A DNA stretch of 64,000 nt, from NCBI RefSeq assembly GCF_018141405.1, contig NZ_CP058648.1, positions 511,001 to 575,000 on the forward strand, given 5' to 3'. Of the stretch, positions 1-64,000 are shown in pieces (within the stretch, counting starts at the first letter, position 1; every line of letters begins with the position of its first letter). The notes below the pieces were generated by a model, which searched no databases, had not been told where the DNA came from, and saw only the letters and a program-made list of their open reading frames with translations. Source of the stretch: Serpentinicella alkaliphila. Lineage in GTDB: Bacteria; Bacillota; Clostridia; Peptostreptococcales; Natronincolaceae. A program made the position numbers and the translations under genes.

Positions 1-57
1 TCAATTGTCAAGCTAATTGTCAACATTATTTTTTATTTTAAATAGTTTGAATGGAAA

Positions 58-86
58 ATAGCCCTACAAAATGTAAGGCTACTACT
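58..86 (-). terminator. Weak hairpin after the cupin gene
   Basis: TAGCC and GGCTA arms enclose a partly paired TAC/GTA inner stem just past the cupin stop codon; on the minus strand it is followed by a short T-rich stretch. The stem is imperfect, so this is a modest terminator call. Confidence 0.35.
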
Positions 87-110
87 TTAATATAGATTTT
101 ATTTACAATT

Positions 111-449
111 TTATGGTTTAAACACAACCACAAGAAGCATTTTGAATTGTTCCGTTGCTAATAATGCATGGGGTATACCAGCTGGCATAACAATGGTTTC
201 ACCCTTCTTTACATTAAAAACTTCATCACCTATGGTTATATCTGCTTCCCCATCCAGTAGATAAACCATTGCATCTCCTCTAGATGAATGAGAGCTAATT
301 TCTTCCCCTTTGTCAAAGGCAAATAAAGTTAAACTTAAATTTTGCCCCTGGGCTAAGGTTCTGCTAATTACCTGTCCCTTTTGATATTCAACTAATGACT
401 CCATATTTAGAACTTTTGAAAGTTCTACATTTTTTATAATGTGCTCCAT
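111..449 (-). CDS. Small single-domain cupin protein
   Basis: The 112-residue protein is one cupin beta-barrel. The first conserved motif is at about residues 53-72 (HSS, then a YLLDGEADI strand) and the second at about 85-95 (MPAGIPHAL). Only one His of the usual HxH pair is obvious in motif 1, so metal binding may be altered. The ATG at 449 is preceded by an AAGGAGG site at good spacing. Proteins of this size are usually small-molecule-binding or metal-dependent cupins in clostridial genomes. It stands alone, and no substrate can be inferred. Confidence 0.75.
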   Translation of the reverse strand: MEHIIKNVELSKVLNMESLVEYQKGQVISRTLAQGQNLSLTLFAFDKGEEISSHSSRGDAMVYLLDGEADITIGDEVFNVKKGETIVMPAGIPHALLATEQFKMLLVVVFKP

Positions 450-592
450 TTGATTTCCTCCTTGCTATTTTGTAATAATAATATCATTTAGAGAACATTT
501 TAATCTGTATCCAATGTTACTTATATATAAATTTAATTTTCTATTTCAGACTTTGTTTACTTTTTATATATTTTTATTAATAATTTTGAGTG

Positions 593-1120
593 TTAAATTA
601 TTTGCCAAATACCAAGTGTAATAAGTAGAATCCCAGATACTATGTCAGATTTATCTTTTATTAATGTAAATGTAATCCGATTTGCAAAGTTTGAACCAGT
701 CCATATAAATAAAAAACTTGTTATTCCAGCAAAAAAACTAGTTAATAGAATCGGATAATGTGCAAACCCAGCAGAAACACCTAGGGAAATAGAATCTATC
801 CCTAAAGCTAATCCAAGCATAATAGCACTTTTGTAAGTCCAATTTGTAGCTTTGGTAGTTTCTTCTTCCTTATCTTCTGATTTATAGCTGATTTATAGCC
901 TAAAAATTAAGGCACTAATATATGATGCAGTTGTGTCAGTAATATAACTAGATACCTTCTGTCCAAATATTAAACCCACCAGCATAGTAATTGCTGATAT
1001 TAAAGCTATAATTAAAATGTATCTATTATATATACGTTGTTTTAATCCTAGATAAAAACCTAGTCCTAAATCATCTAAATTTGAAGATGGCTAATAGAAT
1101 TATTTGTACTTTATTCAGTG
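593..1120 (-). pseudogene. ytaF: Broken ytaF/MntP-like membrane protein gene
   Basis: The C-terminal 75 residues (593-820) resemble the DUF204 family (sporulation membrane protein YtaF / Mn efflux MntP), with the internal-duplication motif GLALGIDSISLGVSAG. The N-terminal half is readable upstream as SSNLDDLGLG, then TM segments ending ALIFRL and a TAA at 893-895. That stop lies in an 11-bp tandem duplication (877-887 and 888-898); an extra T just before it would make a net in-frame 12-nt gain that introduces the stop. A second lesion, loss of two bases between LLAI and SSNLD, disconnects the expected start, and a GAGGTGAAGG ribosome site survives at about 122-131 of the 1000s (1122-1131). 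I infer an inactivated copy of a membrane protein linked to sporulation or metal transport. Confidence 0.7.
877..898. repeat. 11-bp tandem duplication inside ytaF remnant
   Basis: CTGATTTATAG occurs twice in immediate succession (877-887, 888-898). The second copy holds the in-frame stop codon that splits the ytaF reading frame. Confidence 0.85.
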
Positions 1121-1207
1121 TCCTTCACCTCTTTAAATTAAGTTGTTTATTAACTAATTGTATATTAAATGTATAAAATTTTCATATTTTTATTTTTGTA
1201 AAAGTAA

Positions 1208-1233
1208 TCCCCGCCTAATAATTTAAGCGGGGA
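1208..1233 (-). terminator. Rho-independent terminator of the DUF1540 gene
   Basis: A perfect TCCCCGC / GCGGGGA stem with an AT-rich 12-nt loop starts six bases past the DUF1540 stop codon; the minus-strand tail is TTACTTTTAC. Confidence 0.75.
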
Positions 1234-1238
1234 CTAAC

Positions 1239-1400
1239 TTATTTCTTAGATTCGAAACTTCCACAATCTGTTGCTTCTTGGCTTGTTGCCTTATTTTCAT
1301 GTTTTACTACATTAATATGATCTAAACTACAATAAGATTCATTTTTAGCATGATATTTACACTCATCAATTGTACAGCCTATACTTTTATTGATTTTCAT
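1239..1400 (-). CDS. DUF1540 Cys-containing small protein
   Basis: This 53-residue ORF starts at the ATG at 1400 after a GGGGGAT ribosome site. The Cys pattern C9-x4-C14-x9-C24, followed by a C-terminal DCGSFE motif, is the DUF1540 signature (CTIDECKYH, YCSLDHI). The family is common in spore-forming clostridia, probably binds metal through the cysteines, and has no established function. A strong terminator follows, so it is a monocistronic gene. The family call rests on the motifs alone. Confidence 0.8.
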   Translation of the reverse strand: MKINKSIGCTIDECKYHAKNESYCSLDHINVVKHENKATSQEATDCGSFESKK

Positions 1401-1607
1401 AAAAATCCCCCTACCATAGTTATTTGAAGATTAAATCTTCCTATATATTGTTTGTAATTATTTTGTTTTTATAATAGCAATGATTTCTATAGACACTTGC
1501 TATTTTCCATACGTAAAACTATGCTTATATGCTAATAATATAATTGTACTAAAGGTTAAGTAATATAAAAACTCTATTATATCGTTCATAAATTTTGATT
1601 AAAATAG

Positions 1608-1634
1608 AAAAATGGAGAAACAAGTCTCCATTTT
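1608..1634 (-). terminator. Terminator of phaEC operon
   Basis: AAAATGGAGA and TCTCCATTTT are perfect 10-bp arms around a six-base loop, 43 bp past the phaC stop codon, followed by T/A-rich sequence on the minus strand. Confidence 0.75.
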
Positions 1635-1676
1635 CATAGCAGTTATTTTTTATTTTTTATTAAAATGCTTTAGTTA

Positions 1677-2711
1677 TTATTTGCTTCTATCTAATAGCCA
1701 TTTTGCTACTTTCGGGGCAATCTCCTTTTGTGAACGGGAACTTGCTACTATTCCAGCATGACCTACTGGATATGTTACTAATTCTTTATCTTTACTTCCT
1801 ACTGCATCATTTAATGGTTTTGATGCAGCTGGTACAATTAAATTATCTTTATCTCCTACTACATTTAATAGGGGCATTGTTACATTTTTAAGGTCTACTT
1901 TTTTGCCTCCTAATGTAAATTCCCCTTTTATTAATTTGTTATCCTGCCATAGATCCTTCATATATTTTCTATAGGCTTCTCCTGCTTGACCTGGACTATC
2001 AAATAACCATTTTTCCATACCTAAAAAGTCTGATAAGAAGTTTTTATCGTCTAATCCATCTATTAATCCTATATACTTATCTACTAGTAGGCTATATGGC
2101 TTTAAGGATACAAAACATGAATTTAAAAATGTTCCTGGTACTATTCCGTATGCATCCACAAGCCCATCTACATTCATATCCTTTGCCCATTTAAATAGTA
2201 GTCCGTCATCTGTACTAAAATCAAAGGGCGCTGCTATTGTTACTAGGTTTTTTATTTTCTCTGGGTATAGGGCTGAGTAAATTGTACAGAAGGTTCCACC
2301 CTGGCATTTGGATATTATGTTTATTTTATCTAGGTTGTGTGTCTTTCTTATATAGTCTATTGCATTTCCTAGATATCCCTCTATATAGTCCTCCATAGTT
2401 ATGTATCTATCCTCTGCTGTCGGATATCCCCAATCTACTATATATAGGTCTAGACCTTCATCTAGCAGCTTCTTTATAAAGCTTTTGTCTCTTTGTATAT
2501 CCATTATATAGGATCTATTCATTAGGGCGTAAACTACTAATGTTGGTATTTTGGTTTTAGGTTTTGTTGTTGAAATATAGCGGTATAGCTTCATTTTATC
2601 TTCTTGATACACTAGTTCCTTCGGTGTCTTATCATGGTCCTCATACTCTATATTCATTAAAACATCTATTCCATCTATTAACTTTTGTTGTTTTTGTAAT
2701 ACCTTTGACAT
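1677..2711 (-). CDS. phaC: Class III poly(R)-hydroxyalkanoate synthase, PhaC subunit
   Basis: The 344-residue alpha/beta-hydrolase polymerises 3-hydroxyacyl-CoA into PHA. The lipase-box nucleophile is Cys136 in SKCQGGT, with the acid in VVGDKDN (Asp287/Asp289) and the His in PVGHAG (His318), which is the expected catalytic triad. The length fits the short class III (PhaC/PhaE) type, not the ~560-residue class I. phaE lies 96 bp upstream in the same direction, supporting a two-subunit enzyme. The chosen ATG has a weak adjacent GAGG. A TTG-started 11-codon frame with a better GGTGGAG site ends a few bases upstream and could couple translation. No phaA/phaB or phasin gene lies nearby. Confidence 0.88.
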   Translation of the reverse strand: MSKVLQKQQKLIDGIDVLMNIEYEDHDKTPKELVYQEDKMKLYRYISTTKPKTKIPTLVVYALMNRSYIMDIQRDKSFIKKLLDEGLDLYIVDWGYPTAEDRYITMEDYIEGYLGNAIDYIRKTHNLDKINIISKCQGGTFCTIYSALYPEKIKNLVTIAAPFDFSTDDGLLFKWAKDMNVDGLVDAYGIVPGTFLNSCFVSLKPYSLLVDKYIGLIDGLDDKNFLSDFLGMEKWLFDSPGQAGEAYRKYMKDLWQDNKLIKGEFTLGGKKVDLKNVTMPLLNVVGDKDNLIVPAASKPLNDAVGSKDKELVTYPVGHAGIVASSRSQKEIAPKVAKWLLDRSK

Positions 2712-2807
2712 TGCCTCAAAGATAGATGTCTGTGTTAGAAGCTTGATTCAAAATTCTCCACCTCTTTTAATTTGTTGTTATAGTCTTTTTTATCTATTTT
2801 TTTCTAA

Positions 2808-3893
2808 TTACTTTTTACTTTTTTCTTTTTCGCTATTTACTTCTTTTAATGCTTTAAATTCATCTAACTCTTTTCTTAGGCTTTTTATTTCTTTTTTCAT
2901 TTCGTATACTGTTTTATATAAACTGTCCATCTCTGATTTTTTTGCTATTGGCATAAATGTTAAGTACTCTTCCCATAACTTATCTACTTCTATTTTAAAA
3001 CTTGTCATTGCATCTAATGTATGGCCTACTAACTTACTAAAGTCATCTGAAAAAAATAATCTATCAAAGGCATTATTTATTTCTTTAGTCCAATATTTAT
3101 AAAACTCTTCAAAGGATTTTGGTTGCATTCCTTCTTTATACATTGCTGCATAATCATTTAATGTCTTTTTCATTGTTTCTTGACCTAATTTATATATATT
3201 TGCTAAGTATTCATTTAAATGTACATTAAATCTAATGTATTTATCTAGACTATCAAATTGTTTTTCTAATAGCTCTCTGTTTATTCCCATCATTGGTGTG
3301 TTTAGGAATTTACTAAAGGAGTTATCATAGTTTTCTTTCCATAGCTTTAAGTATTCTAAGTATGCTGAAGGATCATTTAATAGTCCTCTAAAAAATGCAT
3401 CACTTAATTCTTTTTCATTTCCTATCCATGGTTCCCAGAACTTATTTGTTGCTGATCTATATGATTCCATTACTGACATGGATTGCTCTAGTACTTTTTT
3501 CATTGGCTCTGGTAACAGTGGTATATAGTGTTTATTCATGTATTCTGAATATTGCTCTCTCCACTCTTCAAAAGCTACCTTCATAGCTTCTGCTGTTGGC
3601 TCAAATGTATCTTCTTTTAGCTTCTGCCAGATTTTAAATACACTATAGTACGCATCTGTGCTTTCATTCATTTTCTTTAATACTTGGTATGGATCACCCA
3701 TATAGTTGCTATTTAACTTATTACCTAATTCTATAATCTCTTTAAAGTAATTCAATGGATTATAGTTCATTAGGTCTTTACTATTTTTCTCTAGTATTTC
3801 TTCACTAATTGGATTAAACATTTTTTGCCACACTTCAAACATATTTTTTTGTGCCTCTATTGATTGATTAAACATATTAAGGTTTGTTGCCAT
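2808..3893 (-). CDS. phaE: Class III PHA synthase, PhaE subunit
   Basis: The 361-residue, mainly helical protein matches PhaE, the non-catalytic partner of class III PhaC. It has the N-terminal FEVWQKMF segment, repeated aromatic/charged helices (FWEPW, LWKEN) and a C-terminal charged coiled coil at about residues 325-361 rich in Lys and Glu. In class III systems PhaE is required for PhaC activity and dimerisation. It is the first gene of a two-gene unit with phaC, and the upstream 680 bp presumably hold the promoter. The function call leans on the neighbouring PhaC. Confidence 0.82.
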   Translation of the reverse strand: MATNLNMFNQSIEAQKNMFEVWQKMFNPISEEILEKNSKDLMNYNPLNYFKEIIELGNKLNSNYMGDPYQVLKKMNESTDAYYSVFKIWQKLKEDTFEPTAEAMKVAFEEWREQYSEYMNKHYIPLLPEPMKKVLEQSMSVMESYRSATNKFWEPWIGNEKELSDAFFRGLLNDPSAYLEYLKLWKENYDNSFSKFLNTPMMGINRELLEKQFDSLDKYIRFNVHLNEYLANIYKLGQETMKKTLNDYAAMYKEGMQPKSFEEFYKYWTKEINNAFDRLFFSDDFSKLVGHTLDAMTSFKIEVDKLWEEYLTFMPIAKKSEMDSLYKTVYEMKKEIKSLRKELDEFKALKEVNSEKEKSKK

Positions 3894-4496
3894 TTTTTTA
3901 TCCCCCTGTAATTAAATATTTTATATTTTTTTATATTTTTTTAATTAATAAACCTTATATAATTTCTAAATATTCTTTTTATTCCCCCTTTCTATTATTG
4001 TATTATACATAAAGTCCATTAACCAGAATGTCAAATGATGTTGTCGAATAAAAACTATTTTCGATTACTAATTACTATTAATAATCAGACAATCATGTTT
4101 CATTGTTATTATATACCCAATAAATTTATCTTTAATAAAAAGTTTTAAAAATAACTACGTATGTATAATTATGCATTTTGTAATTGTAATTGTTTTCTAT
4201 CAAGTGCTTGCTCTGCCTAATTATTTTTCTACATTTAATTATTATATAAAAAAAATATTGAATAATTTGTAAAAACCTAGTGTCGAATAAATTTTTTTTA
4301 TTTAAAACATTTTTCTAAAGCAATGTCTATTTTTTCTTCTAAAATATTCAAAACAATTGAACCACGTTGAATCTACATATTTTATATTCATAAAAATTTA
4401 ATTCTACTTTCAACACAATATTCAATATATGATTAAAAAAAATTTTTATGACTATAGATTAATAAATAATTACAAATTATTATATATACAAAAAGA
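3894..4496. other. AT-rich intergenic region upstream of phaE
   Basis: No credible coding sequence is seen on either strand. The segment is very AT-rich. Two short related strings (TGTCGAATAAA near 4041 and 4281) recur about 240 bp apart and might be binding sites for a PHA regulator, but they are too short to call. Confidence 0.5.
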
Positions 4497-4514
4497 CTTA
4501 GGAGTAATCCTAAG
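4497..4514 (-). terminator. Terminator of sbcDC
   Basis: CTTAGGA / TCCTAAG arms with a 4-nt loop are followed on the minus strand by TCTTTTTG, 61 bp past the sbcC stop. Confidence 0.8.
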
Positions 4515-4575
4515 CCGATTGTATTATTATTAATTAAATTATTTAAGATCACAGCATAAAAAAACTGCTTTTGTC

Positions 4576-7500
4576 CTAAAGTATAAAAGTTGCTCTACTA
4601 CCTTCCTTTGCAGGTGTTATCTCTAGTCTCAAATCAATTCTTTCTTTTAATTCAGGTACATGAGATATAATACCGACTAGCCTACCACCTTCCTGCAACT
4701 CTAACAAACAATTAATAGCATTATCTAAGGATTCAGGATCTAATGTTCCAAACCCTTCGTCAATAAACATTGTATCTAGCGTTATTCCACCAGCGCATGA
4801 TTGCACTATATCAGCTAAACCCAGGGCTAAAGCTAAGGATGCTTTAAAGCTCTCTCCGCCGGAAAGGGTTTTAACATGTCTTGCTTTTCCCGTATAGTTG
4901 TCAAAGCCTTCTAACTCTAAGCCTTCCTGTCTTCTACCCTTACCCTTTTCTTCTTTTCTTCTAAGTCTATATCTTCCACCTGTCATCTTACTTAATCTTA
5001 TATTAGATGCATTAATAATTTCTTCAAAGTAGGCAGCTAAAACATATCTTTCAAATGTTATTCTTTCATTATTATCTCCATTAGCAGTTTTAGAAAGGTC
5101 TGCTATAATACCGTATTTTTCCTCGTCCTTTCCTATATCCATATTTATTTTTTCTATTTCATTTATAGCCTTAGTATTGTTACTAATTCTTGAAAAAAGT
5201 TTTTTTGATTCAATATCAAGTAAATGTCTAATATTATTAAAACTATTAAACTCTTCTTTTAGCTTTTCAATGTCCACTTCTTTTAAATCCTGGGTTTCCA
5301 CAATAGAATTTTCTAATCTATCCTTTAATGATCTAAGGCTCTGATTGTATTCAGCTATATCTTCCTCTAGCTCAATCCTCTCATCATCTTTTAGTTTTAA
5401 AGATTCATACTCGTTAATATCCTTAAATCCTGAGTCAAGGATTCTTTTATAAAATTGCTCCCTTAATACTTCTAATTCTCCTTGCATTTCTACTAGTGAC
5501 TCCTTCTGCAACTCAAAGTTTGTCTTAGAGGTAGAGCATATATTTAGCGAATTTATATGATTTTGTTGTGCATTTTTTAAGCTACTATTTGACTGATCAT
5601 ATAATTGTTCATATTCTTTAATTGATAAAAGAAGTTTATCAACTGATCTTATTTCTAATGGAATATCCTTTTCTATGCGTATGAGCACCTCTTCTAGAAC
5701 CTTTATACTGCTAAACTCATCTTTATATATCTCCTCGAGTTCTTCCAATTCCTTTTGTTGACTTGTAATACAAATTTCACATTTTTTCAAAGCATCCTCT
5801 AAATTATCCTTTTTATTTACTTTAAATTGCAGTGTACTTATTTGATCCTTTAAAATAAATATGTCATTATTTATTTTATCTATTTTTAAACCACTAAATG
5901 TTACAACTGCGTCCTTATCTAAAGTAATTATTTCACTATATAGTTTCGAAATCTTCTTCTTACGCTCCTCCAGTTCTTCTTTGCTAGCTTTTAGATCCCC
6001 ATTTATATCCATCAATTCTCTTAATTTTTTCTCTCGTTTAGAAGCTAGTTTATCCAGCTCTTCTCTTATAGATTTAAGTTCAGTCTCTGATGGCATCCCT
6101 TCTATAATCTGTGCCTTTCTAGGGTGTTCTTTTGACCCACAAACCGGACATTCAACACCTTCTATTAAATCTTTACTTAATAGACCTGCTTGTCCTCTCA
6201 TAAAGTGTGTTTCCATGGCTTCATAGATGTCTTTACACCCTTTGTATTCACTATCGATCTGTTCAAACCTATTACTCTCAATATTATATTTATTTTTTTT
6301 GCTTATATAGAGCTCTGTATATTTTTTCAAATCCAAGAGCTCTTGAACATCTCTTAGCTTTGAATCCATATCTGTTTTAGATTTTTCTAAATCTACTTCC
6401 GCTCTTTGAGCTACTTTTATACTCTCTACTATACTATCTTTTTTAATTTTTTCGTTGTTGATATTAGTTCTTAAATCACTTATTGAATTTTCTCTAACCT
6501 CTAATTTCTTCTTATATTCATTTATCTCTTTACTCTTTAGCTCATATTCCCTGACCTTTCCTTCATGATTTCTTAAAGTAACAATAGTATCTGAGTATTT
6601 TTTTCTATCTGATTCCTTTTCCTCTTCTTCCTTTAGTTGAATTATAGCCTTGTCTAAATTGATTTCCGCGTCAAAAACAGTCTTTTCTGCTATTTCTAAA
6701 TCTATTTTTTTATTATTATATTGATTTTGTCTTAGCATAAATGTGCTTTCTAATTCAATTAAAGGCAAGGCTTTTCTTGCCATAACAACTTTTTGTTCTT
6801 TTTTTCTATATTCGTCTTTCCTCTTTATATACTCTTCAATGGAATTTTCAATATCCTCTTTGTTCTTAGTCTTCTTATTAATCTCGTTGCCTATAGCTAT
6901 CATTTTTTGAAGATGATTTTGCTCATGTTCTATTTCTTTTACTTTGGCAGCAATCTCTTCACTTTTAGTTGTATCTTCTTCTATTAGTTGTAACGTTCTA
7001 TTCAATATTTCGAAAACATTCAGATCCTTTGAGCTCAAAAGCTGAGCTAAAGCGTCACTGTCAGATTCAATATTTTTAATATATGTATCCCTTTGGGTTT
7101 GTTTTTCACTTATTTGCTTATTAATGGATTTTCTGTGATCATCTAGCCTTCTCTGTATATTTTCAAAGGCCTCAGTCCCAAAAATCTTTCTAAATATCGT
7201 TTCTCTTTCCTGACTATCAGCCTCCAATAATTTTCTAAACTCTCCCTGGGGCAGCATTACAATTTGTCTAAATTGATTTTTATTTATACCCAGTATCTCA
7301 GTTATTTTCTCATCAACTGCATTTACCTTAGTAATTAAATCACCATTAGGAAGGTATAACTCTGCCTCGGAGTTTTTAACTACTGTCCCTTCTCCCTTAA
7401 GCTTATTTCTTTCTTGTTGAGGTACTCTCTTAATCTTATATTGTTTTCCTCTTAAATCAAATTCTAGTTCCACATAGGTCAAAATATTATCTGACGCAAA

Positions 7501-7707
7501 ATCACTTCTAAGACTATCCTTTGTTCTACTTGTGCCTGAGGCCTCTCCAAAAAGACCATAGCTAATAGCATCAAATATAGTTGTTTTACCGGCTCCAGTA
7601 GGACCTGTAATAAGGAAGATATTATTTCCATTTAATTGGGTAAAGTCAATAGTTTGAAGGTTTGAATATGGACCAAAAGCACTCACTGTCAGTTTTAATG
7701 GCTTCAT
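4576..7707 (-). CDS. sbcC: Exonuclease SbcC, ATPase subunit
   Basis: The 1043-residue SMC/Rad50-like ATPase of the SbcCD nuclease cuts hairpins and processes double-strand ends. Walker A (GPTGAGKTT) is at residues 35-43. Long coiled coils flank a zinc hook CPVCG near residue 518. The ABC signature LSGGESF is near 947 and Walker B (MFIDEGFGTLD) near 980. The length is normal for the family. Its ATG shares one base with the sbcD stop (TAATG), so the two are translationally coupled. Confidence 0.95.
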   Translation of the reverse strand: MKPLKLTVSAFGPYSNLQTIDFTQLNGNNIFLITGPTGAGKTTIFDAISYGLFGEASGTSRTKDSLRSDFASDNILTYVELEFDLRGKQYKIKRVPQQERNKLKGEGTVVKNSEAELYLPNGDLITKVNAVDEKITEILGINKNQFRQIVMLPQGEFRKLLEADSQERETIFRKIFGTEAFENIQRRLDDHRKSINKQISEKQTQRDTYIKNIESDSDALAQLLSSKDLNVFEILNRTLQLIEEDTTKSEEIAAKVKEIEHEQNHLQKMIAIGNEINKKTKNKEDIENSIEEYIKRKDEYRKKEQKVVMARKALPLIELESTFMLRQNQYNNKKIDLEIAEKTVFDAEINLDKAIIQLKEEEEKESDRKKYSDTIVTLRNHEGKVREYELKSKEINEYKKKLEVRENSISDLRTNINNEKIKKDSIVESIKVAQRAEVDLEKSKTDMDSKLRDVQELLDLKKYTELYISKKNKYNIESNRFEQIDSEYKGCKDIYEAMETHFMRGQAGLLSKDLIEGVECPVCGSKEHPRKAQIIEGMPSETELKSIREELDKLASKREKKLRELMDINGDLKASKEELEERKKKISKLYSEIITLDKDAVVTFSGLKIDKINNDIFILKDQISTLQFKVNKKDNLEDALKKCEICITSQQKELEELEEIYKDEFSSIKVLEEVLIRIEKDIPLEIRSVDKLLLSIKEYEQLYDQSNSSLKNAQQNHINSLNICSTSKTNFELQKESLVEMQGELEVLREQFYKRILDSGFKDINEYESLKLKDDERIELEEDIAEYNQSLRSLKDRLENSIVETQDLKEVDIEKLKEEFNSFNNIRHLLDIESKKLFSRISNNTKAINEIEKINMDIGKDEEKYGIIADLSKTANGDNNERITFERYVLAAYFEEIINASNIRLSKMTGGRYRLRRKEEKGKGRRQEGLELEGFDNYTGKARHVKTLSGGESFKASLALALGLADIVQSCAGGITLDTMFIDEGFGTLDPESLDNAINCLLELQEGGRLVGIISHVPELKERIDLRLEITPAKEGSRATFIL

Positions 7708-8906
7708 TATCTCTCCCCCCTCTCAGCTTCTTCCATAACACTTTTTAATAATTCAATTCTTTGCTCGTCCAATTGGCGACCATGTATAGAATAGTAAAAC
7801 TCATTGAATATATCTAATTTTGATTTTTGTTCATATCCTTTTGCAGCTGAGGTCCTACTTTCCTCTCTACTAGATGATATATCCTTACTAAGCCCCATAA
7901 TATTAGGATATACAGCCCTCAATTTAGATATTGGATCTATTAGCTCTGTATCATCAGTTAATATGGCATATATATAATCCTCTACATTTGTATCCTTATA
8001 TACTTTGGGGTCAATTAAGCTATTTAAAGGCCCTCTAATTATTCTCATATCTCTCCTTGGCTTAAGTTCAATTAGCCTTACATTAACTTCACCATTTTCA
8101 TCAAATTCAACTAATGTAAATCCTTTCTTATGTTTAGTTTCGGAAAAGGAGTATTTCAATAAAGAACCTGAATACCTCATCCTTTCACTACCAATCTTTT
8201 GAGGGCTATGTAGATGCCCTAATGCAGTGTAGTGAAAACAGTTAAAATGTTCTGCTCTTATTATATCTGTCCCACCAATACTTAAAGGTCTTTCAGAGTC
8301 TGAAACTATAACATCTATTTCTTCTTTTAGAGTGCTACTTTCCTCAGAATCAAGTTTAATATTTGCAACATAACCGTGGGCAACTAATACATTTTTACAG
8401 CTACTATCTAGTCCTTCTTTGATCTTATGTATAGTCTTCTTCATGGCTTCATCATGATTAAATATTTCATTATCTTCTAATACTGATTTTATCTCCCTAG
8501 GGTCTGCATACGGGACTAAATAGAAATTTGTTGTACACTTATCACTAGTTAACTTTACTTTTTTTATATTCTTGTCGAATAAACCTGCAATATGTAATCC
8601 CTTTTCAGTTAAAACCCTACTAGCAAATGACAATCTTTCTGCGCTGTCATGATTGCCTGCAATAGCTAGTATCGGCGTATTTAATTCAAGTAATATAGTA
8701 CTAAATATTTTGTCAAGTAACTCTACTGCTTCAACAGGTGGAATACTTCTATCATAAATATCTCCGGCTATAACTACAGCATCTGGTTTCTCTAATCTAA
8801 TAATATCCAGCATCTGTCCTAGAGCAAATTCCTGATCCTCTATCATACTAAATTCATTTACTATCTTCCCTATATGCCAATCTCCAGTGTGAAGTATTTT
8901 CATCAC
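7707..8906 (-). CDS. sbcD: Exonuclease SbcD, nuclease subunit
   Basis: This 399-residue Mre11-family metallophosphoesterase is the catalytic partner of SbcC. The metal-binding motifs appear in order: HTGDWHIG at the N-terminus, AGDIYD near residue 48, AGNHDS near 84, and GHLHSPQ near 230. It is the first gene of the two-gene sbcDC operon and ends in a one-base overlap with sbcC. The start at 8906 follows a GGGGGAAAT ribosome site. Confidence 0.95.
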   Translation of the reverse strand: MMKILHTGDWHIGKIVNEFSMIEDQEFALGQMLDIIRLEKPDAVVIAGDIYDRSIPPVEAVELLDKIFSTILLELNTPILAIAGNHDSAERLSFASRVLTEKGLHIAGLFDKNIKKVKLTSDKCTTNFYLVPYADPREIKSVLEDNEIFNHDEAMKKTIHKIKEGLDSSCKNVLVAHGYVANIKLDSEESSTLKEEIDVIVSDSERPLSIGGTDIIRAEHFNCFHYTALGHLHSPQKIGSERMRYSGSLLKYSFSETKHKKGFTLVEFDENGEVNVRLIELKPRRDMRIIRGPLNSLIDPKVYKDTNVEDYIYAILTDDTELIDPISKLRAVYPNIMGLSKDISSSREESRTSAAKGYEQKSKLDIFNEFYYSIHGRQLDEQRIELLKSVMEEAERGER

Positions 8907-9047
8907 TATTTCCCCCTTAAAAAAGAAATTCTCATGCCAATATTCTATCAGATTTTTATTGTATTTTATTTTCTAATAATATCCTTTTGCCCATAAAAAA
9001 TTAATTCAACATTAAATATATAATTCCTATGACTTATAAAAAAATAA

Positions 9048-9077
9048 AGTTGACAGCGCAATTATACGAAGTCAACT
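9048..9077 (-). terminator. Terminator after the TRAP operon
   Basis: AGTTGAC / GTCAACT arms with a 16-nt loop are followed on the minus strand by TTTATTTTTTT. The long loop makes it moderate, but the position 37 bp past the permease stop and the T-tract fit. Confidence 0.6.
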
Positions 9078-9113
9078 CATTTATATTGTAAAGCTTTTTA
9101 TTCTTAATTTAAA

Positions 9114-11117
9114 CTACTTATTTCCACTATTACTTAATATCACTCTATTTTCAACAATTACTTCTCTTGTATCTTCATTTTCACTTTTATATCTTTTATG
9201 TTGAGTAATCGCTATAACTGCTAATATTCCTAATCCAATACCATCAATCACAACATTTGGATGTATTAACATTAATGCTGCTGCTAGTAATAGGGCTCTT
9301 TCATAATGTCTAGCATGTGTAAATAAATATCCTTGAATACCTGCCCCAAAACTAATTATCCCAACACATGCTGTTGCAATAGTTACAATAGCTCCAATTG
9401 GTGAAACATTTATTAACAGTAGTGATGGATTAATAGCAAATATAAATGGTACTATAAAACCTGCTGAACCTAGCTTAAGAGCCTGAAGACCGGTCTTAAA
9501 GGAGTCTCCACCTGCAATTCCTGCTCCTGCATAAGCAGCTAATGCTACTGGTGGAGTTACGTCTGCAATTACCCCGAAATATAATATAAATAAGTGGGCT
9601 GCTATTAATGGTACTCCAAGTTGAACTAGAGCTGGAGCTGCCATTGTAGCTAGCACTATATACTTAGCTGTAGTCGGAAGTCCCATTCCTAAAATGATAG
9701 AAGCAACCATAGTTAATATTAATGTTGGTAGAAGCTTCCCACCTGCAAAACTTACTATAAGGTTAGCAAAAGTAAGTCCTAGTCCAGTTAGTGTAACTAT
9801 TCCTACAATTATACCTGCACATGCACATGCAGAAGCCACACTTATAGCTTTTTTTGCTCCATCTTCTAATGCATATAAAATCGCAGCCGGTTTAATTCTT
9901 GTGTGCTTTCTAAATAAACAAACAACTAATGCTATAATAATACTATTAAATGCAGCCTTTAATGGCGAATACTTTACTAAGAATCCAACTACTGCAATTA
10001 GTGGTAGTAATAAATGGAATCCACTAGAAAACGTTGCCTTTAAATCTGGCAACTCCTCTTTTGGTATACCAACAAGTCCTTGCTTTGATGCTTGTAGATG
10101 AACCATTACAGTTACACCTAAATAATATAACAAGGCTGGAACAACTGCACTTTTCACAATTGTAATATAAGGGATACTAGTAAACTCTGACATAATGAAT
10201 GCTGCTGCTCCCATTACCGGTGGTAGTATTTGACCACCGGTTGATGCTGCTGCCTCAACTGCACCTGCAAAGTTTGGCTTATATCCTACCTTTTTCATAA
10301 GAGGTATTGTAAATGCTCCAGTAGTTACTGTATTAGCTATAGAACTACCTGATATAGATCCCATAAAGCCACTAGCTAAAACAGCTGCCTTAGCAGGGCC
10401 ACCTTTTTTATGTCCTGCTATAGAAAATGCTAGGTCTATAAAAAACTGACCAACACCTGTTATCTCTAAAAATGAACCAAATAAAATGAACATAAATACA
10501 AAAGTCGCTGAAACACCTAAAGGTGTACCGAAAATACCTTCAGTTGTCATATATAATTGATTTACAAGTCTTCTTAAGGTATATCCTCTATGTCCTAAAA
10601 CACCTGGTAAATATGGACCAGCAAATGCATATGCAATAAATATTACTGCAATAATAGGTAGCTCTGGACCTATACTACGTCTAGTCATTTCGAGGACTAG
10701 TAGTACAGCTGTGATTCCAAAAACAATATCTAATGTTGTAGGCATACCCCCACGTCTTACTATACTTTCAAAATTAAGAAAAATATACGATGTAACTACA
10801 ACTCCAGCACCTGCAAAAATCCAATCGTAAAACGGTATTTTATTTTTATTTCTAGTTTTGCTTATTGGGTATAGTAAAAACCCTATTGAAAGAACAAATA
10901 ACAAGTGGGTTGAACGTTGTTTCATTACTAATAAACTTCCTAAACCCGCAGTATATAGATGAAATAAGGACATAGCTATTGCTAAAATTCCCACTAATTT
11001 TGCAACGTTTCCTTTTAAATTACGGGTATTAGAAGAAGTATCATATTCTGCTAAGGTTTCTTCTATGTTAATCTGCTCTTCCACAGTTTCTTGAACAGAT
11101 ATTAATTTCTTATCCAA
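9114..11117 (-). CDS. TRAP transporter fused permease (DctQ-DctM type)
   Basis: The 667-residue polytopic membrane protein has a short N-terminal DctQ-like block of about four helices (to about residue 150) followed by a long DctM-like domain. Motifs such as GSISGSSIANTVTTGAFTIP, ASTGGQILPPVMGAAAF and GMGLPTTAKYI are typical of the fused 4TM/12TM permeases that pair with TAXI receptors. It imports an organic acid using an ion gradient. The TAXI receptor and a DUF1850 gene lie just upstream (1 bp to the DUF1850 stop). The substrate is unknown; the fused type often works with glutamate/2-oxoglutarate-like solutes, which is only a family tendency. Confidence 0.92.
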   Translation of the reverse strand: MDKKLISVQETVEEQINIEETLAEYDTSSNTRNLKGNVAKLVGILAIAMSLFHLYTAGLGSLLVMKQRSTHLLFVLSIGFLLYPISKTRNKNKIPFYDWIFAGAGVVVTSYIFLNFESIVRRGGMPTTLDIVFGITAVLLVLEMTRRSIGPELPIIAVIFIAYAFAGPYLPGVLGHRGYTLRRLVNQLYMTTEGIFGTPLGVSATFVFMFILFGSFLEITGVGQFFIDLAFSIAGHKKGGPAKAAVLASGFMGSISGSSIANTVTTGAFTIPLMKKVGYKPNFAGAVEAAASTGGQILPPVMGAAAFIMSEFTSIPYITIVKSAVVPALLYYLGVTVMVHLQASKQGLVGIPKEELPDLKATFSSGFHLLLPLIAVVGFLVKYSPLKAAFNSIIIALVVCLFRKHTRIKPAAILYALEDGAKKAISVASACACAGIIVGIVTLTGLGLTFANLIVSFAGGKLLPTLILTMVASIILGMGLPTTAKYIVLATMAAPALVQLGVPLIAAHLFILYFGVIADVTPPVALAAYAGAGIAGGDSFKTGLQALKLGSAGFIVPFIFAINPSLLLINVSPIGAIVTIATACVGIISFGAGIQGYLFTHARHYERALLLAAALMLIHPNVVIDGIGLGILAVIAITQHKRYKSENEDTREVIVENRVILSNSGNK

Positions 11118-11118
11118 T

Positions 11119-11661
11119 TTACATTCCTCCTTTAACTACTAACGCCTCTAACCTATTGATCTTTGCTGGTTTCAAAACTACTAATTCTCCAGTCTTAAAA
11201 AAATCTGAAAAAACAATATTACTTCCATCCTGGAAAGTTAACTTATGATTAGCTATTGTACCTATTCTTATAGGTATCTCTTGTAATTCTAAATTAATTC
11301 CTTCATTTATATATAATCCATCTCTATGAGTAAATCTTCCAAAGCTCTCCGTAGGTAAGCCAGCTCCGAAGGAGCTATATTCTGTTCTTATTAGTAAGAA
11401 GCGTTCACTTTTTTTAAAAACAAAGACATCTCTAATGTTCGTTCTTGCAACAGAGTGTGTGTAATCTATATATATTTCTTTATGAGGATCAACAACCAAT
11501 GTCTGGGATACTTCGTTATTATATATAATTTGTACCGCATATACAGGTTTAACTAAATATATTGACAAAACAATTATAACCGTAAAAACAATTAATAAAA
11601 GAAATGGGCATGTATTACAACGATGCCCATCTCCTAATAATCTATTGTTTAACTTCATCAT
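11119..11661 (-). CDS. DUF1850 membrane-anchored protein of TAXI-TRAP operon
   Basis: DUF1850 proteins commonly accompany TAXI-type TRAP systems; their role is not established. An N-terminal hydrophobic segment (LLLIVFTVIIVLSIYLV) suggests a single membrane anchor or uncleaved signal, and the rest (YTHSVARTNIRDVF, SFGAGLPTE) is an extracytoplasmic beta-rich domain typical of the family. An earlier GTG at 11676 is in frame, but I prefer the ATGATG pair (11661), which overlaps the 3' end of the receptor gene. It sits between receptor and permease with almost no spacing. Confidence 0.78.
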   Translation of the reverse strand: MMKLNNRLLGDGHRCNTCPFLLLIVFTVIIVLSIYLVKPVYAVQIIYNNEVSQTLVVDPHKEIYIDYTHSVARTNIRDVFVFKKSERFLLIRTEYSSFGAGLPTESFGRFTHRDGLYINEGINLELQEIPIRIGTIANHKLTFQDGSNIVFSDFFKTGELVVLKPAKINRLEALVVKGGM

Positions 11662-12622
11662 AGTAGCGTTGAGCACCTGGATGAATCTCTAAAGAGATAC
11701 CATATTTAGCTCCTTCTAAGCTAATATCTTCTCCTCTTTTATGTGCTGCGGCTAAAGTATCAAGATTTTCGAAAAATGCTTTTGTTGCATTGTAAACTAG
11801 GTCATCACTTAAATTAGCATTAACTGTTAACATTGCCATTACTGCTAATGTACTTATTTCTTCATCTTGATTTCTGTATGTTCCAGCAGGAATAACTGTT
11901 TCGAAATAAAATGGAAATTGATTGATTAGTCCTTGTGCTTTTTCAGTTGTAATAGGTACAAGATTAACACTATGTGTAGTTGATAAATCCGTTACAGCAG
12001 CAGTTGGCGTACCAGCTGTTAAGAACGCTGCATCGATACGTCCATCTTTAATTCCATCCGCAGCTTCGCCGAAAGACAGGAAATCTGGTTGTAAGTCATC
12101 ATATGATAAACCATGGGCTGCAAGTATTTGACGTGCATTTACTTCAACTCCACTACCAGGAGCACCCACAGCTACCTTTTTACCTTTTAAATCTTCTACA
12201 GTATTAATATTTGCAGATGTATTTGCAACAATTTGAATAGTTTCAGGATATAAAGAAGCTACTGCTCTAATATTTTTCATAGCCTCTTTATCAGAGAACA
12301 TCTCAATTCCGTTAAAGGCATAGTGTGAAATATCATTTTGAATTAATGCAAAATCAACATCACCATTATTTAATAAGTTAACATTTTCTAATGATGCACC
12401 AGTAGACTCAGCAGTTGCAGTAACACCACTCACTTTATCGTTAAGGATATTTGCAAAGGCACCACCTAAAGGATAATACACACCTGAAGTTCCTCCAGTT
12501 GCAATAGATAAACGCTCAACCTTGTTATTAGTTCCAGTGCTACTTCCACCACATCCAACTAAAACTACAGATGTCATCATAATACATACAAGTAATAACG
12601 ATAATACTTTACTCTTCTTCAT
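11642..12622 (-). CDS. TAXI-family TRAP solute-binding lipoprotein
   Basis: This 326-residue extracytoplasmic receptor carries a lipoprotein signal peptide ending in VVLVGC at about residue 24. The mature part begins with SIATGGTSGVYYPLGGAFA, the hallmark of TAXI receptors, followed by ESTGASLENV, GKKVAVGAPGSG and DGRIDAAFLTAGTP. It delivers solute to the fused permease two genes downstream. A GGGGGAGATA ribosome site precedes the ATG. Its 3' end overlaps the start of the DUF1850 gene, which places it first in the operon. Confidence 0.93.
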   Translation of the reverse strand: MKKSKVLSLLLVCIMMTSVVLVGCGGSSTGTNNKVERLSIATGGTSGVYYPLGGAFANILNDKVSGVTATAESTGASLENVNLLNNGDVDFALIQNDISHYAFNGIEMFSDKEAMKNIRAVASLYPETIQIVANTSANINTVEDLKGKKVAVGAPGSGVEVNARQILAAHGLSYDDLQPDFLSFGEAADGIKDGRIDAAFLTAGTPTAAVTDLSTTHSVNLVPITTEKAQGLINQFPFYFETVIPAGTYRNQDEEISTLAVMAMLTVNANLSDDLVYNATKAFFENLDTLAAAHKRGEDISLEGAKYGISLEIHPGAQRYYDEVKQ

Positions 12623-13072
12623 TTTCGTATCTCCCCCTAATTAGTTATTATAGTTTTTCTTCAATGCCAATTATAAAAAATTCTGTTATTTGGATTTTAT
12701 TTATATATTTTTTTCAAATTAAGGATGTAATTTAATTTAAATTGAATAAATTATAAAATTTAATTAGGCATTGATTAACTTTAAATTTGCTATTTTATGC
12801 AATTTTAATTATATCATATTTCATAAATAATCACAAGTGTTGTCTAACTAAGTTTTATGCACTCAAATAAAATATATGTCTATTTTTTTATAAAGATTGA
12901 AAATCTAAGTTTTTTTATATTATAGCTATAGTGCAATTTTTTTTAACACTTGTTATTAAATTTGAAAAGAGATTATATTTTATTGAACCTCTTAAAAAAC
13001 TTGCATTTTTGTATCTTAAGTTTTATTAAGTCAAACTGTTTATTTCAATTTCAATCTGCATTATTTTGCAAC
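12623..13072. other. AT-rich intergenic region
   Basis: No coding potential is evident. TCAATGCC (12661-12668) and GGCATTGA (about 12767-12774) form an 8-bp inverted pair 98 bp apart just upstream of the TRAP receptor; it could be an operator, but there is nothing else to support this. Confidence 0.4.
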
Positions 13073-13213
13073 TTAATTAGTAAATAGAACCAAAAATTCA
13101 GTTTTAATCTCTATTTCAACATTAATCTTTGCTTTTTCACAAACCTCTTTCCATTCTATGGATTTCCAATATGGGTTATGCTTTGATCTAATAATTTCGC
13201 CTATACAATAAAT
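13073..13213 (-). pseudogene. Probable C-terminal remnant of a GerAC-type germination protein
   Basis: An open frame of about 46 codons with no start reads CIGEIIRSKHNPYWKSIEWK and continues into a KINVEIEIK strand, ending TAA at 13073. The GxGE-x(n)-NPxxWK...W pattern followed by an alternating V/I-E/K strand resembles the C-terminal domain of Ger(x)C lipoproteins of spore germinant receptors. Just upstream, another frame gives YIKKDL, which may be the preceding part after a frameshift. The rest of the gene is absent. The assignment is by eye and tentative. Confidence 0.4.
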
Positions 13214-13337
13214 CCTTTTTAATATAACCAGTTTTTATTCCGTTTTGCTACAATATCTTTAAGATATCGAAATCTGCCTATAAATAATTGTGAATAAACT
13301 AAAACTATTAATAGTTTTATAAGGGGAGGTGGATTTT

Positions 13338-14193
13338 GTGAAATATAACAATAATATTAGTATTTTCAGTGAAATAGGTAAACTTAGAAGCGTTCTACTT
13401 CACTGCCCTGGAAACGAAGTAGAAAACATAGTTCCTACATACTTACGTAAGCTTTTATTTGATGAAATAGTATACAAGCACCAAGCTCAAAAGGAACACA
13501 ACCAATTTGCTAAATTATTAACAGATAAAGGGGTTGAAGTTCTATATCTTGTTAATTTGATGGAAGAAATATTAAAAGATAAAGATATAAGAATCAAGTT
13601 TTTAGAAGAATTTATGAATGAAGGAAAAGTACCTACTGAAGGTTTAAGAGAGATTTTAAGAGAATTTTTTATGAGCATCCGGCAATTTATATGATTAAAA
13701 AATGTATTTCAGGAATTCAAAAAACAGAGCTTAGGCATGTTAGAAACAAATCTCTAGCTGATATGATAAAAAATCCTTACCCCTTTTATTTAGATCCGAT
13801 ACCTAATTTATACTTTCAAAGAGACCCCTTTGCTTCTATAGGAAATGGTGTAACATTAAATGTTATGTCTTCCGCTACGACAAATAGAGAAACTCTTTTT
13901 TCAAAATATCTATTTGATTTTCATCCTAGATTTATTGATGTAGCAAGGTGGTACAATAGGGATAAAAGTCATCCAATTGAGGGTGGAGATATTTAGTTTT
14001 ATCTGAAAAAGTTGTTGCAATTGGTATTAGTGCCAGAACTGATGCAGTAGCAGTTGAAAAAATAGCTTCAAATTTATTGTACTCAGATGAGAGTTTCGTT
14101 GTGGTTTTAGCCTTTAATATGCCCAAGATACGGGAATTTATGCATCTTGATACTGTCCAATATATAGAGATAAAATTTAAAGGTATTGAGTAA
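13338..14193 (+). pseudogene. arcA: Frameshifted, truncated arginine deiminase
   Basis: Three consecutive frames together encode the first two thirds of arginine deiminase: IGKLRSVLLHCPGNEVEN, then LYFQRDPFASIGNGVTLN and HPIEGGDI, then [17 protein letters not shown] and REFMHLDTV. Frame 1 to 2 breaks in a run of six T at about 13668-13673 and frame 2 to 3 in the short T run at about 13992-13995, each fitting loss of one T. After MHLDTV the sequence diverges and stops as FKGIE, so the C-terminal part with the catalytic Cys is missing. The GTG at 13338 with an AGGGGAGGT site is the natural start. Even with both frameshifts repaired the product could not be active. Confidence 0.9.
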
Positions 14194-14222
14194 GTTAATA
14201 TATATCTTCCTTACTCAATACC
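14182..14222. terminator. 13-bp inverted repeat joining arcA remnant and vanY ends
   Basis: GGTATTGAGTAAG (14182-14194) and its exact complement (14210-14222) flank a 15-nt loop. Each arm contains the last codons and stop of one convergent gene, so both products end -GIE. On the minus strand it is followed by a T-rich tail, so it probably terminates the vanY transcript. Confidence 0.7.
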
Positions 14223-15254
14223 TAAATATTCTTCAAAGGTTAGTCCTAGATTTTTTATACTAATTGCAGTTTCCTTTCCTACGTATCGGATATGCCATGG
14301 CTCATATTGGTATCCTGTAATATGTTCTTTACCCTTTAAATACCTAAGTATAAATCCAAATTTGTGTGCATTTTCTTTAATCCAATGACCTTCCTTTGTA
14401 TTTTCAAAAGATTGATCTAAGGAATATTTTATCTGTGGACAAGTTACATCCATGGCTAATCCAGTTTGATGTTCGCTATTACCCGGTTTAGCGCTAAGTC
14501 TATTAGTAATTTCAAAGCCTTCTTCTTTAACACCTGACTCAAATATGAATTTTTGCCTGCTATAGGATCTATAGCCCGAAAGGGCATATAGATCAATTCC
14601 ATCTTCATTAGCCTTTTTAAATAAGCATTCTAATGCTCTGGCTCCATCCTCTCTCATAAGTTTCTTCTCATGAAAATACTCAAATGGAAAGGATACATTA
14701 GGAACTGTTAATTTTTCTGGCACATAATATTGTGGTAAAGTAAAGCTTTTATTTACTAGTACATGAAAAAAGCTTGGATTATTAACAGTTGAAGGCATCT
14801 TTATATACAGTTCTTGGCCAGTGAAGATTTGGTAATCATTAATACCGTTATATTCAATTAATTCCTCAACCAAAATCTTAAAAGTTTGTGCTATTTTTTC
14901 TATATCATCATGCTGTTTTACAGTGTATTTTACTATTGGATCACTGATTACCAGCCTTTTGCCTTCATATAGCTTTCCTTCATCTATATTATTAATGTGC
15001 TTGAGTTTATCTTCTGCTACACCAAATTTTTTCCCTATTGAAAATAGAGAATCATTAGGTTTAACTATATAAGTTTTTTTTGGGTACACTTTTAATCTTT
15101 GTCCTACATAAATATCATTATTATACAAGCCATTAATAAGCCTTAGTTCAAGTATTGGTAAATCCAGTTTACTAGCAATATCTACCAACGTATCTGTTTC
15201 CTTAACAATATATTCTTCTATTATATTCTCACTATTAAAACTCAATAGTCCCAC
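14211..15254 (-). CDS. LysM-VanY D-alanyl-D-alanine carboxypeptidase
   Basis: The 347-residue protein begins with three LysM-like repeats (about residues 14-57, 60-105 and 108-152, each with a YxVKxxDxxxxIA start and a GQxLxI/KI end). A VanY-type zinc carboxypeptidase domain fills about residues 190-345, with SGYRSYSRQ, SEHQTGLAMDVT (metal His and Asp) and EPWHIRYVG. It trims the pentapeptide of peptidoglycan. No signal peptide is apparent, so it may act inside the forespore or be exported by another route. Its 3' end forms one arm of an inverted repeat shared with the arcA remnant. Confidence 0.88.
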   Translation of the reverse strand: MGLLSFNSENIIEEYIVKETDTLVDIASKLDLPILELRLINGLYNNDIYVGQRLKVYPKKTYIVKPNDSLFSIGKKFGVAEDKLKHINNIDEGKLYEGKRLVISDPIVKYTVKQHDDIEKIAQTFKILVEELIEYNGINDYQIFTGQELYIKMPSTVNNPSFFHVLVNKSFTLPQYYVPEKLTVPNVSFPFEYFHEKKLMREDGARALECLFKKANEDGIDLYALSGYRSYSRQKFIFESGVKEEGFEITNRLSAKPGNSEHQTGLAMDVTCPQIKYSLDQSFENTKEGHWIKENAHKFGFILRYLKGKEHITGYQYEPWHIRYVGKETAISIKNLGLTFEEYLGIE

Positions 15255-15298
15255 CTACAATAATTTATTTTTTATAATATATTATAATAATAACAAAA

Positions 15299-15322
15299 AA
15301 TCTCAGTTATTCTAAGATTCTT
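15299..15322 (-). terminator. Possible terminator after the HD gene
   Basis: AATCT / AGATT short arms with a long loop are followed on the minus strand by a T run (GATTTTTTG), just past the HD-protein stop. Confidence 0.4.
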
Positions 15323-15328
15323 CACATT

Positions 15329-15994
15329 TTAGATTAACTTAGCGCCATTCATTACAAGCTCAAACTTTGCATCTAGAAAATCTGCTGCACGTCTACACAT
15401 TATCATACGCTGTAAAAAAATTTCAAAATATTCCATTAGGGTTATTATTTGTGTGTCAATCTTTAAATCTAATAAAATAGTTCTATGCTCCCCATCAACT
15501 TTAACCTCCGAACGTTCCACTGCGTAGTTCACCCTATCATGAATGTCGAACTTCGCAAAGTCATTATTTCTTACTCTGCTTCTTCTTACATCCGTTTTAT
15601 CAGCTAAAATTAATGCTGCTGACACATTATTTATTGCAGTTCCAGTGCCTTCATCGTGGTTTCCAATTGCTGATACAACAGTTGCTATTTCTTCAGGTTT
15701 CATACCCATTCTAGTTAAAATATTAAAGGATATAATTGCACCTGTTTGTGCATGATCCACACGGTTAACCATATTTCCAATATCGTGTATATACCCAGCA
15801 ATTCTTGCTAGTTCTGCTTCTCTATCACTAAAACCTAATCTAACTAAAATCCTAGCTGCAATTTCAGCTATTTTTCCTGCATGAACCACTGCATGTTCAG
15901 TAAACCCTAATACCCCTAACAACTCGTCTCCCTTTTCAAGATAAGTCCTTATTTCTTCATTTTTTACAATATCTTTATATGTTATTTCAGACAT
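15329..15994 (-). CDS. HD-domain phosphohydrolase
   Basis: The 221-residue protein is an HD-superfamily metal-dependent phosphohydrolase. The signature is seen as EHAVVHAGKIAEIA, then YIHDIGNMVNRVDHAQTGA with the HD pair near residues 68-69, and GNHDEG and ADKTDVRRSR farther on. The HDIGN and second-HD pattern resembles stand-alone HD proteins acting on nucleotides or phosphoesters; the substrate cannot be told. It is flanked by same-strand genes but separated by 70-75 bp, so co-transcription is unclear. Confidence 0.82.
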   Translation of the reverse strand: MSEITYKDIVKNEEIRTYLEKGDELLGVLGFTEHAVVHAGKIAEIAARILVRLGFSDREAELARIAGYIHDIGNMVNRVDHAQTGAIISFNILTRMGMKPEEIATVVSAIGNHDEGTGTAINNVSAALILADKTDVRRSRVRNNDFAKFDIHDRVNYAVERSEVKVDGEHRTILLDLKIDTQIITLMEYFEIFLQRMIMCRRAADFLDAKFELVMNGAKLI

Positions 15995-16062
15995 TATTTC
16001 ATCCCCTTAAAAACAGAAATTTATATATCTATTATGTCCATAATCCCGTTTAACATTTAAGC

Positions 16063-17982
16063 TTATTCTATAAACTCCTCTATCAAATAGCCTATTCCTT
16101 TTTCTTTTACAACTGGTATTAAATTATTTTGCATAATGTACTCAGAAAGCTCAACTTCTAGTAAAGCCCTCTCATATCCTTCTCTGCAGCTTTCTAAGTC
16201 TACAGGTTCTTTTGTATAGATATTCCAAGCCCTAGAATTTTCAAAGATTCCATCAGAAGACATAACAAATATCTTTTCATTATCAATAAATGATCCACGA
16301 GTAACTTTAACTTGTTTTGCAACAAACCCATCTTCAGTATTTAATAAATCTTTACCAAAATTCATTCTTATATCGGAATCAATACCTAAAATATTTAAAA
16401 TAGTAGGGAAGAAATCAATTTGGCCCGCCGCAACACTAATTCTCTTTTCAAATCCACTATTTGGCATGTGTACTATTAAAGGCACTCTAAACATTTCATC
16501 CTCTTCATATGCTTCACCTAAATAGTCAGTCATCAACTGATTAGCTTCTTCGTTTTGCATATTTAGTCCCTGATGGTCTCCGTAAATTACAATTATTGTA
16601 TCTTCATATAATCCTTCTTCTTTTAGCATTTCTATAAACATCCCTATTTGCAAATCTAAGTAATGTACAGTCTGTAAGTAATTATCTAAAATAGTATCTT
16701 TATATTGTTCTCCTACATTAAGCTTTAAGTATTCCTCTTCCATAAGAAATGGATGATGGGATGTAAGCGTAATAAAGAATGAATAAAAAGGTTTCCTTTG
16801 TTCCTTTAAAAACTTCATAGACTGTCTAAACATAGACCCGTCGCTTAATCCTATTCCTATTAATTCATCAGCTTCAAAATCTTCAAGACTAATAAACCTA
16901 TCTATTCCTTGATACTCATAAATATTATTCCTGTTCCAAAAACCCGCTTCATTCCCGTGGAATGCCATGGTAGAATAGCCCTTTTCTTTAAGTGCTATAG
17001 GTAAAGAATAAAATTCGTTACCCTCATATGCTTTGTAACTAAAAATTTTTGTAGAAGGATAATACCCGTTATTAGAAATAAACTCCGCATCGGAAGTATT
17101 TCCCCATCCAACCTGCTCATAATACCTATCAAAATATATGCTACTATCATTAATTAATTTATTTAAATTAGGAGTAATTACCTGTCCATTAATCTCTCTG
17201 TTAATTACAAAATTTTGAATTGACTCAGCTTGTATTACGATTAAGTTTTTACCTTTACCTATACCAAATCCTTGTTTTGTAGGGACTTCAACATCAGCTA
17301 TTACTGGTATTAATGCCTCAGCCCTAGCAATATCAAAGGGCTTTCTAAAGAAAAAGTTATATACATCATAAATATGAAAATTAACTATACCCAGGTTATG
17401 TGGAGTATATATCCCATTTGCAGAGGATATAACGCTTTCATTCATTGTTCCAGAAACTATTATCAATATAACACAAACATATAACATAAACCTTTTCTCT
17501 ACGGTTTTGTATTGAGTTACATGATTATTTTTAAACCTATAAATAAACCATAGTAAAAAGAAGTCAACAAAAAACAAAAGATATTTGAACTTTACCAGCG
17601 AAAAGATACTATCTGACACTGGACCAAGTTGTCTAGCCTGAAAAATGCTATGAAAGGGTATTAATGTAAAAAAATGGCTAAAATACATGGCATCGATGAA
17701 CAATAGTAGAGATACTATAAAATTAATACATATAAATGCCCCTTTTCTTTTTTCTTCCATAAGTAGCGCCCCTAGTGAATATAACGTAAAAATTATAAAA
17801 AGGTTTTTTACATTAATAAACAAAAGATTACTTTCTATTCCAATAAAATGATGAAATATAAAGACCTTCATGGAAGTCAACAAAGTAAGTAGTATAATAT
17901 CCTTGAAAATCTTTCTATTGAAACTCTCTATTAAATCCACAAATATCCCCCTTACATGTTTTTCTAAAATCCATTTTAACAT
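16063..17982 (-). CDS. LtaS-family sulfatase (lipoteichoic acid synthase-like)
   Basis: The 639-residue protein has five N-terminal transmembrane helices (to about residue 180) and an extracellular alkaline-phosphatase-fold domain. The catalytic Thr is Thr296 in GWGNTSDAEF. Metal-site motifs include NLIVIQAES near residue 247, FHGNEAGFWNRN near 345 and YGDHQG near 470. LtaS enzymes transfer glycerol phosphate from phosphatidylglycerol to build lipoteichoic acid. Several paralogues with different roles exist in Firmicutes, so LtaS proper versus a paralogue is open. Confidence 0.88.
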   Translation of the reverse strand: MLKWILEKHVRGIFVDLIESFNRKIFKDIILLTLLTSMKVFIFHHFIGIESNLLFINVKNLFIIFTLYSLGALLMEEKRKGAFICINFIVSLLLFIDAMYFSHFFTLIPFHSIFQARQLGPVSDSIFSLVKFKYLLFFVDFFLLWFIYRFKNNHVTQYKTVEKRFMLYVCVILIIVSGTMNESVISSANGIYTPHNLGIVNFHIYDVYNFFFRKPFDIARAEALIPVIADVEVPTKQGFGIGKGKNLIVIQAESIQNFVINREINGQVITPNLNKLINDSSIYFDRYYEQVGWGNTSDAEFISNNGYYPSTKIFSYKAYEGNEFYSLPIALKEKGYSTMAFHGNEAGFWNRNNIYEYQGIDRFISLEDFEADELIGIGLSDGSMFRQSMKFLKEQRKPFYSFFITLTSHHPFLMEEEYLKLNVGEQYKDTILDNYLQTVHYLDLQIGMFIEMLKEEGLYEDTIIVIYGDHQGLNMQNEEANQLMTDYLGEAYEEDEMFRVPLIVHMPNSGFEKRISVAAGQIDFFPTILNILGIDSDIRMNFGKDLLNTEDGFVAKQVKVTRGSFIDNEKIFVMSSDGIFENSRAWNIYTKEPVDLESCREGYERALLEVELSEYIMQNNLIPVVKEKGIGYLIEEFIE

Positions 17983-18003
17983 AATGAGTTTATTAATGGT
18001 ATA

Positions 18004-18032
18004 GCTACTAAAATCATAGTATGATTTTTAGC
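18004..18032. terminator. Strong hairpin between cbiO and the ltaS-like gene
   Basis: GCTA-(CT)-AAAATCAT and ATGATTTT-TAGC arms form a 12-bp stem with a two-base bulge and a 3-nt loop. There is no clear T tract on the minus strand, so it may be an attenuating or processing hairpin rather than a simple terminator. Confidence 0.5.
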
Positions 18033-18093
18033 AATAAAAAAGACATATCCACCCAACGTAAATATATCTTTTATCTATTAACATTTTCTTTAT

Positions 18094-18936
18094 CTACACT
18101 ATCTGTCTTTTTTCCAAAAGCATCATTAACAATTTCTCCGCCTCATCTATCTCCTTAGGTATATTAGTCTTAAAACCGTTATTACATAATCTACTGAATA
18201 ATTCCGCTAAAATAGGTGGTTCTAAATTAGCACACCTCAATACATCAACATTAGAAAATACTTCCTCAGGTGTGCCCTTCATTACAATGTTACCATGGTT
18301 GATAACATAAATTGTATCTGCTAATTGAGGTACTACATCTATATCATGGGTTGTTAAAATTAGAGTTATATTTTTTTCTTTATTTAATTTATTTAATAAA
18401 TTAACCATCTCTTTTTTCGATTTTGGGTCTAAAGCATCAAAAGGCTCATCCATAATTAGTATTTGTGGCATTGTAGCAAGAGCACCGGCTAGAGCTACCT
18501 TTTTTTTCTGGCCACCACTCAAATAATGAGGAATTTTATTTAATAAATGCTCTATGTTTAGCATATTTGCAGCCGAACTTACTATCCTTTCCACTTCATC
18601 TTTTTTCAATCCCTCGTTTCGAGGAGTGAAAGCAATATCGTCATATACTCTAGGCCCGATTATTTGTTCATCTACATTTTGAAAAACAACGCCTATTTCT
18701 TTTCGTATTTTATTAAAGTTTTTATCTGGGCTTAAACCTAAAACTTCCACAGTACCTTCTACTGGAGATAATAGTCCCAATATATGTGAGATTAATGTAG
18801 TTTTCCCTGAACCATTAGGCCCCAAGACCACTACCCGTTCCCCTGGTTTTACAATAAAATCTAAACCGCATAAATTAACCTCAGTTTTATCTGGATAGAT
18901 ATGTTTTAAACATTGTACTTTTATTAAAGGCTCCAT
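18094..18936 (-). CDS. cbiO: ECF transporter ATP-binding protein CbiO
   Basis: This 280-residue ABC ATPase powers the cobalt/nickel ECF transporter with CbiM and CbiQ. Walker A GPNGSGKTTL is at about residues 38-47, the Q-loop at VFQNVDEQ, the signature YLSGGQKKK near 140, and Walker B LIMDEPFDALDP near 162. The cbiQ stop overlaps its start by 13 bp, showing a tightly coupled cbiM-cbiQ-cbiO operon. Substrate identity comes from CbiM. Confidence 0.92.
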   Translation of the reverse strand: MEPLIKVQCLKHIYPDKTEVNLCGLDFIVKPGERVVVLGPNGSGKTTLISHILGLLSPVEGTVEVLGLSPDKNFNKIRKEIGVVFQNVDEQIIGPRVYDDIAFTPRNEGLKKDEVERIVSSAANMLNIEHLLNKIPHYLSGGQKKKVALAGALATMPQILIMDEPFDALDPKSKKEMVNLLNKLNKEKNITLILTTHDIDVVPQLADTIYVINHGNIVMKGTPEEVFSNVDVLRCANLEPPILAELFSRLCNNGFKTNIPKEIDEAEKLLMMLLEKRQIV

Positions 18937-19637
18937 GGTATCACCGTCCCAACTAAAATAATAATCGAAGCACTAATTATAGCAAAATCAAAAGCCTTTA
19001 GTGGAAAAAGCTCTACATTTAACGGAATACGTCCGTTATATCCTCTTAAAGTATATATTTTATACATACGCTCACTCATTTCAAAAGAGTGAATTATAAG
19101 TACTCCTATAGCCCCTGCAATATTACTTAGGTTTTTACAAATATTTAGTGGCTTGTGACCGCCTTTTAGTTTAATACTTTTCATTAAACTTCCAATTTTT
19201 TCTATCAATATAAAAAAGGATCTATATGTAAATATAAAAATATCTACTAATAGGCTTGGCATAAACAAAGAAAGAAAAGCAAAAACGTCAACATATGGTG
19301 TTGTAGTAATTAAAAGAAGCATGCTTAAACCTGCACCTAGAGCCCTTAAGATTATTACTCCTGCCAAAACAAGTGATTGTCTGCTCATAATAAGGGCAAA
19401 AATTAAACTAAAAAATACAGGATAAAGGGCTAAATGAACTATTTTTTTAAAAGAAACTTTACTTATTATAAACAACATTAAAATTATAGCAATAAGTACA
19501 GATAGCTTTAAAAGGCTGCTTGTCAACAACAGACTAGCTAATAAGCATAGAATTAGGATGAATTTAGAAAAAACTCTACACCTATGCAACATACTTTCTC
19601 CATTATTTGATATATAATCTATTTCTGCTAAATGCAT
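18924..19637 (-). CDS. cbiQ: ECF transporter T component CbiQ
   Basis: The 237-residue membrane protein with about five helices is the transmembrane coupling subunit. The conserved cytoplasmic motif region ERMYKIYTLRGYNG near residues 190-203 corresponds to the Ala-Arg-Gly-type coupling helix that contacts the ATPase. It lies between cbiM (16 bp upstream) and cbiO (overlap), and it begins HLAEIDYISNNG, as is usual for CbiQ. Confidence 0.9.
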   Translation of the reverse strand: MHLAEIDYISNNGESMLHRCRVFSKFILILCLLASLLLTSSLLKLSVLIAIILMLFIISKVSFKKIVHLALYPVFFSLIFALIMSRQSLVLAGVIILRALGAGLSMLLLITTTPYVDVFAFLSLFMPSLLVDIFIFTYRSFFILIEKIGSLMKSIKLKGGHKPLNICKNLSNIAGAIGVLIIHSFEMSERMYKIYTLRGYNGRIPLNVELFPLKAFDFAIISASIIILVGTVIPWSL

Positions 19638-19653
19638 AGTTTTGTCCTTTCAT

Positions 19654-20502
19654 CTACATGTTTTTATTTTGAACAGAAGATACAATTCCTGGTCTCACCT
19701 TTACGAAATAATTAACGATCAACGTAGTTCCTATTGATTCAAGTAATATACCCACAAATAGTATTAGAGTAACAGCTGTCCATCCCGTAAATACAAAATA
19801 TTTAATATTGCTAACAGCAGTATGAAATTCCATATGGTTATGGTCAAGGTCAGTATCTTCAGTTTCTATTTCATTAGTAATTTTTTCATTGATAACTTCC
19901 TCTTCAATTATTTTCTCTTCTGAAACTTCTTGTTCAGCTATAACCTCTTTCAATACACGTTCTTCACTAACCTCTTCATGATGATGCTCACCATGATGAT
20001 GATGTGGTAGGGCTTCTTCGAATCCTGCTGTAGCACTTACCATACTCACCATTAAAGTCATAGAAATAATTACCGCCATGGATGTAGCTATCATAGCCCC
20101 AAATCTATAATTACCATGTTTACTTACATATTTAAAAATATAAAAACCAACAACAACTTCAGAACCAATTATCAAAGTATTTATACCAACTAGAGTTATG
20201 CCTCCGTGACCAATAAATGCAAGTATAAAATTAACTACAAGTACTGCTAAAAAACCTAATTTCGGCCCTATAAGGATACCCGTAAGAACTGCTAAACTCA
20301 AATGTACTGGAACTATAAATATTGGTACGGACATCCCTAGTAGCATAATTGCAGCAGCTACTCCTGTATGAGGAATTTTATGCCTAACTTCATCTTGCTT
20401 TATGCTCTTTATAATATAATAGACTATACAAAATGTAATAAGAAATGCTGGTATCCACAAAAATGGTGAAATAATGCCATCTGGTAAATGAATGTGACTC
20501 AC
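19654..20502 (-). CDS. cbiM: Cobalt/nickel ECF substrate-binding protein CbiM with His-rich loop
   Basis: CbiM is the metal-recognising S component. The mature start SHIHLPDGI supplies the conserved N-terminal His ligands; I chose the GTG at 20502 because an AAAGGAGGGG site lies 5 bp upstream, whereas an upstream in-frame start would overlap that site. About six helices follow. Between the last two is an unusual loop (about residues 160-220) with HHHHGEHHHEE followed by a Glu-rich stretch, a probable metal-sequestering segment. No separate cbiN is seen. Cobalt versus nickel cannot be decided. Confidence 0.88.
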   Translation of the reverse strand: MSHIHLPDGIISPFLWIPAFLITFCIVYYIIKSIKQDEVRHKIPHTGVAAAIMLLGMSVPIFIVPVHLSLAVLTGILIGPKLGFLAVLVVNFILAFIGHGGITLVGINTLIIGSEVVVGFYIFKYVSKHGNYRFGAMIATSMAVIISMTLMVSMVSATAGFEEALPHHHHGEHHHEEVSEERVLKEVIAEQEVSEEKIIEEEVINEKITNEIETEDTDLDHNHMEFHTAVSNIKYFVFTGWTAVTLILFVGILLESIGTTLIVNYFVKVRPGIVSSVQNKNM

Positions 20503-20532
20503 TTTAACCCCTCCTTTTATTATATAACTCAC

Positions 20533-20816
20533 TTATCATCTTAAATGATAGGTATTTTCAATTACTTATATAATATATCTCTATCATCTAAATTTGTCAA
20601 TTGCGAAACATATTATAATAAAAATTTCCATTTTGTACATATATTATAATATATTGAACTTATACCAATTTAACTAATCTTTCTTCCTTATCCATAATAG
20701 ACAAAAAAAGAATATTATAAACTTCAGAAAAAATTTTAGTAAACTCCTATTATAATTATATCGAATTTAGAATCTAACTTGTACATATATATTAAAAAAG
20801 GGGGTTAATTAAAAAA
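20533..20816. promoter_or_regulatory. Divergent intergenic region upstream of cbiM
   Basis: TATCAT-CTTAA-ATGATA (about 20533-20550) is a short inverted repeat near the cbiM start and could be an operator for a metal regulator. I see no cobalamin-riboswitch-like structure. The rest is AT-rich and unexplained. Confidence 0.35.
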
Positions 20817-21074
20817 ATGTTTGTCTTAGACGGTAATTTAAATTTCTTATGGATATGTACCATTCTGTTTATTATAAGTAGTGTATTTTTAGCTACTAAG
20901 AGACCTAATAAAAATCAAAAAGTTGCTAAATCAGATAATTATCACTTAGAACTTCTAAAATTAAATTCTAGTATAAATGAGCTGAAAAAGGAAAATGAAA
21001 AACTCAAAGCAGAAATCAAAAGAATCAATAGTTGTATCCAATATATATGCGACCAATGTAAAATATTTTACTAA
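20817..21074 (+). CDS. Small membrane protein with cytoplasmic coiled coil
   Basis: The 85-residue protein is unrecognised. Residues about 8-27 form one transmembrane helix (FLWICTILFIISSVFLA); residues about 42-75 form a heptad-rich coiled coil (LELLKLNSSINELKKENEKL). Three Cys lie near the C-terminus (SCIQYICDQCKIF). A GGGGG ribosome site lies upstream of the ATG. The bitopic-plus-coiled-coil form resembles small division or secretion scaffold proteins, but no function is claimed. Confidence 0.65.
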   Translation: MFVLDGNLNFLWICTILFIISSVFLATKRPNKNQKVAKSDNYHLELLKLNSSINELKKENEKLKAEIKRINSCIQYICDQCKIFY

Positions 21075-21344
21075 AATAAAAAAATATCACATAACTTGTT
21101 AAGTTCAAATATTTCATGTATTTTGCAAGTGGCTATTGTGAAAGCTCAAGTAATTTTGCAAAAAAAAATACATATATGGCGTTATTTATTACTCACCTTG
21201 GGTATATATTACAAATAGAAGGTTTTGTTCTTTGCGTTGATGCTATATATATCGACATAAAGCGATGATGAAATCAAAAAGCTTATCTAAGTACATAGGA
21301 TTGATTTTCATGTTAGGAAATTATAATGATGGGGGGATTTAATA

Positions 21345-21977
21345 ATGTATGTAAAAAATATTATGACAACAAATCCTTATACAGTTACTCGAGACACAAC
21401 AATTGCAGAGGGACTGGAAATTATGAGAGAAAAAGGCGTACGAAGACTTCCTGTTTTAGATGGGGATAATTTAGTAGGAATCATTACTGAAAGAAAGCTT
21501 TTAGAAGTCTCACCTTCTCCTGCTACCACTTTAAGTGTGTTTGAGTTGAATTACCTCCTTTCAAAAACAAAAATTGGGTCAATGATGACAAGGGACGTAA
21601 TTACCGTATCACCAGATACCTTGCTAGAAGTAGCAGCCTCAATTATGAAAGAAAATAAATTCGGAGGTATTCCTGTAGTAGAAGATGATAAATTGGTGGG
21701 TATCATTACAGAAACAGATATTTTCGGTGCATTTGTAGAAGTATTGGGACTTGAAGATAACGATAGTAAAATTCATATAAAAGTAAAAGACAATAAGCCG
21801 GGTGTACTGGCAGATATAACTAGGCTAATTGCAAACTTTGACGTAAACATTACCCACATGGCACTTTTCAGAGATACGATTATGCTAAGAGTAAACACAC
21901 CAAACCTAAAACCGATACTGAATGAATTGGAAAACAAAAACTTTGACATAGTTTATTTCTTTACCTCAGAAGATTAA
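21345..21977 (+). CDS. Tandem CBS domains plus ACT domain protein
   Basis: In this 210-residue regulatory protein, CBS 1 covers about residues 1-60 (MTTNPYTVTRDTTIAEGLEI, GIITERKL), CBS 2 about 78-130 (MTRDVITVSPDTLLEVAASI, GIITETDI) and a C-terminal ACT domain about 145-205 (KDNKPGVLADITRLIA). The same CBS-CBS-ACT layout is seen in AcuB-type proteins. CBS pairs usually bind adenine nucleotides and ACT domains bind amino acids; the ligands here are unknown. A GGGGGGA ribosome site precedes the ATG and a hairpin terminator follows. Confidence 0.85.
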   Translation: MYVKNIMTTNPYTVTRDTTIAEGLEIMREKGVRRLPVLDGDNLVGIITERKLLEVSPSPATTLSVFELNYLLSKTKIGSMMTRDVITVSPDTLLEVAASIMKENKFGGIPVVEDDKLVGIITETDIFGAFVEVLGLEDNDSKIHIKVKDNKPGVLADITRLIANFDVNITHMALFRDTIMLRVNTPNLKPILNELENKNFDIVYFFTSED

Positions 21978-22040
21978 CCACAAAATATCCTTTATATACC
22001 CTAAGCCTACTTTTCTTAAACAAGTATAAAGACTCTATTC

Positions 22041-22066
22041 AGGGGATGACAGTGTCATTCCCTTTT
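22041..22066 (+). terminator. Terminator of the CBS-ACT gene
   Basis: AGGGGATGACA and TGTCATTCCCT pair over 10-11 positions (one G-T) with CCCTTTT at the 3' side, 64 bp past the stop codon. Confidence 0.75.
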
Positions 22067-22253
22067 AAAATTTGCTTACTATCTATAGAGCTACAATGTC
22101 TATATAGCCTTTTAAGTCCTTTATTTAATATTTAATAATATAGAGTTTTGAGCATAAAAAAATACCACTAACAATTTGGATATTTTCCAAAAAATAGTCG
22201 TACATTTATTACATTCTTATAACAAGCGTTTAAGCTAGTATTAGAAACCTTGG

Positions 22254-22327
22254 TGCGCCCTGAGGGACTCGAACCCCCAACCTACTGGTTCGAAGCCAGC
22301 CACTCTATCCAATTGAGCTAAGGGCGC
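22254..22327 (-). tRNA. tRNA-Arg (anticodon TCG)
   Basis: The 74-nt cloverleaf has acceptor GCGCCCT / AGGGCGC, T-loop GTTCGAGTC, and anticodon stem GCTGG/CCAGT around the loop CTTCGAA, giving anticodon TCG. No CCA is encoded. It is last in the tRNA array. Confidence 0.92.
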
Positions 22328-22380
22328 ATACTTTATTATAGATTTTAAAATAGAGTTAGAATAATCTAACTCTTGATTGG

Positions 22381-22454
22381 CGTGCCCACAGGGATTCGAA
22401 CCCCGGACACACGGCTTAGAAGGCCGTTGCTCTATCCAGCTGAGCTATGGGCAC
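22381..22454 (-). tRNA. tRNA-Arg (anticodon TCT), copy 2
   Basis: The acceptor is GTGCCCA / TGGGCAC and the anticodon stem ACGGC/GCCGT encloses CTTCTAA (anticodon TCT). It is identical over its length to the other Arg-TCT gene in the array (22568-22641). Confidence 0.94.
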
Positions 22455-22463
22455 AAAATATAT

Positions 22464-22538
22464 TGGAGCGGAAGACGGGACTCGAACCCGCGACCCTCGC
22501 CTTGGCAAGGCGATGCTCTACCACTGAGCCACTTCCGC
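22464..22538 (-). tRNA. tRNA-Gly (anticodon GCC)
   Basis: The acceptor is GCGGAAG / CTTCCGC, the anticodon stem TCGCC/GGCGA encloses TTGCCAA (anticodon GCC), and the 3' CCA is encoded. Confidence 0.94.
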
Positions 22539-22567
22539 ATATTTTTTGTGTATATAATTTATTTTGG

Positions 22568-22641
22568 CGTGCCCACAGGGATTCGAACCCCGGACACACG
22601 GCTTAGAAGGCCGTTGCTCTATCCAGCTGAGCTATGGGCAC
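22568..22641 (-). tRNA. tRNA-Arg (anticodon TCT), copy 1
   Basis: This is an exact duplicate of the Arg-TCT gene at 22381-22454, with closely similar flanking bases, indicating duplication within the array. Confidence 0.94.
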
Positions 22642-22652
22642 AAAATAAAGGT

Positions 22653-22726
22653 TGGAGCGGGTGAAGGGAATCGAACCCTCGCGGTCAGCTTGGAAGGCTG
22701 AAGTTCTACCACTGAACTACACCCGC
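22653..22726 (-). tRNA. tRNA-Gly (anticodon TCC)
   Basis: The acceptor is GCGGGTG / CACCCGC, the anticodon stem CAGC/GCTG encloses CTTCCAA (anticodon TCC), and the 3' CCA is encoded. It is first in the direction of transcription. Confidence 0.94.
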
Positions 22727-22790
22727 ATCAATGTCCTAACAATTAATAATATTACCACCTTTGTAGTAGGTTGTCAACCCCAGTAATCAT

Positions 22791-23261
22791 TTAAACTTCA
22801 ATATGTTTAATGGAAATTCTTTCATTTATTTCAATAATTGCTACACTTTTTTTTGAGAACCCTCTCGGGAAAGCTAGGCTTCCCGGGTTCAATAAATGAA
22901 TACTATCTACTTGCTCATAGTATGGTATGTGCGTATGCCCAAATACAATAATATGGGCATTTGCATTCTTACCTCTATGTAATATCATCTTTAAAGAACT
23001 CTTAACTCCATAGTTATGCCCATGACATATAAGGATATTATAATTATTTGCAGTATACAATATTTCTTCTTCCCCAGCGTTATAGGGATCACAGTTACCT
23101 CTTACCCCTATTACTGGTATATTATGCTTTCTAGTTATATACAGTGCATCCTTAAGCATATCTCCCGTATGTATAATTATATTGACATTATTTAGTTTTT
23201 TTATACATCTATCTATATCCTTAACTTGCTCATGGCTATCACCTAATATACCTATTCGCAT
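22791..23261 (-). CDS. YfcE/MJ0936-type metallophosphodiesterase
   Basis: The 156-residue calcineurin-like phosphoesterase has its metal-binding motifs in order: GDSHEQ near the N-terminus, HTGDML, GVRGNCD, CHGHNYG and VFGHTH. The family hydrolyses phosphodiesters in vitro; its cell role is not settled. I chose the ATG at 23261, which begins one base after the rdgB stop and has a GAGAGG site, rather than an earlier in-frame start. It is the last gene of rph-rdgB-yfcE. Confidence 0.87.
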   Translation of the reverse strand: MRIGILGDSHEQVKDIDRCIKKLNNVNIIIHTGDMLKDALYITRKHNIPVIGVRGNCDPYNAGEEEILYTANNYNILICHGHNYGVKSSLKMILHRGKNANAHIIVFGHTHIPYYEQVDSIHLLNPGSLAFPRGFSKKSVAIIEINERISIKHIEV

Positions 23262-23262
23262 G

Positions 23263-23874
23263 TTAAATCCTCTCAAGATAGACTTTTAATGAAGACTTTA
23301 GTTCATTTAATGCATTAGCCCTATGGCTAATTTTATTCTTGATTTCAGCAGGTATTTCCCCAAAGGTTTTGTTATATTCTGGTACGATAAACAATGGGTC
23401 ATATCCAAAGCCACCATTACCTGTTGGCTCAAACCCAATACTACCCTCGCAAGTACCTCTAGTAATTATACTTTCCCCATTTGGAAATACCATAGCAATT
23501 GCACAAATAAATCTCCCAGTTCTAAGATCTTCAGGAACATTAGCTATAAGATTCAGAAGTTTTTCGTTATTTTGAGCATCAGTTGCATTTTCTCCAGCAA
23601 ACCTTGCAGAGTATATGCCTGGGGCTTTGTTTATTGCATCTACCTCTAGGCCTGAATCATCAGCAATAGAAGCATAGCCAGTTTTATTCATAACCGTTTT
23701 TGCTTTTATCATTGCATTCTCTTCAAAGGTACTACCATCTTCTATTATTTCAAGGCCACCTAAACCTACTTCAGACATAGATTTTATATCAAATTGAAAA
23801 TCCGATAAAATTTCCTTTATTTCATCGAGCTTATGAGTATTACTAGTTGCAATGACCACAATTTCCCTTTCCAT
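23263..23874 (-). CDS. rdgB: Inosine/xanthosine triphosphate pyrophosphatase (RdgB/HAM1)
   Basis: The 203-residue enzyme removes ITP, dITP and XTP from the nucleotide pool. The family signatures are the N-terminal [22 protein letters not shown] near residue 70, [14 protein letters not shown], and [14 protein letters not shown] near residue 150. The start overlaps the 3' end of rph by 32 bp and has its own GGAGG site. The rph-rdgB pairing is common in Firmicutes and other bacteria. Confidence 0.93.
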
Positions 23875-24661
23875 AATTAGCCTCCAACATTTCTTCTAGG
23901 TTTTTTCCAACTTTATTTGCAATTTCTCCTAATGCATTTTTTTGTAGCTCTATTAATTCTTTATTTCCTTTTTCTGCAAGCCTTAATAGCTCCATTAAAC
24001 TAGCTTTTGAGAAAGGTGCCTCTTCTCCTGTGCCTTGTACTTCAATAAACTCCTCTGCATCCGTCATAACAACATTCATATCTACAATAGCCTTTGAATC
24101 CTCCTCATAACAAAGATCAAGCATCGCCATATCGTTTACGATTCCTACACTAATTGCAGATACAAAATTTTTAATAGGAAAATGCTTAAATCCTTCCTTT
24201 TCCTGTAATTTATTAATAGCATCTACTAAAGCAACAAATGCTCCAGTAATAGATGCAGTTCTTGTCCCACCATCTGCTTGTATTACATCACAATCAATCC
24301 AAATTGTTCTTTCCCCCATACTACTGAAATCTACTACAGCCCTAAGTGCTCGTCCAATTAATCTCTGAATCTCTTGTGTTCTTCCATCAACTTTTCCTCG
24401 ACTCGAATCTCTAACTTTTCTTGTTTGAGTTGAGCTAGGTAGCATAGAATATTCTGCTGTTAACCATCCTTTTCCTGAGTTTCTCATAAAAGGTGGTACC
24501 TTATCCTCTATTGTCGCGGTACAAATAACTTTAGTCTCTCCCATTTCAATCAAAACAGAACCCTCTGAATGCTTTGTAAAGTTTCTAGTAAATTTCACAG
24601 GTCTAATTTGATCATATTGTCTACCATCATATCTATTGTTCAATGTAATCGCCCTTTCCAT
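23843..24661 (-). CDS. rph: Ribonuclease PH
   Basis: This 272-residue phosphorolytic 3'-5' exoribonuclease trims the 3' ends of tRNA precursors. [20 protein letters not shown] at the N-terminus, the [20 protein letters not shown] region, [19 protein letters not shown] and [10 protein letters not shown] are the conserved blocks. It is about 30 residues longer than the core at the C-terminus, ending in GNCGHCN with a small Cys/His tail. It heads rph-rdgB-yfcE, close to the tRNA array. Confidence 0.94.
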
Positions 24662-24933
24662 ATTTAAATATTACTTTTGTCAACTACTCATAACTCAAGT
24701 CCTCTTTCACTATTATGGTAATAGTACCCATAATCAATGAAAAAAGCAATGCTTTTTTATTAAAAACTAGACTTTTCCCCTGCATGACTGAAGTCATGGG
24801 TAGCCAGTCCCTGTAGATGAAATTTTATCCTAATATTCGAATTATTGCTATACTTTTTTTAGTTTTCCTAAACATAAGTAAAAAATACAAAAAAGTGATT
24901 ACTGCAGACAAAAAATTTGTACTAATTAATAAA
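24662..24933. other. Intergenic region with a short palindrome
   Basis: No gene is seen. The only structure is the CATGACT palindrome at 24783-24798, listed separately. Confidence 0.5.
24783..24798. mobile_element. Possible end hairpin of an IS200/IS605-type relic
   Basis: CATGACT-GA-AGTCATG is a perfect palindrome followed by GGGTAGCC. IS200/IS605 elements often end in an imperfect ATGACT..AGTCAT-type hairpin next to CCCC/GGGG, which this resembles. No tnpA or tnpB sequence is nearby, so at most it is a solitary relic or a non-autonomous repeat. Confidence 0.3.
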
Positions 24934-24956
24934 GGATAGGAGATTTACTCCTATCC
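24934..24956 (-). terminator. Terminator of the GerMN lipoprotein gene
   Basis: GGATAGGA / TCCTATCC arms with a 7-nt loop lie immediately after the stop codon, followed on the minus strand by TTTATTAATT. Confidence 0.75.
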
Positions 24957-24961
24957 AAATT

Positions 24962-25954
24962 TTAATGGCTATTTGAATATCTAGGTATATTTAGACTTAC
25001 ACTTTTATCTAACTCTATTTCACGCCCTCCAGATAGTAACCTTACTTGACTTATAGACGGCTCTATTTCCTTAAGAGTTAGACCTACTTCGTACACAATT
25101 GATTGTTGTGTCTCGCTGTTTTGAGGCACCCTTTTAATCTCTTCCGAGAAATCCACATAGGCGATACCATCTTTTACATATATATCATTTATATTAGTTC
25201 CTGCTGGTATCTCACTAAATAAGCCACTACCCTCTGGAGCCCCTTCTAATAAAGCATTTAGCACAGATTTAACATCAGCTTTGATTACAGCTATTCCTTT
25301 AGTAACGGGTACATAAAATGAATTTTCACCATTTACTGTCCCTTTATAATATACAATTACAGGTATATGTTCTTTTGATAATTCATAGCTAAGATTAATT
25401 TTTTCTCTTTCTAGAGGATTCTTAATTTTAGTTCCATATTTTAATTTATCTACTAATTGTCCATTTACTAAAATTTGAACACGATCGATAGACTCAAATT
25501 CCGTGAGAGTATATACTAAAGAACTTACTATGCTCTTTTCATCTGACTCATTGGAATAGTCTAAAATCCCTTTATTAAAGTCTACTTTACATAAACCCTC
25601 ATTTATAGACATACCAAGTATATTTGTACTAGCAGGTAATACGGGCAATAGTCCAAAGGATGATAAATAATCTCTTATGGCTGGACTATCTATTAGTTGG
25701 TTTATTGCTGACTTAGCAATACCTTCTTCCCAAGGAATTCTTCTCATCACAGGTACTAATAATCCCTTATTATCTCTATAGTAAAGCACCGTACTCCTTA
25801 ATCCTGCTTCCTCTTCTTCTAATAGCTCTTTATCTGTAAACACCCCTGCATCGGCTGGCTTTCCAGTTAATTTAGCAATAGGATCTCCACAGGCTGAAAT
25901 TAGCATGGTTATTAATAATATAACACATATTAGCATTATTGGTTTACGTCGCAC
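24962..25954 (-). CDS. Lipoprotein with two GerMN domains
   Basis: The 330-residue lipoprotein signal ends at the lipobox LISAC (Cys22). Two GerMN-type repeats follow: the first around residues 60-185 (NEGLCKVDFNKGILDY) and the second around 200-320 (KDGIAYVDFSEEIKRV), each with the GerMN pattern G-x(0-3)-VDFS/N. In spore formers the GerM lipoprotein takes part in SpoIIQ-SpoIIIAH complex assembly and germination, but GerMN domains also occur in vegetative cell-wall lipoproteins. The gene stands alone, upstream of rph on the same strand. Confidence 0.87.
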   Translation of the reverse strand: MRRKPIMLICVILLITMLISACGDPIAKLTGKPADAGVFTDKELLEEEEAGLRSTVLYYRDNKGLLVPVMRRIPWEEGIAKSAINQLIDSPAIRDYLSSFGLLPVLPASTNILGMSINEGLCKVDFNKGILDYSNESDEKSIVSSLVYTLTEFESIDRVQILVNGQLVDKLKYGTKIKNPLEREKINLSYELSKEHIPVIVYYKGTVNGENSFYVPVTKGIAVIKADVKSVLNALLEGAPEGSGLFSEIPAGTNINDIYVKDGIAYVDFSEEIKRVPQNSETQQSIVYEVGLTLKEIEPSISQVRLLSGGREIELDKSVSLNIPRYSNSH

Positions 25955-26026
25955 GTTTAATATCCCCCCTTATACATCTATTTATATAATTATATTAATG
26001 ATGTATAGGGGCTATTCATAATATGT

Positions 26027-26548
26027 CTACTTTCTTTTAGCTGGATTAAAATATCCTCCACGAATCGACCTAGCATCTGTTATTGTGATAAATGCTTTAC
26101 TATCGAACTCGTCTAAAATTGCATATATTCTGCGAACATCTTTTCTTTTAATTGTTATGTATATTAAATGGTGTATTCCATCCCTTCCATAGCCTTCCAT
26201 TACTGTTACACCAAAACCTTCTTCTCTAAATCTATCAACAATTGGCTGTGCGCTATGATGTGTAATAATTTGAATAATATTATTTCCTAGAGCTAATTTG
26301 TCTTCTACAAAAACTCCCAAGAAATTACCTGAGGCAAAGCCTAGGGCATAAACAAATATATTAATAGGATTATCCAAGCCACTTAAAACCCTTCCTATGG
26401 CTAAAATATATATAGTTACTTCGACAAAACCAATACAGGCAGCTTGTATCCTTTTTCCTTTGACAACCATAAGCATTCTAACTGTTGCCATACTTACATC
26501 AGTTACTCTTGCAAAAAATATAAATAAATATCCAAATAATAAATCCAT
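26027..26548 (-). CDS. UPF0316/DUF2179 membrane protein
   Basis: The 173-residue protein has an N-terminal membrane part of about three helices (residues 1-85; LFIFFARVTDVSMATVRMLM) and a C-terminal soluble DUF2179 domain (about 100-165) with TVMEGYGRDGIHHLIYITIK. This is the layout of the UPF0316 family (YebE type). Function is unknown. I set the start at the ATG 26548 behind AAAGGGTG; an earlier in-frame ATG would add 12 residues without a clear ribosome site. Confidence 0.83.
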   Translation of the reverse strand: MDLLFGYLFIFFARVTDVSMATVRMLMVVKGKRIQAACIGFVEVTIYILAIGRVLSGLDNPINIFVYALGFASGNFLGVFVEDKLALGNNIIQIITHHSAQPIVDRFREEGFGVTVMEGYGRDGIHHLIYITIKRKDVRRIYAILDEFDSKAFITITDARSIRGGYFNPAKRK

Positions 26549-26620
26549 TAAAACACCCTTTCGGCTTAATTTGTTTACGTACAATTATATTTTACAAAAT
26601 ATGTAGAAATTATAAAAGTC

Positions 26621-26646
26621 AAAGACCATAATTAATTATGGTCTTT
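26621..26646 (-). terminator. Terminator of the amidase gene
   Basis: A perfect 26-bp palindrome (AAAGACCATAATT and its complement) lies 11 bp past the amidase stop; the minus-strand tail is TTTGACTTTTAT. Confidence 0.78.
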
Positions 26647-26656
26647 GCATTTATTG

Positions 26657-28987
26657 TTATTCAAAGTATTTAATTATGGCATTAAACATAGCTTCCGCAG
26701 ATTTTTGTCTATAATCGTCTGTTGCTAATCTTGCCTCTTCTATTGGATTTGTTAAGTATCCAAGCTCGCATAATACAGCAGGCATCTTTGTCTCTCTTAG
26801 TACAACAATATTCTCTCTAGCAAAAATACCTCTATTATTTCCTATGAGTGACTTTAACATCTCATTTTGGAATATTTGTGCTAATGATTTATTATCTCTA
26901 AAATCCATTGGATTCTTTTCACTAGGATAATAGTGGGTTTCTATACCATTTACATCTGGTCTTGTAAAGGCATTGGCATGTACACTTACAAATAAATCTG
27001 CATTTAACATATTTGCAATATCAGCTCTTTCTTGTAGCCCAACTGTTGTATCCCCAACACGAGTCATATATGTTTGGAAACCTGCGTTCAGTAACATATT
27101 ATTTAGTCTATGTGAAACGTCTAAAACTATATGGCTCTCAAATAATCTTAAGTTAGGTGACACAGCCCCTGGTTGTGTTCCCCCATGACCAGGGTCAATT
27201 ACTATAAGTATATCACTATACTTTGTGGCACTTCTATTAAATTGAATTGTAAATTCTTTTGTGTTTAATGGAGATAAAATTATATGCTCTATTCTGTTTT
27301 TTAGCTTAATCTCTACTCTAAATTGATCACTTAAGTCTGCTATATTGATATGCTGAATATACGAGTCATTAATTGATGTTAGTGTAGGAGCTAGATTAAT
27401 GTCATTTTTAGGTACGAAAATAGATAAAATATTTGAAAACTGATCATAATTAGTTGTGTAATTAGTTGTTTGGTTTGCATTTAAAGTTAATGTCGAATTA
27501 CTTGTACCAGTTTCCCTATAAATAACTGCTTGGTTTGCTTTTTCTAAATAAATTGCAAGACTATTTTTACTGATTTCAAAAGTAAAGTCTTTTGTATCCA
27601 CATTTTCACTTAAATCTATTACCACTCTAGCTACCTTATCTGTATTAGCATAGTTCTGTTCCGGTTGGAATTGTGATACTCTCACTACTTTTGCGACTCT
27701 ACCATTAAAATTCATTGTATTAGAATTAAGTAGTGAGGTTGCTACTTCAGTATTCTTAATATCAATAACTAATCTCTTCGGAAATTCCAAAGTAGTCACA
27801 TTTATATCATCAATACTTAATCCATCAATAGATAATACCTCTCTATTTTGAACATAATTTAAATTAATCGAATTTAAAGTCCCATATGTTCTATCTTGTC
27901 CCCTATTTATCGGAGGAGCATCGGTTAAATTAAAGCTGATTACCATTTCTTTATTTACTTCATCATAAAAAACTCTGTAATTAGCAAATGTATTTACTTC
28001 TAATACAATTCTAGTTTTAAATGGGTTAACTTCAAATTGAGAAGCCCGAACCCTTCTTACAATTTCATTATTTATATCTATTGCCATAGTATTATTTGAA
28101 AGCAACTTGCTTTTATTAGTTATGTCAAATTTAGCATTATCAAAATCGAATACTAATCTATCTGGTGTTACTGATTTATCAGTTGAAGGTAGATTTGTCA
28201 CTTTATGAGTTAATGCATTTGTAGTTTTTAACCTAATTTCAGGTTTATTATCTCTTACAAGCACTACTACATCACTTATTGTCTCATTTGCACTTTTAAT
28301 TGCAAATCTAGTGAAATCAGGTTGTGTAGTAAATGTACTACCGCCATTTTTAATCCCAGGAACATTTCCTATTTGGATAGGATAAAAAGTTCCTCGGTAA
28401 TTTACTCCACCTCTTTGGGCAACAAGATTATTAATCCTTTGTATAAATACAACCGCATCTTGACGTGTTAAGCTACTATTTACTCCATATGTACTATAGT
28501 TTCTTAGATTTGGATTTGTTCCTGCCGAAAACTCGTTATCATACATAAACTCCACAGCTTGCTCTAAGTTTAAGTTAAATCCAAAAGCTGCAGCTATTGT
28601 TCTTGCTACATCTCCACGATTAATAGCATTACTTCTTACATTAGCACTATTTAACCCTTTAAATGGCAATAATAAGTCCTGTGCTACTCTGTAGGCTGGA
28701 TCTGCCCAATGTTCATTCCCCTTTGCTACTGGAACTTGTCCTAAACTAACATATCTTGTTAATATAATAGTCCAGTGGGCCTCCTGCATTTCTACTCTAG
28801 GGCGGAAAGTATTATTTTCATAGCCAGCTATTATATTGTTATTTACAGCCCAATTTACAGCATTTTTAGCATAATCCGCGATGTCCTTATTGTCTGCAAA
28901 CTTCGTATTTGTAGTATTTGAAAAAGAAGTAACTATACTTGCAAATAAAAAGCTTATAGTCAGTATTAGTGCAATAATTTTTTTCAT
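26657..28987 (-). CDS. SLH/AMIN N-acetylmuramoyl-L-alanine amidase
   Basis: The 776-residue secreted cell-wall hydrolase begins with a signal peptide (residues 1-25). An SLH region of about three repeats spans 30-195 (AKNAVNWAVNNNIIAGYENN; SRNAINRGDVAR-like blocks) and would anchor it to the wall. Two AMIN-type beta domains follow at about 225-355 and 370-495. A C-terminal Amidase_3 zinc domain covers about 590-775, with VIDPGHGGTQPG, a VHANAF block, ETHYYPS and the catalytic CELGYLTN Glu. It cleaves the amide between MurNAc and the stem peptide. It stands alone with its own terminator. Confidence 0.9.
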   Translation of the reverse strand: MKKIIALILTISFLFASIVTSFSNTTNTKFADNKDIADYAKNAVNWAVNNNIIAGYENNTFRPRVEMQEAHWTIILTRYVSLGQVPVAKGNEHWADPAYRVAQDLLLPFKGLNSANVRSNAINRGDVARTIAAAFGFNLNLEQAVEFMYDNEFSAGTNPNLRNYSTYGVNSSLTRQDAVVFIQRINNLVAQRGGVNYRGTFYPIQIGNVPGIKNGGSTFTTQPDFTRFAIKSANETISDVVVLVRDNKPEIRLKTTNALTHKVTNLPSTDKSVTPDRLVFDFDNAKFDITNKSKLLSNNTMAIDINNEIVRRVRASQFEVNPFKTRIVLEVNTFANYRVFYDEVNKEMVISFNLTDAPPINRGQDRTYGTLNSINLNYVQNREVLSIDGLSIDDINVTTLEFPKRLVIDIKNTEVATSLLNSNTMNFNGRVAKVVRVSQFQPEQNYANTDKVARVVIDLSENVDTKDFTFEISKNSLAIYLEKANQAVIYRETGTSNSTLTLNANQTTNYTTNYDQFSNILSIFVPKNDINLAPTLTSINDSYIQHINIADLSDQFRVEIKLKNRIEHIILSPLNTKEFTIQFNRSATKYSDILIVIDPGHGGTQPGAVSPNLRLFESHIVLDVSHRLNNMLLNAGFQTYMTRVGDTTVGLQERADIANMLNADLFVSVHANAFTRPDVNGIETHYYPSEKNPMDFRDNKSLAQIFQNEMLKSLIGNNRGIFARENIVVLRETKMPAVLCELGYLTNPIEEARLATDDYRQKSAEAMFNAIIKYFE

Positions 28988-29159
28988 GTTGCCTCCCCCT
29001 AGTAAAATAGTTAATTTAGTAGTAATATTAGATATCCTTTAATAGTGCTAATTTAGAGTATATAACAAATGAACTACTACTTCTATAACTTATTTATAAC
29101 TTAAGTGGAGTTTTATGTCAACGAATGTAGAGAATTGTTAAGAAGATGTAATATCGTTG

Positions 29160-30143
29160 TCATATTACTTTATATAATTCATCCTCAGTGTTTGATTCAA
29201 ACTTTTTCGACATATTATTAGAAATTACTATCCTTTCAGATTCCAGTATTTTGCCAACTTCCCTTATATTTATATCATAATTATGAAAAACTTTTATTAG
29301 GTCTTCTTTCTTCTCCTGAGAAATAGTCATTAGCATTACACCACTAGAAATTAACTTCAAAGGGTCAATAGATAAGGCCCTACATATTTCTATAGTTTCC
29401 AGTCTTATTGGTATCTTATCTTCGTATACTTCTATGCCCAGTCCTGATGCCTCTGCTAACTCCCATAATGCACCTAGCACTCCACCTTCTGTAACATCAT
29501 GCATACTTGATACTCCGAGTTTACCTGCAAGGACCCCTTCTTTAACCACACTAATTTCCGATGAAAAAGCTTTTCCTCTATTGATAACTTCCTCACTTAC
29601 TAGCTTTATTAATCTATCCTCTAAATCGTGGGCTAATATGGAAGTACCCTCAATACCTGCATGCTTTGTCATAAGCACTGCATCACCAATTTGTGCACCT
29701 TTAGTAAATACCATTTCTTCTTTTAACTGCCTTCCAATTGCGGTTGTGGTTACAACAATTTTATTCACAGCATCAGTAATTTCCGTATGGCCCCCAACTA
29801 TTTCAACATTTAAAGAGGCTGCAGTTTGATTTGCGTCTTTTATAATATCAGCTATTTCTTTTTCAGTTGTACCCGGTGGTGCTAATATAGTTAAAAGTAT
29901 AGCCAATGGGGCTACACCATTTGATGCCACGTCATTACAAGATATATGTATACTTAAACTCCCTACATTGTTGGATGCACCAGTTATTGGGTCCATACTT
30001 ACAACACAGGCGTATTTATCGAAATCAATTACTGCACAGTCTTCTCCAATATTACCTCTCATTAAAACCTCAGGTCTTTGATGCTTAATATTTTTAAATA
30101 CGATATCTTTTAACTGCTGAGCTTGTAGTTTTCCTGCTTTCAT
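29160..30143 (-). CDS. AIR synthase-related ATP-dependent protein (HypE/ThiL-like)
   Basis: The 327-residue protein belongs to the PurM/HypE/ThiL fold. N-terminal GEDCAVIDFDKYACVVSMDP, then NDVASNGVAPLAIL, EIVGGHTEITDA and SSMHDVTEGGVLGALWELAE are the nucleotide/phosphate-binding motifs. True PurM is encoded elsewhere in this window, and no hydrogenase maturation genes adjoin, so this is probably one of the uncharacterised AIR-synthase-like proteins common in clostridia. The ATG at 30143 follows GGGGGGAAG at good spacing; an upstream TTG overlapping that site is disfavoured. Confidence 0.82.
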   Translation of the reverse strand: MKAGKLQAQQLKDIVFKNIKHQRPEVLMRGNIGEDCAVIDFDKYACVVSMDPITGASNNVGSLSIHISCNDVASNGVAPLAILLTILAPPGTTEKEIADIIKDANQTAASLNVEIVGGHTEITDAVNKIVVTTTAIGRQLKEEMVFTKGAQIGDAVLMTKHAGIEGTSILAHDLEDRLIKLVSEEVINRGKAFSSEISVVKEGVLAGKLGVSSMHDVTEGGVLGALWELAEASGLGIEVYEDKIPIRLETIEICRALSIDPLKLISSGVMLMTISQEKKEDLIKVFHNYDINIREVGKILESERIVISNNMSKKFESNTEDELYKVI

Positions 30144-30193
30144 CCCTTTACTTCCCCCCAATTTATATAATCGTATTATACCATAATTATAAT

Positions 30194-30778
30194 CTATCTA
30201 GCGAAAATTGTTGTCCATTGTTCTAATGTTAATACTCTATGATCCGAAACAATAAATAGCAGTTTAATATCCTCCGGTGGAATAGGATGAAAAATTAGCA
30301 CTTCTCCATCATAACCATCAATTAGATCCTTTCTTTCCTTTAAATTATCCGTAAAACTTAAGGATGAAGCCCAATATTCCTTTATTAAGTCAGTCCCTTT
30401 TTTGTTTAAGTACTCTTTTACGGACTCAAAACCTCTAATATCTTTGAGAACAAATGGTTCATATATTTGGTTTGCCCGGCTTTCATTTGCCACCCAACAT
30501 CTCTCAGGATTAACTTTTATGGCTAAAACTACCGTATGAGAATGAAATCCCGGATTATCTCTATAATTCATTGAAGCAAATATAGCCTTCTTTCTTTCTA
30601 CCCACTCTGGTATATAATCTGGTCTACGCTCGTCAATAAACCTATGGAAATCAATATATTTTTCCATATATGATACTTTATCATCATATCTTATTCCATC
30701 ATTTAATATTTTATTTAAATCATTTATTGGCGCTATGTGATATATATAACCTGTTTTTGTGTAATCATCGAAAAACAT
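30194..30778 (-). CDS. Possible DarT-like (ADP-ribosyltransferase-fold) protein
   Basis: I do not firmly recognise this 194-residue protein. Its N-terminus YIYHIAPINDLNKILNDGI (residues 11-29, His14) resembles the first motif of DarT/DUF4433-type ADP-ribosyltransferases (YHxTxxxNLxxILxxG), and the C-terminal GYDGEVLIFHPIPPEDI (Glu159) resembles their EVLV..IPxEYI block that holds the catalytic Glu. The middle part does not match anything I know. No DarG-like macrodomain antitoxin gene is adjacent; neighbours are an AIR-synthase-like gene downstream and a small Cys protein divergently upstream. Treat as a hypothetical protein with an ART-fold suggestion. Confidence 0.5.
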   Translation of the reverse strand: MFFDDYTKTGYIYHIAPINDLNKILNDGIRYDDKVSYMEKYIDFHRFIDERRPDYIPEWVERKKAIFASMNYRDNPGFHSHTVVLAIKVNPERCWVANESRANQIYEPFVLKDIRGFESVKEYLNKKGTDLIKEYWASSLSFTDNLKERKDLIDGYDGEVLIFHPIPPEDIKLLFIVSDHRVLTLEQWTTIFAR

Positions 30779-30867
30779 ATAATCTCCTCTCTAAATGAAA
30801 TATTTACATAGTATTGTTAAGGCTTTGTTTAAACATAATATTGATATAAAAGAAGGAGGCGGACTTT

Positions 30868-31020
30868 ATGATAGCCATTCATTGTACTCAATCATGTTTG
30901 TATGAAAATGAAGGACAATGTACGTTAACTCATGTTACTTCCGTTACTAATTCTACTAATAATATTTGTGCCTATTATAAAGAAAAAAATAAGCCTGAGA
31001 GGAAACCTCTCAAGCAATAG
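30868..31020 (+). CDS. Small Cys-containing clostridial protein
   Basis: The 50-residue protein with an AAGGAGGCGG ribosome site has Cys at C6, C10, C18 and C35 (HCTQSCLYENEGQCTLTHVTS, broken here only by spacing: the motif is CxxxC-x7-C). This pattern is seen in very small clostridial proteins often mis-named in databases; function is unknown but metal binding is plausible. The 3' end of the gene forms the terminator hairpin. Confidence 0.75.
   Translation: MIAIHCTQSCLYENEGQCTLTHVTSVTNSTNNICAYYKEKNKPERKPLKQ
30996..31012 (+). terminator. Terminator overlapping the small Cys gene 3' end
   Basis: TGAGAGG-AAA-CCTCTCA is a perfect 7-bp stem lying inside the last codons, followed after the stop by TATTTTTCATT. 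Confidence 0.65.
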
Positions 31021-31041
31021 TATTTTTCATTCATTAGTTTA

Positions 31042-32061
31042 TTATGTGGTTTTATATAACCACTTTTTAAACTCTTTTCTATCAATAATATTAATCAAAT
31101 AGTATATTGCTAAATACGTAATGCTTACAATACACACAAACCAAAAAGTTACAAACCTTAAAATAACAGTAAATGCAATTCCTTCTACCATCGGAACCTG
31201 CATTATACTCAACAAAAATACCATGCTTCCCTCAAATGCCCCTAGTCCCCCGGGAAGTAATGGAATCATACCAGCCATATATGATAAAAAAGTAAAAGCA
31301 GATATAGTAATTACACTTAATTGTAAATCAAGCATATTTGCGATGATAGTACTTTTTATAGCATAAAATGACCAAATTACTATAGAGAAAAATATTTGAA
31401 AAAATAAACCTTTTTTATTTTTCGTAAACAAGTTAAATGTAATATTAAACTGATTAATACCCTTTTCTATTTTAAACTTTATGCTATCCTTAATAGATAG
31501 CCTTTTAATTATTCTTAATGTACTGTTACTAAAAATTACTGTGAACAACACCATAGCAAAAATTGAAAGCAATATAACAAACACAACAATAATATAGTTA
31601 AAATACTCGTTATAGTATATTTTATTTATTGTTAGTAAAATCGATATAAAGCTTAGTACTAAAAATGCAAAGAAACTAACTATTTTTTGTATAGTTACTA
31701 AAGCAATGGCATTAGCAGTAGTGAATCCTAAATCTGATTTTAATAAGTATACTTTAACAGCCTCTCCACCAGCCTTTACAGAAGGGGTTATACTCTCTAC
31801 AAAGGTTGAGATAGTGTTAATATGTATTAGCTTACCTATAGGCATTTTCTGACCTATTTCTTTAGAGATAGTAAACCACTGAATATTTATTAGTACCATA
31901 GTTATTACTTGTAAAAAACAAACTATAGCTAAGTTTACTATTCCAAAATTCTTTAAATGAATCTTTAATTCAGAAAAATCAGCAAGCCTTAATATCCCTA
32001 ATATCATTATGAGCCCTATCAGAGATAGTATTATCCTTTTTAATCTTGACTTCATCTTCAT
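31042..32061 (-). CDS. UPF0104 flippase-like membrane protein
   Basis: The 339-residue polytopic protein (about eight helices) belongs to the lysylphosphatidylglycerol-synthase-TM / UPF0104 family. Family motifs are VKAGGEAVKVYLL near residue 95 and PLLPGGLGAFEGSMVFLLS near 275. Members without a fused transferase are thought to move lipids or lipid-linked products. It begins inside the 3' end of the methyltransferase gene (83-bp overlap, different frame) behind AGGAAGAGG, so translation is coupled. It is fourth in feoA-feoB-methyltransferase-flippase. A role in exporting the methyltransferase product is speculation. Confidence 0.82.
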   Translation of the reverse strand: MKMKSRLKRIILSLIGLIMILGILRLADFSELKIHLKNFGIVNLAIVCFLQVITMVLINIQWFTISKEIGQKMPIGKLIHINTISTFVESITPSVKAGGEAVKVYLLKSDLGFTTANAIALVTIQKIVSFFAFLVLSFISILLTINKIYYNEYFNYIIVVFVILLSIFAMVLFTVIFSNSTLRIIKRLSIKDSIKFKIEKGINQFNITFNLFTKNKKGLFFQIFFSIVIWSFYAIKSTIIANMLDLQLSVITISAFTFLSYMAGMIPLLPGGLGAFEGSMVFLLSIMQVPMVEGIAFTVILRFVTFWFVCIVSITYLAIYYLINIIDRKEFKKWLYKTT

Positions 32062-32626
32062 TTCCTCTTCCTAATTTAGTAATAAGGAAAGTTCTCTTCT
32101 CTGAATATTTTCCTTGTTTTATCTCTTTGCAGTCTGTTGCTAAGCACAAATTACAATTTCTATTATAAAAGCTATCTAATCCGCGAGCCCTACTTCTTAA
32201 AAGTATCCTAGTTCCTATCTTAGTCTTTTTTAACAAATTAACTAAAACTGCTTCCTTAGGGTATACTTGTTGAGCAACATGGATAACCGAATAGTCTTCT
32301 GTATCCACCTCTTGACCTTGAGTACATGTAATACATATTTGCTTTTCTAAATTTAATTTTTTAATTAAATTACAAGCAGAATTTACAGCCACAGGGTCCT
32401 TATCCACTATATGGATTTTAGCTTTTGTTTTTCTGGCAATCTCTATTGCTGTACAAGGGAATGGCCCCCCACCTATAACTAGAACCCTGTCATTTTCCGA
32501 AATACATCCAAGACTAATTTCTTCATCTACAATTTTTTCATAGTACCATTTATAGAAACCAATTAGTCCAGGAAAAAAAGACGATAATATTTCTAATTTT
32601 TTAGTAAATACCGATACTAAATCCAT
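31979..32626 (-). CDS. Nicotianamine synthase-like SAM methyltransferase
   Basis: The 215-residue Rossmann-fold protein uses the motif VLVIGGGPFPCTAIEIA (GGGPFP at residues 52-57), typical of nicotianamine synthase-like enzymes rather than ordinary methyltransferases, followed by IHIVDKDPVAVNSA (Asp75, Asp77). NAS-type enzymes transfer aminobutanoate groups from SAM to make metal chelators. A Cys cluster C158-x2-C161-x4-C166 is an extra feature that could bind metal. It lies 22 bp after feoB in the same direction, suggesting an iron-related task. The ATG at 32626 has AAGGTG at 8 bp. The specific product is unknown. Confidence 0.72.
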   Translation of the reverse strand: MDLVSVFTKKLEILSSFFPGLIGFYKWYYEKIVDEEISLGCISENDRVLVIGGGPFPCTAIEIARKTKAKIHIVDKDPVAVNSACNLIKKLNLEKQICITCTQGQEVDTEDYSVIHVAQQVYPKEAVLVNLLKKTKIGTRILLRSRARGLDSFYNRNCNLCLATDCKEIKQGKYSEKRTFLITKLGRGNEDEVKIKKDNTISDRAHNDIRDIKAC

Positions 32627-32647
32627 TTTTATCACACCTTCGTTACT

Positions 32648-34411
32648 TTAAACTATTATACTTAATAAACTTCCCACATGATTAATTAAGCCACCAATTA
32701 AAAATGCCCCTACTACAGTTGTTATTCCTATAATTACTGCTATTTTAACTCCAAATTCTTTAAATAGCACAGCAAGAACTGATAAACATGGAATATAGAA
32801 TAATGCTACTGTAGATCCAACTACTAGCTGCAGGGTTGTAAGGTTTAACTCTAAAAGTGGTAAAACTGCTAACTCTCTTCTAATAACCCCAAGTAAAAGT
32901 CCTACAGTAGCCTCTTTTGGAAGGCCTAACCACCCAGTAGTTATCGGAGCAATATATACACTTAATTTATTTAAAACACCTGTTTCCGCAACAAAAGCCG
33001 CAAATAGAATACCAAATAACATAGGCAGCTCTGCTTCAGTCATAAAATGCTTGGTTCTAATCCAAATCTTCTTTAGTAACGAATGTCTATCCGGTAATAA
33101 TAAGTTAGGTATTTCTAATAACATCGGATCTGATTTCCCTGGTATAAGCTTGTTTAAAATTAAACCTGCAGCAACCATAGCTACGAAAGAAATCATATAT
33201 ACAAATATTAATGCCCATACAGAATGATCTCCAAGTAAAGATATAAAAGCACCAGTTTGTGCTACACAAGGAACTGCTAATGAAACTAATGATGCTACAA
33301 TAAGTCTTTCCTTTTTACTAGTAGACGCTCTAGTTCCTAAAATTGCTGGTACCGCACATCCATATCCCATAATAAATGGAACAATATTGCCCCCATGTAT
33401 TCCTAATCTAGTAAGAACACCGTCCACTAAAACCCCTAATCTTGGAAGATATCCGCTATCCTCAAGGAATGAAAGGACAATATAGAATAAAAATACATAC
33501 GGTAGAATTAATCCAAAGGGCCACTCAAATCCTTTAATTAAAACTCCATATTCTCCAACTAAAACATTAAAAACTATACCTTCAGTAACAAATCTAGAAA
33601 CTATAGAAGTGAAAAAAGGAGCTATTACATTATTTACAATCGGAAGAAAAATTAAAGTACGTAGTCCTTTACCACCACCTACCACAACTGCAAGTGCAGT
33701 TATTAAAACCAATATAGCTATTGGTATGCCAGGGAAAGGCTTTAGACATAGGTCTCCCAATTTTTCAATCGCAGTTGGATGTCTATGCTCAACGTTTTGA
33801 ACTTTTTGAATTATTCTTCCAACTTTTTTCCATCTTTCATCTGGATCTAAAACAATTTCAACTTCTACTTCATTTTCTGAGTTTGAAACTTCCCAAGCCT
33901 TTGATAAGAGTTCGTTCAACCCTACATTTCGAATTGCCACAGTTGGAATAACCGGGGCTCCTAATTCTTTTTCGAGCTTTTCTATATCAATATAAACCCC
34001 TTTTCTTTCAGCAACATCAATTAAGTTTAAAGAATATATTGTCCGAATCCCATAAGTCTTTAACTGCAAAGCAAAGTTAAGGTTTCTCTCTAAATTTGTT
34101 GCATCTAACACGCAAATTATTACATCCGCATCATATTCCTCTAAAAACTTAATGGCTACTTCCTCTGCAGGTGAAGTAGCCTCTAAAGAGTAGGTGCCTG
34201 GTACATCTATAATTTGACCAGGCTTACCGTTGTGACTTATTTTACCTGACATAAAAGTTACTGTAGTCCCAACGTAATTTGATGATAAAACTTCTTTACC
34301 AGTCAATTTAGAAAAAATTACACTTTTTCCAACGTTAGGATTACCCATTAATAATACGTTTAATTCTCCCTTTTCATTATGTACCTTTACTTCATCTGAA
34401 TGACAACTCAA
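32648..34411 (-). CDS. feoB: Ferrous iron transporter FeoB
   Basis: The 587-residue inner-membrane Fe(II) transporter has an N-terminal GTPase domain with G1 GNPNVGKS (residues 22-29), G2 in SNYVGTTVT, G3 DVPGTYSL and a G4-position SLNLID (NxxD-type). The membrane part has the first gate motif GYGCAVPAILGTR and the second gate around GVIRRELAVLPLLE. It is shorter than the ~770-residue E. coli form. feoA abuts directly upstream and the pair lies behind a Fur box. Confidence 0.94.
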   Translation of the reverse strand: MSCHSDEVKVHNEKGELNVLLMGNPNVGKSVIFSKLTGKEVLSSNYVGTTVTFMSGKISHNGKPGQIIDVPGTYSLEATSPAEEVAIKFLEEYDADVIICVLDATNLERNLNFALQLKTYGIRTIYSLNLIDVAERKGVYIDIEKLEKELGAPVIPTVAIRNVGLNELLSKAWEVSNSENEVEVEIVLDPDERWKKVGRIIQKVQNVEHRHPTAIEKLGDLCLKPFPGIPIAILVLITALAVVVGGGKGLRTLIFLPIVNNVIAPFFTSIVSRFVTEGIVFNVLVGEYGVLIKGFEWPFGLILPYVFLFYIVLSFLEDSGYLPRLGVLVDGVLTRLGIHGGNIVPFIMGYGCAVPAILGTRASTSKKERLIVASLVSLAVPCVAQTGAFISLLGDHSVWALIFVYMISFVAMVAAGLILNKLIPGKSDPMLLEIPNLLLPDRHSLLKKIWIRTKHFMTEAELPMLFGILFAAFVAETGVLNKLSVYIAPITTGWLGLPKEATVGLLLGVIRRELAVLPLLELNLTTLQLVVGSTVALFYIPCLSVLAVLFKEFGVKIAVIIGITTVVGAFLIGGLINHVGSLLSIIV

Positions 34412-34627
34412 CTAATAAACCTCCTTAACCTGAATGTGCTCTGCAACATCCTTTGCAATAGCAATATCTCTTAAGCCTAGGTCAATAACAATTGGCCCAC
34501 CTAATGGTTGTTTGGATTTTACTGAAACTACAATTCCTTCCCTTACGCCAAGAGAAGTTAATAATCCACCCATTGGTAATTTCTCAATTATACATTTACT
34601 ATTTGTTTTTAATTTATATAGTAGCAT
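34412..34627 (-). CDS. feoA: Ferrous iron transport protein FeoA
   Basis: The 71-residue SH3-like protein supports FeoB function. The core motif LTSLGVREGIVVSVKSKQPLGGPIVIDL and the AIAKDVAEHI end are FeoA-like. It directly abuts feoB. The AAGGGGTGAT site and a Fur box are immediately upstream, so it is the promoter-proximal gene of an iron-regulated operon. Confidence 0.9.
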   Translation of the reverse strand: MLLYKLKTNSKCIIEKLPMGGLLTSLGVREGIVVSVKSKQPLGGPIVIDLGLRDIAIAKDVAEHIQVKEVY

Positions 34628-34643
34628 AAAATCACCCCTTAAT

Positions 34644-34658
34644 TGAAAATAATTATCA
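34644..34658 (-). promoter_or_regulatory. Fur box upstream of feoA
   Basis: TGAAAAT-A-ATTATCA differs at one position from the 7-1-7 Fur consensus TGATAATNATTATCA. It lies 17 bp upstream of the feoA start and next to a TATAAA-like -10 region, so Fe(II)-Fur would block transcription of the feoAB cluster. Confidence 0.8.
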
Positions 34659-34784
34659 TTTTATACTAGAATTTTATCACAATTAACTTTAAAAATCAAT
34701 ATATTCTATGCCAAAAACACGGAAAATAGTATGTAAAAATTTAAAAATGTTTATATTTATATAGAAAAAACAGTATATATTCTC

Positions 34785-34790
34785 TATAAT
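34785..34790 (+). promoter_or_regulatory. Probable -10 element of the rubrerythrin gene
   Basis: A consensus TATAAT lies 36 bp upstream of the rubrerythrin ATG. The -35 region (TAGAAA) is a poor match, suggesting an activator or just an AT-rich context. Confidence 0.45.
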
Positions 34791-34826
34791 ATATATATAC
34801 ATATATATAAATGGGGGAATTAAATT

Positions 34827-35219
34827 ATGCTTAGGGGGACTCAAACTGAAAAAAATCTTTGGCTTGCCTTCGCCGGTGAAAGTCAGGCACAAAATAAATA
34901 TGCCTATTTCGCTGAAATGGCAAAAAGAGAAGGACGAGAAGATGTTGCTAAGGTTTTTATGGAGAATTCAAAGCAAGAGCAAGAGCATGCTAGGCTAATA
35001 TTTCAATTTCTGAATGAAAAAAATAATACTGAGACTAATTTAAAAATCTCAGCACAAAGTGAAAACTATGAAGCCAATACTATGTATGAGGAATATGAGC
35101 GTGTAGCCCTACAGGAGGGATTGGAAGATATCGCGAAGTTTTTCAGAGAAATTGCAAAGATCGAGGCCGAGCATGAAAGAAAATTTTTAGCCTTACTCAA
35201 AAACTTTTCTAGTAAATAA
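34827..35219 (+). CDS. Rubrerythrin-type ferritin-like protein (no rubredoxin domain)
   Basis: This 130-residue four-helix protein has di-iron ligands in E-x-x-A-x-x-xY-type helices: FAGESQAQNKYAYFAE, NSKQEQEHARL, EYERVALQEGLEDIAKFFRE and IAKIEAEHERK. It ends where a C-terminal rubredoxin-like Cys4 domain would normally begin, so it is a short erythrin. Such proteins usually reduce peroxide in anaerobes. A GGGGGA site precedes the ATG. Its last 27 bp overlap the convergent DUF1461 gene. Confidence 0.87.
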   Translation: MLRGTQTEKNLWLAFAGESQAQNKYAYFAEMAKREGREDVAKVFMENSKQEQEHARLIFQFLNEKNNTETNLKISAQSENYEANTMYEEYERVALQEGLEDIAKFFREIAKIEAEHERKFLALLKNFSSK

Positions 35220-35870
35220 ATAATATGTTGAACATAGCCCTAGGATTGTTAATGGTATAAAAAACATGAGGGCTATTTTTATTGCAGTATTATAGAAAAA
35301 TGGTTCAGGTAGAATTTGTACCAAAATCTCTGTGTTTGGGTCTAGCATCCATAAATCATTACTAAAAAACACGTAATGGAATTTATCAAAGTATTTTGTA
35401 AAATCACTTTTAATGCATATATAAAGCCCTAACATTAATCCATAATTACATATACTTGTGCATAATAAGGTTTTACTTATATTTTTACTCCATAGACTAT
35501 CATATCTTAATATAAATGTGATCCCAAAGATAAGTATACTTAAGGAAAGAAGTTTTACTCTTCTCCCTAATACAAATAAATTTTTAACGTCTTTCATATG
35601 TTCTAACTCTCTTTCGGAAAAAACTTCCCTAATTTCGTTATTCCATAGGGCTTCTATTTTTAAACTGTCTAAGTCATTACTTAAATAAGATATTATTTGT
35701 AAAGTTATATACTCTAAATTTGATTCGTCAATTACCACTGTTTCAAAAATATTGTTTCTTTCATATTGTTTCATAAAGTGATTTGTATTGAATGTAACTA
35801 ATTCCATTGCTGTAAGTAGTAGAAACAGAGAGAGAGACAGTCCTAAAACTACATATTTTATTTTCTTCAT
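35193..35870 (-). CDS. DUF1461 integral membrane protein
   Basis: The 225-residue protein matches the TIGR01906/DUF1461 membrane family. About four helices are present (near residues 8-25, 95-115, 125-145 and 195-215), with the typical loop EREL-HMKDVKNLF and the C-terminal block ILPEPFFYNTAIKIALMFF. Function is unknown. The start at 35870 sits behind AAGGAGG. Its 3' end overlaps the rubrerythrin gene by 27 bp on the opposite strand. Confidence 0.78.
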   Translation of the reverse strand: MKKIKYVVLGLSLSLFLLLTAMELVTFNTNHFMKQYERNNIFETVVIDESNLEYITLQIISYLSNDLDSLKIEALWNNEIREVFSERELEHMKDVKNLFVLGRRVKLLSLSILIFGITFILRYDSLWSKNISKTLLCTSICNYGLMLGLYICIKSDFTKYFDKFHYVFFSNDLWMLDPNTEILVQILPEPFFYNTAIKIALMFFIPLTILGLCSTYYLFTRKVFE

Positions 35871-35933
35871 TTTTTTCCTCCTTGTCACCTTATTAAATCC
35901 TATTTATTATTAACATTTTTAGTAAAAAAAAAT

Positions 35934-35961
35934 AATAAACCATACTATAGCATGGCTTATT
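35934..35961 (-). terminator. Terminator after the Mn-catalase remnant
   Basis: AATAA(G/T)CCAT arms (10 bp, one G-T) around an 8-nt loop are followed on the minus strand by TTTTTTTACT. An intact terminator survives behind the broken gene. Confidence 0.75.
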
Positions 35962-35978
35962 ACTTTGTACATTCAGTA

Positions 35979-36621
35979 TTAATTAGATTTATTAGGATTA
36001 TTAAAGCTTGGTGGGTTCGGATTTGGTGCATTAAAGTGTTTACCTGGAGAAGATAGATCAAAATATAGTTTTGAATACGCAGTTACTCCAAAGTCCCTAT
36101 TCAAACCAGTATCTTCAATTTTATTTAGTGCTTCTCTAAATAAAGCATTATGTGCTTCTTCTCTATTTAGTAGGAAGTCTATCGTTTCCTTAACATATCT
36201 ATCATCAATTTGTCTATATAAATACTCATATACTACCTTTGCTCTTTGCTCAGCTGCAATATTGATAACAGGTCTGCAACTAAATCCCCTGTCACATTTA
36301 TATAGTTTGCTGTGAATGGAGCACCTGATGCATTCACCAGCATTTGTGCCAGACGACTTAGAACATGATTTTCAATTTCTCCTGATGCGACACCTTCAAC
36401 ATTCAAATCATGTCCATTTAATAGATTAATTGTTTGAGCTACCATTTCGCTCCAATATCCATAAATAAATCTTTAATCCCTGGTTTTTAGTTCTAAAGCT
36501 TTGAGACAAGTATTGTAATGCCGCCTTTAGCTCTCAGTTTGCTATCGTAATAGTGCTGCATATGAGGGTTGGGTCTTTCAACTCTTACTTCTCTTAGACG
36601 TTCCTTATTGTGTTTGAACAT
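35979..36621 (-). pseudogene. Degenerate Mn-containing catalase (CotJC-like)
   Basis: Pieces in different frames reconstruct a manganese catalase: MFKHNKERLREVRVERPNP; RAKGGITILVS; ELKNQGLKDLFMDIG; EMVAQTINLLNGHDLNVEG; NASGAPFTANYINVTGDL; VVYEYLYRQIDDRYV; and the C-terminal HFNAPNPNPPSFNNP. Lesions are one-base losses near 36515, 36470 and 36264, plus a deletion of about 20 bp after the MDIG block (near 36448) that removes a metal-ligand helix segment. The enzyme normally dismutates hydrogen peroxide and is often a spore-coat protein. The loss leaves the adjacent rubrerythrin as the local peroxide-reducing gene. Confidence 0.85.
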
Positions 36622-36706
36622 TAACATTCCTCTGTATTTAAATACACTCTCTTAAAATACAGCATATATAGTTAGACTATTTTTGCTGTATTTCAATAAT
36701 TTTTTT

Positions 36707-38701
<1,995 letters not shown>

Positions 38702-40885
38702 CTATTCAACAATTGCTAAATTTACAAATGCAGTATCTATCTTTTTAAGTCCCATACCATCAAAGGCGATAGTAGCAACAGTTTTTTCTAATAAAACAAT
38801 GGTTCCAATTCCAAACTTCGGATGTTTTACTTTTGTACCTGCTTTAATAGAAGTATTAGAACTTGCAGTCTCCTTGTTACTAGTAAAATTAGTAGTATGA
38901 TGCAATTGGCCTTTGAAAACAGGCGAGAATTGCATATCCCTAACCCCTTGCTTTCTATTGTATGTTGGTTTGTTTCTATCTATTAGTTCAGCAGGAATTT
39001 CATCAATGAATCGAGAGATTTCATGAAAACTTGTTCTACCATATAATGTTCTCATTTTAGTATGGGTCATATATAATCTTTCCATTGCTCTAGTTATGCC
39101 CACATAACATAATCTTCTTTCCTCTTCTTCATTATTTTCTCTCAATGACATTGGTGAAGGGAAAATTCCTTCTTCCATACCAGGCATAAATACTATTGGA
39201 AACTCAAGACCTTTAGCACTATGCATTGTCATTAACACAACAGCATTATCCTCTTCACTTAAATGATCAGTAGCAGACTCTAATGAAGTTTTTGCTAGAA
39301 AATCTTCCAAAGTTTTAGTTTCTGAGTTTTTATCATAATCTAATGTTAAGGATTTAAACTCCTCTAAGTTTTCTATACGACCTAAGGCCTCTACCGTATT
39401 TTCAGCCTTTAGAGAATCAATATACCCTGTTTTTGAATAAACTTCTTCAGTTAATTCAGTAACTGAAAGACTATCCTTTTTCTTTTGTAAGTCCACCATT
39501 AAAAATGCAAATTGCATAACCTTTTCTCTTTGGGCTGAGCTTAATCCAACAACTTTATCCGCCTTTAATAATGACTCAAAGAAGCTAATTTCATTTTCTT
39601 CTGCAAATTGCTCTAACTTTTCAATAGCCTTTGCTCCAATACCTCTTTTAGGTACGTTTATAACCCTATTGATACTTACATCATCAATTGCATTTTCAAT
39701 AATATTTAAGTATGCTAAAATGTCCTTAATTTCTTTTCTAGAGTAAAAGGGTGTACCCCCATAAATTTTATATGGTATTCCTTCCTTCATAAGGGCATTC
39801 TCTAAAACCCTGGATTGCGCATTAGTTCTATAAAGAATAGAGCAGTCAGAATAAATTTTATTTTCTTTCCTTATAATACTCTCAATTGATTGGGCTATAT
39901 ATCTTGCCTCATCATGTTCATTATCAGCACAATAGTAGCCAATAACAGTTCCTTCTTCATTGCTTGTCCATAATTTCTTACTTTTTCTACCCATATTTTT
40001 AGCTACAACACAATTAGCAGCTTCAAGAATATTTTTAGTAGATCTATAATTTTCCTCAAGTTTAACTACCTTTGCCTTAGGAAAATCCATTTCGAATCCT
40101 AAAATATTTCTAATATCAGCCCCACGCCATCCGTAAATTGATTGGTCATCATCACCAACTACACATAGATTTTGATGTTTTTTGGCTAATAGATTTACTA
40201 ATCTATACTGACCCATATTTGTATCCTGAAATTCATCAACTAGTATATATTTAAACTGATTTTGATAAAAGGATAAAACCAAAGGAAATTGTTCAAATAA
40301 AATAACTGTCTTCATAATAAGGTCATCAAAATCTAAAGCATTATTTTTTTTGAGCCTTTTTTGATACATTTCATACACTTTTCCTATCTTTTCAGTTCTA
40401 AAATCATCAGCAGACTTTAAAAACTCCTCAGGAGTTATTAGCTTATCCTTTGCACTACCAATAACAGATAGTATATTTTTAGGATCATAATCCTTATCGC
40501 TCATGTTTAACTTTTTTAAACAGTCTTTAACAACAACTTGCTGGTCTGTAGTATCATATATTACAAAGTTTTTTCCATACCCTAACTTTTCGATTTCCAT
40601 TCTTAAAATCCTTACACAGGCTGAGTGAAAAGTACTAACCCAAAGGCTTCTATAGTTATATCCAAGAAGGGAATTTAACCTTTCTTTCATCTCTTTAGCT
40701 GCTTTATTTGTAAAGGTTATGGCTAGTATATTGTCTGGAGAAATACCTTTTTCATTTATTAAATATGCAATTCTATGGGTTAAAACTCTAGTTTTGCCTG
40801 AACCTGCCCCTGCTAAAACTAATAGGGGTCCCTCAGTATGTAGAACTGCTTCTTTTTGCTCTTTATTTAAATGATCTAAATTCAT
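38702..40885 (-). CDS. pcrA: ATP-dependent DNA helicase PcrA/UvrD
   Basis: The 727-residue SF1A 3'-5' helicase shows all motifs: Walker A GAGSGKTRVL (residues 25-34), LVDEFQDTN, VGDDDQSIYGWRGA, EENYRSTKNIL, and VLMTMHSAKGLEFPIVF. The C-terminal ~70 residues contain a Tudor-like KHPKFGIGTIVLLEKT block. It acts in repair and plasmid replication. It is upstream of ligA; a palindromic element separates it from the aro operon. Confidence 0.96.
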   Translation of the reverse strand: MNLDHLNKEQKEAVLHTEGPLLVLAGAGSGKTRVLTHRIAYLINEKGISPDNILAITFTNKAAKEMKERLNSLLGYNYRSLWVSTFHSACVRILRMEIEKLGYGKNFVIYDTTDQQVVVKDCLKKLNMSDKDYDPKNILSVIGSAKDKLITPEEFLKSADDFRTEKIGKVYEMYQKRLKKNNALDFDDLIMKTVILFEQFPLVLSFYQNQFKYILVDEFQDTNMGQYRLVNLLAKKHQNLCVVGDDDQSIYGWRGADIRNILGFEMDFPKAKVVKLEENYRSTKNILEAANCVVAKNMGRKSKKLWTSNEEGTVIGYYCADNEHDEARYIAQSIESIIRKENKIYSDCSILYRTNAQSRVLENALMKEGIPYKIYGGTPFYSRKEIKDILAYLNIIENAIDDVSINRVINVPKRGIGAKAIEKLEQFAEENEISFFESLLKADKVVGLSSAQREKVMQFAFLMVDLQKKKDSLSVTELTEEVYSKTGYIDSLKAENTVEALGRIENLEEFKSLTLDYDKNSETKTLEDFLAKTSLESATDHLSEEDNAVVLMTMHSAKGLEFPIVFMPGMEEGIFPSPMSLRENNEEEERRLCYVGITRAMERLYMTHTKMRTLYGRTSFHEISRFIDEIPAELIDRNKPTYNRKQGVRDMQFSPVFKGQLHHTTNFTSNKETASSNTSIKAGTKVKHPKFGIGTIVLLEKTVATIAFDGMGLKKIDTAFVNLAIVE

Positions 40886-40963
40886 TTTTAACTTCCTTTC
40901 AAATCCCTAATATTTTTCTATATATATGTTACCTTATTTATACGGGTTTAGCAATGAGACAGT

Positions 40964-41014
40964 AGGGACGGTTCTTTTTGACTCAAAGAAAAAGAGTCAA
41001 AAAGAACCGTCCCT
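40964..41014. repeat. Palindromic GAACCGTCCC-type repeat element
   Basis: Perfect 21-bp arms (40964-40984 and 40994-41014), AGGGACGGTTCTTTTTGACTC-type, enclose a 9-nt loop, with short GAGAC/GACTCA flanks. Palindromes with this GGGACGGTTC core recur widely in Clostridia genomes and look like REP/MITE-like elements. The element runs into the 3' end of the aroK fusion gene, providing its final codons and TGA. In RNA it would form a very stable hairpin separating aro and pcrA transcripts. Confidence 0.8.
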
Positions 41015-41773
41015 TTGACTCACAATTTCCATACATATATCTTCAATACTTTTATTATCAGTATTAACTATAATATCTGCACAATCCATATATAATTTTC
41101 TTCTTTTTTCCAGTAACTCTTTAATTTCATCTTCCGATTTTGATTTTAATAGAGGCCTACTACTATCTTGCTTCAATCTAGTATATATAGTCTCCGGTTT
41201 AGCAGTTAGCAGAAAAACTTTTCCATTCTTTTTTAAGCTTAAAATATTATTGTTATTTAAAACTATTCCACCACCACAGGATATAACAGAGGAGCTCTTT
41301 GCCTCTAGTTCTATAACACATTTACTTTCTAGTTCTCTAAAGTATTGCTCGCCCTTACTTTCAAAAATACTTCCGATAGACATTCCTTGGCTTTTTTCTA
41401 TGGTTTCATCTATATCTATATATTCCATAGCTAGCATCGAGGCTAATTGCTTCCCTACAGAGGTTTTACCTGTACCCATAAACCCAACTAATACAATATT
41501 GTTAGGAAAAAGAAGCTTAGTTTGAACACCTTTGCTTATTCTCATAATCTCAACAAACAATTTCTGAACAGGATCAATAAACTCTTTGTTATTTACCTCA
41601 TCAGCTACTTTATTTAAAACCTCCTGCTCTCTATTTAAATGAAGTATTGGTATACCTAATTCTTTTTTCACATTTGCAACATCAATGACTAAATTTAATC
41701 TCTTTTCAAATAAAGTTACAATTTCCTTATCAATTGAATTTATCTGATCTCTAATATCATCTAGGTTTTTCAA
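40997..41773 (-). CDS. aroK: Chorismate mutase-shikimate kinase fusion
   Basis: The 258-residue bifunctional protein has an AroQ-type chorismate mutase domain at residues 1-88 (LDDIRDQINSIDKEIVTLFE with Arg, then KELGIPILHLNREQEVL) and a shikimate kinase domain at about 92-250 with P-loop GFMGTGKTSVGK, IDIDETIE, YFRELES and SCGGGIVL. It would convert shikimate to shikimate-3-phosphate and chorismate to prephenate. The last residues SQRDGSF and the stop come from the adjoining palindromic element. It is the last gene of the aro operon, 4 bp after aroB. Confidence 0.9.
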   Translation of the reverse strand: MKNLDDIRDQINSIDKEIVTLFEKRLNLVIDVANVKKELGIPILHLNREQEVLNKVADEVNNKEFIDPVQKLFVEIMRISKGVQTKLLFPNNIVLVGFMGTGKTSVGKQLASMLAMEYIDIDETIEKSQGMSIGSIFESKGEQYFRELESKCVIELEAKSSSVISCGGGIVLNNNNILSLKKNGKVFLLTAKPETIYTRLKQDSSRPLLKSKSEDEIKELLEKRRKLYMDCADIIVNTDNKSIEDICMEIVSQRDGSF

Positions 41774-41777
41774 AAAA

Positions 41778-42833
41778 TCACTCCTTATCCCAGGTTATTT
41801 CTTCCTTAGACAAAAGCAACTCATTTACCTTCCCTGGTTCGTATGGGAGAATAAATGAAATCTTATCCTTAAGATTCTTTTTATCATTAGACATTATATC
41901 TATTAAAGTATTTTTATCAAATCTATTAATATCTGGATTTATATTAGTTTTTTCTAATACCTTAACTATTTCTTCAAAATACTCATTATTTATTAGTCCC
42001 ATTATTAATGCCATTTTAGCCTCATAGTACATCCCAACAATAACTGCTTCTCCGTGAGTATAATCCTCATATTTAGTTATAGATTCTAAAGCATGACCAA
42101 TTGTGTGACCGAAGTTTAGTATTTTTCTAAGATCATCTTCCCTTTCATCCTTTGAAACAATATACGCCTTTATTTCACAGCATTTTTTGATTACATACTT
42201 TATAACATCATCTTCAAGGGACAATATGTTTCTATAATTTTCATCTACATAGTTTAGAAATTGATAATCATAAATTACTCCGTATTTAATTACCTCTGCA
42301 ATTCCACTAATCAATTCTCTGTTAGACAGAGTTTTCAGTACGTTTAAATCTATAACTACTGCCTTAGGCTGACTAAATGTTCCTACTACGTTTTTTGCCT
42401 GTGGCATATTAACACCCGTTTTACCACCTACACTACTATCAATTTGTGCTAACAATGTTGTAGGAACCTGAATCCATTCCATACCACGCATATATATGGA
42501 TGCACAAAAACCTGCTAAATCTCCAACAACTCCTCCACCTAAAGCTATTAGTTTGGATTTTCTAGTTAATTGGTTGTCTAACATAAATGACATTATCTCT
42601 GTAACCGTTACTATATTTTTTGAAGACTCCCCAGGGGGAATTACATATTTGAAAACCTCTTTTCCGTTAAAGGCTTTCATAACTTCCTCTCCGTAAATTC
42701 GGTCAACATTTTCATCAGTTATTATTACCCATTTATCAGCGTGGCCCGTATAATTAAGAATAGAGCTTAGTAGATTTTCTCCTATATTAATCCAATAGCT
42801 TTTCTTACCTAAATTAATATATAGTCTTTCCAT
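41778..42833 (-). CDS. aroB: 3-dehydroquinate synthase
   Basis: The 351-residue NAD- and metal-dependent enzyme forms 3-dehydroquinate from DAHP. The signatures are GGGVVGDLAGFCASIYMRG (NAD site), QVPTTLLAQIDSSVGGKTGV, AEVIKYG and the metal His in LNFGHTIGHALE and YTHGEAVIVGM. Its start overlaps the aroC 3' end by 25 bp. Fifth in tyrA-aroA-pheA-aroC-aroB-aroK. Confidence 0.95.
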   Translation of the reverse strand: MERLYINLGKKSYWINIGENLLSSILNYTGHADKWVIITDENVDRIYGEEVMKAFNGKEVFKYVIPPGESSKNIVTVTEIMSFMLDNQLTRKSKLIALGGGVVGDLAGFCASIYMRGMEWIQVPTTLLAQIDSSVGGKTGVNMPQAKNVVGTFSQPKAVVIDLNVLKTLSNRELISGIAEVIKYGVIYDYQFLNYVDENYRNILSLEDDVIKYVIKKCCEIKAYIVSKDEREDDLRKILNFGHTIGHALESITKYEDYTHGEAVIVGMYYEAKMALIMGLINNEYFEEIVKVLEKTNINPDINRFDKNTLIDIMSNDKKNLKDKISFILPYEPGKVNELLLSKEEITWDKE

Positions 42834-43954
42834 CTCTTCTCAATCTCCCTTTTATTATCTCCGCCAAATTTTTTCAAAAATTCCTCAGCTATAACAGTAA
42901 TCGCAACCATTTCTCCTACAACTGAGGCCGCTGGAACAGCACATGTGTCACTTCGCTCTATAGATGCACTCACTGTCTCTTTTGTTATAATATCAACTGT
43001 TTTAAGAGGTTGATATAATGTTGGAATTGGTTTCATACCACATCTAACTACAATGTTTTCACCATTTGACATTCCACCCTCTATTCCACCTGCATTATTA
43101 GTTGTTCTATAATAATTCTTATTCTGTTCATCATAATATATTTCATCATGCACTAAAGATCCGCTTGTTACAGCACTTTCAAATCCCCAACCTATTTCTA
43201 CTCCTTTAATTGCTTGAATACTCATTAAAGCATAGCTTAGCTTCGCATCAAGTTTTCTATCCCATTGAACGTAGCTTCCTAAACCTACCGGTACTCCAGT
43301 TACATGTATATCAAAGATTCCTCCTACTGAATCTCCTTGTTCCTTTGCTTTTCGTATTTCTTCAATCATTAAAGCCTCTTTGTCTTTAATTATACATCTT
43401 ACCTCTGAAGAATCGGCTTTCTTTATTTCATTTATATCTGTTACTTTTTCGTCAAGCTTTACAGACCCGATAGCAGAAACATGACTATAGACCTCTATAT
43501 TAAAATTACTCATTATTTGCTTTAGTATGCTACCTGCAGCTACCCTTACAGCAGTTTCTCTCGCACTACTTCTTTCTAGAACATTTCTTACATCGTCAAA
43601 ATCATATTTTATTACTCCTGATAAATCTGCATGGCCTGGTCTAGCCTTAGTAACACTTCTTTCTACTCTATCAACTTCAGTAGGATTCATAAACTGTTCC
43701 CAATTTTCATAGTCCTTATTGACAATCATAAATGAAATAGGGCTTCCTAGGGTTAGTCCCCCCCTCACACCAGATAGAATTTCTATTCTATCCGTCTCTA
43801 TTTGCATTCTTCCACCTCTACCATATCCTCTTTGCCGCCTTGCTAAATCCTTATTCACTTCTTCAATATTTATTTCAAAATTTGCCGGACATCCTTCAAT
43901 TATTCCAATTAAACATTTACCATGGGATTCCCCAGCTGTCATAACCCTTAGCAT
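42809..43954 (-). CDS. aroC: Chorismate synthase
   Basis: The 381-residue FMN-dependent enzyme turns EPSP into chorismate. Conserved blocks: MLRVMTAGESHGKCLIGIIEG at the start (broken only for length), RRQRGYGRGGRM, KARPGHADLSG and GIEGGMSNGENIV, and a C-terminal RSDTCAVPAASVVGE. I place the start at the ATG 43954, matching family N-termini, with AGGTGAT upstream; the longer frame adds only three residues. Confidence 0.95.
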   Translation of the reverse strand: MLRVMTAGESHGKCLIGIIEGCPANFEINIEEVNKDLARRQRGYGRGGRMQIETDRIEILSGVRGGLTLGSPISFMIVNKDYENWEQFMNPTEVDRVERSVTKARPGHADLSGVIKYDFDDVRNVLERSSARETAVRVAAGSILKQIMSNFNIEVYSHVSAIGSVKLDEKVTDINEIKKADSSEVRCIIKDKEALMIEEIRKAKEQGDSVGGIFDIHVTGVPVGLGSYVQWDRKLDAKLSYALMSIQAIKGVEIGWGFESAVTSGSLVHDEIYYDEQNKNYYRTTNNAGGIEGGMSNGENIVVRCGMKPIPTLYQPLKTVDIITKETVSASIERSDTCAVPAASVVGEMVAITVIAEEFLKKFGGDNKREIEKRWKDYILI

Positions 43955-43981
43955 TCCGATCACCTACCTATTTTATTTATA

Positions 43982-44806
43982 CTATTTAATTTCACCTATG
44001 GCGTAAGATCCAAAAACTTTTAAATAGCTAATATATTTCTCGATCATACCTAACACTTCGCTTACTTTATGTTCCATTACATGACCTAAAAGATCAATAT
44101 AAAACACATATTTACCCATTTCAGCCTTTGCAGGCCTTGATTCTATCCTAGTTAAATTAATTTCGTTTTTTGCAAATATTTCTAAAACCTTAAATAAGCT
44201 ACCCGGTGAATCATCCCTTAGAGAAAATGCAATAGAAGTCTTATCATTCCCTGTTGGCTTAGCTTTTTCATTACCTATAACTATAAATCTAGTCTGATTA
44301 AATTCATTGTCCTGTAATTCGGATAATATTACATTTAATTTATTTAGTTCTCCAGCCTGCCTGTTAGCAATAGCCCCATATTCTTTCCCCTTCTCCTTCG
44401 CAATAAAACATGCTTCGGATGAGCTACTACAATTAATTAGCTGAATATGAGGATAATTGTCCTTTAAAAATTGTCTGCACTGTTGTAATGCCTGGGAATG
44501 GGACAATATATATTTAATATCCTCAATTCTATCTCCAACTCCTAATAATAGGTGTTTTACAGTAATAGTGATTTCACCAACTATTGTAGACTTTTTTGTT
44601 TTTAATAATGCGTCCATAACTAAGGTAACAGCCCCCTCAGTAGAATTTTCTATTGGCAATATTGCATAGTTAAGTTCACCATTTTCAACCCCATCAAAAA
44701 CATCGTAGAAATCTGACTTAGCAACTAGCTCGCTACTATCATCATACAGTTTAGCTGCAATATAACTATAGGACCCTTCTGGGCCTAAATAACCTAGTCT
44801 ATTCAT
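43982..44806 (-). CDS. pheA: Prephenate dehydratase with ACT domain
   Basis: The 274-residue enzyme converts prephenate to phenylpyruvate. The catalytic domain covers about residues 1-180 (LGYLGPEGSYSYIAA; PIENSTEGAVTLVMD; SSSEACFIAKEKGKEYGAIA; DNEFNQTRFIVIG). The C-terminal ACT domain (about 195-270) has DDSPGSLFKVLEIFA and the ESRPAK motif that binds phenylalanine for feedback inhibition. Chorismate mutase activity is supplied by the downstream aroK fusion. Confidence 0.94.
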   Translation of the reverse strand: MNRLGYLGPEGSYSYIAAKLYDDSSELVAKSDFYDVFDGVENGELNYAILPIENSTEGAVTLVMDALLKTKKSTIVGEITITVKHLLLGVGDRIEDIKYILSHSQALQQCRQFLKDNYPHIQLINCSSSSEACFIAKEKGKEYGAIANRQAGELNKLNVILSELQDNEFNQTRFIVIGNEKAKPTGNDKTSIAFSLRDDSPGSLFKVLEIFAKNEINLTRIESRPAKAEMGKYVFYIDLLGHVMEHKVSEVLGMIEKYISYLKVFGSYAIGEIK

Positions 44807-44824
44807 AGTGTCCCCCTTATATTC

Positions 44825-46111
44825 TCAATAACTACAAACACTCTTTAAGATATTTTCGAAGTCAGGGAAGGATATATCAATGCATTCATTACCTAAAATT
44901 TTAATTGGCTCATCAGCTAAAAGTCCACAAATGGCCATTGCCATTGCAACCCTGTGATCACCATGACTCTCAACAGTACCACCATTTATTTTAGAACCAC
45001 CTATGATCTCCATACCATCTGGTAATTCATTAACTTCTATTCCAACTTTCTTCATTTCACTAACCATAGTTGATATTCTATTTGTTTCTTTAACCTTAAG
45101 CTCCTCTGCCCCTGTAATTCTCGTAATACCTTCAGCCTTCGCTGCAATTACAGCTAACACTGGAATCTCATCAATTAGTCTTGGAATGATTGCCTTGGAT
45201 ATGTTCACACCCTTTAGATTTACACCTTCAATATGAATATCTCCTATTTCTTCTCCACCGCTATGCTTAATATTTTCAACTTGAATTTTGGCTCCCATTT
45301 CCGTTAGAACATCAATAATCCCACTTCTAGTTTGATTAATTCCTACTCCTTCAATTATTAAATATGAGCCCGGAATCGCAGCCGCCGCAGCCATAAAAAA
45401 TGCAGCAGAAGATATGTCCCCAGGCACTGTTATATTCTGTGCCTTTAATACTGAAGGACTTACGGTTACCCTATTATTATCTTTAGTAATTTTTGCTCCG
45501 AAAAACTCAAGCATTTTTTCTGTATGGTCTCTTGATTGAACATCCTCTTCTACAGTTGTTTCTCCATCAGCATAAAGTCCTGCTAATAACACTGCAGACT
45601 TTATTTGAGCACTCGAAACAGGTAATATATATTCAATCCCTTCTAAGTTTTTTCCCTCTATTACCACTGGGGCTAATTTTCCACCCTTACGACCATTTAT
45701 TGAAGCACCCATTTTTCTTAATGGTAAAGCAATACGTTCCATAGGTCTCTTTCTTAAGGAATCATCTCCTGTAATTATAGAGAGAAATGATTGTCCTGCC
45801 AATATTCCAGTCATCAATCTCATAGTTGTGCCTGAGTTTCCTGCATCAAGTATATCTTCAGGTTCACTTAAACCATAAAGCCCCTTACCTTCTACTTCAA
45901 TTTGACCTTCATTAATATTAATTGAAATGCCCAATTTTCTAAAACAAGAAACTGTGCTTAAACAGTCTTCCCCAAATAGAAAACCATCTATCACACTTTT
46001 ACCTTCACTTATACTTGCAAGCATAATTGCCCTATGAGATATAGATTTATCTCCCGGAACTTTTATTTTACCTTGAATTTTACTTACCTTACTCGTTATT
46101 AGCACTTTCAT
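44825..46111 (-). CDS. aroA: EPSP synthase (3-phosphoshikimate 1-carboxyvinyltransferase)
   Basis: The 428-residue enzyme joins shikimate-3-phosphate and PEP. The motifs are VPGDKSISHRAIMLASI, LDAGNSGTTMRLMTGILAG, SSAQIKSAVLLAGLYA, and RLIDEIPVLAVIA plus LKVKETNRIS. The Gly-Thr-rich LDAGNSGTTMR block contains the PEP-binding region. The start overlaps tyrA by 23 bp, with AGGGAGGAG just upstream. Confidence 0.95.
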   Translation of the reverse strand: MKVLITSKVSKIQGKIKVPGDKSISHRAIMLASISEGKSVIDGFLFGEDCLSTVSCFRKLGISININEGQIEVEGKGLYGLSEPEDILDAGNSGTTMRLMTGILAGQSFLSIITGDDSLRKRPMERIALPLRKMGASINGRKGGKLAPVVIEGKNLEGIEYILPVSSAQIKSAVLLAGLYADGETTVEEDVQSRDHTEKMLEFFGAKITKDNNRVTVSPSVLKAQNITVPGDISSAAFFMAAAAAIPGSYLIIEGVGINQTRSGIIDVLTEMGAKIQVENIKHSGGEEIGDIHIEGVNLKGVNISKAIIPRLIDEIPVLAVIAAKAEGITRITGAEELKVKETNRISTMVSEMKKVGIEVNELPDGMEIIGGSKINGGTVESHGDHRVAMAMAICGLLADEPIKILGNECIDISFPDFENILKSVCSY

Positions 46112-47222
46112 TCTCCTCCCTAATAAAAGTTAAGTGATAATTTGCATTTTTAAACACAGTGTAAGCCTTCATTTGTTCCTCTTTATTTTTAAATCCTATC
46201 TTAATTGCCCCTTGTTCATCTTCTCTAGCGTGTAGGATTTCAATATCTTTAATATTAATTTTCTGTTCCCCAAGTAATCTCGTTAAGTCACCTAACATAC
46301 CTGGCTTATCCTCTACCCCTATAAATACTTCAAATACTTGTGGCATTGAATCTTTTCTATGTTTTGGTATACTTTCCCTTATTAGCTTAGCTTTTCTTAG
46401 AAGTTCATCCATGGTCCTTGAGTCATCCTTAACTAATAAATCCTTAAATTCTTTAATTAAAATTTCACAAGACTCAATACTACTAATTAACTCCTCTTTA
46501 TTTGAAAGAAATATATCTCTCCACATATCTGGATTACCTGAAGCTATCCTAGTAGTATCTCTAAATCCACCACCTACATAGGGTATATATGAAATATTTT
46601 TATCAAAATCTAATAAATTTGCTAAAATTACTGCCATTAAATGTGGCGTATGACTTATTCGAGCCACAATCTTATCATGCTTTTGTAAGGATGTTACTAC
46701 GGGATAGGCCCCTATGGCTTCTATAACTTTCTTTAATTTATCTAATTCCTCTGACAAAACATCTTGCTTATCTAAAGTCAAAAAGTAATATGCATTTTCA
46801 AACATATAAGGATTAGATGCACTTATCCCTGATTTTTCTGACCCAGCCATAGGATGTCCGCCTATAAACTTAGTATTTGCTGGTAAATATGTATTCGCCA
46901 GCTTATGGACATAGCCCTTAACACTTCCAACATCAGTTATAATTGTATCTCCTTTAATATGTGTACTCATTTCTTTAAATATAGATTCATAATATCTTAA
47001 GGGTGTAGCTATTATTATTAGATCTGCATGCTCGACTGATTCTTTTATACTATCAGCAAAAATGTCAACTACCTGTAACTCCTTCGCAACCTTTATATTA
47101 TCAGAATTTAAATCTCTTCCAATGATTTGACCCTTAAACCCTGAATTTTTCAATGCTAAGGCTATTGATCCCCCTATAAGTCCTAAACCTATAATGCTAA
47201 TTTTTTTAAAGTCATTCATCAT
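46089..47222 (-). CDS. tyrA: Prephenate dehydrogenase with ACT domain
   Basis: The 377-residue enzyme has an NAD-binding GLGLIGGSIALALK motif at residues 12-25, the catalytic region GGHPMAGSEKSGI near 120 and SHTPHLMAVILA, and a C-terminal ACT domain (about 295-370; GVEDKPGMLGDLTRLLGEQ) for tyrosine regulation. It is the first gene of the leftward aro operon, with a TTGACA promoter 70 bp upstream. Confidence 0.94.
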   Translation of the reverse strand: MMNDFKKISIIGLGLIGGSIALALKNSGFKGQIIGRDLNSDNIKVAKELQVVDIFADSIKESVEHADLIIIATPLRYYESIFKEMSTHIKGDTIITDVGSVKGYVHKLANTYLPANTKFIGGHPMAGSEKSGISASNPYMFENAYYFLTLDKQDVLSEELDKLKKVIEAIGAYPVVTSLQKHDKIVARISHTPHLMAVILANLLDFDKNISYIPYVGGGFRDTTRIASGNPDMWRDIFLSNKEELISSIESCEILIKEFKDLLVKDDSRTMDELLRKAKLIRESIPKHRKDSMPQVFEVFIGVEDKPGMLGDLTRLLGEQKINIKDIEILHAREDEQGAIKIGFKNKEEQMKAYTVFKNANYHLTFIREENESANNE

Positions 47223-47267
47223 ATTACCCCTATCTAAAATACATTTTTGTACCTTGATGTTTACAAT

Positions 47268-47296
47268 ACTTTAACTTATGAAATTTTAGATGTCAA
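47268..47296 (-). promoter_or_regulatory. Sigma-A promoter of the tyrA-aroK operon
   Basis: On the minus strand TTGACA (47291-47296) is followed after exactly 17 bp by TAAAGT (47268-47273), about 45 bp upstream of tyrA. Confidence 0.7.
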
Positions 47297-47348
47297 GATA
47301 ATTATTATTCAGAATTTTTTTATTTTTCTAATTTTAACAAATTTACTG

Positions 47349-47377
47349 TTGACATTTAAAATTATTTCTTATATACT
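47349..47377 (+). promoter_or_regulatory. Sigma-A promoter of leader peptide-aroF
   Basis: TTGACA (47349-47354), a 17-bp spacer and TATACT (47372-47377) place the start of transcription near 47384, some 27 bp before the leader ATG. It is divergent from the tyrA promoter. Confidence 0.85.
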
Positions 47378-47410
47378 CAATTACAATAAATTAAAAAAGA
47401 GGTGAAAAAC

Positions 47411-47569
47411 ATGTTGAATCTTAGAAAGCTTACAAAACTTAATAACTTTTATTTTAACTTTTACTGGGGCTTTTATTTTTATAGCGCTGGTTATTTTGCA
47501 TACGAAAAATTTAATAGGAATGAAAACTTTCTAAGAAAATATGTTCTAAATATAAATTGTTATGCTTAA
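47411..47569 (+). CDS. Phe/Tyr-rich leader peptide of aroF (attenuator peptide)
   Basis: A 52-codon ORF starts at ATG 47411 behind GAGGTG (47399-47404, 6-nt spacing) and a strong promoter. Residues 13-34 contain 7 Phe, 6 Tyr and 1 Trp (FYFNFYWGFYFYSAGYF then AYEKF), in all 8 Phe and 8 Tyr over 52 residues; all Phe codons are TTT. It is followed by a Rho-independent terminator and then aroF, the first enzyme of the aromatic pathway. Ribosome stalling at these codons under Phe/Tyr shortage would free codons 40-46 to pair with the terminator arm. The attenuation role is inference; the ORF, signals and order are seen directly. A true small membrane peptide is the alternative. Confidence 0.8.
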   Translation: MLNLRKLTKLNNFYFNFYWGFYFYSAGYFAYEKFNRNENFLRKYVLNINCYA

Positions 47570-47626
47570 TCACTAAGCATTATATTGAAAGATAAAAGAG
47601 AACTCTTAGATGGGTTCTCTTTTTTT
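47530..47626 (+). promoter_or_regulatory. aroF attenuator: terminator and candidate antiterminator
   Basis: The terminator is a 9-bp stem 47597-47605 / 47612-47620 (AGAGAACTC / GGGTTCTCT, one G-T) with a 6-nt loop and a T run to 47626. A competing fold pairs leader bases TCTAAG (47530-47535) and GTTCT (47543-47547) with CTTAGA (47605-47610) and AGAAC (47599-47603), which would disrupt the terminator. A second CTTAGA at 47420-47425 could instead capture TCTAAG when the leader is not translated. The terminator is clear; the alternative folds are predicted by eye. Confidence 0.75.
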
Positions 47627-47694
47627 ATATATTTTACAAAACTGAAGATAATTATGGAAAAATAGTTTAAAATATAAAATGGGAGGAATTAAAA

Positions 47695-48702
47695 ATGGTA
47701 ATAGTAATGAAGCATGCTGCACCACAAGAAATAATTGAAAAGATTCACAATAAAATGGTTGAGTTGGGATGTAAGGTTCATAAATCACAGGGCGAAAACT
47801 ATTGTTTACTAGGCTTAGTAGGCGAGACAAGTAAAATACAGGAGTCACAGTTATTAGCCAATCCTTATGTAGATAGAGTCCTTAGAGTACAACATCCATT
47901 TAAATTAGCAAGTAGACTTTTCCATCCTGAAGACACAGTTATCGACATCGAAGGACATAAAATAGGTGGAAAAAACAAACCTTGTATAATGGCAGGGCCT
48001 TGTTCTGTTGAAAGTGAGGACCAACTATTAACTATTGCTCGAGCAGTAAAAGAAAGCGGAGCACAACTATTACGTGGTGGAGCGTACAAACCAAGAACTT
48101 CACCATACAGCTTTCAAGGTCTAGGTGAGGAAGGATTAAAGTTATTACTTAAAGCTAAAGAGGAAACAGGTATGCCAATTGTAACAGAGGTTATGGATAC
48201 AGAAACCTTTGAAACTGTAGAAAAATATGCTGACATTCTTCAAATTGGTGCCAGAAATATGCAAAACTTCCCTTTACTAAAAAAAGCTGGTAGAAGTAAT
48301 AAGGTAATACTTCTTAAAAGAGGATTATCCGCAACTATAGAAGAATTCCTAATGTCCGCAGAATATATTATGTCTGAAGGAAACCCAAATGTTATTCTAT
48401 GTGAAAGAGGAATTAGGACCTTTGAAACATACACAAGAAATACCTTAGACATAAGTGCAATTCCAATAATCCAAGAACTAAGTCATTTACCTATTATTGT
48501 TGATCCAAGTCACGCAACTGGTAAATGGTCTACAGTTGAACCATTATCTAAAGCATCTATAGCTATCGGTGCCCATGGCCTAATAATTGAAGTACACCAC
48601 GAACCAGAGCTAGCTCTATCAGATGGTGCCCAATCACTTAAGCCAGAAAAATTTAATCGACTAATGAATTCCATAACTAAAATTTCCAATATGAACGATT
48701 AG
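47695..48702 (+). CDS. aroF: DAHP synthase, type I-beta with N-terminal regulatory domain
   Basis: The 335-residue 3-deoxy-D-arabino-heptulosonate-7-phosphate synthase condenses PEP and erythrose-4-phosphate. Residues 1-65 form the ferredoxin-like/ACT-like regulatory domain that in Thermotoga-type enzymes mediates Tyr/Phe inhibition. The barrel follows with MAGPCSVESEDQLL, RGGAYKPRTSPYSFQG, the metal residues in DPSHATG and EVHHEPE. GGGAGG precedes the ATG. It is controlled by the upstream attenuator, so both feedback inhibition and attenuation are likely. Confidence 0.95.
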   Translation: MVIVMKHAAPQEIIEKIHNKMVELGCKVHKSQGENYCLLGLVGETSKIQESQLLANPYVDRVLRVQHPFKLASRLFHPEDTVIDIEGHKIGGKNKPCIMAGPCSVESEDQLLTIARAVKESGAQLLRGGAYKPRTSPYSFQGLGEEGLKLLLKAKEETGMPIVTEVMDTETFETVEKYADILQIGARNMQNFPLLKKAGRSNKVILLKRGLSATIEEFLMSAEYIMSEGNPNVILCERGIRTFETYTRNTLDISAIPIIQELSHLPIIVDPSHATGKWSTVEPLSKASIAIGAHGLIIEVHHEPELALSDGAQSLKPEKFNRLMNSITKISNMND

Positions 48703-48709
48703 TTTTAAA

Positions 48710-48740
48710 GGTAAAGCTCTCCCTTAAGGAGAGCTCTACC
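48710..48740 (+). terminator. Terminator of aroF
   Basis: AGCTCTCC / GGAGAGCT with a 5-nt loop, extended by outer GGTA/TACC pairs, lies 8 bp after the stop codon. The T-tail is weak (CATCTAATTTTA). Confidence 0.7.
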
Positions 48741-48832
48741 TCATCTAATTTTAGTTAAACTGCAACTTATTTAAATTAATATTTCATTTTTTTATATTTT
48801 TATGTAAATAAGACTTAATTATTTAACATTTT

Positions 48833-50275
48833 TTATTCTTCAATATTGTACTTTACTATTTTATCGTACAAACTTGAACGGGATATATTTAATATTTTAG
48901 ATGTTCTAAGCTTATTTCCCTTAGTATATGCTAGACATTGAATTATAGCCTCTTTTTCAGCCTCTGCAACTATATCACTTAACTCTCTTATGGGTTCAAT
49001 GTATTCCTTAATAACACTTTTAGTAATATTAAAAGGTAAATGTACTGGTAAAATTGTATCCCCGTCTACTAGATTTATAGCTCTTTCGATTGTATTTTCC
49101 AACTCCCTTACATTACCAGGCCAATCATAGCTTTTTAACACGTTCATAGCCTCTAATGAAATTTTCACGACATACTTACCTAATCTATTTGAGATTTTGT
49201 CTATTAAGCTTTTTACCAAAGGCTCAATATCATCCCTTCTATCCCTAAGGGGCGGTACTTCTACGACCATGACGTTTATTCTATAATATAGGTCCTCTCT
49301 AAATTCTCCGGATTTCACTAAACTTTCTAAGTTTTTATTGGTTGCAGCAATTATTCTAACATCGATACTAATAGGCTTAGTTCCCCCTACTCTTTCAACC
49401 TCTTTTTCTTGAAGTACTCTCAATAATTTTACTTGCATATTTATTGGCATATCACCTATTTCATCTAAAAAGATTGTACCCTTATTTGCCAGCTCAAATT
49501 TTCCGATTTTCCCACCCTTTTTAGCACCTGTAAAGGCCCCTTCATCGTATCCAAATAATTCAGATTCTAATAGCTCACTTGGTATAGCAGCACAATTTAT
49601 TTTAACAAATGGATAATGACTTCTTTTACTATCATTATGTATCGAGTGGGCAAACAGCTCCTTTCCCGTTCCACTTTCACCTGTTAATAGTACGGTGGAT
49701 TCTGTTTTAGCCGCCTTCTTTCCAATGATTTTAGTCTCATTTAAACTTCTGCTTACTCCAATTATATTATCCCAATTATAAATAGCCCCTTGCATTTTTA
49801 TTAGTTGCTTTTTATAATGATGTAGTTCCGTTTCCAAAAGCTTATTTTTTTCAACCATAGAGCGAACTTCATCCATATCTTGAAACAATATCATTCCAAA
49901 ACCATATATAGTTTCCCCCTGTTCATTTAAAACCGGTATTCTATGTACTATACCTGTATGTCCATTTTGAAATGTATGCTTCCAAGCGATCTCTTGCTTT
50001 TTATTTTGTAATACATATGGAAATCTTGAATTATTGTCTAGTTCAAGTATTTTTTTTCCTAAAGCCTCTCTTCTACTAATTTTTAAATAACTTAACCATG
50101 CCTTATTCATTAAAAGCACTGTTGTATCTTTATCTAATAGGATAATTGGTACAGGTATTGGGTCAAAGAGTTTTTCCATTATTTTAATTACTTTACTATC
50201 TATAAATAAATCATGCTTATTAATAGAGCCTGCTAATTGGTTTAACCCTTTCTTTATATCCTTTTCCTTTTCCAT
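48833..50275 (-). CDS. PAS-AAA+ sigma-54-dependent transcriptional activator
   Basis: The 480-residue regulator has an N-terminal PAS-type sensor at about residues 38-140 (PIPVPIILLDKDTTVLLMNK). An AAA+ domain spans about 170-400 with Walker A GESGTGKE, the sigma-54-contacting GAFTGA, Walker B IFLDEIGDMP and the R-finger region. A C-terminal Fis-type helix-turn-helix is near 440-478 (NKLRTSKILNISRSSLYDKI). It would activate promoters that need sigma-54, but I see no -24/-12 element in the adjacent intergenic regions, so its targets are unknown. It lies between aroF and the mini-protein array. Confidence 0.9.
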   Translation of the reverse strand: MEKEKDIKKGLNQLAGSINKHDLFIDSKVIKIMEKLFDPIPVPIILLDKDTTVLLMNKAWLSYLKISRREALGKKILELDNNSRFPYVLQNKKQEIAWKHTFQNGHTGIVHRIPVLNEQGETIYGFGMILFQDMDEVRSMVEKNKLLETELHHYKKQLIKMQGAIYNWDNIIGVSRSLNETKIIGKKAAKTESTVLLTGESGTGKELFAHSIHNDSKRSHYPFVKINCAAIPSELLESELFGYDEGAFTGAKKGGKIGKFELANKGTIFLDEIGDMPINMQVKLLRVLQEKEVERVGGTKPISIDVRIIAATNKNLESLVKSGEFREDLYYRINVMVVEVPPLRDRRDDIEPLVKSLIDKISNRLGKYVVKISLEAMNVLKSYDWPGNVRELENTIERAINLVDGDTILPVHLPFNITKSVIKEYIEPIRELSDIVAEAEKEAIIQCLAYTKGNKLRTSKILNISRSSLYDKIVKYNIEE

Positions 50276-50369
50276 TATCTCACTTCCTTCTAAAAAAATT
50301 TAGAATTTGAATTAATTATACCATATACTGGGTTTATTCTATACAGATATAGCTTGAAGTCAAAAAATA

Positions 50370-50387
50370 AAAGGACCTACGTCCTTT
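50370..50387 (-). terminator. Terminator of the mini-protein array
   Basis: AAAGGAC / GTCCTTT arms with a 4-nt loop; the minus-strand tail is TATTTTTTG, after the last small ORF and before the sigma-54 regulator. Confidence 0.7.
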
Positions 50388-50408
50388 ACATTTCTACTAT
50401 AAATTGTA

Positions 50409-50433
50409 CAAGGGGGCTTTATTCCCCCCTTAC
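50409..50433 (-). repeat. G/C-run hairpin after the mini-protein gene
   Basis: AAGGGGG and CCCCCTT arms flanked by ATTGTA/TACAAT form a strong, slightly bulged hairpin directly after the stop codon. It has no T tract of its own; it may stabilise the message 3' end. Confidence 0.5.
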
Positions 50434-50436
50434 AAT

Positions 50437-50616
50437 CTAGATTCCCCACAATGTTCCGCCTGTAAATAAAACTACAAGTAACAAGAAGAAGAATAATAAG
50501 CTGTCTGAATCTGTAAATAATCTACAGTTACAGAAAATTATAACTAAGATTAAGAAAAAGAATAACACAGCTGTATTTTGACCTGCAAATATACCTCTTA
50601 AACCTTCAGCACCCAT
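50437..50616 (-). CDS. Hydrophobic mini-protein, tandem family member A
   Basis: The 59-residue ORF has an AAGGAGG site. Two near-copies of one hydrophobic motif, VLFFFLILVIIF (residues 17-28) and LLFFFLLLVVLF (40-51), are separated by CNCRLFTDSD. It is clearly paralogous to the next two genes and is too short to have been noticed as a gene by length alone. Two membrane-spanning hairpins or a self-assembling film protein are possible; function is unknown. It is transcribed away from its paralogues' upstream promoter and may be co-transcribed. Confidence 0.78.
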   Translation of the reverse strand: MGAEGLRGIFAGQNTAVLFFFLILVIIFCNCRLFTDSDSLLFFFLLLVVLFTGGTLWGI

Positions 50617-50679
50617 AATCTTACCTCCTTAAAATTATATTTAGGATTATAGGGTAGATTTCTCTACCCTATTAATTAA

Positions 50680-50877
50680 CTACCAGCATCCTCTTCCGCC
50701 ATAGCTGAATAAAAATACTAATAATAAGAAGAAGAATAATAAGCTATCGCCATCTGTTCCTCTGAAAATTCCACAGTTACAGAAGATAATAACTAGCAAT
50801 AAGAAGAAGAATAATAAACTACTCTTTCCACCAAAAATACCGCCAATTAAACTTTCTTTTTTAACTAATTCACTCAT
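50680..50877 (-). CDS. Hydrophobic mini-protein, tandem family member B
   Basis: The 65-residue paralogue has GGIFGGKSSLLFFFLLLVII and a second block SLLFFFLLLVFLF, separated by CNCGIFRGTDGD, ending GGRGCW. AAGGAGG precedes the ATG. The leading charged segment MSELVKKESLI is unlike A and C. The two-block layout, the Cys between them and the same order as in A show a common ancestor. Function unknown. Confidence 0.8.
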   Translation of the reverse strand: MSELVKKESLIGGIFGGKSSLLFFFLLLVIIFCNCGIFRGTDGDSLLFFFLLLVFLFSYGGRGCW

Positions 50878-50942
50878 TTATTTAACCTCCTTATATAAAA
50901 TATTGATTTACTTATTCTCACTATATACTATGTTGCTTTACT

Positions 50943-51200
50943 TTAAATGGTGATACCGAATAAACCAGTTCCACCGAATATTACAACAAGTAGTAGGAAG
51001 AAGAATAATAAACTACTTGAATCTGTAAACAATCTACAATTTAAGAAAATAATCACTAACAACAAGAAGAAGAATAATAAACTTGTTGTTCCTCCAAATA
51101 TTCCTCTTCCTGGGCCTGTAATCGGACTTGTTATTGGGCTAGTTATTGGACTAGTTATTGGACCTCCTGGTGGGCAGCATGCTGTATTACTCATATTCAC
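50943..51200 (-). CDS. Hydrophobic mini-protein, tandem family member C with PITS repeats
   Basis: The 85-residue paralogue begins ACCPPGGPITSPITSPITS and continues PITGPGRGIFGG, i.e. a fourfold PIT(S/G)-P repeat encoded by 12-bp units at 51115-51162. Two hydrophobic blocks SLLFFFLLLVIIF and SLLFFFLLLVVIF follow, with LNCRLFTDSS between. It is the first gene in transcription order and has a AAAGGAG site. The Cys-Cys and Pro-rich head resemble spore-surface proteins only in general style. Function unknown. Confidence 0.8.
   Translation of the reverse strand: MNMSNTACCPPGGPITSPITSPITSPITGPGRGIFGGTTSLLFFFLLLVIIFLNCRLFTDSSSLLFFFLLLVVIFGGTGLFGITI
51115..51162. repeat. 12-bp tandem repeat encoding PITS units
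   Basis: Four 12-bp units (two identical CTAGTTATTGGA plus two variants) code for the PITS tetrapeptides in mini-protein C. Copy number may vary between strains. Confidence 0.85.
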
Positions 51201-51350
51201 AATCTCCTTTCATTTACTATATTTACTCAATTCATACTATGAAGGGCCATATTAAAGTGTGCAAATTTGAGACTAAAAAAATAATCACTTTTATAGTAAA
51301 CTAGCATAATTTAGTATTATACGATCCTATATTAGCTTGGAGTGATAAAT

Positions 51351-52568
51351 GTGAATATCATAGTTCAAAAATTTGGTGGCACTTCTGTTTCTACTAAGGA
51401 GAGAAGAAAACTGGCCATTGATAAAATATTAAAGACATATGATGAGGGAAATAAAGTAGTGGTTGTTGTTTCTGCTATGGGTAGAAAAGGTGAGCCTTAC
51501 GCTACAGATAGTTTAAGAGGATTAATTACTGATAGTAATCCCAAATGTAATTTAAAGCATTTAGACCTTTTAATGAGCTGTGGTGAAACTATTTCTTCAG
51601 TAGTACTATCATCAGAATTAGAAGAATTAGGATATAAATCATTGCCACTCACGGGTTTTCAAGCAGGGATAACTACAAATAGTAATTTTAGCGATGCTAG
51701 AATAATATCAATTGATCAAAGTAAAATAATGAACTACTTAAATGAAAACTATATTGTTATTGTAACTGGTTTTCAAGGTATTACAGAGTCTGGGGAAGTA
51801 ACCACCCTTGGCCGTGGAGGAAGTGATACTACAGCAACAGCCCTAGGGGCTGCCTTAGGAGCAAAATGTGTAGAGATATATACAGATGTGGACGGAATAA
51901 TGACTGCGGATCCGAATGTAGTACCTAAGGCAAAAATAATCGAGGAAATAAATTACGAGGAGATATTCCAAATGGCTGAAAAAGGCGCTAAAGTTATACA
52001 CCCTAGAGCTGTAGAAATCGCACAGTATGGCAATATTCCACTAAAAATTAAAAATACCTTATCTGATCATCCTGGTACAACTATACACTCTCACTACAAA
52101 CAACTATATAGTGTCTCAGAATTAAGAACTACACTGCTTACGGCAATTACACATAAGGATAATATCGTACAGGTTACAGTCTATACAGAAGGTAAATCCG
52201 ACAAAGAATCTTCATTATTATCTAGACTTACGGAATGTGATATTAGTATTGATATGATAAACTTCTTTATTGATAAAAAGGTATTCACTATAGAATCGAA
52301 GGACCTAGAAGCCCTTGAGAATATTTTAAATGACCTCACTTTAAACTATATTTACTTAGATGGTTGTAGTAAGGTCACCATTATTGGAAGTAGAATTACA
52401 GGAATTCCGGGAGTAATGGCTACAATAGTAAAAGCCTTAGGAAGTGAAAATATTCAAATTTTCCAAAGTTCCGACTCCCATTTGACTATATCCTGTTTAG
52501 TAGCCAAAGAGCATGCAAAAAAAGCAGTTAACATACTTCACAAAGCATTTTCACTAGATGATAATTAA
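51351..52568 (+). CDS. lysC: Aspartate kinase
   Basis: The 405-residue enzyme phosphorylates aspartate, the first step to lysine, threonine, methionine and diaminopimelate. IIVQKFGGTSVSTKERR at the N-terminus, VVVVSAMGRKGEPYATD, TLGRGGSDTTATALGAAL and YTDVDGIMTADPNVVP are the catalytic blocks; two ACT domains fill about residues 265-400. I chose the GTG at 51351 because GGAG lies 8 bp upstream, whereas an in-frame GTG at 51342 overlaps that site. No lysine riboswitch is visible in the 140 bp upstream. Confidence 0.93.
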   Translation: MNIIVQKFGGTSVSTKERRKLAIDKILKTYDEGNKVVVVVSAMGRKGEPYATDSLRGLITDSNPKCNLKHLDLLMSCGETISSVVLSSELEELGYKSLPLTGFQAGITTNSNFSDARIISIDQSKIMNYLNENYIVIVTGFQGITESGEVTTLGRGGSDTTATALGAALGAKCVEIYTDVDGIMTADPNVVPKAKIIEEINYEEIFQMAEKGAKVIHPRAVEIAQYGNIPLKIKNTLSDHPGTTIHSHYKQLYSVSELRTTLLTAITHKDNIVQVTVYTEGKSDKESSLLSRLTECDISIDMINFFIDKKVFTIESKDLEALENILNDLTLNYIYLDGCSKVTIIGSRITGIPGVMATIVKALGSENIQIFQSSDSHLTISCLVAKEHAKKAVNILHKAFSLDDN

Positions 52569-52592
52569 TTATTTATAGTATCAAAAAATAAT

Positions 52593-52633
52593 TAAGAGAA
52601 TAAATATATAATTCAAATATACTTATTCTCTTA
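52593..52633. terminator. Bidirectional terminator between lysC and yerC
   Basis: TAAGAGAATAA and its perfect complement (11 bp) enclose a 19-nt loop between two convergent genes; both flanks are A/T-rich. Confidence 0.6.
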
Positions 52634-52645
52634 TTCTTACCTTTT

Positions 52646-52942
52646 TTAGTTTTCTTCAAGTCTCTGTAAAATTAGCTTATAACCATCGGATCCATAGTGA
52701 AGACATCTGCTTACCCTGCTAATTGTAGCTGCGCTTGCTCCGGTTTTATCCTCAATTTCATTATATGTTTTTCCACCCTTTAGAAGCTTAGCCACTTCAA
52801 GTCTCTGAGAAATTGACTGTATTTCTTTTATGGTACATATATCTTCAAAAAAACGATAGCAGTCCTCCATAGTTTCTAGTTTCAAAATAGCTTTAAAAAG
52901 CTCTTCAGTAAACTCATCTTTTATTTTTGATTCGTAGGCCAC
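52646..52942 (-). CDS. YerC/TrpR-like DNA-binding protein
   Basis: The 98-residue protein matches the YerC/YecD family, a relative of the Trp repressor fold. The helix-turn-helix is at about residues 55-85 (RLEVAKLLKGGKTYNEIED, then GASAATISRVSRCL). I place the start at GTG 52942, six bases after GAGGTG; the longer frame begins inside that site. It is sometimes located near trp or purine genes in Firmicutes, but its target here is unknown. Confidence 0.85.
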   Translation of the reverse strand: MAYESKIKDEFTEELFKAILKLETMEDCYRFFEDICTIKEIQSISQRLEVAKLLKGGKTYNEIEDKTGASAATISRVSRCLHYGSDGYKLILQRLEEN

Positions 52943-53106
52943 CAAAATCACCTCTTGTTTGTTTATTTATATTTATTAATAATTCTCTACTGTTGGCACT
53001 TTTCCTCTTTTTTGCTCTAAATTAGACAACCATTTGTATTATTTCCCATTTCTAATTTTTATAACTATGTAAATACTATAATTAAATTACCTTAAGGAGA
53101 ATTAAT

Positions 53107-53322
53107 ATGAACAATAAAACACCTAATCATAGTAGAAATCCACAAGACATCATTGACGATACTTACAATAAGAGAGATTATAAAATAGTTGAAAAAAGTA
53201 TGAATCCATATGTTATGCCATTAGATATGGTTAGAGATGTGGATGTAACGGATTCGAAGCATTTTTATCCAAGTAATTTAGTTAATACTTTATATGAAGA
53301 ATACAAAAATAGTCAAAAATAA
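53107..53322 (+). CDS. Small unknown protein
   Basis: The 71-residue, hydrophilic protein is not recognised: it is rich in Asn, Asp and Lys (NPQDIIDDTYNKRDYKIVE; SKHFYPSNLVNTLYEEY). AAGGAGAATTA supports the start. No membrane segment or Cys is present. It runs toward the purine operon terminator, which may serve both directions. Confidence 0.6.
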   Translation: MNNKTPNHSRNPQDIIDDTYNKRDYKIVEKSMNPYVMPLDMVRDVDVTDSKHFYPSNLVNTLYEEYKNSQK

Positions 53323-53329
53323 AAAAAAT

Positions 53330-53348
53330 AACCCACTAAGAGTGGGTT
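53330..53348 (-). terminator. Terminator of the purine operon
   Basis: AACCCACT / AGTGGGTT with a 3-nt loop, followed on the minus strand by ATTTTTTTTATTTTTG, 9 bp after the purD stop. It can also end the convergent small gene. Confidence 0.88.
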
Positions 53349-53357
53349 TATAATTTA

Positions 53358-54611
53358 TTATCTTGTAGCTATGTCTGTTCTATAGGTTTTTCCAACAAAA
53401 TTTATTTTTTCTACATTATAATAGGCATTTTTTCGAGCTGTTTCGATATCATCTCCCCATGCTGTTACACCTAAAACTCGTCCACCATTCGTAACAATTT
53501 CTCCATCTAACATTTTTGTCCCTGAATGAAATACTATAGCATTGTCTATTTTATTCTCTAGGCCATATATAGGTATTCCTTTTTCATAATCCCCAGGATA
53601 TCCACCGGAGGCTAAAACCACACATACAGCTGCTTTATCATTCCATTTTATATTCATTTCTGATAATTTATAGTCTAGCATGGCTAAAAATATTTCTACT
53701 AAATCACTATCCAGTCTTGGTAAAACTACTTGAGTTTCTGGATCCCCAAATCTACAATTATATTCTAATACCTTCGGACACTCTTTGGTTATCATAAGAC
53801 CTATAAAAAGAATTCCCCTATAATCCATATTCTCCTCTTGAATCCCTTTTAATGTAGGCTTTAATATGTCCTCATCCACTATCTTTGAAATCTCTTCAGT
53901 ATATACATAGTTTGGAGAATAAGTACCCATACCGCCAGTGTTAGGTCCTTTGTCCCCATCAAATATTCTTTTATGATCTTGACAACTCACCATTGGAACA
54001 ATGGTCTTTCCATCAACAAAGCACAAAATTGAAGTTTCTATACCCTCTAAAAACTCTTCAATAACTACTTTATCCCCAGCACTACCAAATACTTTTGTTT
54101 TAAGTATATCTGTTAGTCCATTAATAGCTTCTTCTCTATTTTCACAAATAAGGACACCTTTTCCTGAAGCTAAACCGTCGGCCTTAATAACTACTGGATA
54201 GCTATAATTCTCTAATACTTTAATTGCTTCATCATAATTGTCTACTTCATTATATTTAGCCGTTGAAATACCGTATTTCATCATAAAATCTTTTGAAAAA
54301 GACTTACTTCCTTCTAACCTAGCAGCGTGTTTCGAAGGACCAATGATCTTAATACCCACTTTTCTAAAGGCATCGACAATCCCTAACACTAAAGGTGCCT
54401 CCGGGCCGACAATAGCAAACTCTATCTTCATTTCCCGGGAAAATTCTACAAGCTTTTCAATATTCTCTACCTCTATGTCAACACATTTCGCTAAGTTTGC
54501 GATTCCTGGGTTTCCAGGAGCGCAAAATATTTCCGTAACCAATGGACTTTGACTTAGTTTCCAAACTAAGGTATGTTCCCTTCCACCACTACCTATTACT
54601 AATACCTTCAT
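53358..54611 (-). CDS. purD: Phosphoribosylamine-glycine ligase
   Basis: The 417-residue ATP-grasp enzyme makes GAR, step 2 of purine synthesis. MKVLVIGSGGREHTLVWKL, then FCAPGNPGIANLA, PVVIKADGLASGKGVLIC, GPNTGGMGTYSP and LEYNCRFGDPETQVVLPRL are the signature blocks. It is the last gene of the purine operon, 38 bp after purH. Confidence 0.96.
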   Translation of the reverse strand: MKVLVIGSGGREHTLVWKLSQSPLVTEIFCAPGNPGIANLAKCVDIEVENIEKLVEFSREMKIEFAIVGPEAPLVLGIVDAFRKVGIKIIGPSKHAARLEGSKSFSKDFMMKYGISTAKYNEVDNYDEAIKVLENYSYPVVIKADGLASGKGVLICENREEAINGLTDILKTKVFGSAGDKVVIEEFLEGIETSILCFVDGKTIVPMVSCQDHKRIFDGDKGPNTGGMGTYSPNYVYTEEISKIVDEDILKPTLKGIQEENMDYRGILFIGLMITKECPKVLEYNCRFGDPETQVVLPRLDSDLVEIFLAMLDYKLSEMNIKWNDKAAVCVVLASGGYPGDYEKGIPIYGLENKIDNAIVFHSGTKMLDGEIVTNGGRVLGVTAWGDDIETARKNAYYNVEKINFVGKTYRTDIATR

Positions 54612-54649
54612 TATCTCACCGCCTTCAAAATAGTAAATACAAAACTATA

Positions 54650-56179
54650 TTAGTGTTTAAAATGTCTTTTACCTGTAAATACCATCGAAACTCCATTTTC
54701 ATTACAAACATTAATAGACTCTTCGTCTCTAACAGAACCACCTGGTTGAATGATTGCTTTTACTCCAGATTTAATAGCTTCCTCAACTACATCCTTAAAT
54801 GGAAAGAATGCATCAGATGCTAGTACTGATCCAACAAGATTATGCTCAGCATTTCTTATAGCATTTTGTAATGCCCATATTCTACTAGTTTGTCCTGGTC
54901 CGATTCCTAAGGTTTGTTTATTTTTAGCTATAACTATAGCATTTGATTTAACATGCTTAACTATTTTAAAAGCAAATATTAAATCCTCATTTTCCTCATC
55001 TGTTGGGATATTTTTAGTAACTACTTTTTGTTCATCCACTAATTCATTATTTGAATCTTGTATTAATAATCCACCTGCCACCTTTTTAAAGTCCATATTT
55101 TTTTCAAGTTTTAGGGTAATATCATTAATTTTAATTAATCTTAAATTGCTTTTTGCTTTAAATATTTCTAAAGCCTCTTCAGTAAAGTCAGGAGCTATTA
55201 TTACCTCTAAAAATATATCCTTCATTAAATCTGCAGTTCTTCCATCTATAACTTCATTTGCTGCAATTATTCCACCAAAAATTGATTGAGGATCTGACTC
55301 ATATGCTTTTTTATAAGCCTCATATATATTTAAATCAGAAGCTACACCACAAGGGTTTGTATGTTTTACAGCTACTACAGTTGGTTCAGTAAATTCTTTT
55401 AAAAGCTCTAAGGCTCCATTTGCATCATTAATATTATTAAAGGATAATTCTTTTCCCTGTAATTGTTCGCCCTCAACTAATGTTCCTCTTTTGTCTCCAA
55501 TTTCTCTATAAAAAGCAGCCATTTGGTGGGGATTTTCTCCATATCTTAAATCCTGAACCTTCTCATAAGTCATAGTTAAAGTATTTGGAAAGGCTTCTTT
55601 ATCTTTACCTAAATAATTAGCAATTAAAGTATCATAGTGACTTGTATGTCTAAAGACTTTTAAAGCTAAATCATATCTAGTGTCATATTTAGTATCACCA
55701 TCTTTTTCAATCTCTTCAAGAACTCTGCAATAGTCTGTTGGGTCAGTAACAACTGTAACAAAGTTATAATTTTTTGCTGATGACCTTAGCATCGTTGGCC
55801 CACCAATGTCAATATTCTCAATTGCCTCCTCTAAAGTTACTCCCTCTTTCAGAATTGTTTCTTTAAATGGATATAGATTAATAACAACTAGGTCTATTGG
55901 TGTAATATTAAGTTTCTCCAAAGTACTCATGTGCTCTTCGTTATCTCTGATAGCAAGTATCCCACCATGAATGACAGGGTGTAGAGTCTTAACTCTTCCA
56001 TCTAGGCATTCTGGAAAGCTAGTAACCGATGAAACATCAATTGCATCCACTCCGGATTGCCTTAATAGATTAGCTGTACCACCCGTAGATAGAATTTCTA
56101 TACCTAAATCTGCAAGTTTTTTAGAAAATTCAACAATTCCTGTCTTATCAGAAACGCTAATTAATGCTCTTTTTATCAT
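54650..56179 (-). CDS. purH: AICAR transformylase/IMP cyclohydrolase
   Basis: The 509-residue bifunctional enzyme performs the last two steps to IMP. The IMP cyclohydrolase domain is N-terminal (about 1-190; [27 protein letters not shown]). The transformylase domain is C-terminal ([41 protein letters not shown]). Preceded by purN (22 bp). Confidence 0.96.
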
Positions 56180-56201
56180 AAAAGCTGCACCCCTTTACTT
56201 A

Positions 56202-56828
56202 TCATTGTAAAATTTCAACTTTGTTATCAACTACCCTTAATCTACGTTCTATGAATAGCTTTACTGCATAAGGTAAAATTTTATGTTCAACTTCTAATAC
56301 TTTTTTTTGAACATCCTCTGCTGTATCCTTAACATCAACTTTAACAATTTCTTGTAATATAATTGGACCACCATCGGTTTCCTCGTTAACAAAATGTACC
56401 GTAGCTCCGGTTATTTTTACGCCACGCTCTACAGCGGCTCTGTGTACATTCCCACCATAAAAACCTTTGCCACTGAAGCTAGGAATTAATGATGGATGAA
56501 TGTTTATAATTTTGTTCCTATATCTATTAATAACGTTTTCTGGTACCATAGCTAAATATCCAGCTAAAACGACTAAGTCAATTTTATTACTCTCTAATAA
56601 GTCTAATAATAAATTATCCCGTTGCTTTTGTTCAGCATATGTTTCTCTATCAATTACATATGTTTTGATGTTATTAGTTTCAGCTCTTTCTAATCCATAA
56701 ACGCCTTTTTTATTAGATATAACTAATTTAATATCTCCATCAATTTCGCCTAGTTTAATTGAATCCATAAGAGCTTGAAGATTTGAGCCACTACCTGAAA
56801 TTAAAACAGCTATTTTTACTCTTGACAT
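56202..56828 (-). CDS. purN: Phosphoribosylglycinamide formyltransferase
   Basis: The 208-residue 10-formyl-THF-dependent GAR transformylase has [44 protein letters not shown] with the catalytic Asn-His, and [16 protein letters not shown]. Its start overlaps purM by 13 bp. Confidence 0.95.
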
Positions 56829-57856
56829 AGCTTCACCTGTTTATTTCCTTCACTTATTTCTCCAATAACAAATCCTATTTCACCTTTTGATAACAATATA
56901 TCTAAAACATCTTCTTTATCCTCAGGGCTAACAATTAGCATCATACCAATACCCATATTAAAAGTACTGTACATCTCTTCTAAAGATATATTACCTTTTT
57001 CTTGGATAAGGTTGAAAATCTCAGGTTTGTCCCAGCTATCAATATTTATTTGGGCGTCTACATCTTCTGGAAGGATGCGGGGTATATTTTCAAAAAATCC
57101 ACCACCGGTTATATGAGAAATCCCCTTTACTTCAACTTTTCTAATTACTTCTATCACTGGTTTTACATATATCTTAGTAGGTTTAAGTAATACCTCACCT
57201 AAAGTTCCATTTAGTACTTCTACATAGCTATTTAAATCCATTTGTTCTTTTTCTAAAAGTAGCTTTCTAACTAATGAGTAACCATTACTATGAATACCAC
57301 TGGACTTAAGTCCAATAATTATATCCCCAGGTCTTATACTTCTCCCTGTTATAACCTTTGATTTGTCAGCAATCCCTACTGCAAATCCTGCCATATCGTA
57401 TTCACCCTCTGCATAAAAACCTGGCATTTCTGCAGTCTCTCCGCCAATTAAAGCACAACCCGCCTCTTTACAGCCCACTGCTACTCCTTTAACAATATCT
57501 GCTACTTTTTCAGCCTTCAGGCTACCCGTAGCAACATAGTCTAGAAAAAATAACGGAGTTGCACCCTGACAAAGAATATCATTTACGCACATAGCAACAC
57601 AATCTTGACCAATAGTATCATGTTTATCCATTAAAAATGCTAGCTTTAGTTTTGTTCCAACCCCGTCCGTTCCCGATACTAAAACCGGCTCTTTAATTCC
57701 GTCTAAATTTAGGGCAAATAGACCACCAAATCCACCTATATCATCTAATACATTTTCATTAAAAGTACTTTGAACGTGCCTTTTCATAAGTTGAACTGCT
57801 CTTTGACCCTCTTCAACATCAACTCCAGCACTCTTATATGTCATATTATTATCCAT
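56816..57856 (-). CDS. purM: Phosphoribosylformylglycinamidine cyclo-ligase
   Basis: The 346-residue AIR synthetase has [48 protein letters not shown] and [20 protein letters not shown], the family blocks. GGAGGGG is placed 9 bp before the ATG. It lies between purF and purN in the purine operon. Confidence 0.96.
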
Positions 57857-57895
57857 TACCGACTTCCCCTCCTGGTTTAATAGTGTTTCTATAGT

Positions 57896-59284
57896 CTATA
57901 TATTTGAAACTTCTATCGGATAATTACCGTTAAAACATGCTAAACAAAATTGTTCATTATTTAAACCAGTAGATTCAACTAATCCTTCTAAACTTATATA
58001 AGCTAGGCTATCCGCTCCAATAAAATTTCTAATTTCTTCAATTGTTTTATTTGCACCTAAAAGTTGCGTTCTATCCGGTGTATCAATACCAAAGTAACAG
58101 CTATAAGCTACTGGCGGCGAGACTATTCTTACATGAACCTCTTTTGCTCCTGCAGCCTTTAAACTCTCCACTATTTGTTTGCTAGTTGTTCCTCTTACTA
58201 TAGAATCATCTATCATTATTAATCTTTTTCCATTAACATTTTGCTTTAGTGGAGTAAGCTTTAATCTTACGGCTAACTCCCTCATGGATTGAGTTGGCTG
58301 TATAAAGGTTCTTCCTACATATCTATTTTTCATCAGTCCCTCTCCAAAAGGAATGCCAGATTCTTCTGCATAGCCAATTGCAGCAGGTATGGATGAATCT
58401 GGAACAGCTATTACCATATCTGCATCAACTGGATGCTCTTTAGCTAAAATTCTTCCTGCATTTTTTCTAGATTCATATATACTGATGTTTTCCATTACAC
58501 TGTCAGGTCTAGCAAAATAAATATATTCGAAAATACAGACATTCTTTTTAGATTCTTTTGTGTAATAGATAGAAAATGTGCCTTCTTTACTTATTCGTAT
58601 TATTTCACCTGGCTCTATATCTCTTATTAATGTTGCACCCATAGTTTCTAGTGCACAGCTTTCTGAGGCTAGTACGTATCCACCTTCTATGCTACCTAAA
58701 CATAGAGGCCTTAAACCAAGAGGATCTCTTACCCCAAATACAGAATCTTCTGTCATTACAACCAATGCGTAGGCCCCTTTAATTTGATCCATCGTTCTCT
58801 TTATTGCATATTCAATTCCATCATTACTATATCTTGCGATTAAATTTACAATTACTTCACTATCTATTGTTGTTTGAAATACTACTCCATCGTCCTCTAA
58901 CTGACTCCTGATTGCCTTAGTATTTACTAAATTACCATTATGGGCTAATGAAATACTCCCACCTTTATATCTAACAGATAGGGGCTGAGCGTTTTCGACA
59001 TAACTCTCCCCAGTTGTAGAATATCTAACATGTCCTATTCCAATATGTCCCTTTAGCTTACCTAGTGTTTCATCATTAAAAACCTCTGGAACTAAACCCA
59101 TACCTTTATGATAATGGGTTTGTGTTCCGTTATTCGTTGCAATTCCAGCACTTTCCTGTCCTCTATGCTGTAAACTATAGAGACCAAAGTAAACATGCTG
59201 AGCAACACTTTCTGTATCACTTTTATAAATTCCAATTACTCCACATTCTTCTCTTAGTTTATCGTCATTTATTCCATTAAACAT
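57896..59284 (-). CDS. purF: Amidophosphoribosyltransferase
   Basis: The 462-residue first committed enzyme of purine synthesis carries an N-terminal propeptide ending before Cys in [12 protein letters not shown] (the catalytic Cys is exposed after processing), the glutaminase [13 protein letters not shown] and [11 protein letters not shown], and the PRPP-binding [16 protein letters not shown] near residue 355. I use the ATG at 59284 with GAGAGGGG upstream; it overlaps the purL end by 16 bp. Confidence 0.95.
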
Positions 59285-61470
59285 TGGATAGCCCCTCTCC
59301 AAACCTCTTCCATTTGATTAATAGGCAATTTAACAACACTATTATTATTTATATCTATTTGTAATTCTGTTCCTTCAACTTTTCCTAATATACTATAAGG
59401 AATATTTTCACTTTCTAATGCTTTCTTTAAAAGTTCTAAACTGCTATCTTCTAAAGTAACTAAAAATCTTGATTGACTTTCTGAATAAAGCTCAACATCA
59501 TTTCTTAGGTTTGAGTTGATTGCAATTTTAGTACCTAGTCCAGAATTTATTGCACTCTCTGCTAAGGCTACGGCTAGGCCACCCTCACTTAAATCATGAG
59601 CAGACTTTATAAACCCTTTTTCGATTGAACTTAATAATACTTTTTGGATTTTCTTCTCTAATGCTAGGTTAAGGAACGGAACCTTACCTTTCTCAAGCCC
59701 GTGTATTCTAGATAAATACTCACTACCGCCAATCTCGTCCTTCGTTTCACCTAAAAGAACTATAATGTCTCCCTCTTTCTTAAACTCCATTGTACATGCT
59801 TTTTCAACATCTTCAAGTACTCCTACCATTCCAATCATTGGGGTTGGGTATATTGCATCCTTTTCTGTTTCATTATAGAAGCTTACATTTCCACTTATTA
59901 CAGGAGTGTCTAGTTCTCTACAGGCTTCACTAATTCCTAATATACACTCTCTAAATTGCCAGAATCTATCAGGCTTTTCAGGACTACCAAAATTAAGTCC
60001 ATCTGTAATAGCTAATGGTAAAGCACCACTGCATACAACATTTCTTGCAGCCTCAACTACAGCAATTTTACTTCCTTCTCTAGGATCTAAATAGCAATAT
60101 CTACTATTACAGTCCGTTGTTAAGGCGATTCCTTTATTTGTTCCTCGAACTCTCATTACTGCTGCATCTGAACCAGGCTTTACTACAGTACTAGTTCTAA
60201 CCATATGATCATATTGTTTATATATCCATTCACGACTACACAAATTTGGAGAACCTATCATATTTAATAGAACTTCATTATGATTATCAGGCTCCTTAAC
60301 ATCCGATGATTTAAAGTTTTTTAGCTCTTCATAATAGGCTGGCACTTCATAATCCTTATAATATCTAGGTGCTCCTGAAGAATCCAAGGAGTTAGCAGGC
60401 ATTTCTCCTACTACCTTGTCCCCTTCCATAACCCTAAGCATTCCATCATTTGTTACTTTACCTATTACTACTGAATGTAGGCCCCACTTTTCAACTATTT
60501 CATTTACTTCGTTTTCACGACCTTTTTCGACTATTAGAAGCATTCGCTCTTGAGACTCGGAAATCATAATTTCAACAGGAATCATTCCCTTTTCACGTCT
60601 TGGAACCTTTAAGACATCAATTTCCATGCCCCCTTCTCCTCTAGTTGCTGTCTCACAACATGCAGAAGTTAGTCCCGCTGCCCCTAAGTCCTGAATACCT
60701 ACTACACACCCAGTGGCTAATAACTCAAGACAAGCCTCTAATAAAAGTTTCTCCATAAATGGGTCCCCAACCTGCACTGCGGATCTTTTTTCTTCTGATT
60801 CCTCTGTAAGTTCAACAGATGCAAAGCTAGCCCCACCCATACCATCTCTACCAGTTGCAGCTCCTACGTACATAATTGAATTACCCACACCAGAGGCGTT
60901 ACCTCTATGGATTTTATCGTGCTCAATAATACCTACACACATGGCATTTACTAATGGATTACCTTGATATGATTTATTAAAATATACTTCTCCACCAACA
61001 GTAGGTATTCCCATACAGTTTCCATAACCTGCTATACCCTCTACTACACCTTCAAATAAATATTTAACTCTAACATCATTTTCTATTTCACCGAATCTAA
61101 GGGAGTTAAGTAATGCAATAGGTCTAGCTCCCATGGCAAATATATCTCTAATAATTCCCCCTACCCCTGTTGCAGCCCCTTGATATGGCTCAATAGCTGA
61201 TGGGTGATTATGACTTTCTATTTTCATAGCAACAGCTAAGTTATCTCCTATATCTATAATTCCTGCATTTTCTCCAGGACCTTGAAGTACTCTTTCATTA
61301 GAAGTAGGGAAATGTCTAAATAATGCTCTTGAATGTTTGTAGCTACAATGCTCTGACCACATAACTCCATACATATTAAGCTCGAGCTCATTTGGTTCTC
61401 TACCTAAAACTTCTAAAACTTTATCATATTCACTTTTCTTAAGTCCTACTAATTCATATGCATTACTCAT
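59269..61470 (-). CDS. purL: Phosphoribosylformylglycinamidine synthase large subunit
   Basis: The 733-residue PurL of the three-part PurLQS complex makes FGAM. Motifs: [56 protein letters not shown], and [15 protein letters not shown] chose the ATG at 61470 behind GAAGGAGGGG; it overlaps the purQ stop by 8 bp (ATGAGTAA). A longer in-frame start would add 13 residues inside purQ. Confidence 0.95.
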
Positions 61471-62152
61471 TTTTTGCCCCTCCTTCAAAATAATTAATGA
61501 TAGATTCAAAAATTACTAAACCATCACTATTTCCAAGTAGTGCTTCACTTGCTCTTTCAGGATGTGGCATCATTCCTATAACATTTTTGTTCTCATTACA
61601 TACACCAGCAATATTTAAAAGAGAGCCATTAGGATTATCCTTATAGGTAAATATGATTTGATTATTCTTCTTCATATTTTCTAAAATATCTTCATCAACC
61701 ACATAATTCCCTTCCCCGTGGGCAATTGGAATATCAATAATCTGACCTTCTTTGCAAAGATTAGTAAAAGGTGTTGAAGTATTTTCAACTTGAAGGCTTA
61801 CAGTATCACATATAAACTTTAGATTTTTATTTCTAACTAGTGCTCCTGGTAATAATCCAGCCTCTGTTAGAATTTGGAATCCATTACATATTCCTATTAC
61901 AAGTTTTCCTTCACTTGCATGGACTTTAACCTGTTCCATAGCCTTAGAAAACTGTGCAACAGCCCCACATCTTAAATAATCCCCGTAGGAGAATCCTCCA
62001 GGTATTACAATACAGTCATATTTATCTAAGTTATCAGTGTCGTGCCATACATATTCAACATCTTTTTTTAAAATATCCTTTAAAACATGGTAACAATCTA
62101 TATCACAATTTGATCCAGGAAATACAATTATCCCAAACTTCATTTTTATCAC
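61463..62152 (-). CDS. purQ: FGAM synthase glutaminase subunit
   Basis: The 229-residue class I glutaminase supplies ammonia to Pur[50 protein letters not shown] with the Cys nucleophile, and [10 protein letters not shown] with the His-Glu pair are present. Its 3' end overlaps purL. Confidence 0.95.
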
Positions 62153-62180
62153 TCCTCATAATAAGGCTTATTGGTTAAAT

Positions 62181-62420
62181 TTATATTATTTCGAACTCGT
62201 ATTTTTCAATTACTGTATTTGCTAGAAGTTTCTCACACATTTCATTTAATTGTTTTTCTGCTACTTCTTTCGTAATATCCCCTAATTCAATTTCGATTAG
62301 CTTTCCAATTCTTACATCCTCAACATTTGAAAAACCTTTTTTATTAAGTGCACCTCTAATTGCGTTACCCTGTGGGTCAGCGATACTATTTTTTAATGTT
62401 ACATACACCTTAGCCTTCAT
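62181..62420 (-). CDS. purS: FGAM synthase small subunit PurS
   Basis: The 79-residue protein bridges PurL and PurQ. VYVTLKNSIADPQGNAIRGA and VEDVRIGKLIEIEL are the conserved blocks. It lies between purC and purQ, the standard Firmicute order. Confidence 0.94.
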   Translation of the reverse strand: MKAKVYVTLKNSIADPQGNAIRGALNKKGFSNVEDVRIGKLIEIELGDITKEVAEKQLNEMCEKLLANTVIEKYEFEII

Positions 62421-62432
62421 TATTTATTCCTC

Positions 62433-63146
62433 CTATGCCTTTAATCTTCTTAATACTTCTATATATGACTCTTCAACATTACCTAAATCTCTTCTAAAAC
62501 GGTCTTTGTCTAATTTCTCATTAGTATTAACATCCCACAATCTACAAGTATCAGGAGATATTTCATCTGCTAAAATAACTCTGTTCTCAAATAATCCAAA
62601 TTCTAATTTATAGTCAATCAATCTTAAGTCTTTTTCTAAAAAGTACTTCTCTAAAACCTCATTAATTTTTATACTTAAGGACTTTATAGTATCTAACTGC
62701 TCCTTAGTTGCTAAGTTTAAGGCATCAATATGATAGTCATTTATCATTGGATCTCCAAGCTCATCACTCTTATATGCAAATTCGATTACTGTTTTACTTA
62801 ACTCAGTCCCCTCATCTAGTCCTAGTCTTTTTGCTAAGGATCCTGCCACTACATTTCGAATCATTACCTCAATCGGAATTATTTCTACTGATTTTACAAG
62901 CATTTCTCTTTCATTTAAAAGCTCGATGAAATGGTTTTCAATTCCTGCATCAGCTAGTATTTTAAATAAGTGTGCAGACATCTCATTATTTATTAATCCT
63001 TTATTAGAGATTGTACCTTTTTTCTCACCATTAAATGCTGTTGCATCATCCTTGTACTCTACTATAAATTGCTTTTCGATATTAGTTTTATATACTCTTT
63101 TAGCTTTACCCTCATATAATTTCTCTAACCTTTGTAATTCTCCCAT
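62433..63146 (-). CDS. purC: SAICAR synthetase
   Basis: The 237-residue enzyme joins CAIR and aspartate. [52 protein letters not shown], and [14 protein letters not shown] are the family motifs. 30 bp downstream of purE. Confidence 0.95.
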
Positions 63147-63176
63147 ATTAACACCTCCACAAATATTGATATTTAA

Positions 63177-63698
63177 TTATTTGTTATTACTTAGATACTT
63201 TTCATAGCCTATTTTCTCTAAATTTTGGGCTTTATCCTCAACCATTTCTCTTAAACTATCCTTGTACTCTTTAACTTTGTCCTTCACACTGCTATTTTCA
63301 AGGGCCACAATTTGAGCTGCTAATATACCTGCATTTTTTGCTCCATCAATTGCAACAGTTGCTACTGGAATTCCTGGAGGCATTTGGACTATAGAGTATA
63401 GTGAATCCACTCCACTAAAGGATTTACTTTTTACTGGTACTCCTATAACCGGTAAGTTCGTTAAAGATGCTACCATTCCAGGAAGATGAGCAGCCCCACC
63501 AGCCCCAGCAATAATAACCTTAATTCCTCTAGATTCTGCTACCTTAGCAAAATCAAACATTCGGTCAGGAGTCCTATGAGCCGAAACTATAGTACATTCA
63601 TAGGGTACCGAAAGTTCATCTAAGATTTGTGCTGCCTCTTTCATAATAGGTAAATCTGAATCGCTTCCCATTATAATACTCACTAATGGATCTCTCAT
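63177..63698 (-). CDS. purE: N5-CAIR mutase
   Basis: The 173-residue mutase has [49 protein letters not shown], and [20 protein letters not shown]. It follows purK by 10 bp. Confidence 0.95.
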
Positions 63699-63708
63699 AA
63701 AATTCCTC

Positions 63709-64000
63709 CTAACTACTTATTACCTTTAATGTATTTAAAACCATATCACTAATTTCTAAAGCTTTATCTAGATTCTCTTCTAGTATTGTTACATGTCCCA
63801 TCTTTCTTTTTCCACTGGTATCTTTCTTGCCATATATATGGACATTACATTCTGCTATTTTTAAAGTTTCCTCTAAACCAATAACTTCGGTCTTTCCTTC
63901 AAAACCCTCTTCCCCTAAAATATTAACCATAACGGCTGGTTTTAGTAGCTCTGTACTTCCTAAGGGTAATTCCAGAATTGCTCTTAAATGCTGACTAAAT
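63709..64000 (-). CDS. purK: N5-carboxyaminoimidazole ribonucleotide synthase (3' part only)
   Basis: The C-terminal 96 residues of this ATP-grasp enzyme are in the window; the gene continues past base 64000. [18 protein letters not shown], then [13 protein letters not shown] and KRKMGHVTI are PurK C-terminal blocks. It precedes purE here, the reverse of the B. subtilis E-K order, so the operon promoter (and any riboswitch) must lie outside the window. Confidence 0.93.

Follow-up and report, generated by a model that had tools for sequence, protein, structure and literature searches.

A short open reading frame (ORF) rich in Phe and Tyr codons, followed by an intrinsic terminator, was found in front of the DAHP synthase gene aroF in the 64,000-nt stretch of DNA analysed here (the window). 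Read from its sequence, the arrangement is very likely a ribosome-mediated transcription attenuator that senses a shortage of charged tRNA-Phe and tRNA-Tyr and, weakly, of tRNA-Trp. The leader and terminator were kept together in 116 distinct instances from Clostridia and Negativicutes, and comparison of these supported the attenuator mechanism proposed earlier in a first-pass annotation of the same DNA. We also consider it probable that a previously undescribed family of such attenuators runs an aromatic synthesis and uptake regulon across the Clostridia and Negativicutes, taking in aroF, aroQ, aroK, chorismate mutase (CM)-shikimate kinase, aroE, pheA, SSF and SBF transporters and a LarA-type racemase. 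In this family, the control codons would sit in the loop of a hairpin nested in a helix that brings together the start and the end of the ORF, with tandem copies in some genomes.

The aroF locus

The intergenic region 47223–47694 separates a minus-strand aromatic operon from aroF, which is divergently oriented on the plus strand. The product of aroF (47695–48702), the gene under control, was confirmed to be a DAHP synthase (NCBIfam PRK08673, E 1e-154). The minus-strand unit consists of tyrA-aroA-pheA-aroC-aroB-(chorismate mutase/shikimate kinase), with the names read from the translations. The ORF at the end of this operon (40997–41773, minus strand) resembles a chorismate mutase-shikimate kinase fusion, and in two relatives (L164 and L170) a fusion of this type is preceded by the leader.

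On the plus strand, a sigma-70-type promoter for the leader/aroF transcript is predicted at 47349–47377 (TTGACA-17-TATACT, 11 of 12 consensus matches), and a Shine–Dalgarno sequence (GAGGTG, 47400–47405) lies 5 nt before the ATG at 47411. The leader ORF (47411–47569, stop codon TAA at 47567–47569) has 52 codons and encodes MLNLRKLTKLNNFYFNFYWGFYFYSAGYFAYEKFNRNENFLRKYVLNINCYA, and the same leader was found in relatives. Its control region, codons 13–34 (47447–47512), includes 7 Phe, 6 Tyr and 1 Trp, making 14 of 22 residues aromatic. The terminator (47594–47630) has a 12-bp stem (47594–47605/47612–47623), or a shorter one when A-U pairs at its flanks are excluded, together with a 6-nt loop and a T-rich tail, and a terminator scan found one such structure where 0.1 was expected. 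The first-pass annotation had described the same promoter and ribosome-binding site, the same aromatic counts and a terminator with a T tract ahead of the DAHP synthase gene, and all of these proved to be present, with the terminator stem (47594–47623) counted as 12 bp.

The chance of encountering such a run was estimated within the 64,000-nt window. The figure of 14/22 was the highest among 584 small ORFs, with the runner-up at 11/22, and when the intergenic region underwent 2000 dinucleotide shuffles, only one reached it. A chance aromatic run was ruled out by this result together with the conservation in 116 instances. Folding of the window's sequence also predicted a small hairpin of 7 bp across the leader stop codon (47562–47580). 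Elsewhere in the window, three successive small ORFs on the minus strand (50437–51200) share near-identical LLFFFLLLVIIFCNC...SLLFFFLLLV motifs and are likely to encode paralogous hydrophobic small proteins.

Leader and terminator in related genomes

Relatives of aroF were taken from whole genomes and genome contigs, and most of them had an aromatic ORF and a terminator upstream. The open frame, start codon and Shine–Dalgarno site were present in more than 100 instances, and the equivalent terminator was located a median of 37 nt past the leader stop codon in the 116. The core of the leader is YYFNFYWGFYFFSAGYFAWKK in Alkaliphilus/Geosporobacter-like genomes and FYFSWGYYYFSAGYFFCKK in Clostridium, and related forms were found in Negativicutes such as Acidaminococcus and Dialister. 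In front of more distant aroF genes, the aromatic leaders were shorter and lacked the W-G/S-A-G core, as in MNKKFYAFAYNYYYYFTNVK (L083). Leaders of this type, about 18–27 aa long, were seen in L083, L084, L086, L087, L107, L109 and L110; a terminator separates them from aroF, the W-G/S-A-G hairpin is missing, and they are possibly a simpler or independently evolved attenuator.

A profile (HMM) built from 37 leaders found a sole strong copy in the window's own genome (E 1.6e-16). At the thresholds used, it matched 94 of the 297 genomes searched for the order and 23 of the 398 searched for the phylum, though the weaker of the phylum matches are doubtful because there is no aroF near them. When the regions upstream of aroF were aligned, as the first-pass annotation had suggested, conservation was seen for the run of aromatic codons, for the terminator and for the alternative pairing alike, and the compensatory changes were lineage-specific. 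The parts of the element, their conservation and their compensatory pairing are established by these comparisons.

Alternative pairings within the leader transcript

Three segments of the transcript take part in alternative pairings. Region 1, at the start of the leader ORF (47408–47428, comprising 47408–47415 and 47419–47428), was defined from folds and the swap control and pairs with region 2. Region 2 corresponds to codons ~40–46 (47527–47547, CUUUCUAAGA...GUUCU) and pairs with either region 1 or region 3, and region 3 (47599–47610) is part of the terminator 5′ arm and loop. The 1:2 helix, or anti-antiterminator, joins the start of the ORF (47408–47428) to its end (47527–47545) through 10 + 8 bp (47527–47536 and 47538–47545). 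The 2:3 helix, or antiterminator, is made up of 7 bp (47530–47536/47604–47610) and 5 bp (47543–47547/47599–47603). The pairing of 47530–47547 with 47599–47610 had been placed correctly in the first-pass annotation, and its description of this fold and the terminator as mutually exclusive was borne out by the conservation of 2:3, with compensatory changes, across relatives. A two-state attenuator with 2:3 and 3:4 alone was extended after the 10-bp pairing between the ORF start and end was seen. The 1:2 anti-antiterminator, the control-codon hairpin and the wider aromatic regulon are absent from the earlier annotation.

Each of the 116 instances was compared with versions in which the arms were swapped. 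For 1:2, the energy was -23.0 kcal/mol with the instance's own arms versus -14.1 kcal/mol with swapped arms, and its own arms were better in 105 of 116; for 2:3, the corresponding values were -10.2 and -7.6 kcal/mol, with own arms better in 102 of 116, although swap and shuffle controls remove shared ancestry only in part. When the longest unbroken helix was scored, p<=0.05 was obtained in 63/116 instances against shuffled region 2 (for 2:3) and in 58/116 against shuffled region 1 (for 1:2). An energy-based run on 58–59 instances gave a mean z of -1.75 for 2:3 and -2.63 for 1:2.

Segments 2 and 3 change together as lineage-specific matched sets, namely CTAAGA/TCTTAG, CTAATGAG/CTCATTAG and CCGAGA/TCTTGG. 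The reading frame of CTAATGAG is not constant, as it encodes (S/P)NE in 24 instances and an FLMS-type sequence in seven, and this use of different frames points to selection at the RNA level. Across the family, ORFs were more strongly folded than their codon-preserving shuffles (mean z -1.9, 46 of 80 below -1.64); for the window's own ORF, the same comparison revealed no extra folding (z 0.03). RNAalifold applied to a plain MAFFT alignment recovered only the hairpin around the control codons (P2), probably because the spacer lengths and frames shift, and the pair and swap tests on individual instances were used in its place.

The control codons lie in a conserved hairpin

The P2 hairpin (47463–47491) is formed by 47463–47467/47487–47491 and 47469–47471/47483–47485 and encodes W-G ... 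S-A-G. The codons for W-G and for S-A-G/S are the two arms, CUGG.GCU(control codons)AGC.CCAG, and after the codons were read in this way the idea that W-G/S-A-G is a conserved peptide signal was dropped in favour of an RNA hairpin. Variants of the arms, CUUG:CAAG and CCGG:CCGG, preserve the pairing, and some of the compensatory changes alter the encoded amino acids. Over the 116 instances, the seven P2 pairs were 97.5% paired versus 95.1% after arm swaps (maximum 96.2% in 1000), a narrow margin, given how similar most arms are to one another, that nevertheless falls outside the control range. The hairpin may pace the ribosome or pause RNA polymerase.

Between W-G and S-A, the 116 instances contain 220 Phe, 192 Tyr and 2 Trp codons and seven others, so that 414 of 421 specify F, Y or W. 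None of the 421 is an Ile, Asn or Ser(TCN) codon, which argues that selection acts on the amino acid and not on U-richness. The loop varies in length from 1 to 7 codons and Phe and Tyr swap freely within it, and selection is therefore not for one peptide. These counts also bear on a narrower form of attenuator that senses chiefly one amino acid, Phe, with the Tyr and Trp codons passive. A precedent comes from Corynebacterium glutamicum aroR, which, according to a review, responds to Phe and not to Tyr (PMC11802643), but a signal mainly from Phe is rather unlikely here, as Tyr is nearly as frequent as Phe among the loop codons and the two replace each other readily. It is compatible with the main explanation in everything except specificity.

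Conservation of the non-aromatic residues W-G and S-A-G across distant lineages might instead indicate a TnaC-like arrest peptide, in which the nascent W-G...S-A-G would halt the ribosome upon encountering a free aromatic amino acid or metabolite. We regard this as very unlikely, given that these residues are encoded in the two arms of an RNA hairpin whose compensatory changes sometimes alter the amino acids, that the aromatic positions tolerate F/Y exchange and changes in length, and that the C-terminal part is read in differing frames. Invariant nascent-peptide residues of the TnaC type were not seen in the 116 instances, where F and Y interchange and RNA pairing accounts for W-G/S-A-G. The extensive conserved RNA pairing across the ORF would also suit a translation-independent RNA switch, either a novel riboswitch or a protein-bound leader, in which the open frame is incidental. 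However, the P2 loop codons are 98% aromatic, a Shine–Dalgarno site, start and open frame accompany them in more than 100 instances, loop length and the choice of F or Y change in codon steps, unlike in an aptamer, and Rfam gave no credible match with the threshold relaxed to E<=5, making such a switch extremely unlikely.

T-boxes and other known RNA elements

Amino-acid control in Firmicutes is usually ascribed to T-boxes, TRAP and CodY, and leader-peptide attenuation is deemed rare. No Rfam 15 family scored above gathering in the window, or at loci L001 and L050. The T-box (RF00230) had no match in the window at gathering, nor in 47200–47750 at E<=5, and a T-box or other Rfam RNA at the locus was rejected, as nothing near the gathering score was present among hits listed to E<=5. 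The leader family thus adds an RNA element that is missing from Rfam.

In the window's genome, 17 T-boxes were found above the cut-off, including those of pheS, tyrS, trpE and trpB, and none of the 17 is at aroF. A single genome thereby splits the labour, with T-boxes for these genes and a leader peptide for the entry step of the pathway. In Pelosinus propionicus, a T-box (L089, 2627–2874) takes the place that the leader peptide has before other aroF genes, so that one way of sensing tRNA is exchanged for another. The two devices are thus both employed, with the leader peptide given to aroF in the window. T-box leaders resemble the leader system in that they too occur in Firmicutes, respond to uncharged tRNA and act through a terminator, but the T-box reads the tRNA directly whereas the leader system does so via the ribosome.

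Predicted response to ribosome position

The locus and its relatives were found to contain a leader ORF with a Shine–Dalgarno site, control codons, a 3:4 terminator and compensatory 2:3 and 1:2 pairings. We infer that the leader is translated, that the ribosome stalls within it and that aroF responds to the supply of aromatic amino acids. If the leader is not translated, 1:2 would form and hide region 2, and the terminator would form, leaving aroF off. When charged tRNA is ample, the ribosome would reach the stop codon with region 2 either covered or paired again with region 1, and the terminator would again form. A ribosome halted in the aromatic codons would hold regions 1 and 2 apart, allowing 2:3 to form and RNA polymerase to enter aroF.

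A stalled ribosome was simulated by placing a ribosome at the SA codon, deleting all RNA up to its leading edge and folding the transcript from there as far as the terminator loop. In the free RNA folded to the same point, 1:2 was formed and there was little 2:3. With the ribosome at the SA codon, the expected number of 2:3 pairs increased from 0.4 to 12.1 in the window's member of the family and from 3.0 to 8.2 on average, with a rise in 106 of 116 instances. With the ribosome at the stop codon, the terminator was the sole structure remaining beyond it. This modelled response of the folding to ribosome position is the classical attenuator logic. Region 2 ends a median of 26 nt ahead of the stop codon, and hence a ribosome that finishes the leader may leave region 2 uncovered; the strong 1:2 helix would then recapture region 2 behind it. 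More than 100 natural variants provide material on how the position of a ribosome becomes a choice between RNA structures.

Other genes preceded by the leader

In relatives, the leader and terminator were also found before genes other than aroF. Pfam-confirmed cases are aroQ (L165), aroK (L168), aroE (L176), an SBF-family transporter (L202) and CM-shikimate kinase fusions (L164 and L170), the latter followed by aroD as read from the sequence. The pair precedes pheA and then aroF in L174, L179 and L194 (also read from the sequence), and an SSF symporter and then an aminotransferase in L167; the leader also precedes an SSF symporter in L169, L184 and L186. In L175 it is found, with the terminator, before a gene for a LarA-family protein and a symporter-like ORF, and LarA-like and symporter genes were also found behind the leader in L177 and L193. 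The gene behind the leader in L166 is masked with N in the record. The presence of the same leader before several shikimate-pathway and transport genes indicates a regulon-wide device. It makes the leader family a ready marker for aromatic genes, including the transporters and the LarA-like racemase, and we infer that aromatic or aryl-lactate compounds are candidate substrates of the LarA-family proteins and the transporters.

Two leader-terminator units in series precede aroF-type genes in L180 and L183. Tandem units were also found in L181, where the downstream gene is putative, and a wider-spaced pair in L182, with spacings of about 290–960 nt among these four. Such arrangements speak against a functional protein of small size, such as a membrane micropeptide, that is co-transcribed with aroF and separated from it by a housekeeping terminator. 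The conserved hydrophobic aromatic core would agree with a protein of this kind, but its probability is negligible, as the leader-terminator pair accompanies different genes and occurs in tandem, the RNA element is retained while the peptide's end changes frame and shows no conservation at the protein level, and the 5′ arm of the terminator co-varies with the ORF.

Comparison with known attenuators

Judged on sequence features, the element has all those of a ribosome-mediated attenuator, which is a known kind; the family, its architecture and the regulon appear to be new. In Escherichia coli, pheL-pheA and trpL-trp have control codons in a leader ORF, mutually exclusive 1:2, 2:3 and 3:4 structures and a terminator before the first gene. 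The clostridial leaders share the control codons, the exclusive segments and the position of the terminator ahead of the gene, but their regions 1 and 2 are placed at the start and near the end of the ORF, respectively, such that 1:2 encloses the whole control region. They also differ in that the control codons are in the loop of a conserved hairpin and are mixed Phe and Tyr.

A search of the literature found no description of a clostridial aroF attenuator, although older comparative attenuator work may hold one. Nothing on aroF was stated in papers dealing with start sites and riboswitches in C. difficile, and attenuation of the aromatic pathway is unmentioned in a published review of C. difficile riboswitches. 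The view in the first-pass annotation that no example is known before a clostridial DAHP synthase therefore stands so far as none was found, but the design itself is already known before a DAHP synthase gene in C. glutamicum and Acholeplasma. In C. glutamicum, the leader peptide/attenuator aroR precedes the aroF operon (Neshat et al. 2014, cited in PMC11802643). As outlined in that review, it resembles the clostridial element in that an aromatic leader peptide stands ahead of a gene for DAHP synthase and ribosome stalling raises transcription; it differs in being actinobacterial and in having what the review describes as a Phe-Tyr-Phe stretch (PMC11802643). The 1:2 helix with the ORF end and the control-codon hairpin are clostridial features that the review's account of aroR does not mention (PMC11802643).

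The uORFC-13-1 motif was reported before aroF in Acholeplasma (Brewer et al. 2021, PMC8632094), and likewise is a predicted uORF with one or more Phe codons beside a terminator. It has 24 representatives, from Acholeplasma and environmental sequences only, and is set apart from the clostridial leaders here by that description (PMC8632094); it has at least one Phe codon, whereas the clostridial leader has long Phe/Tyr runs (PMC8632094). Among Firmicutes, the leucine-rich attenuator peptide of the Staphylococcus aureus ilv-leu operon is an example of leader-peptide attenuation (PMC5794164). It is similar to the aroF leader in being ribosome-mediated, and differs in that it concerns branched-chain amino acids and a single operon and has another sequence (PMC5794164).
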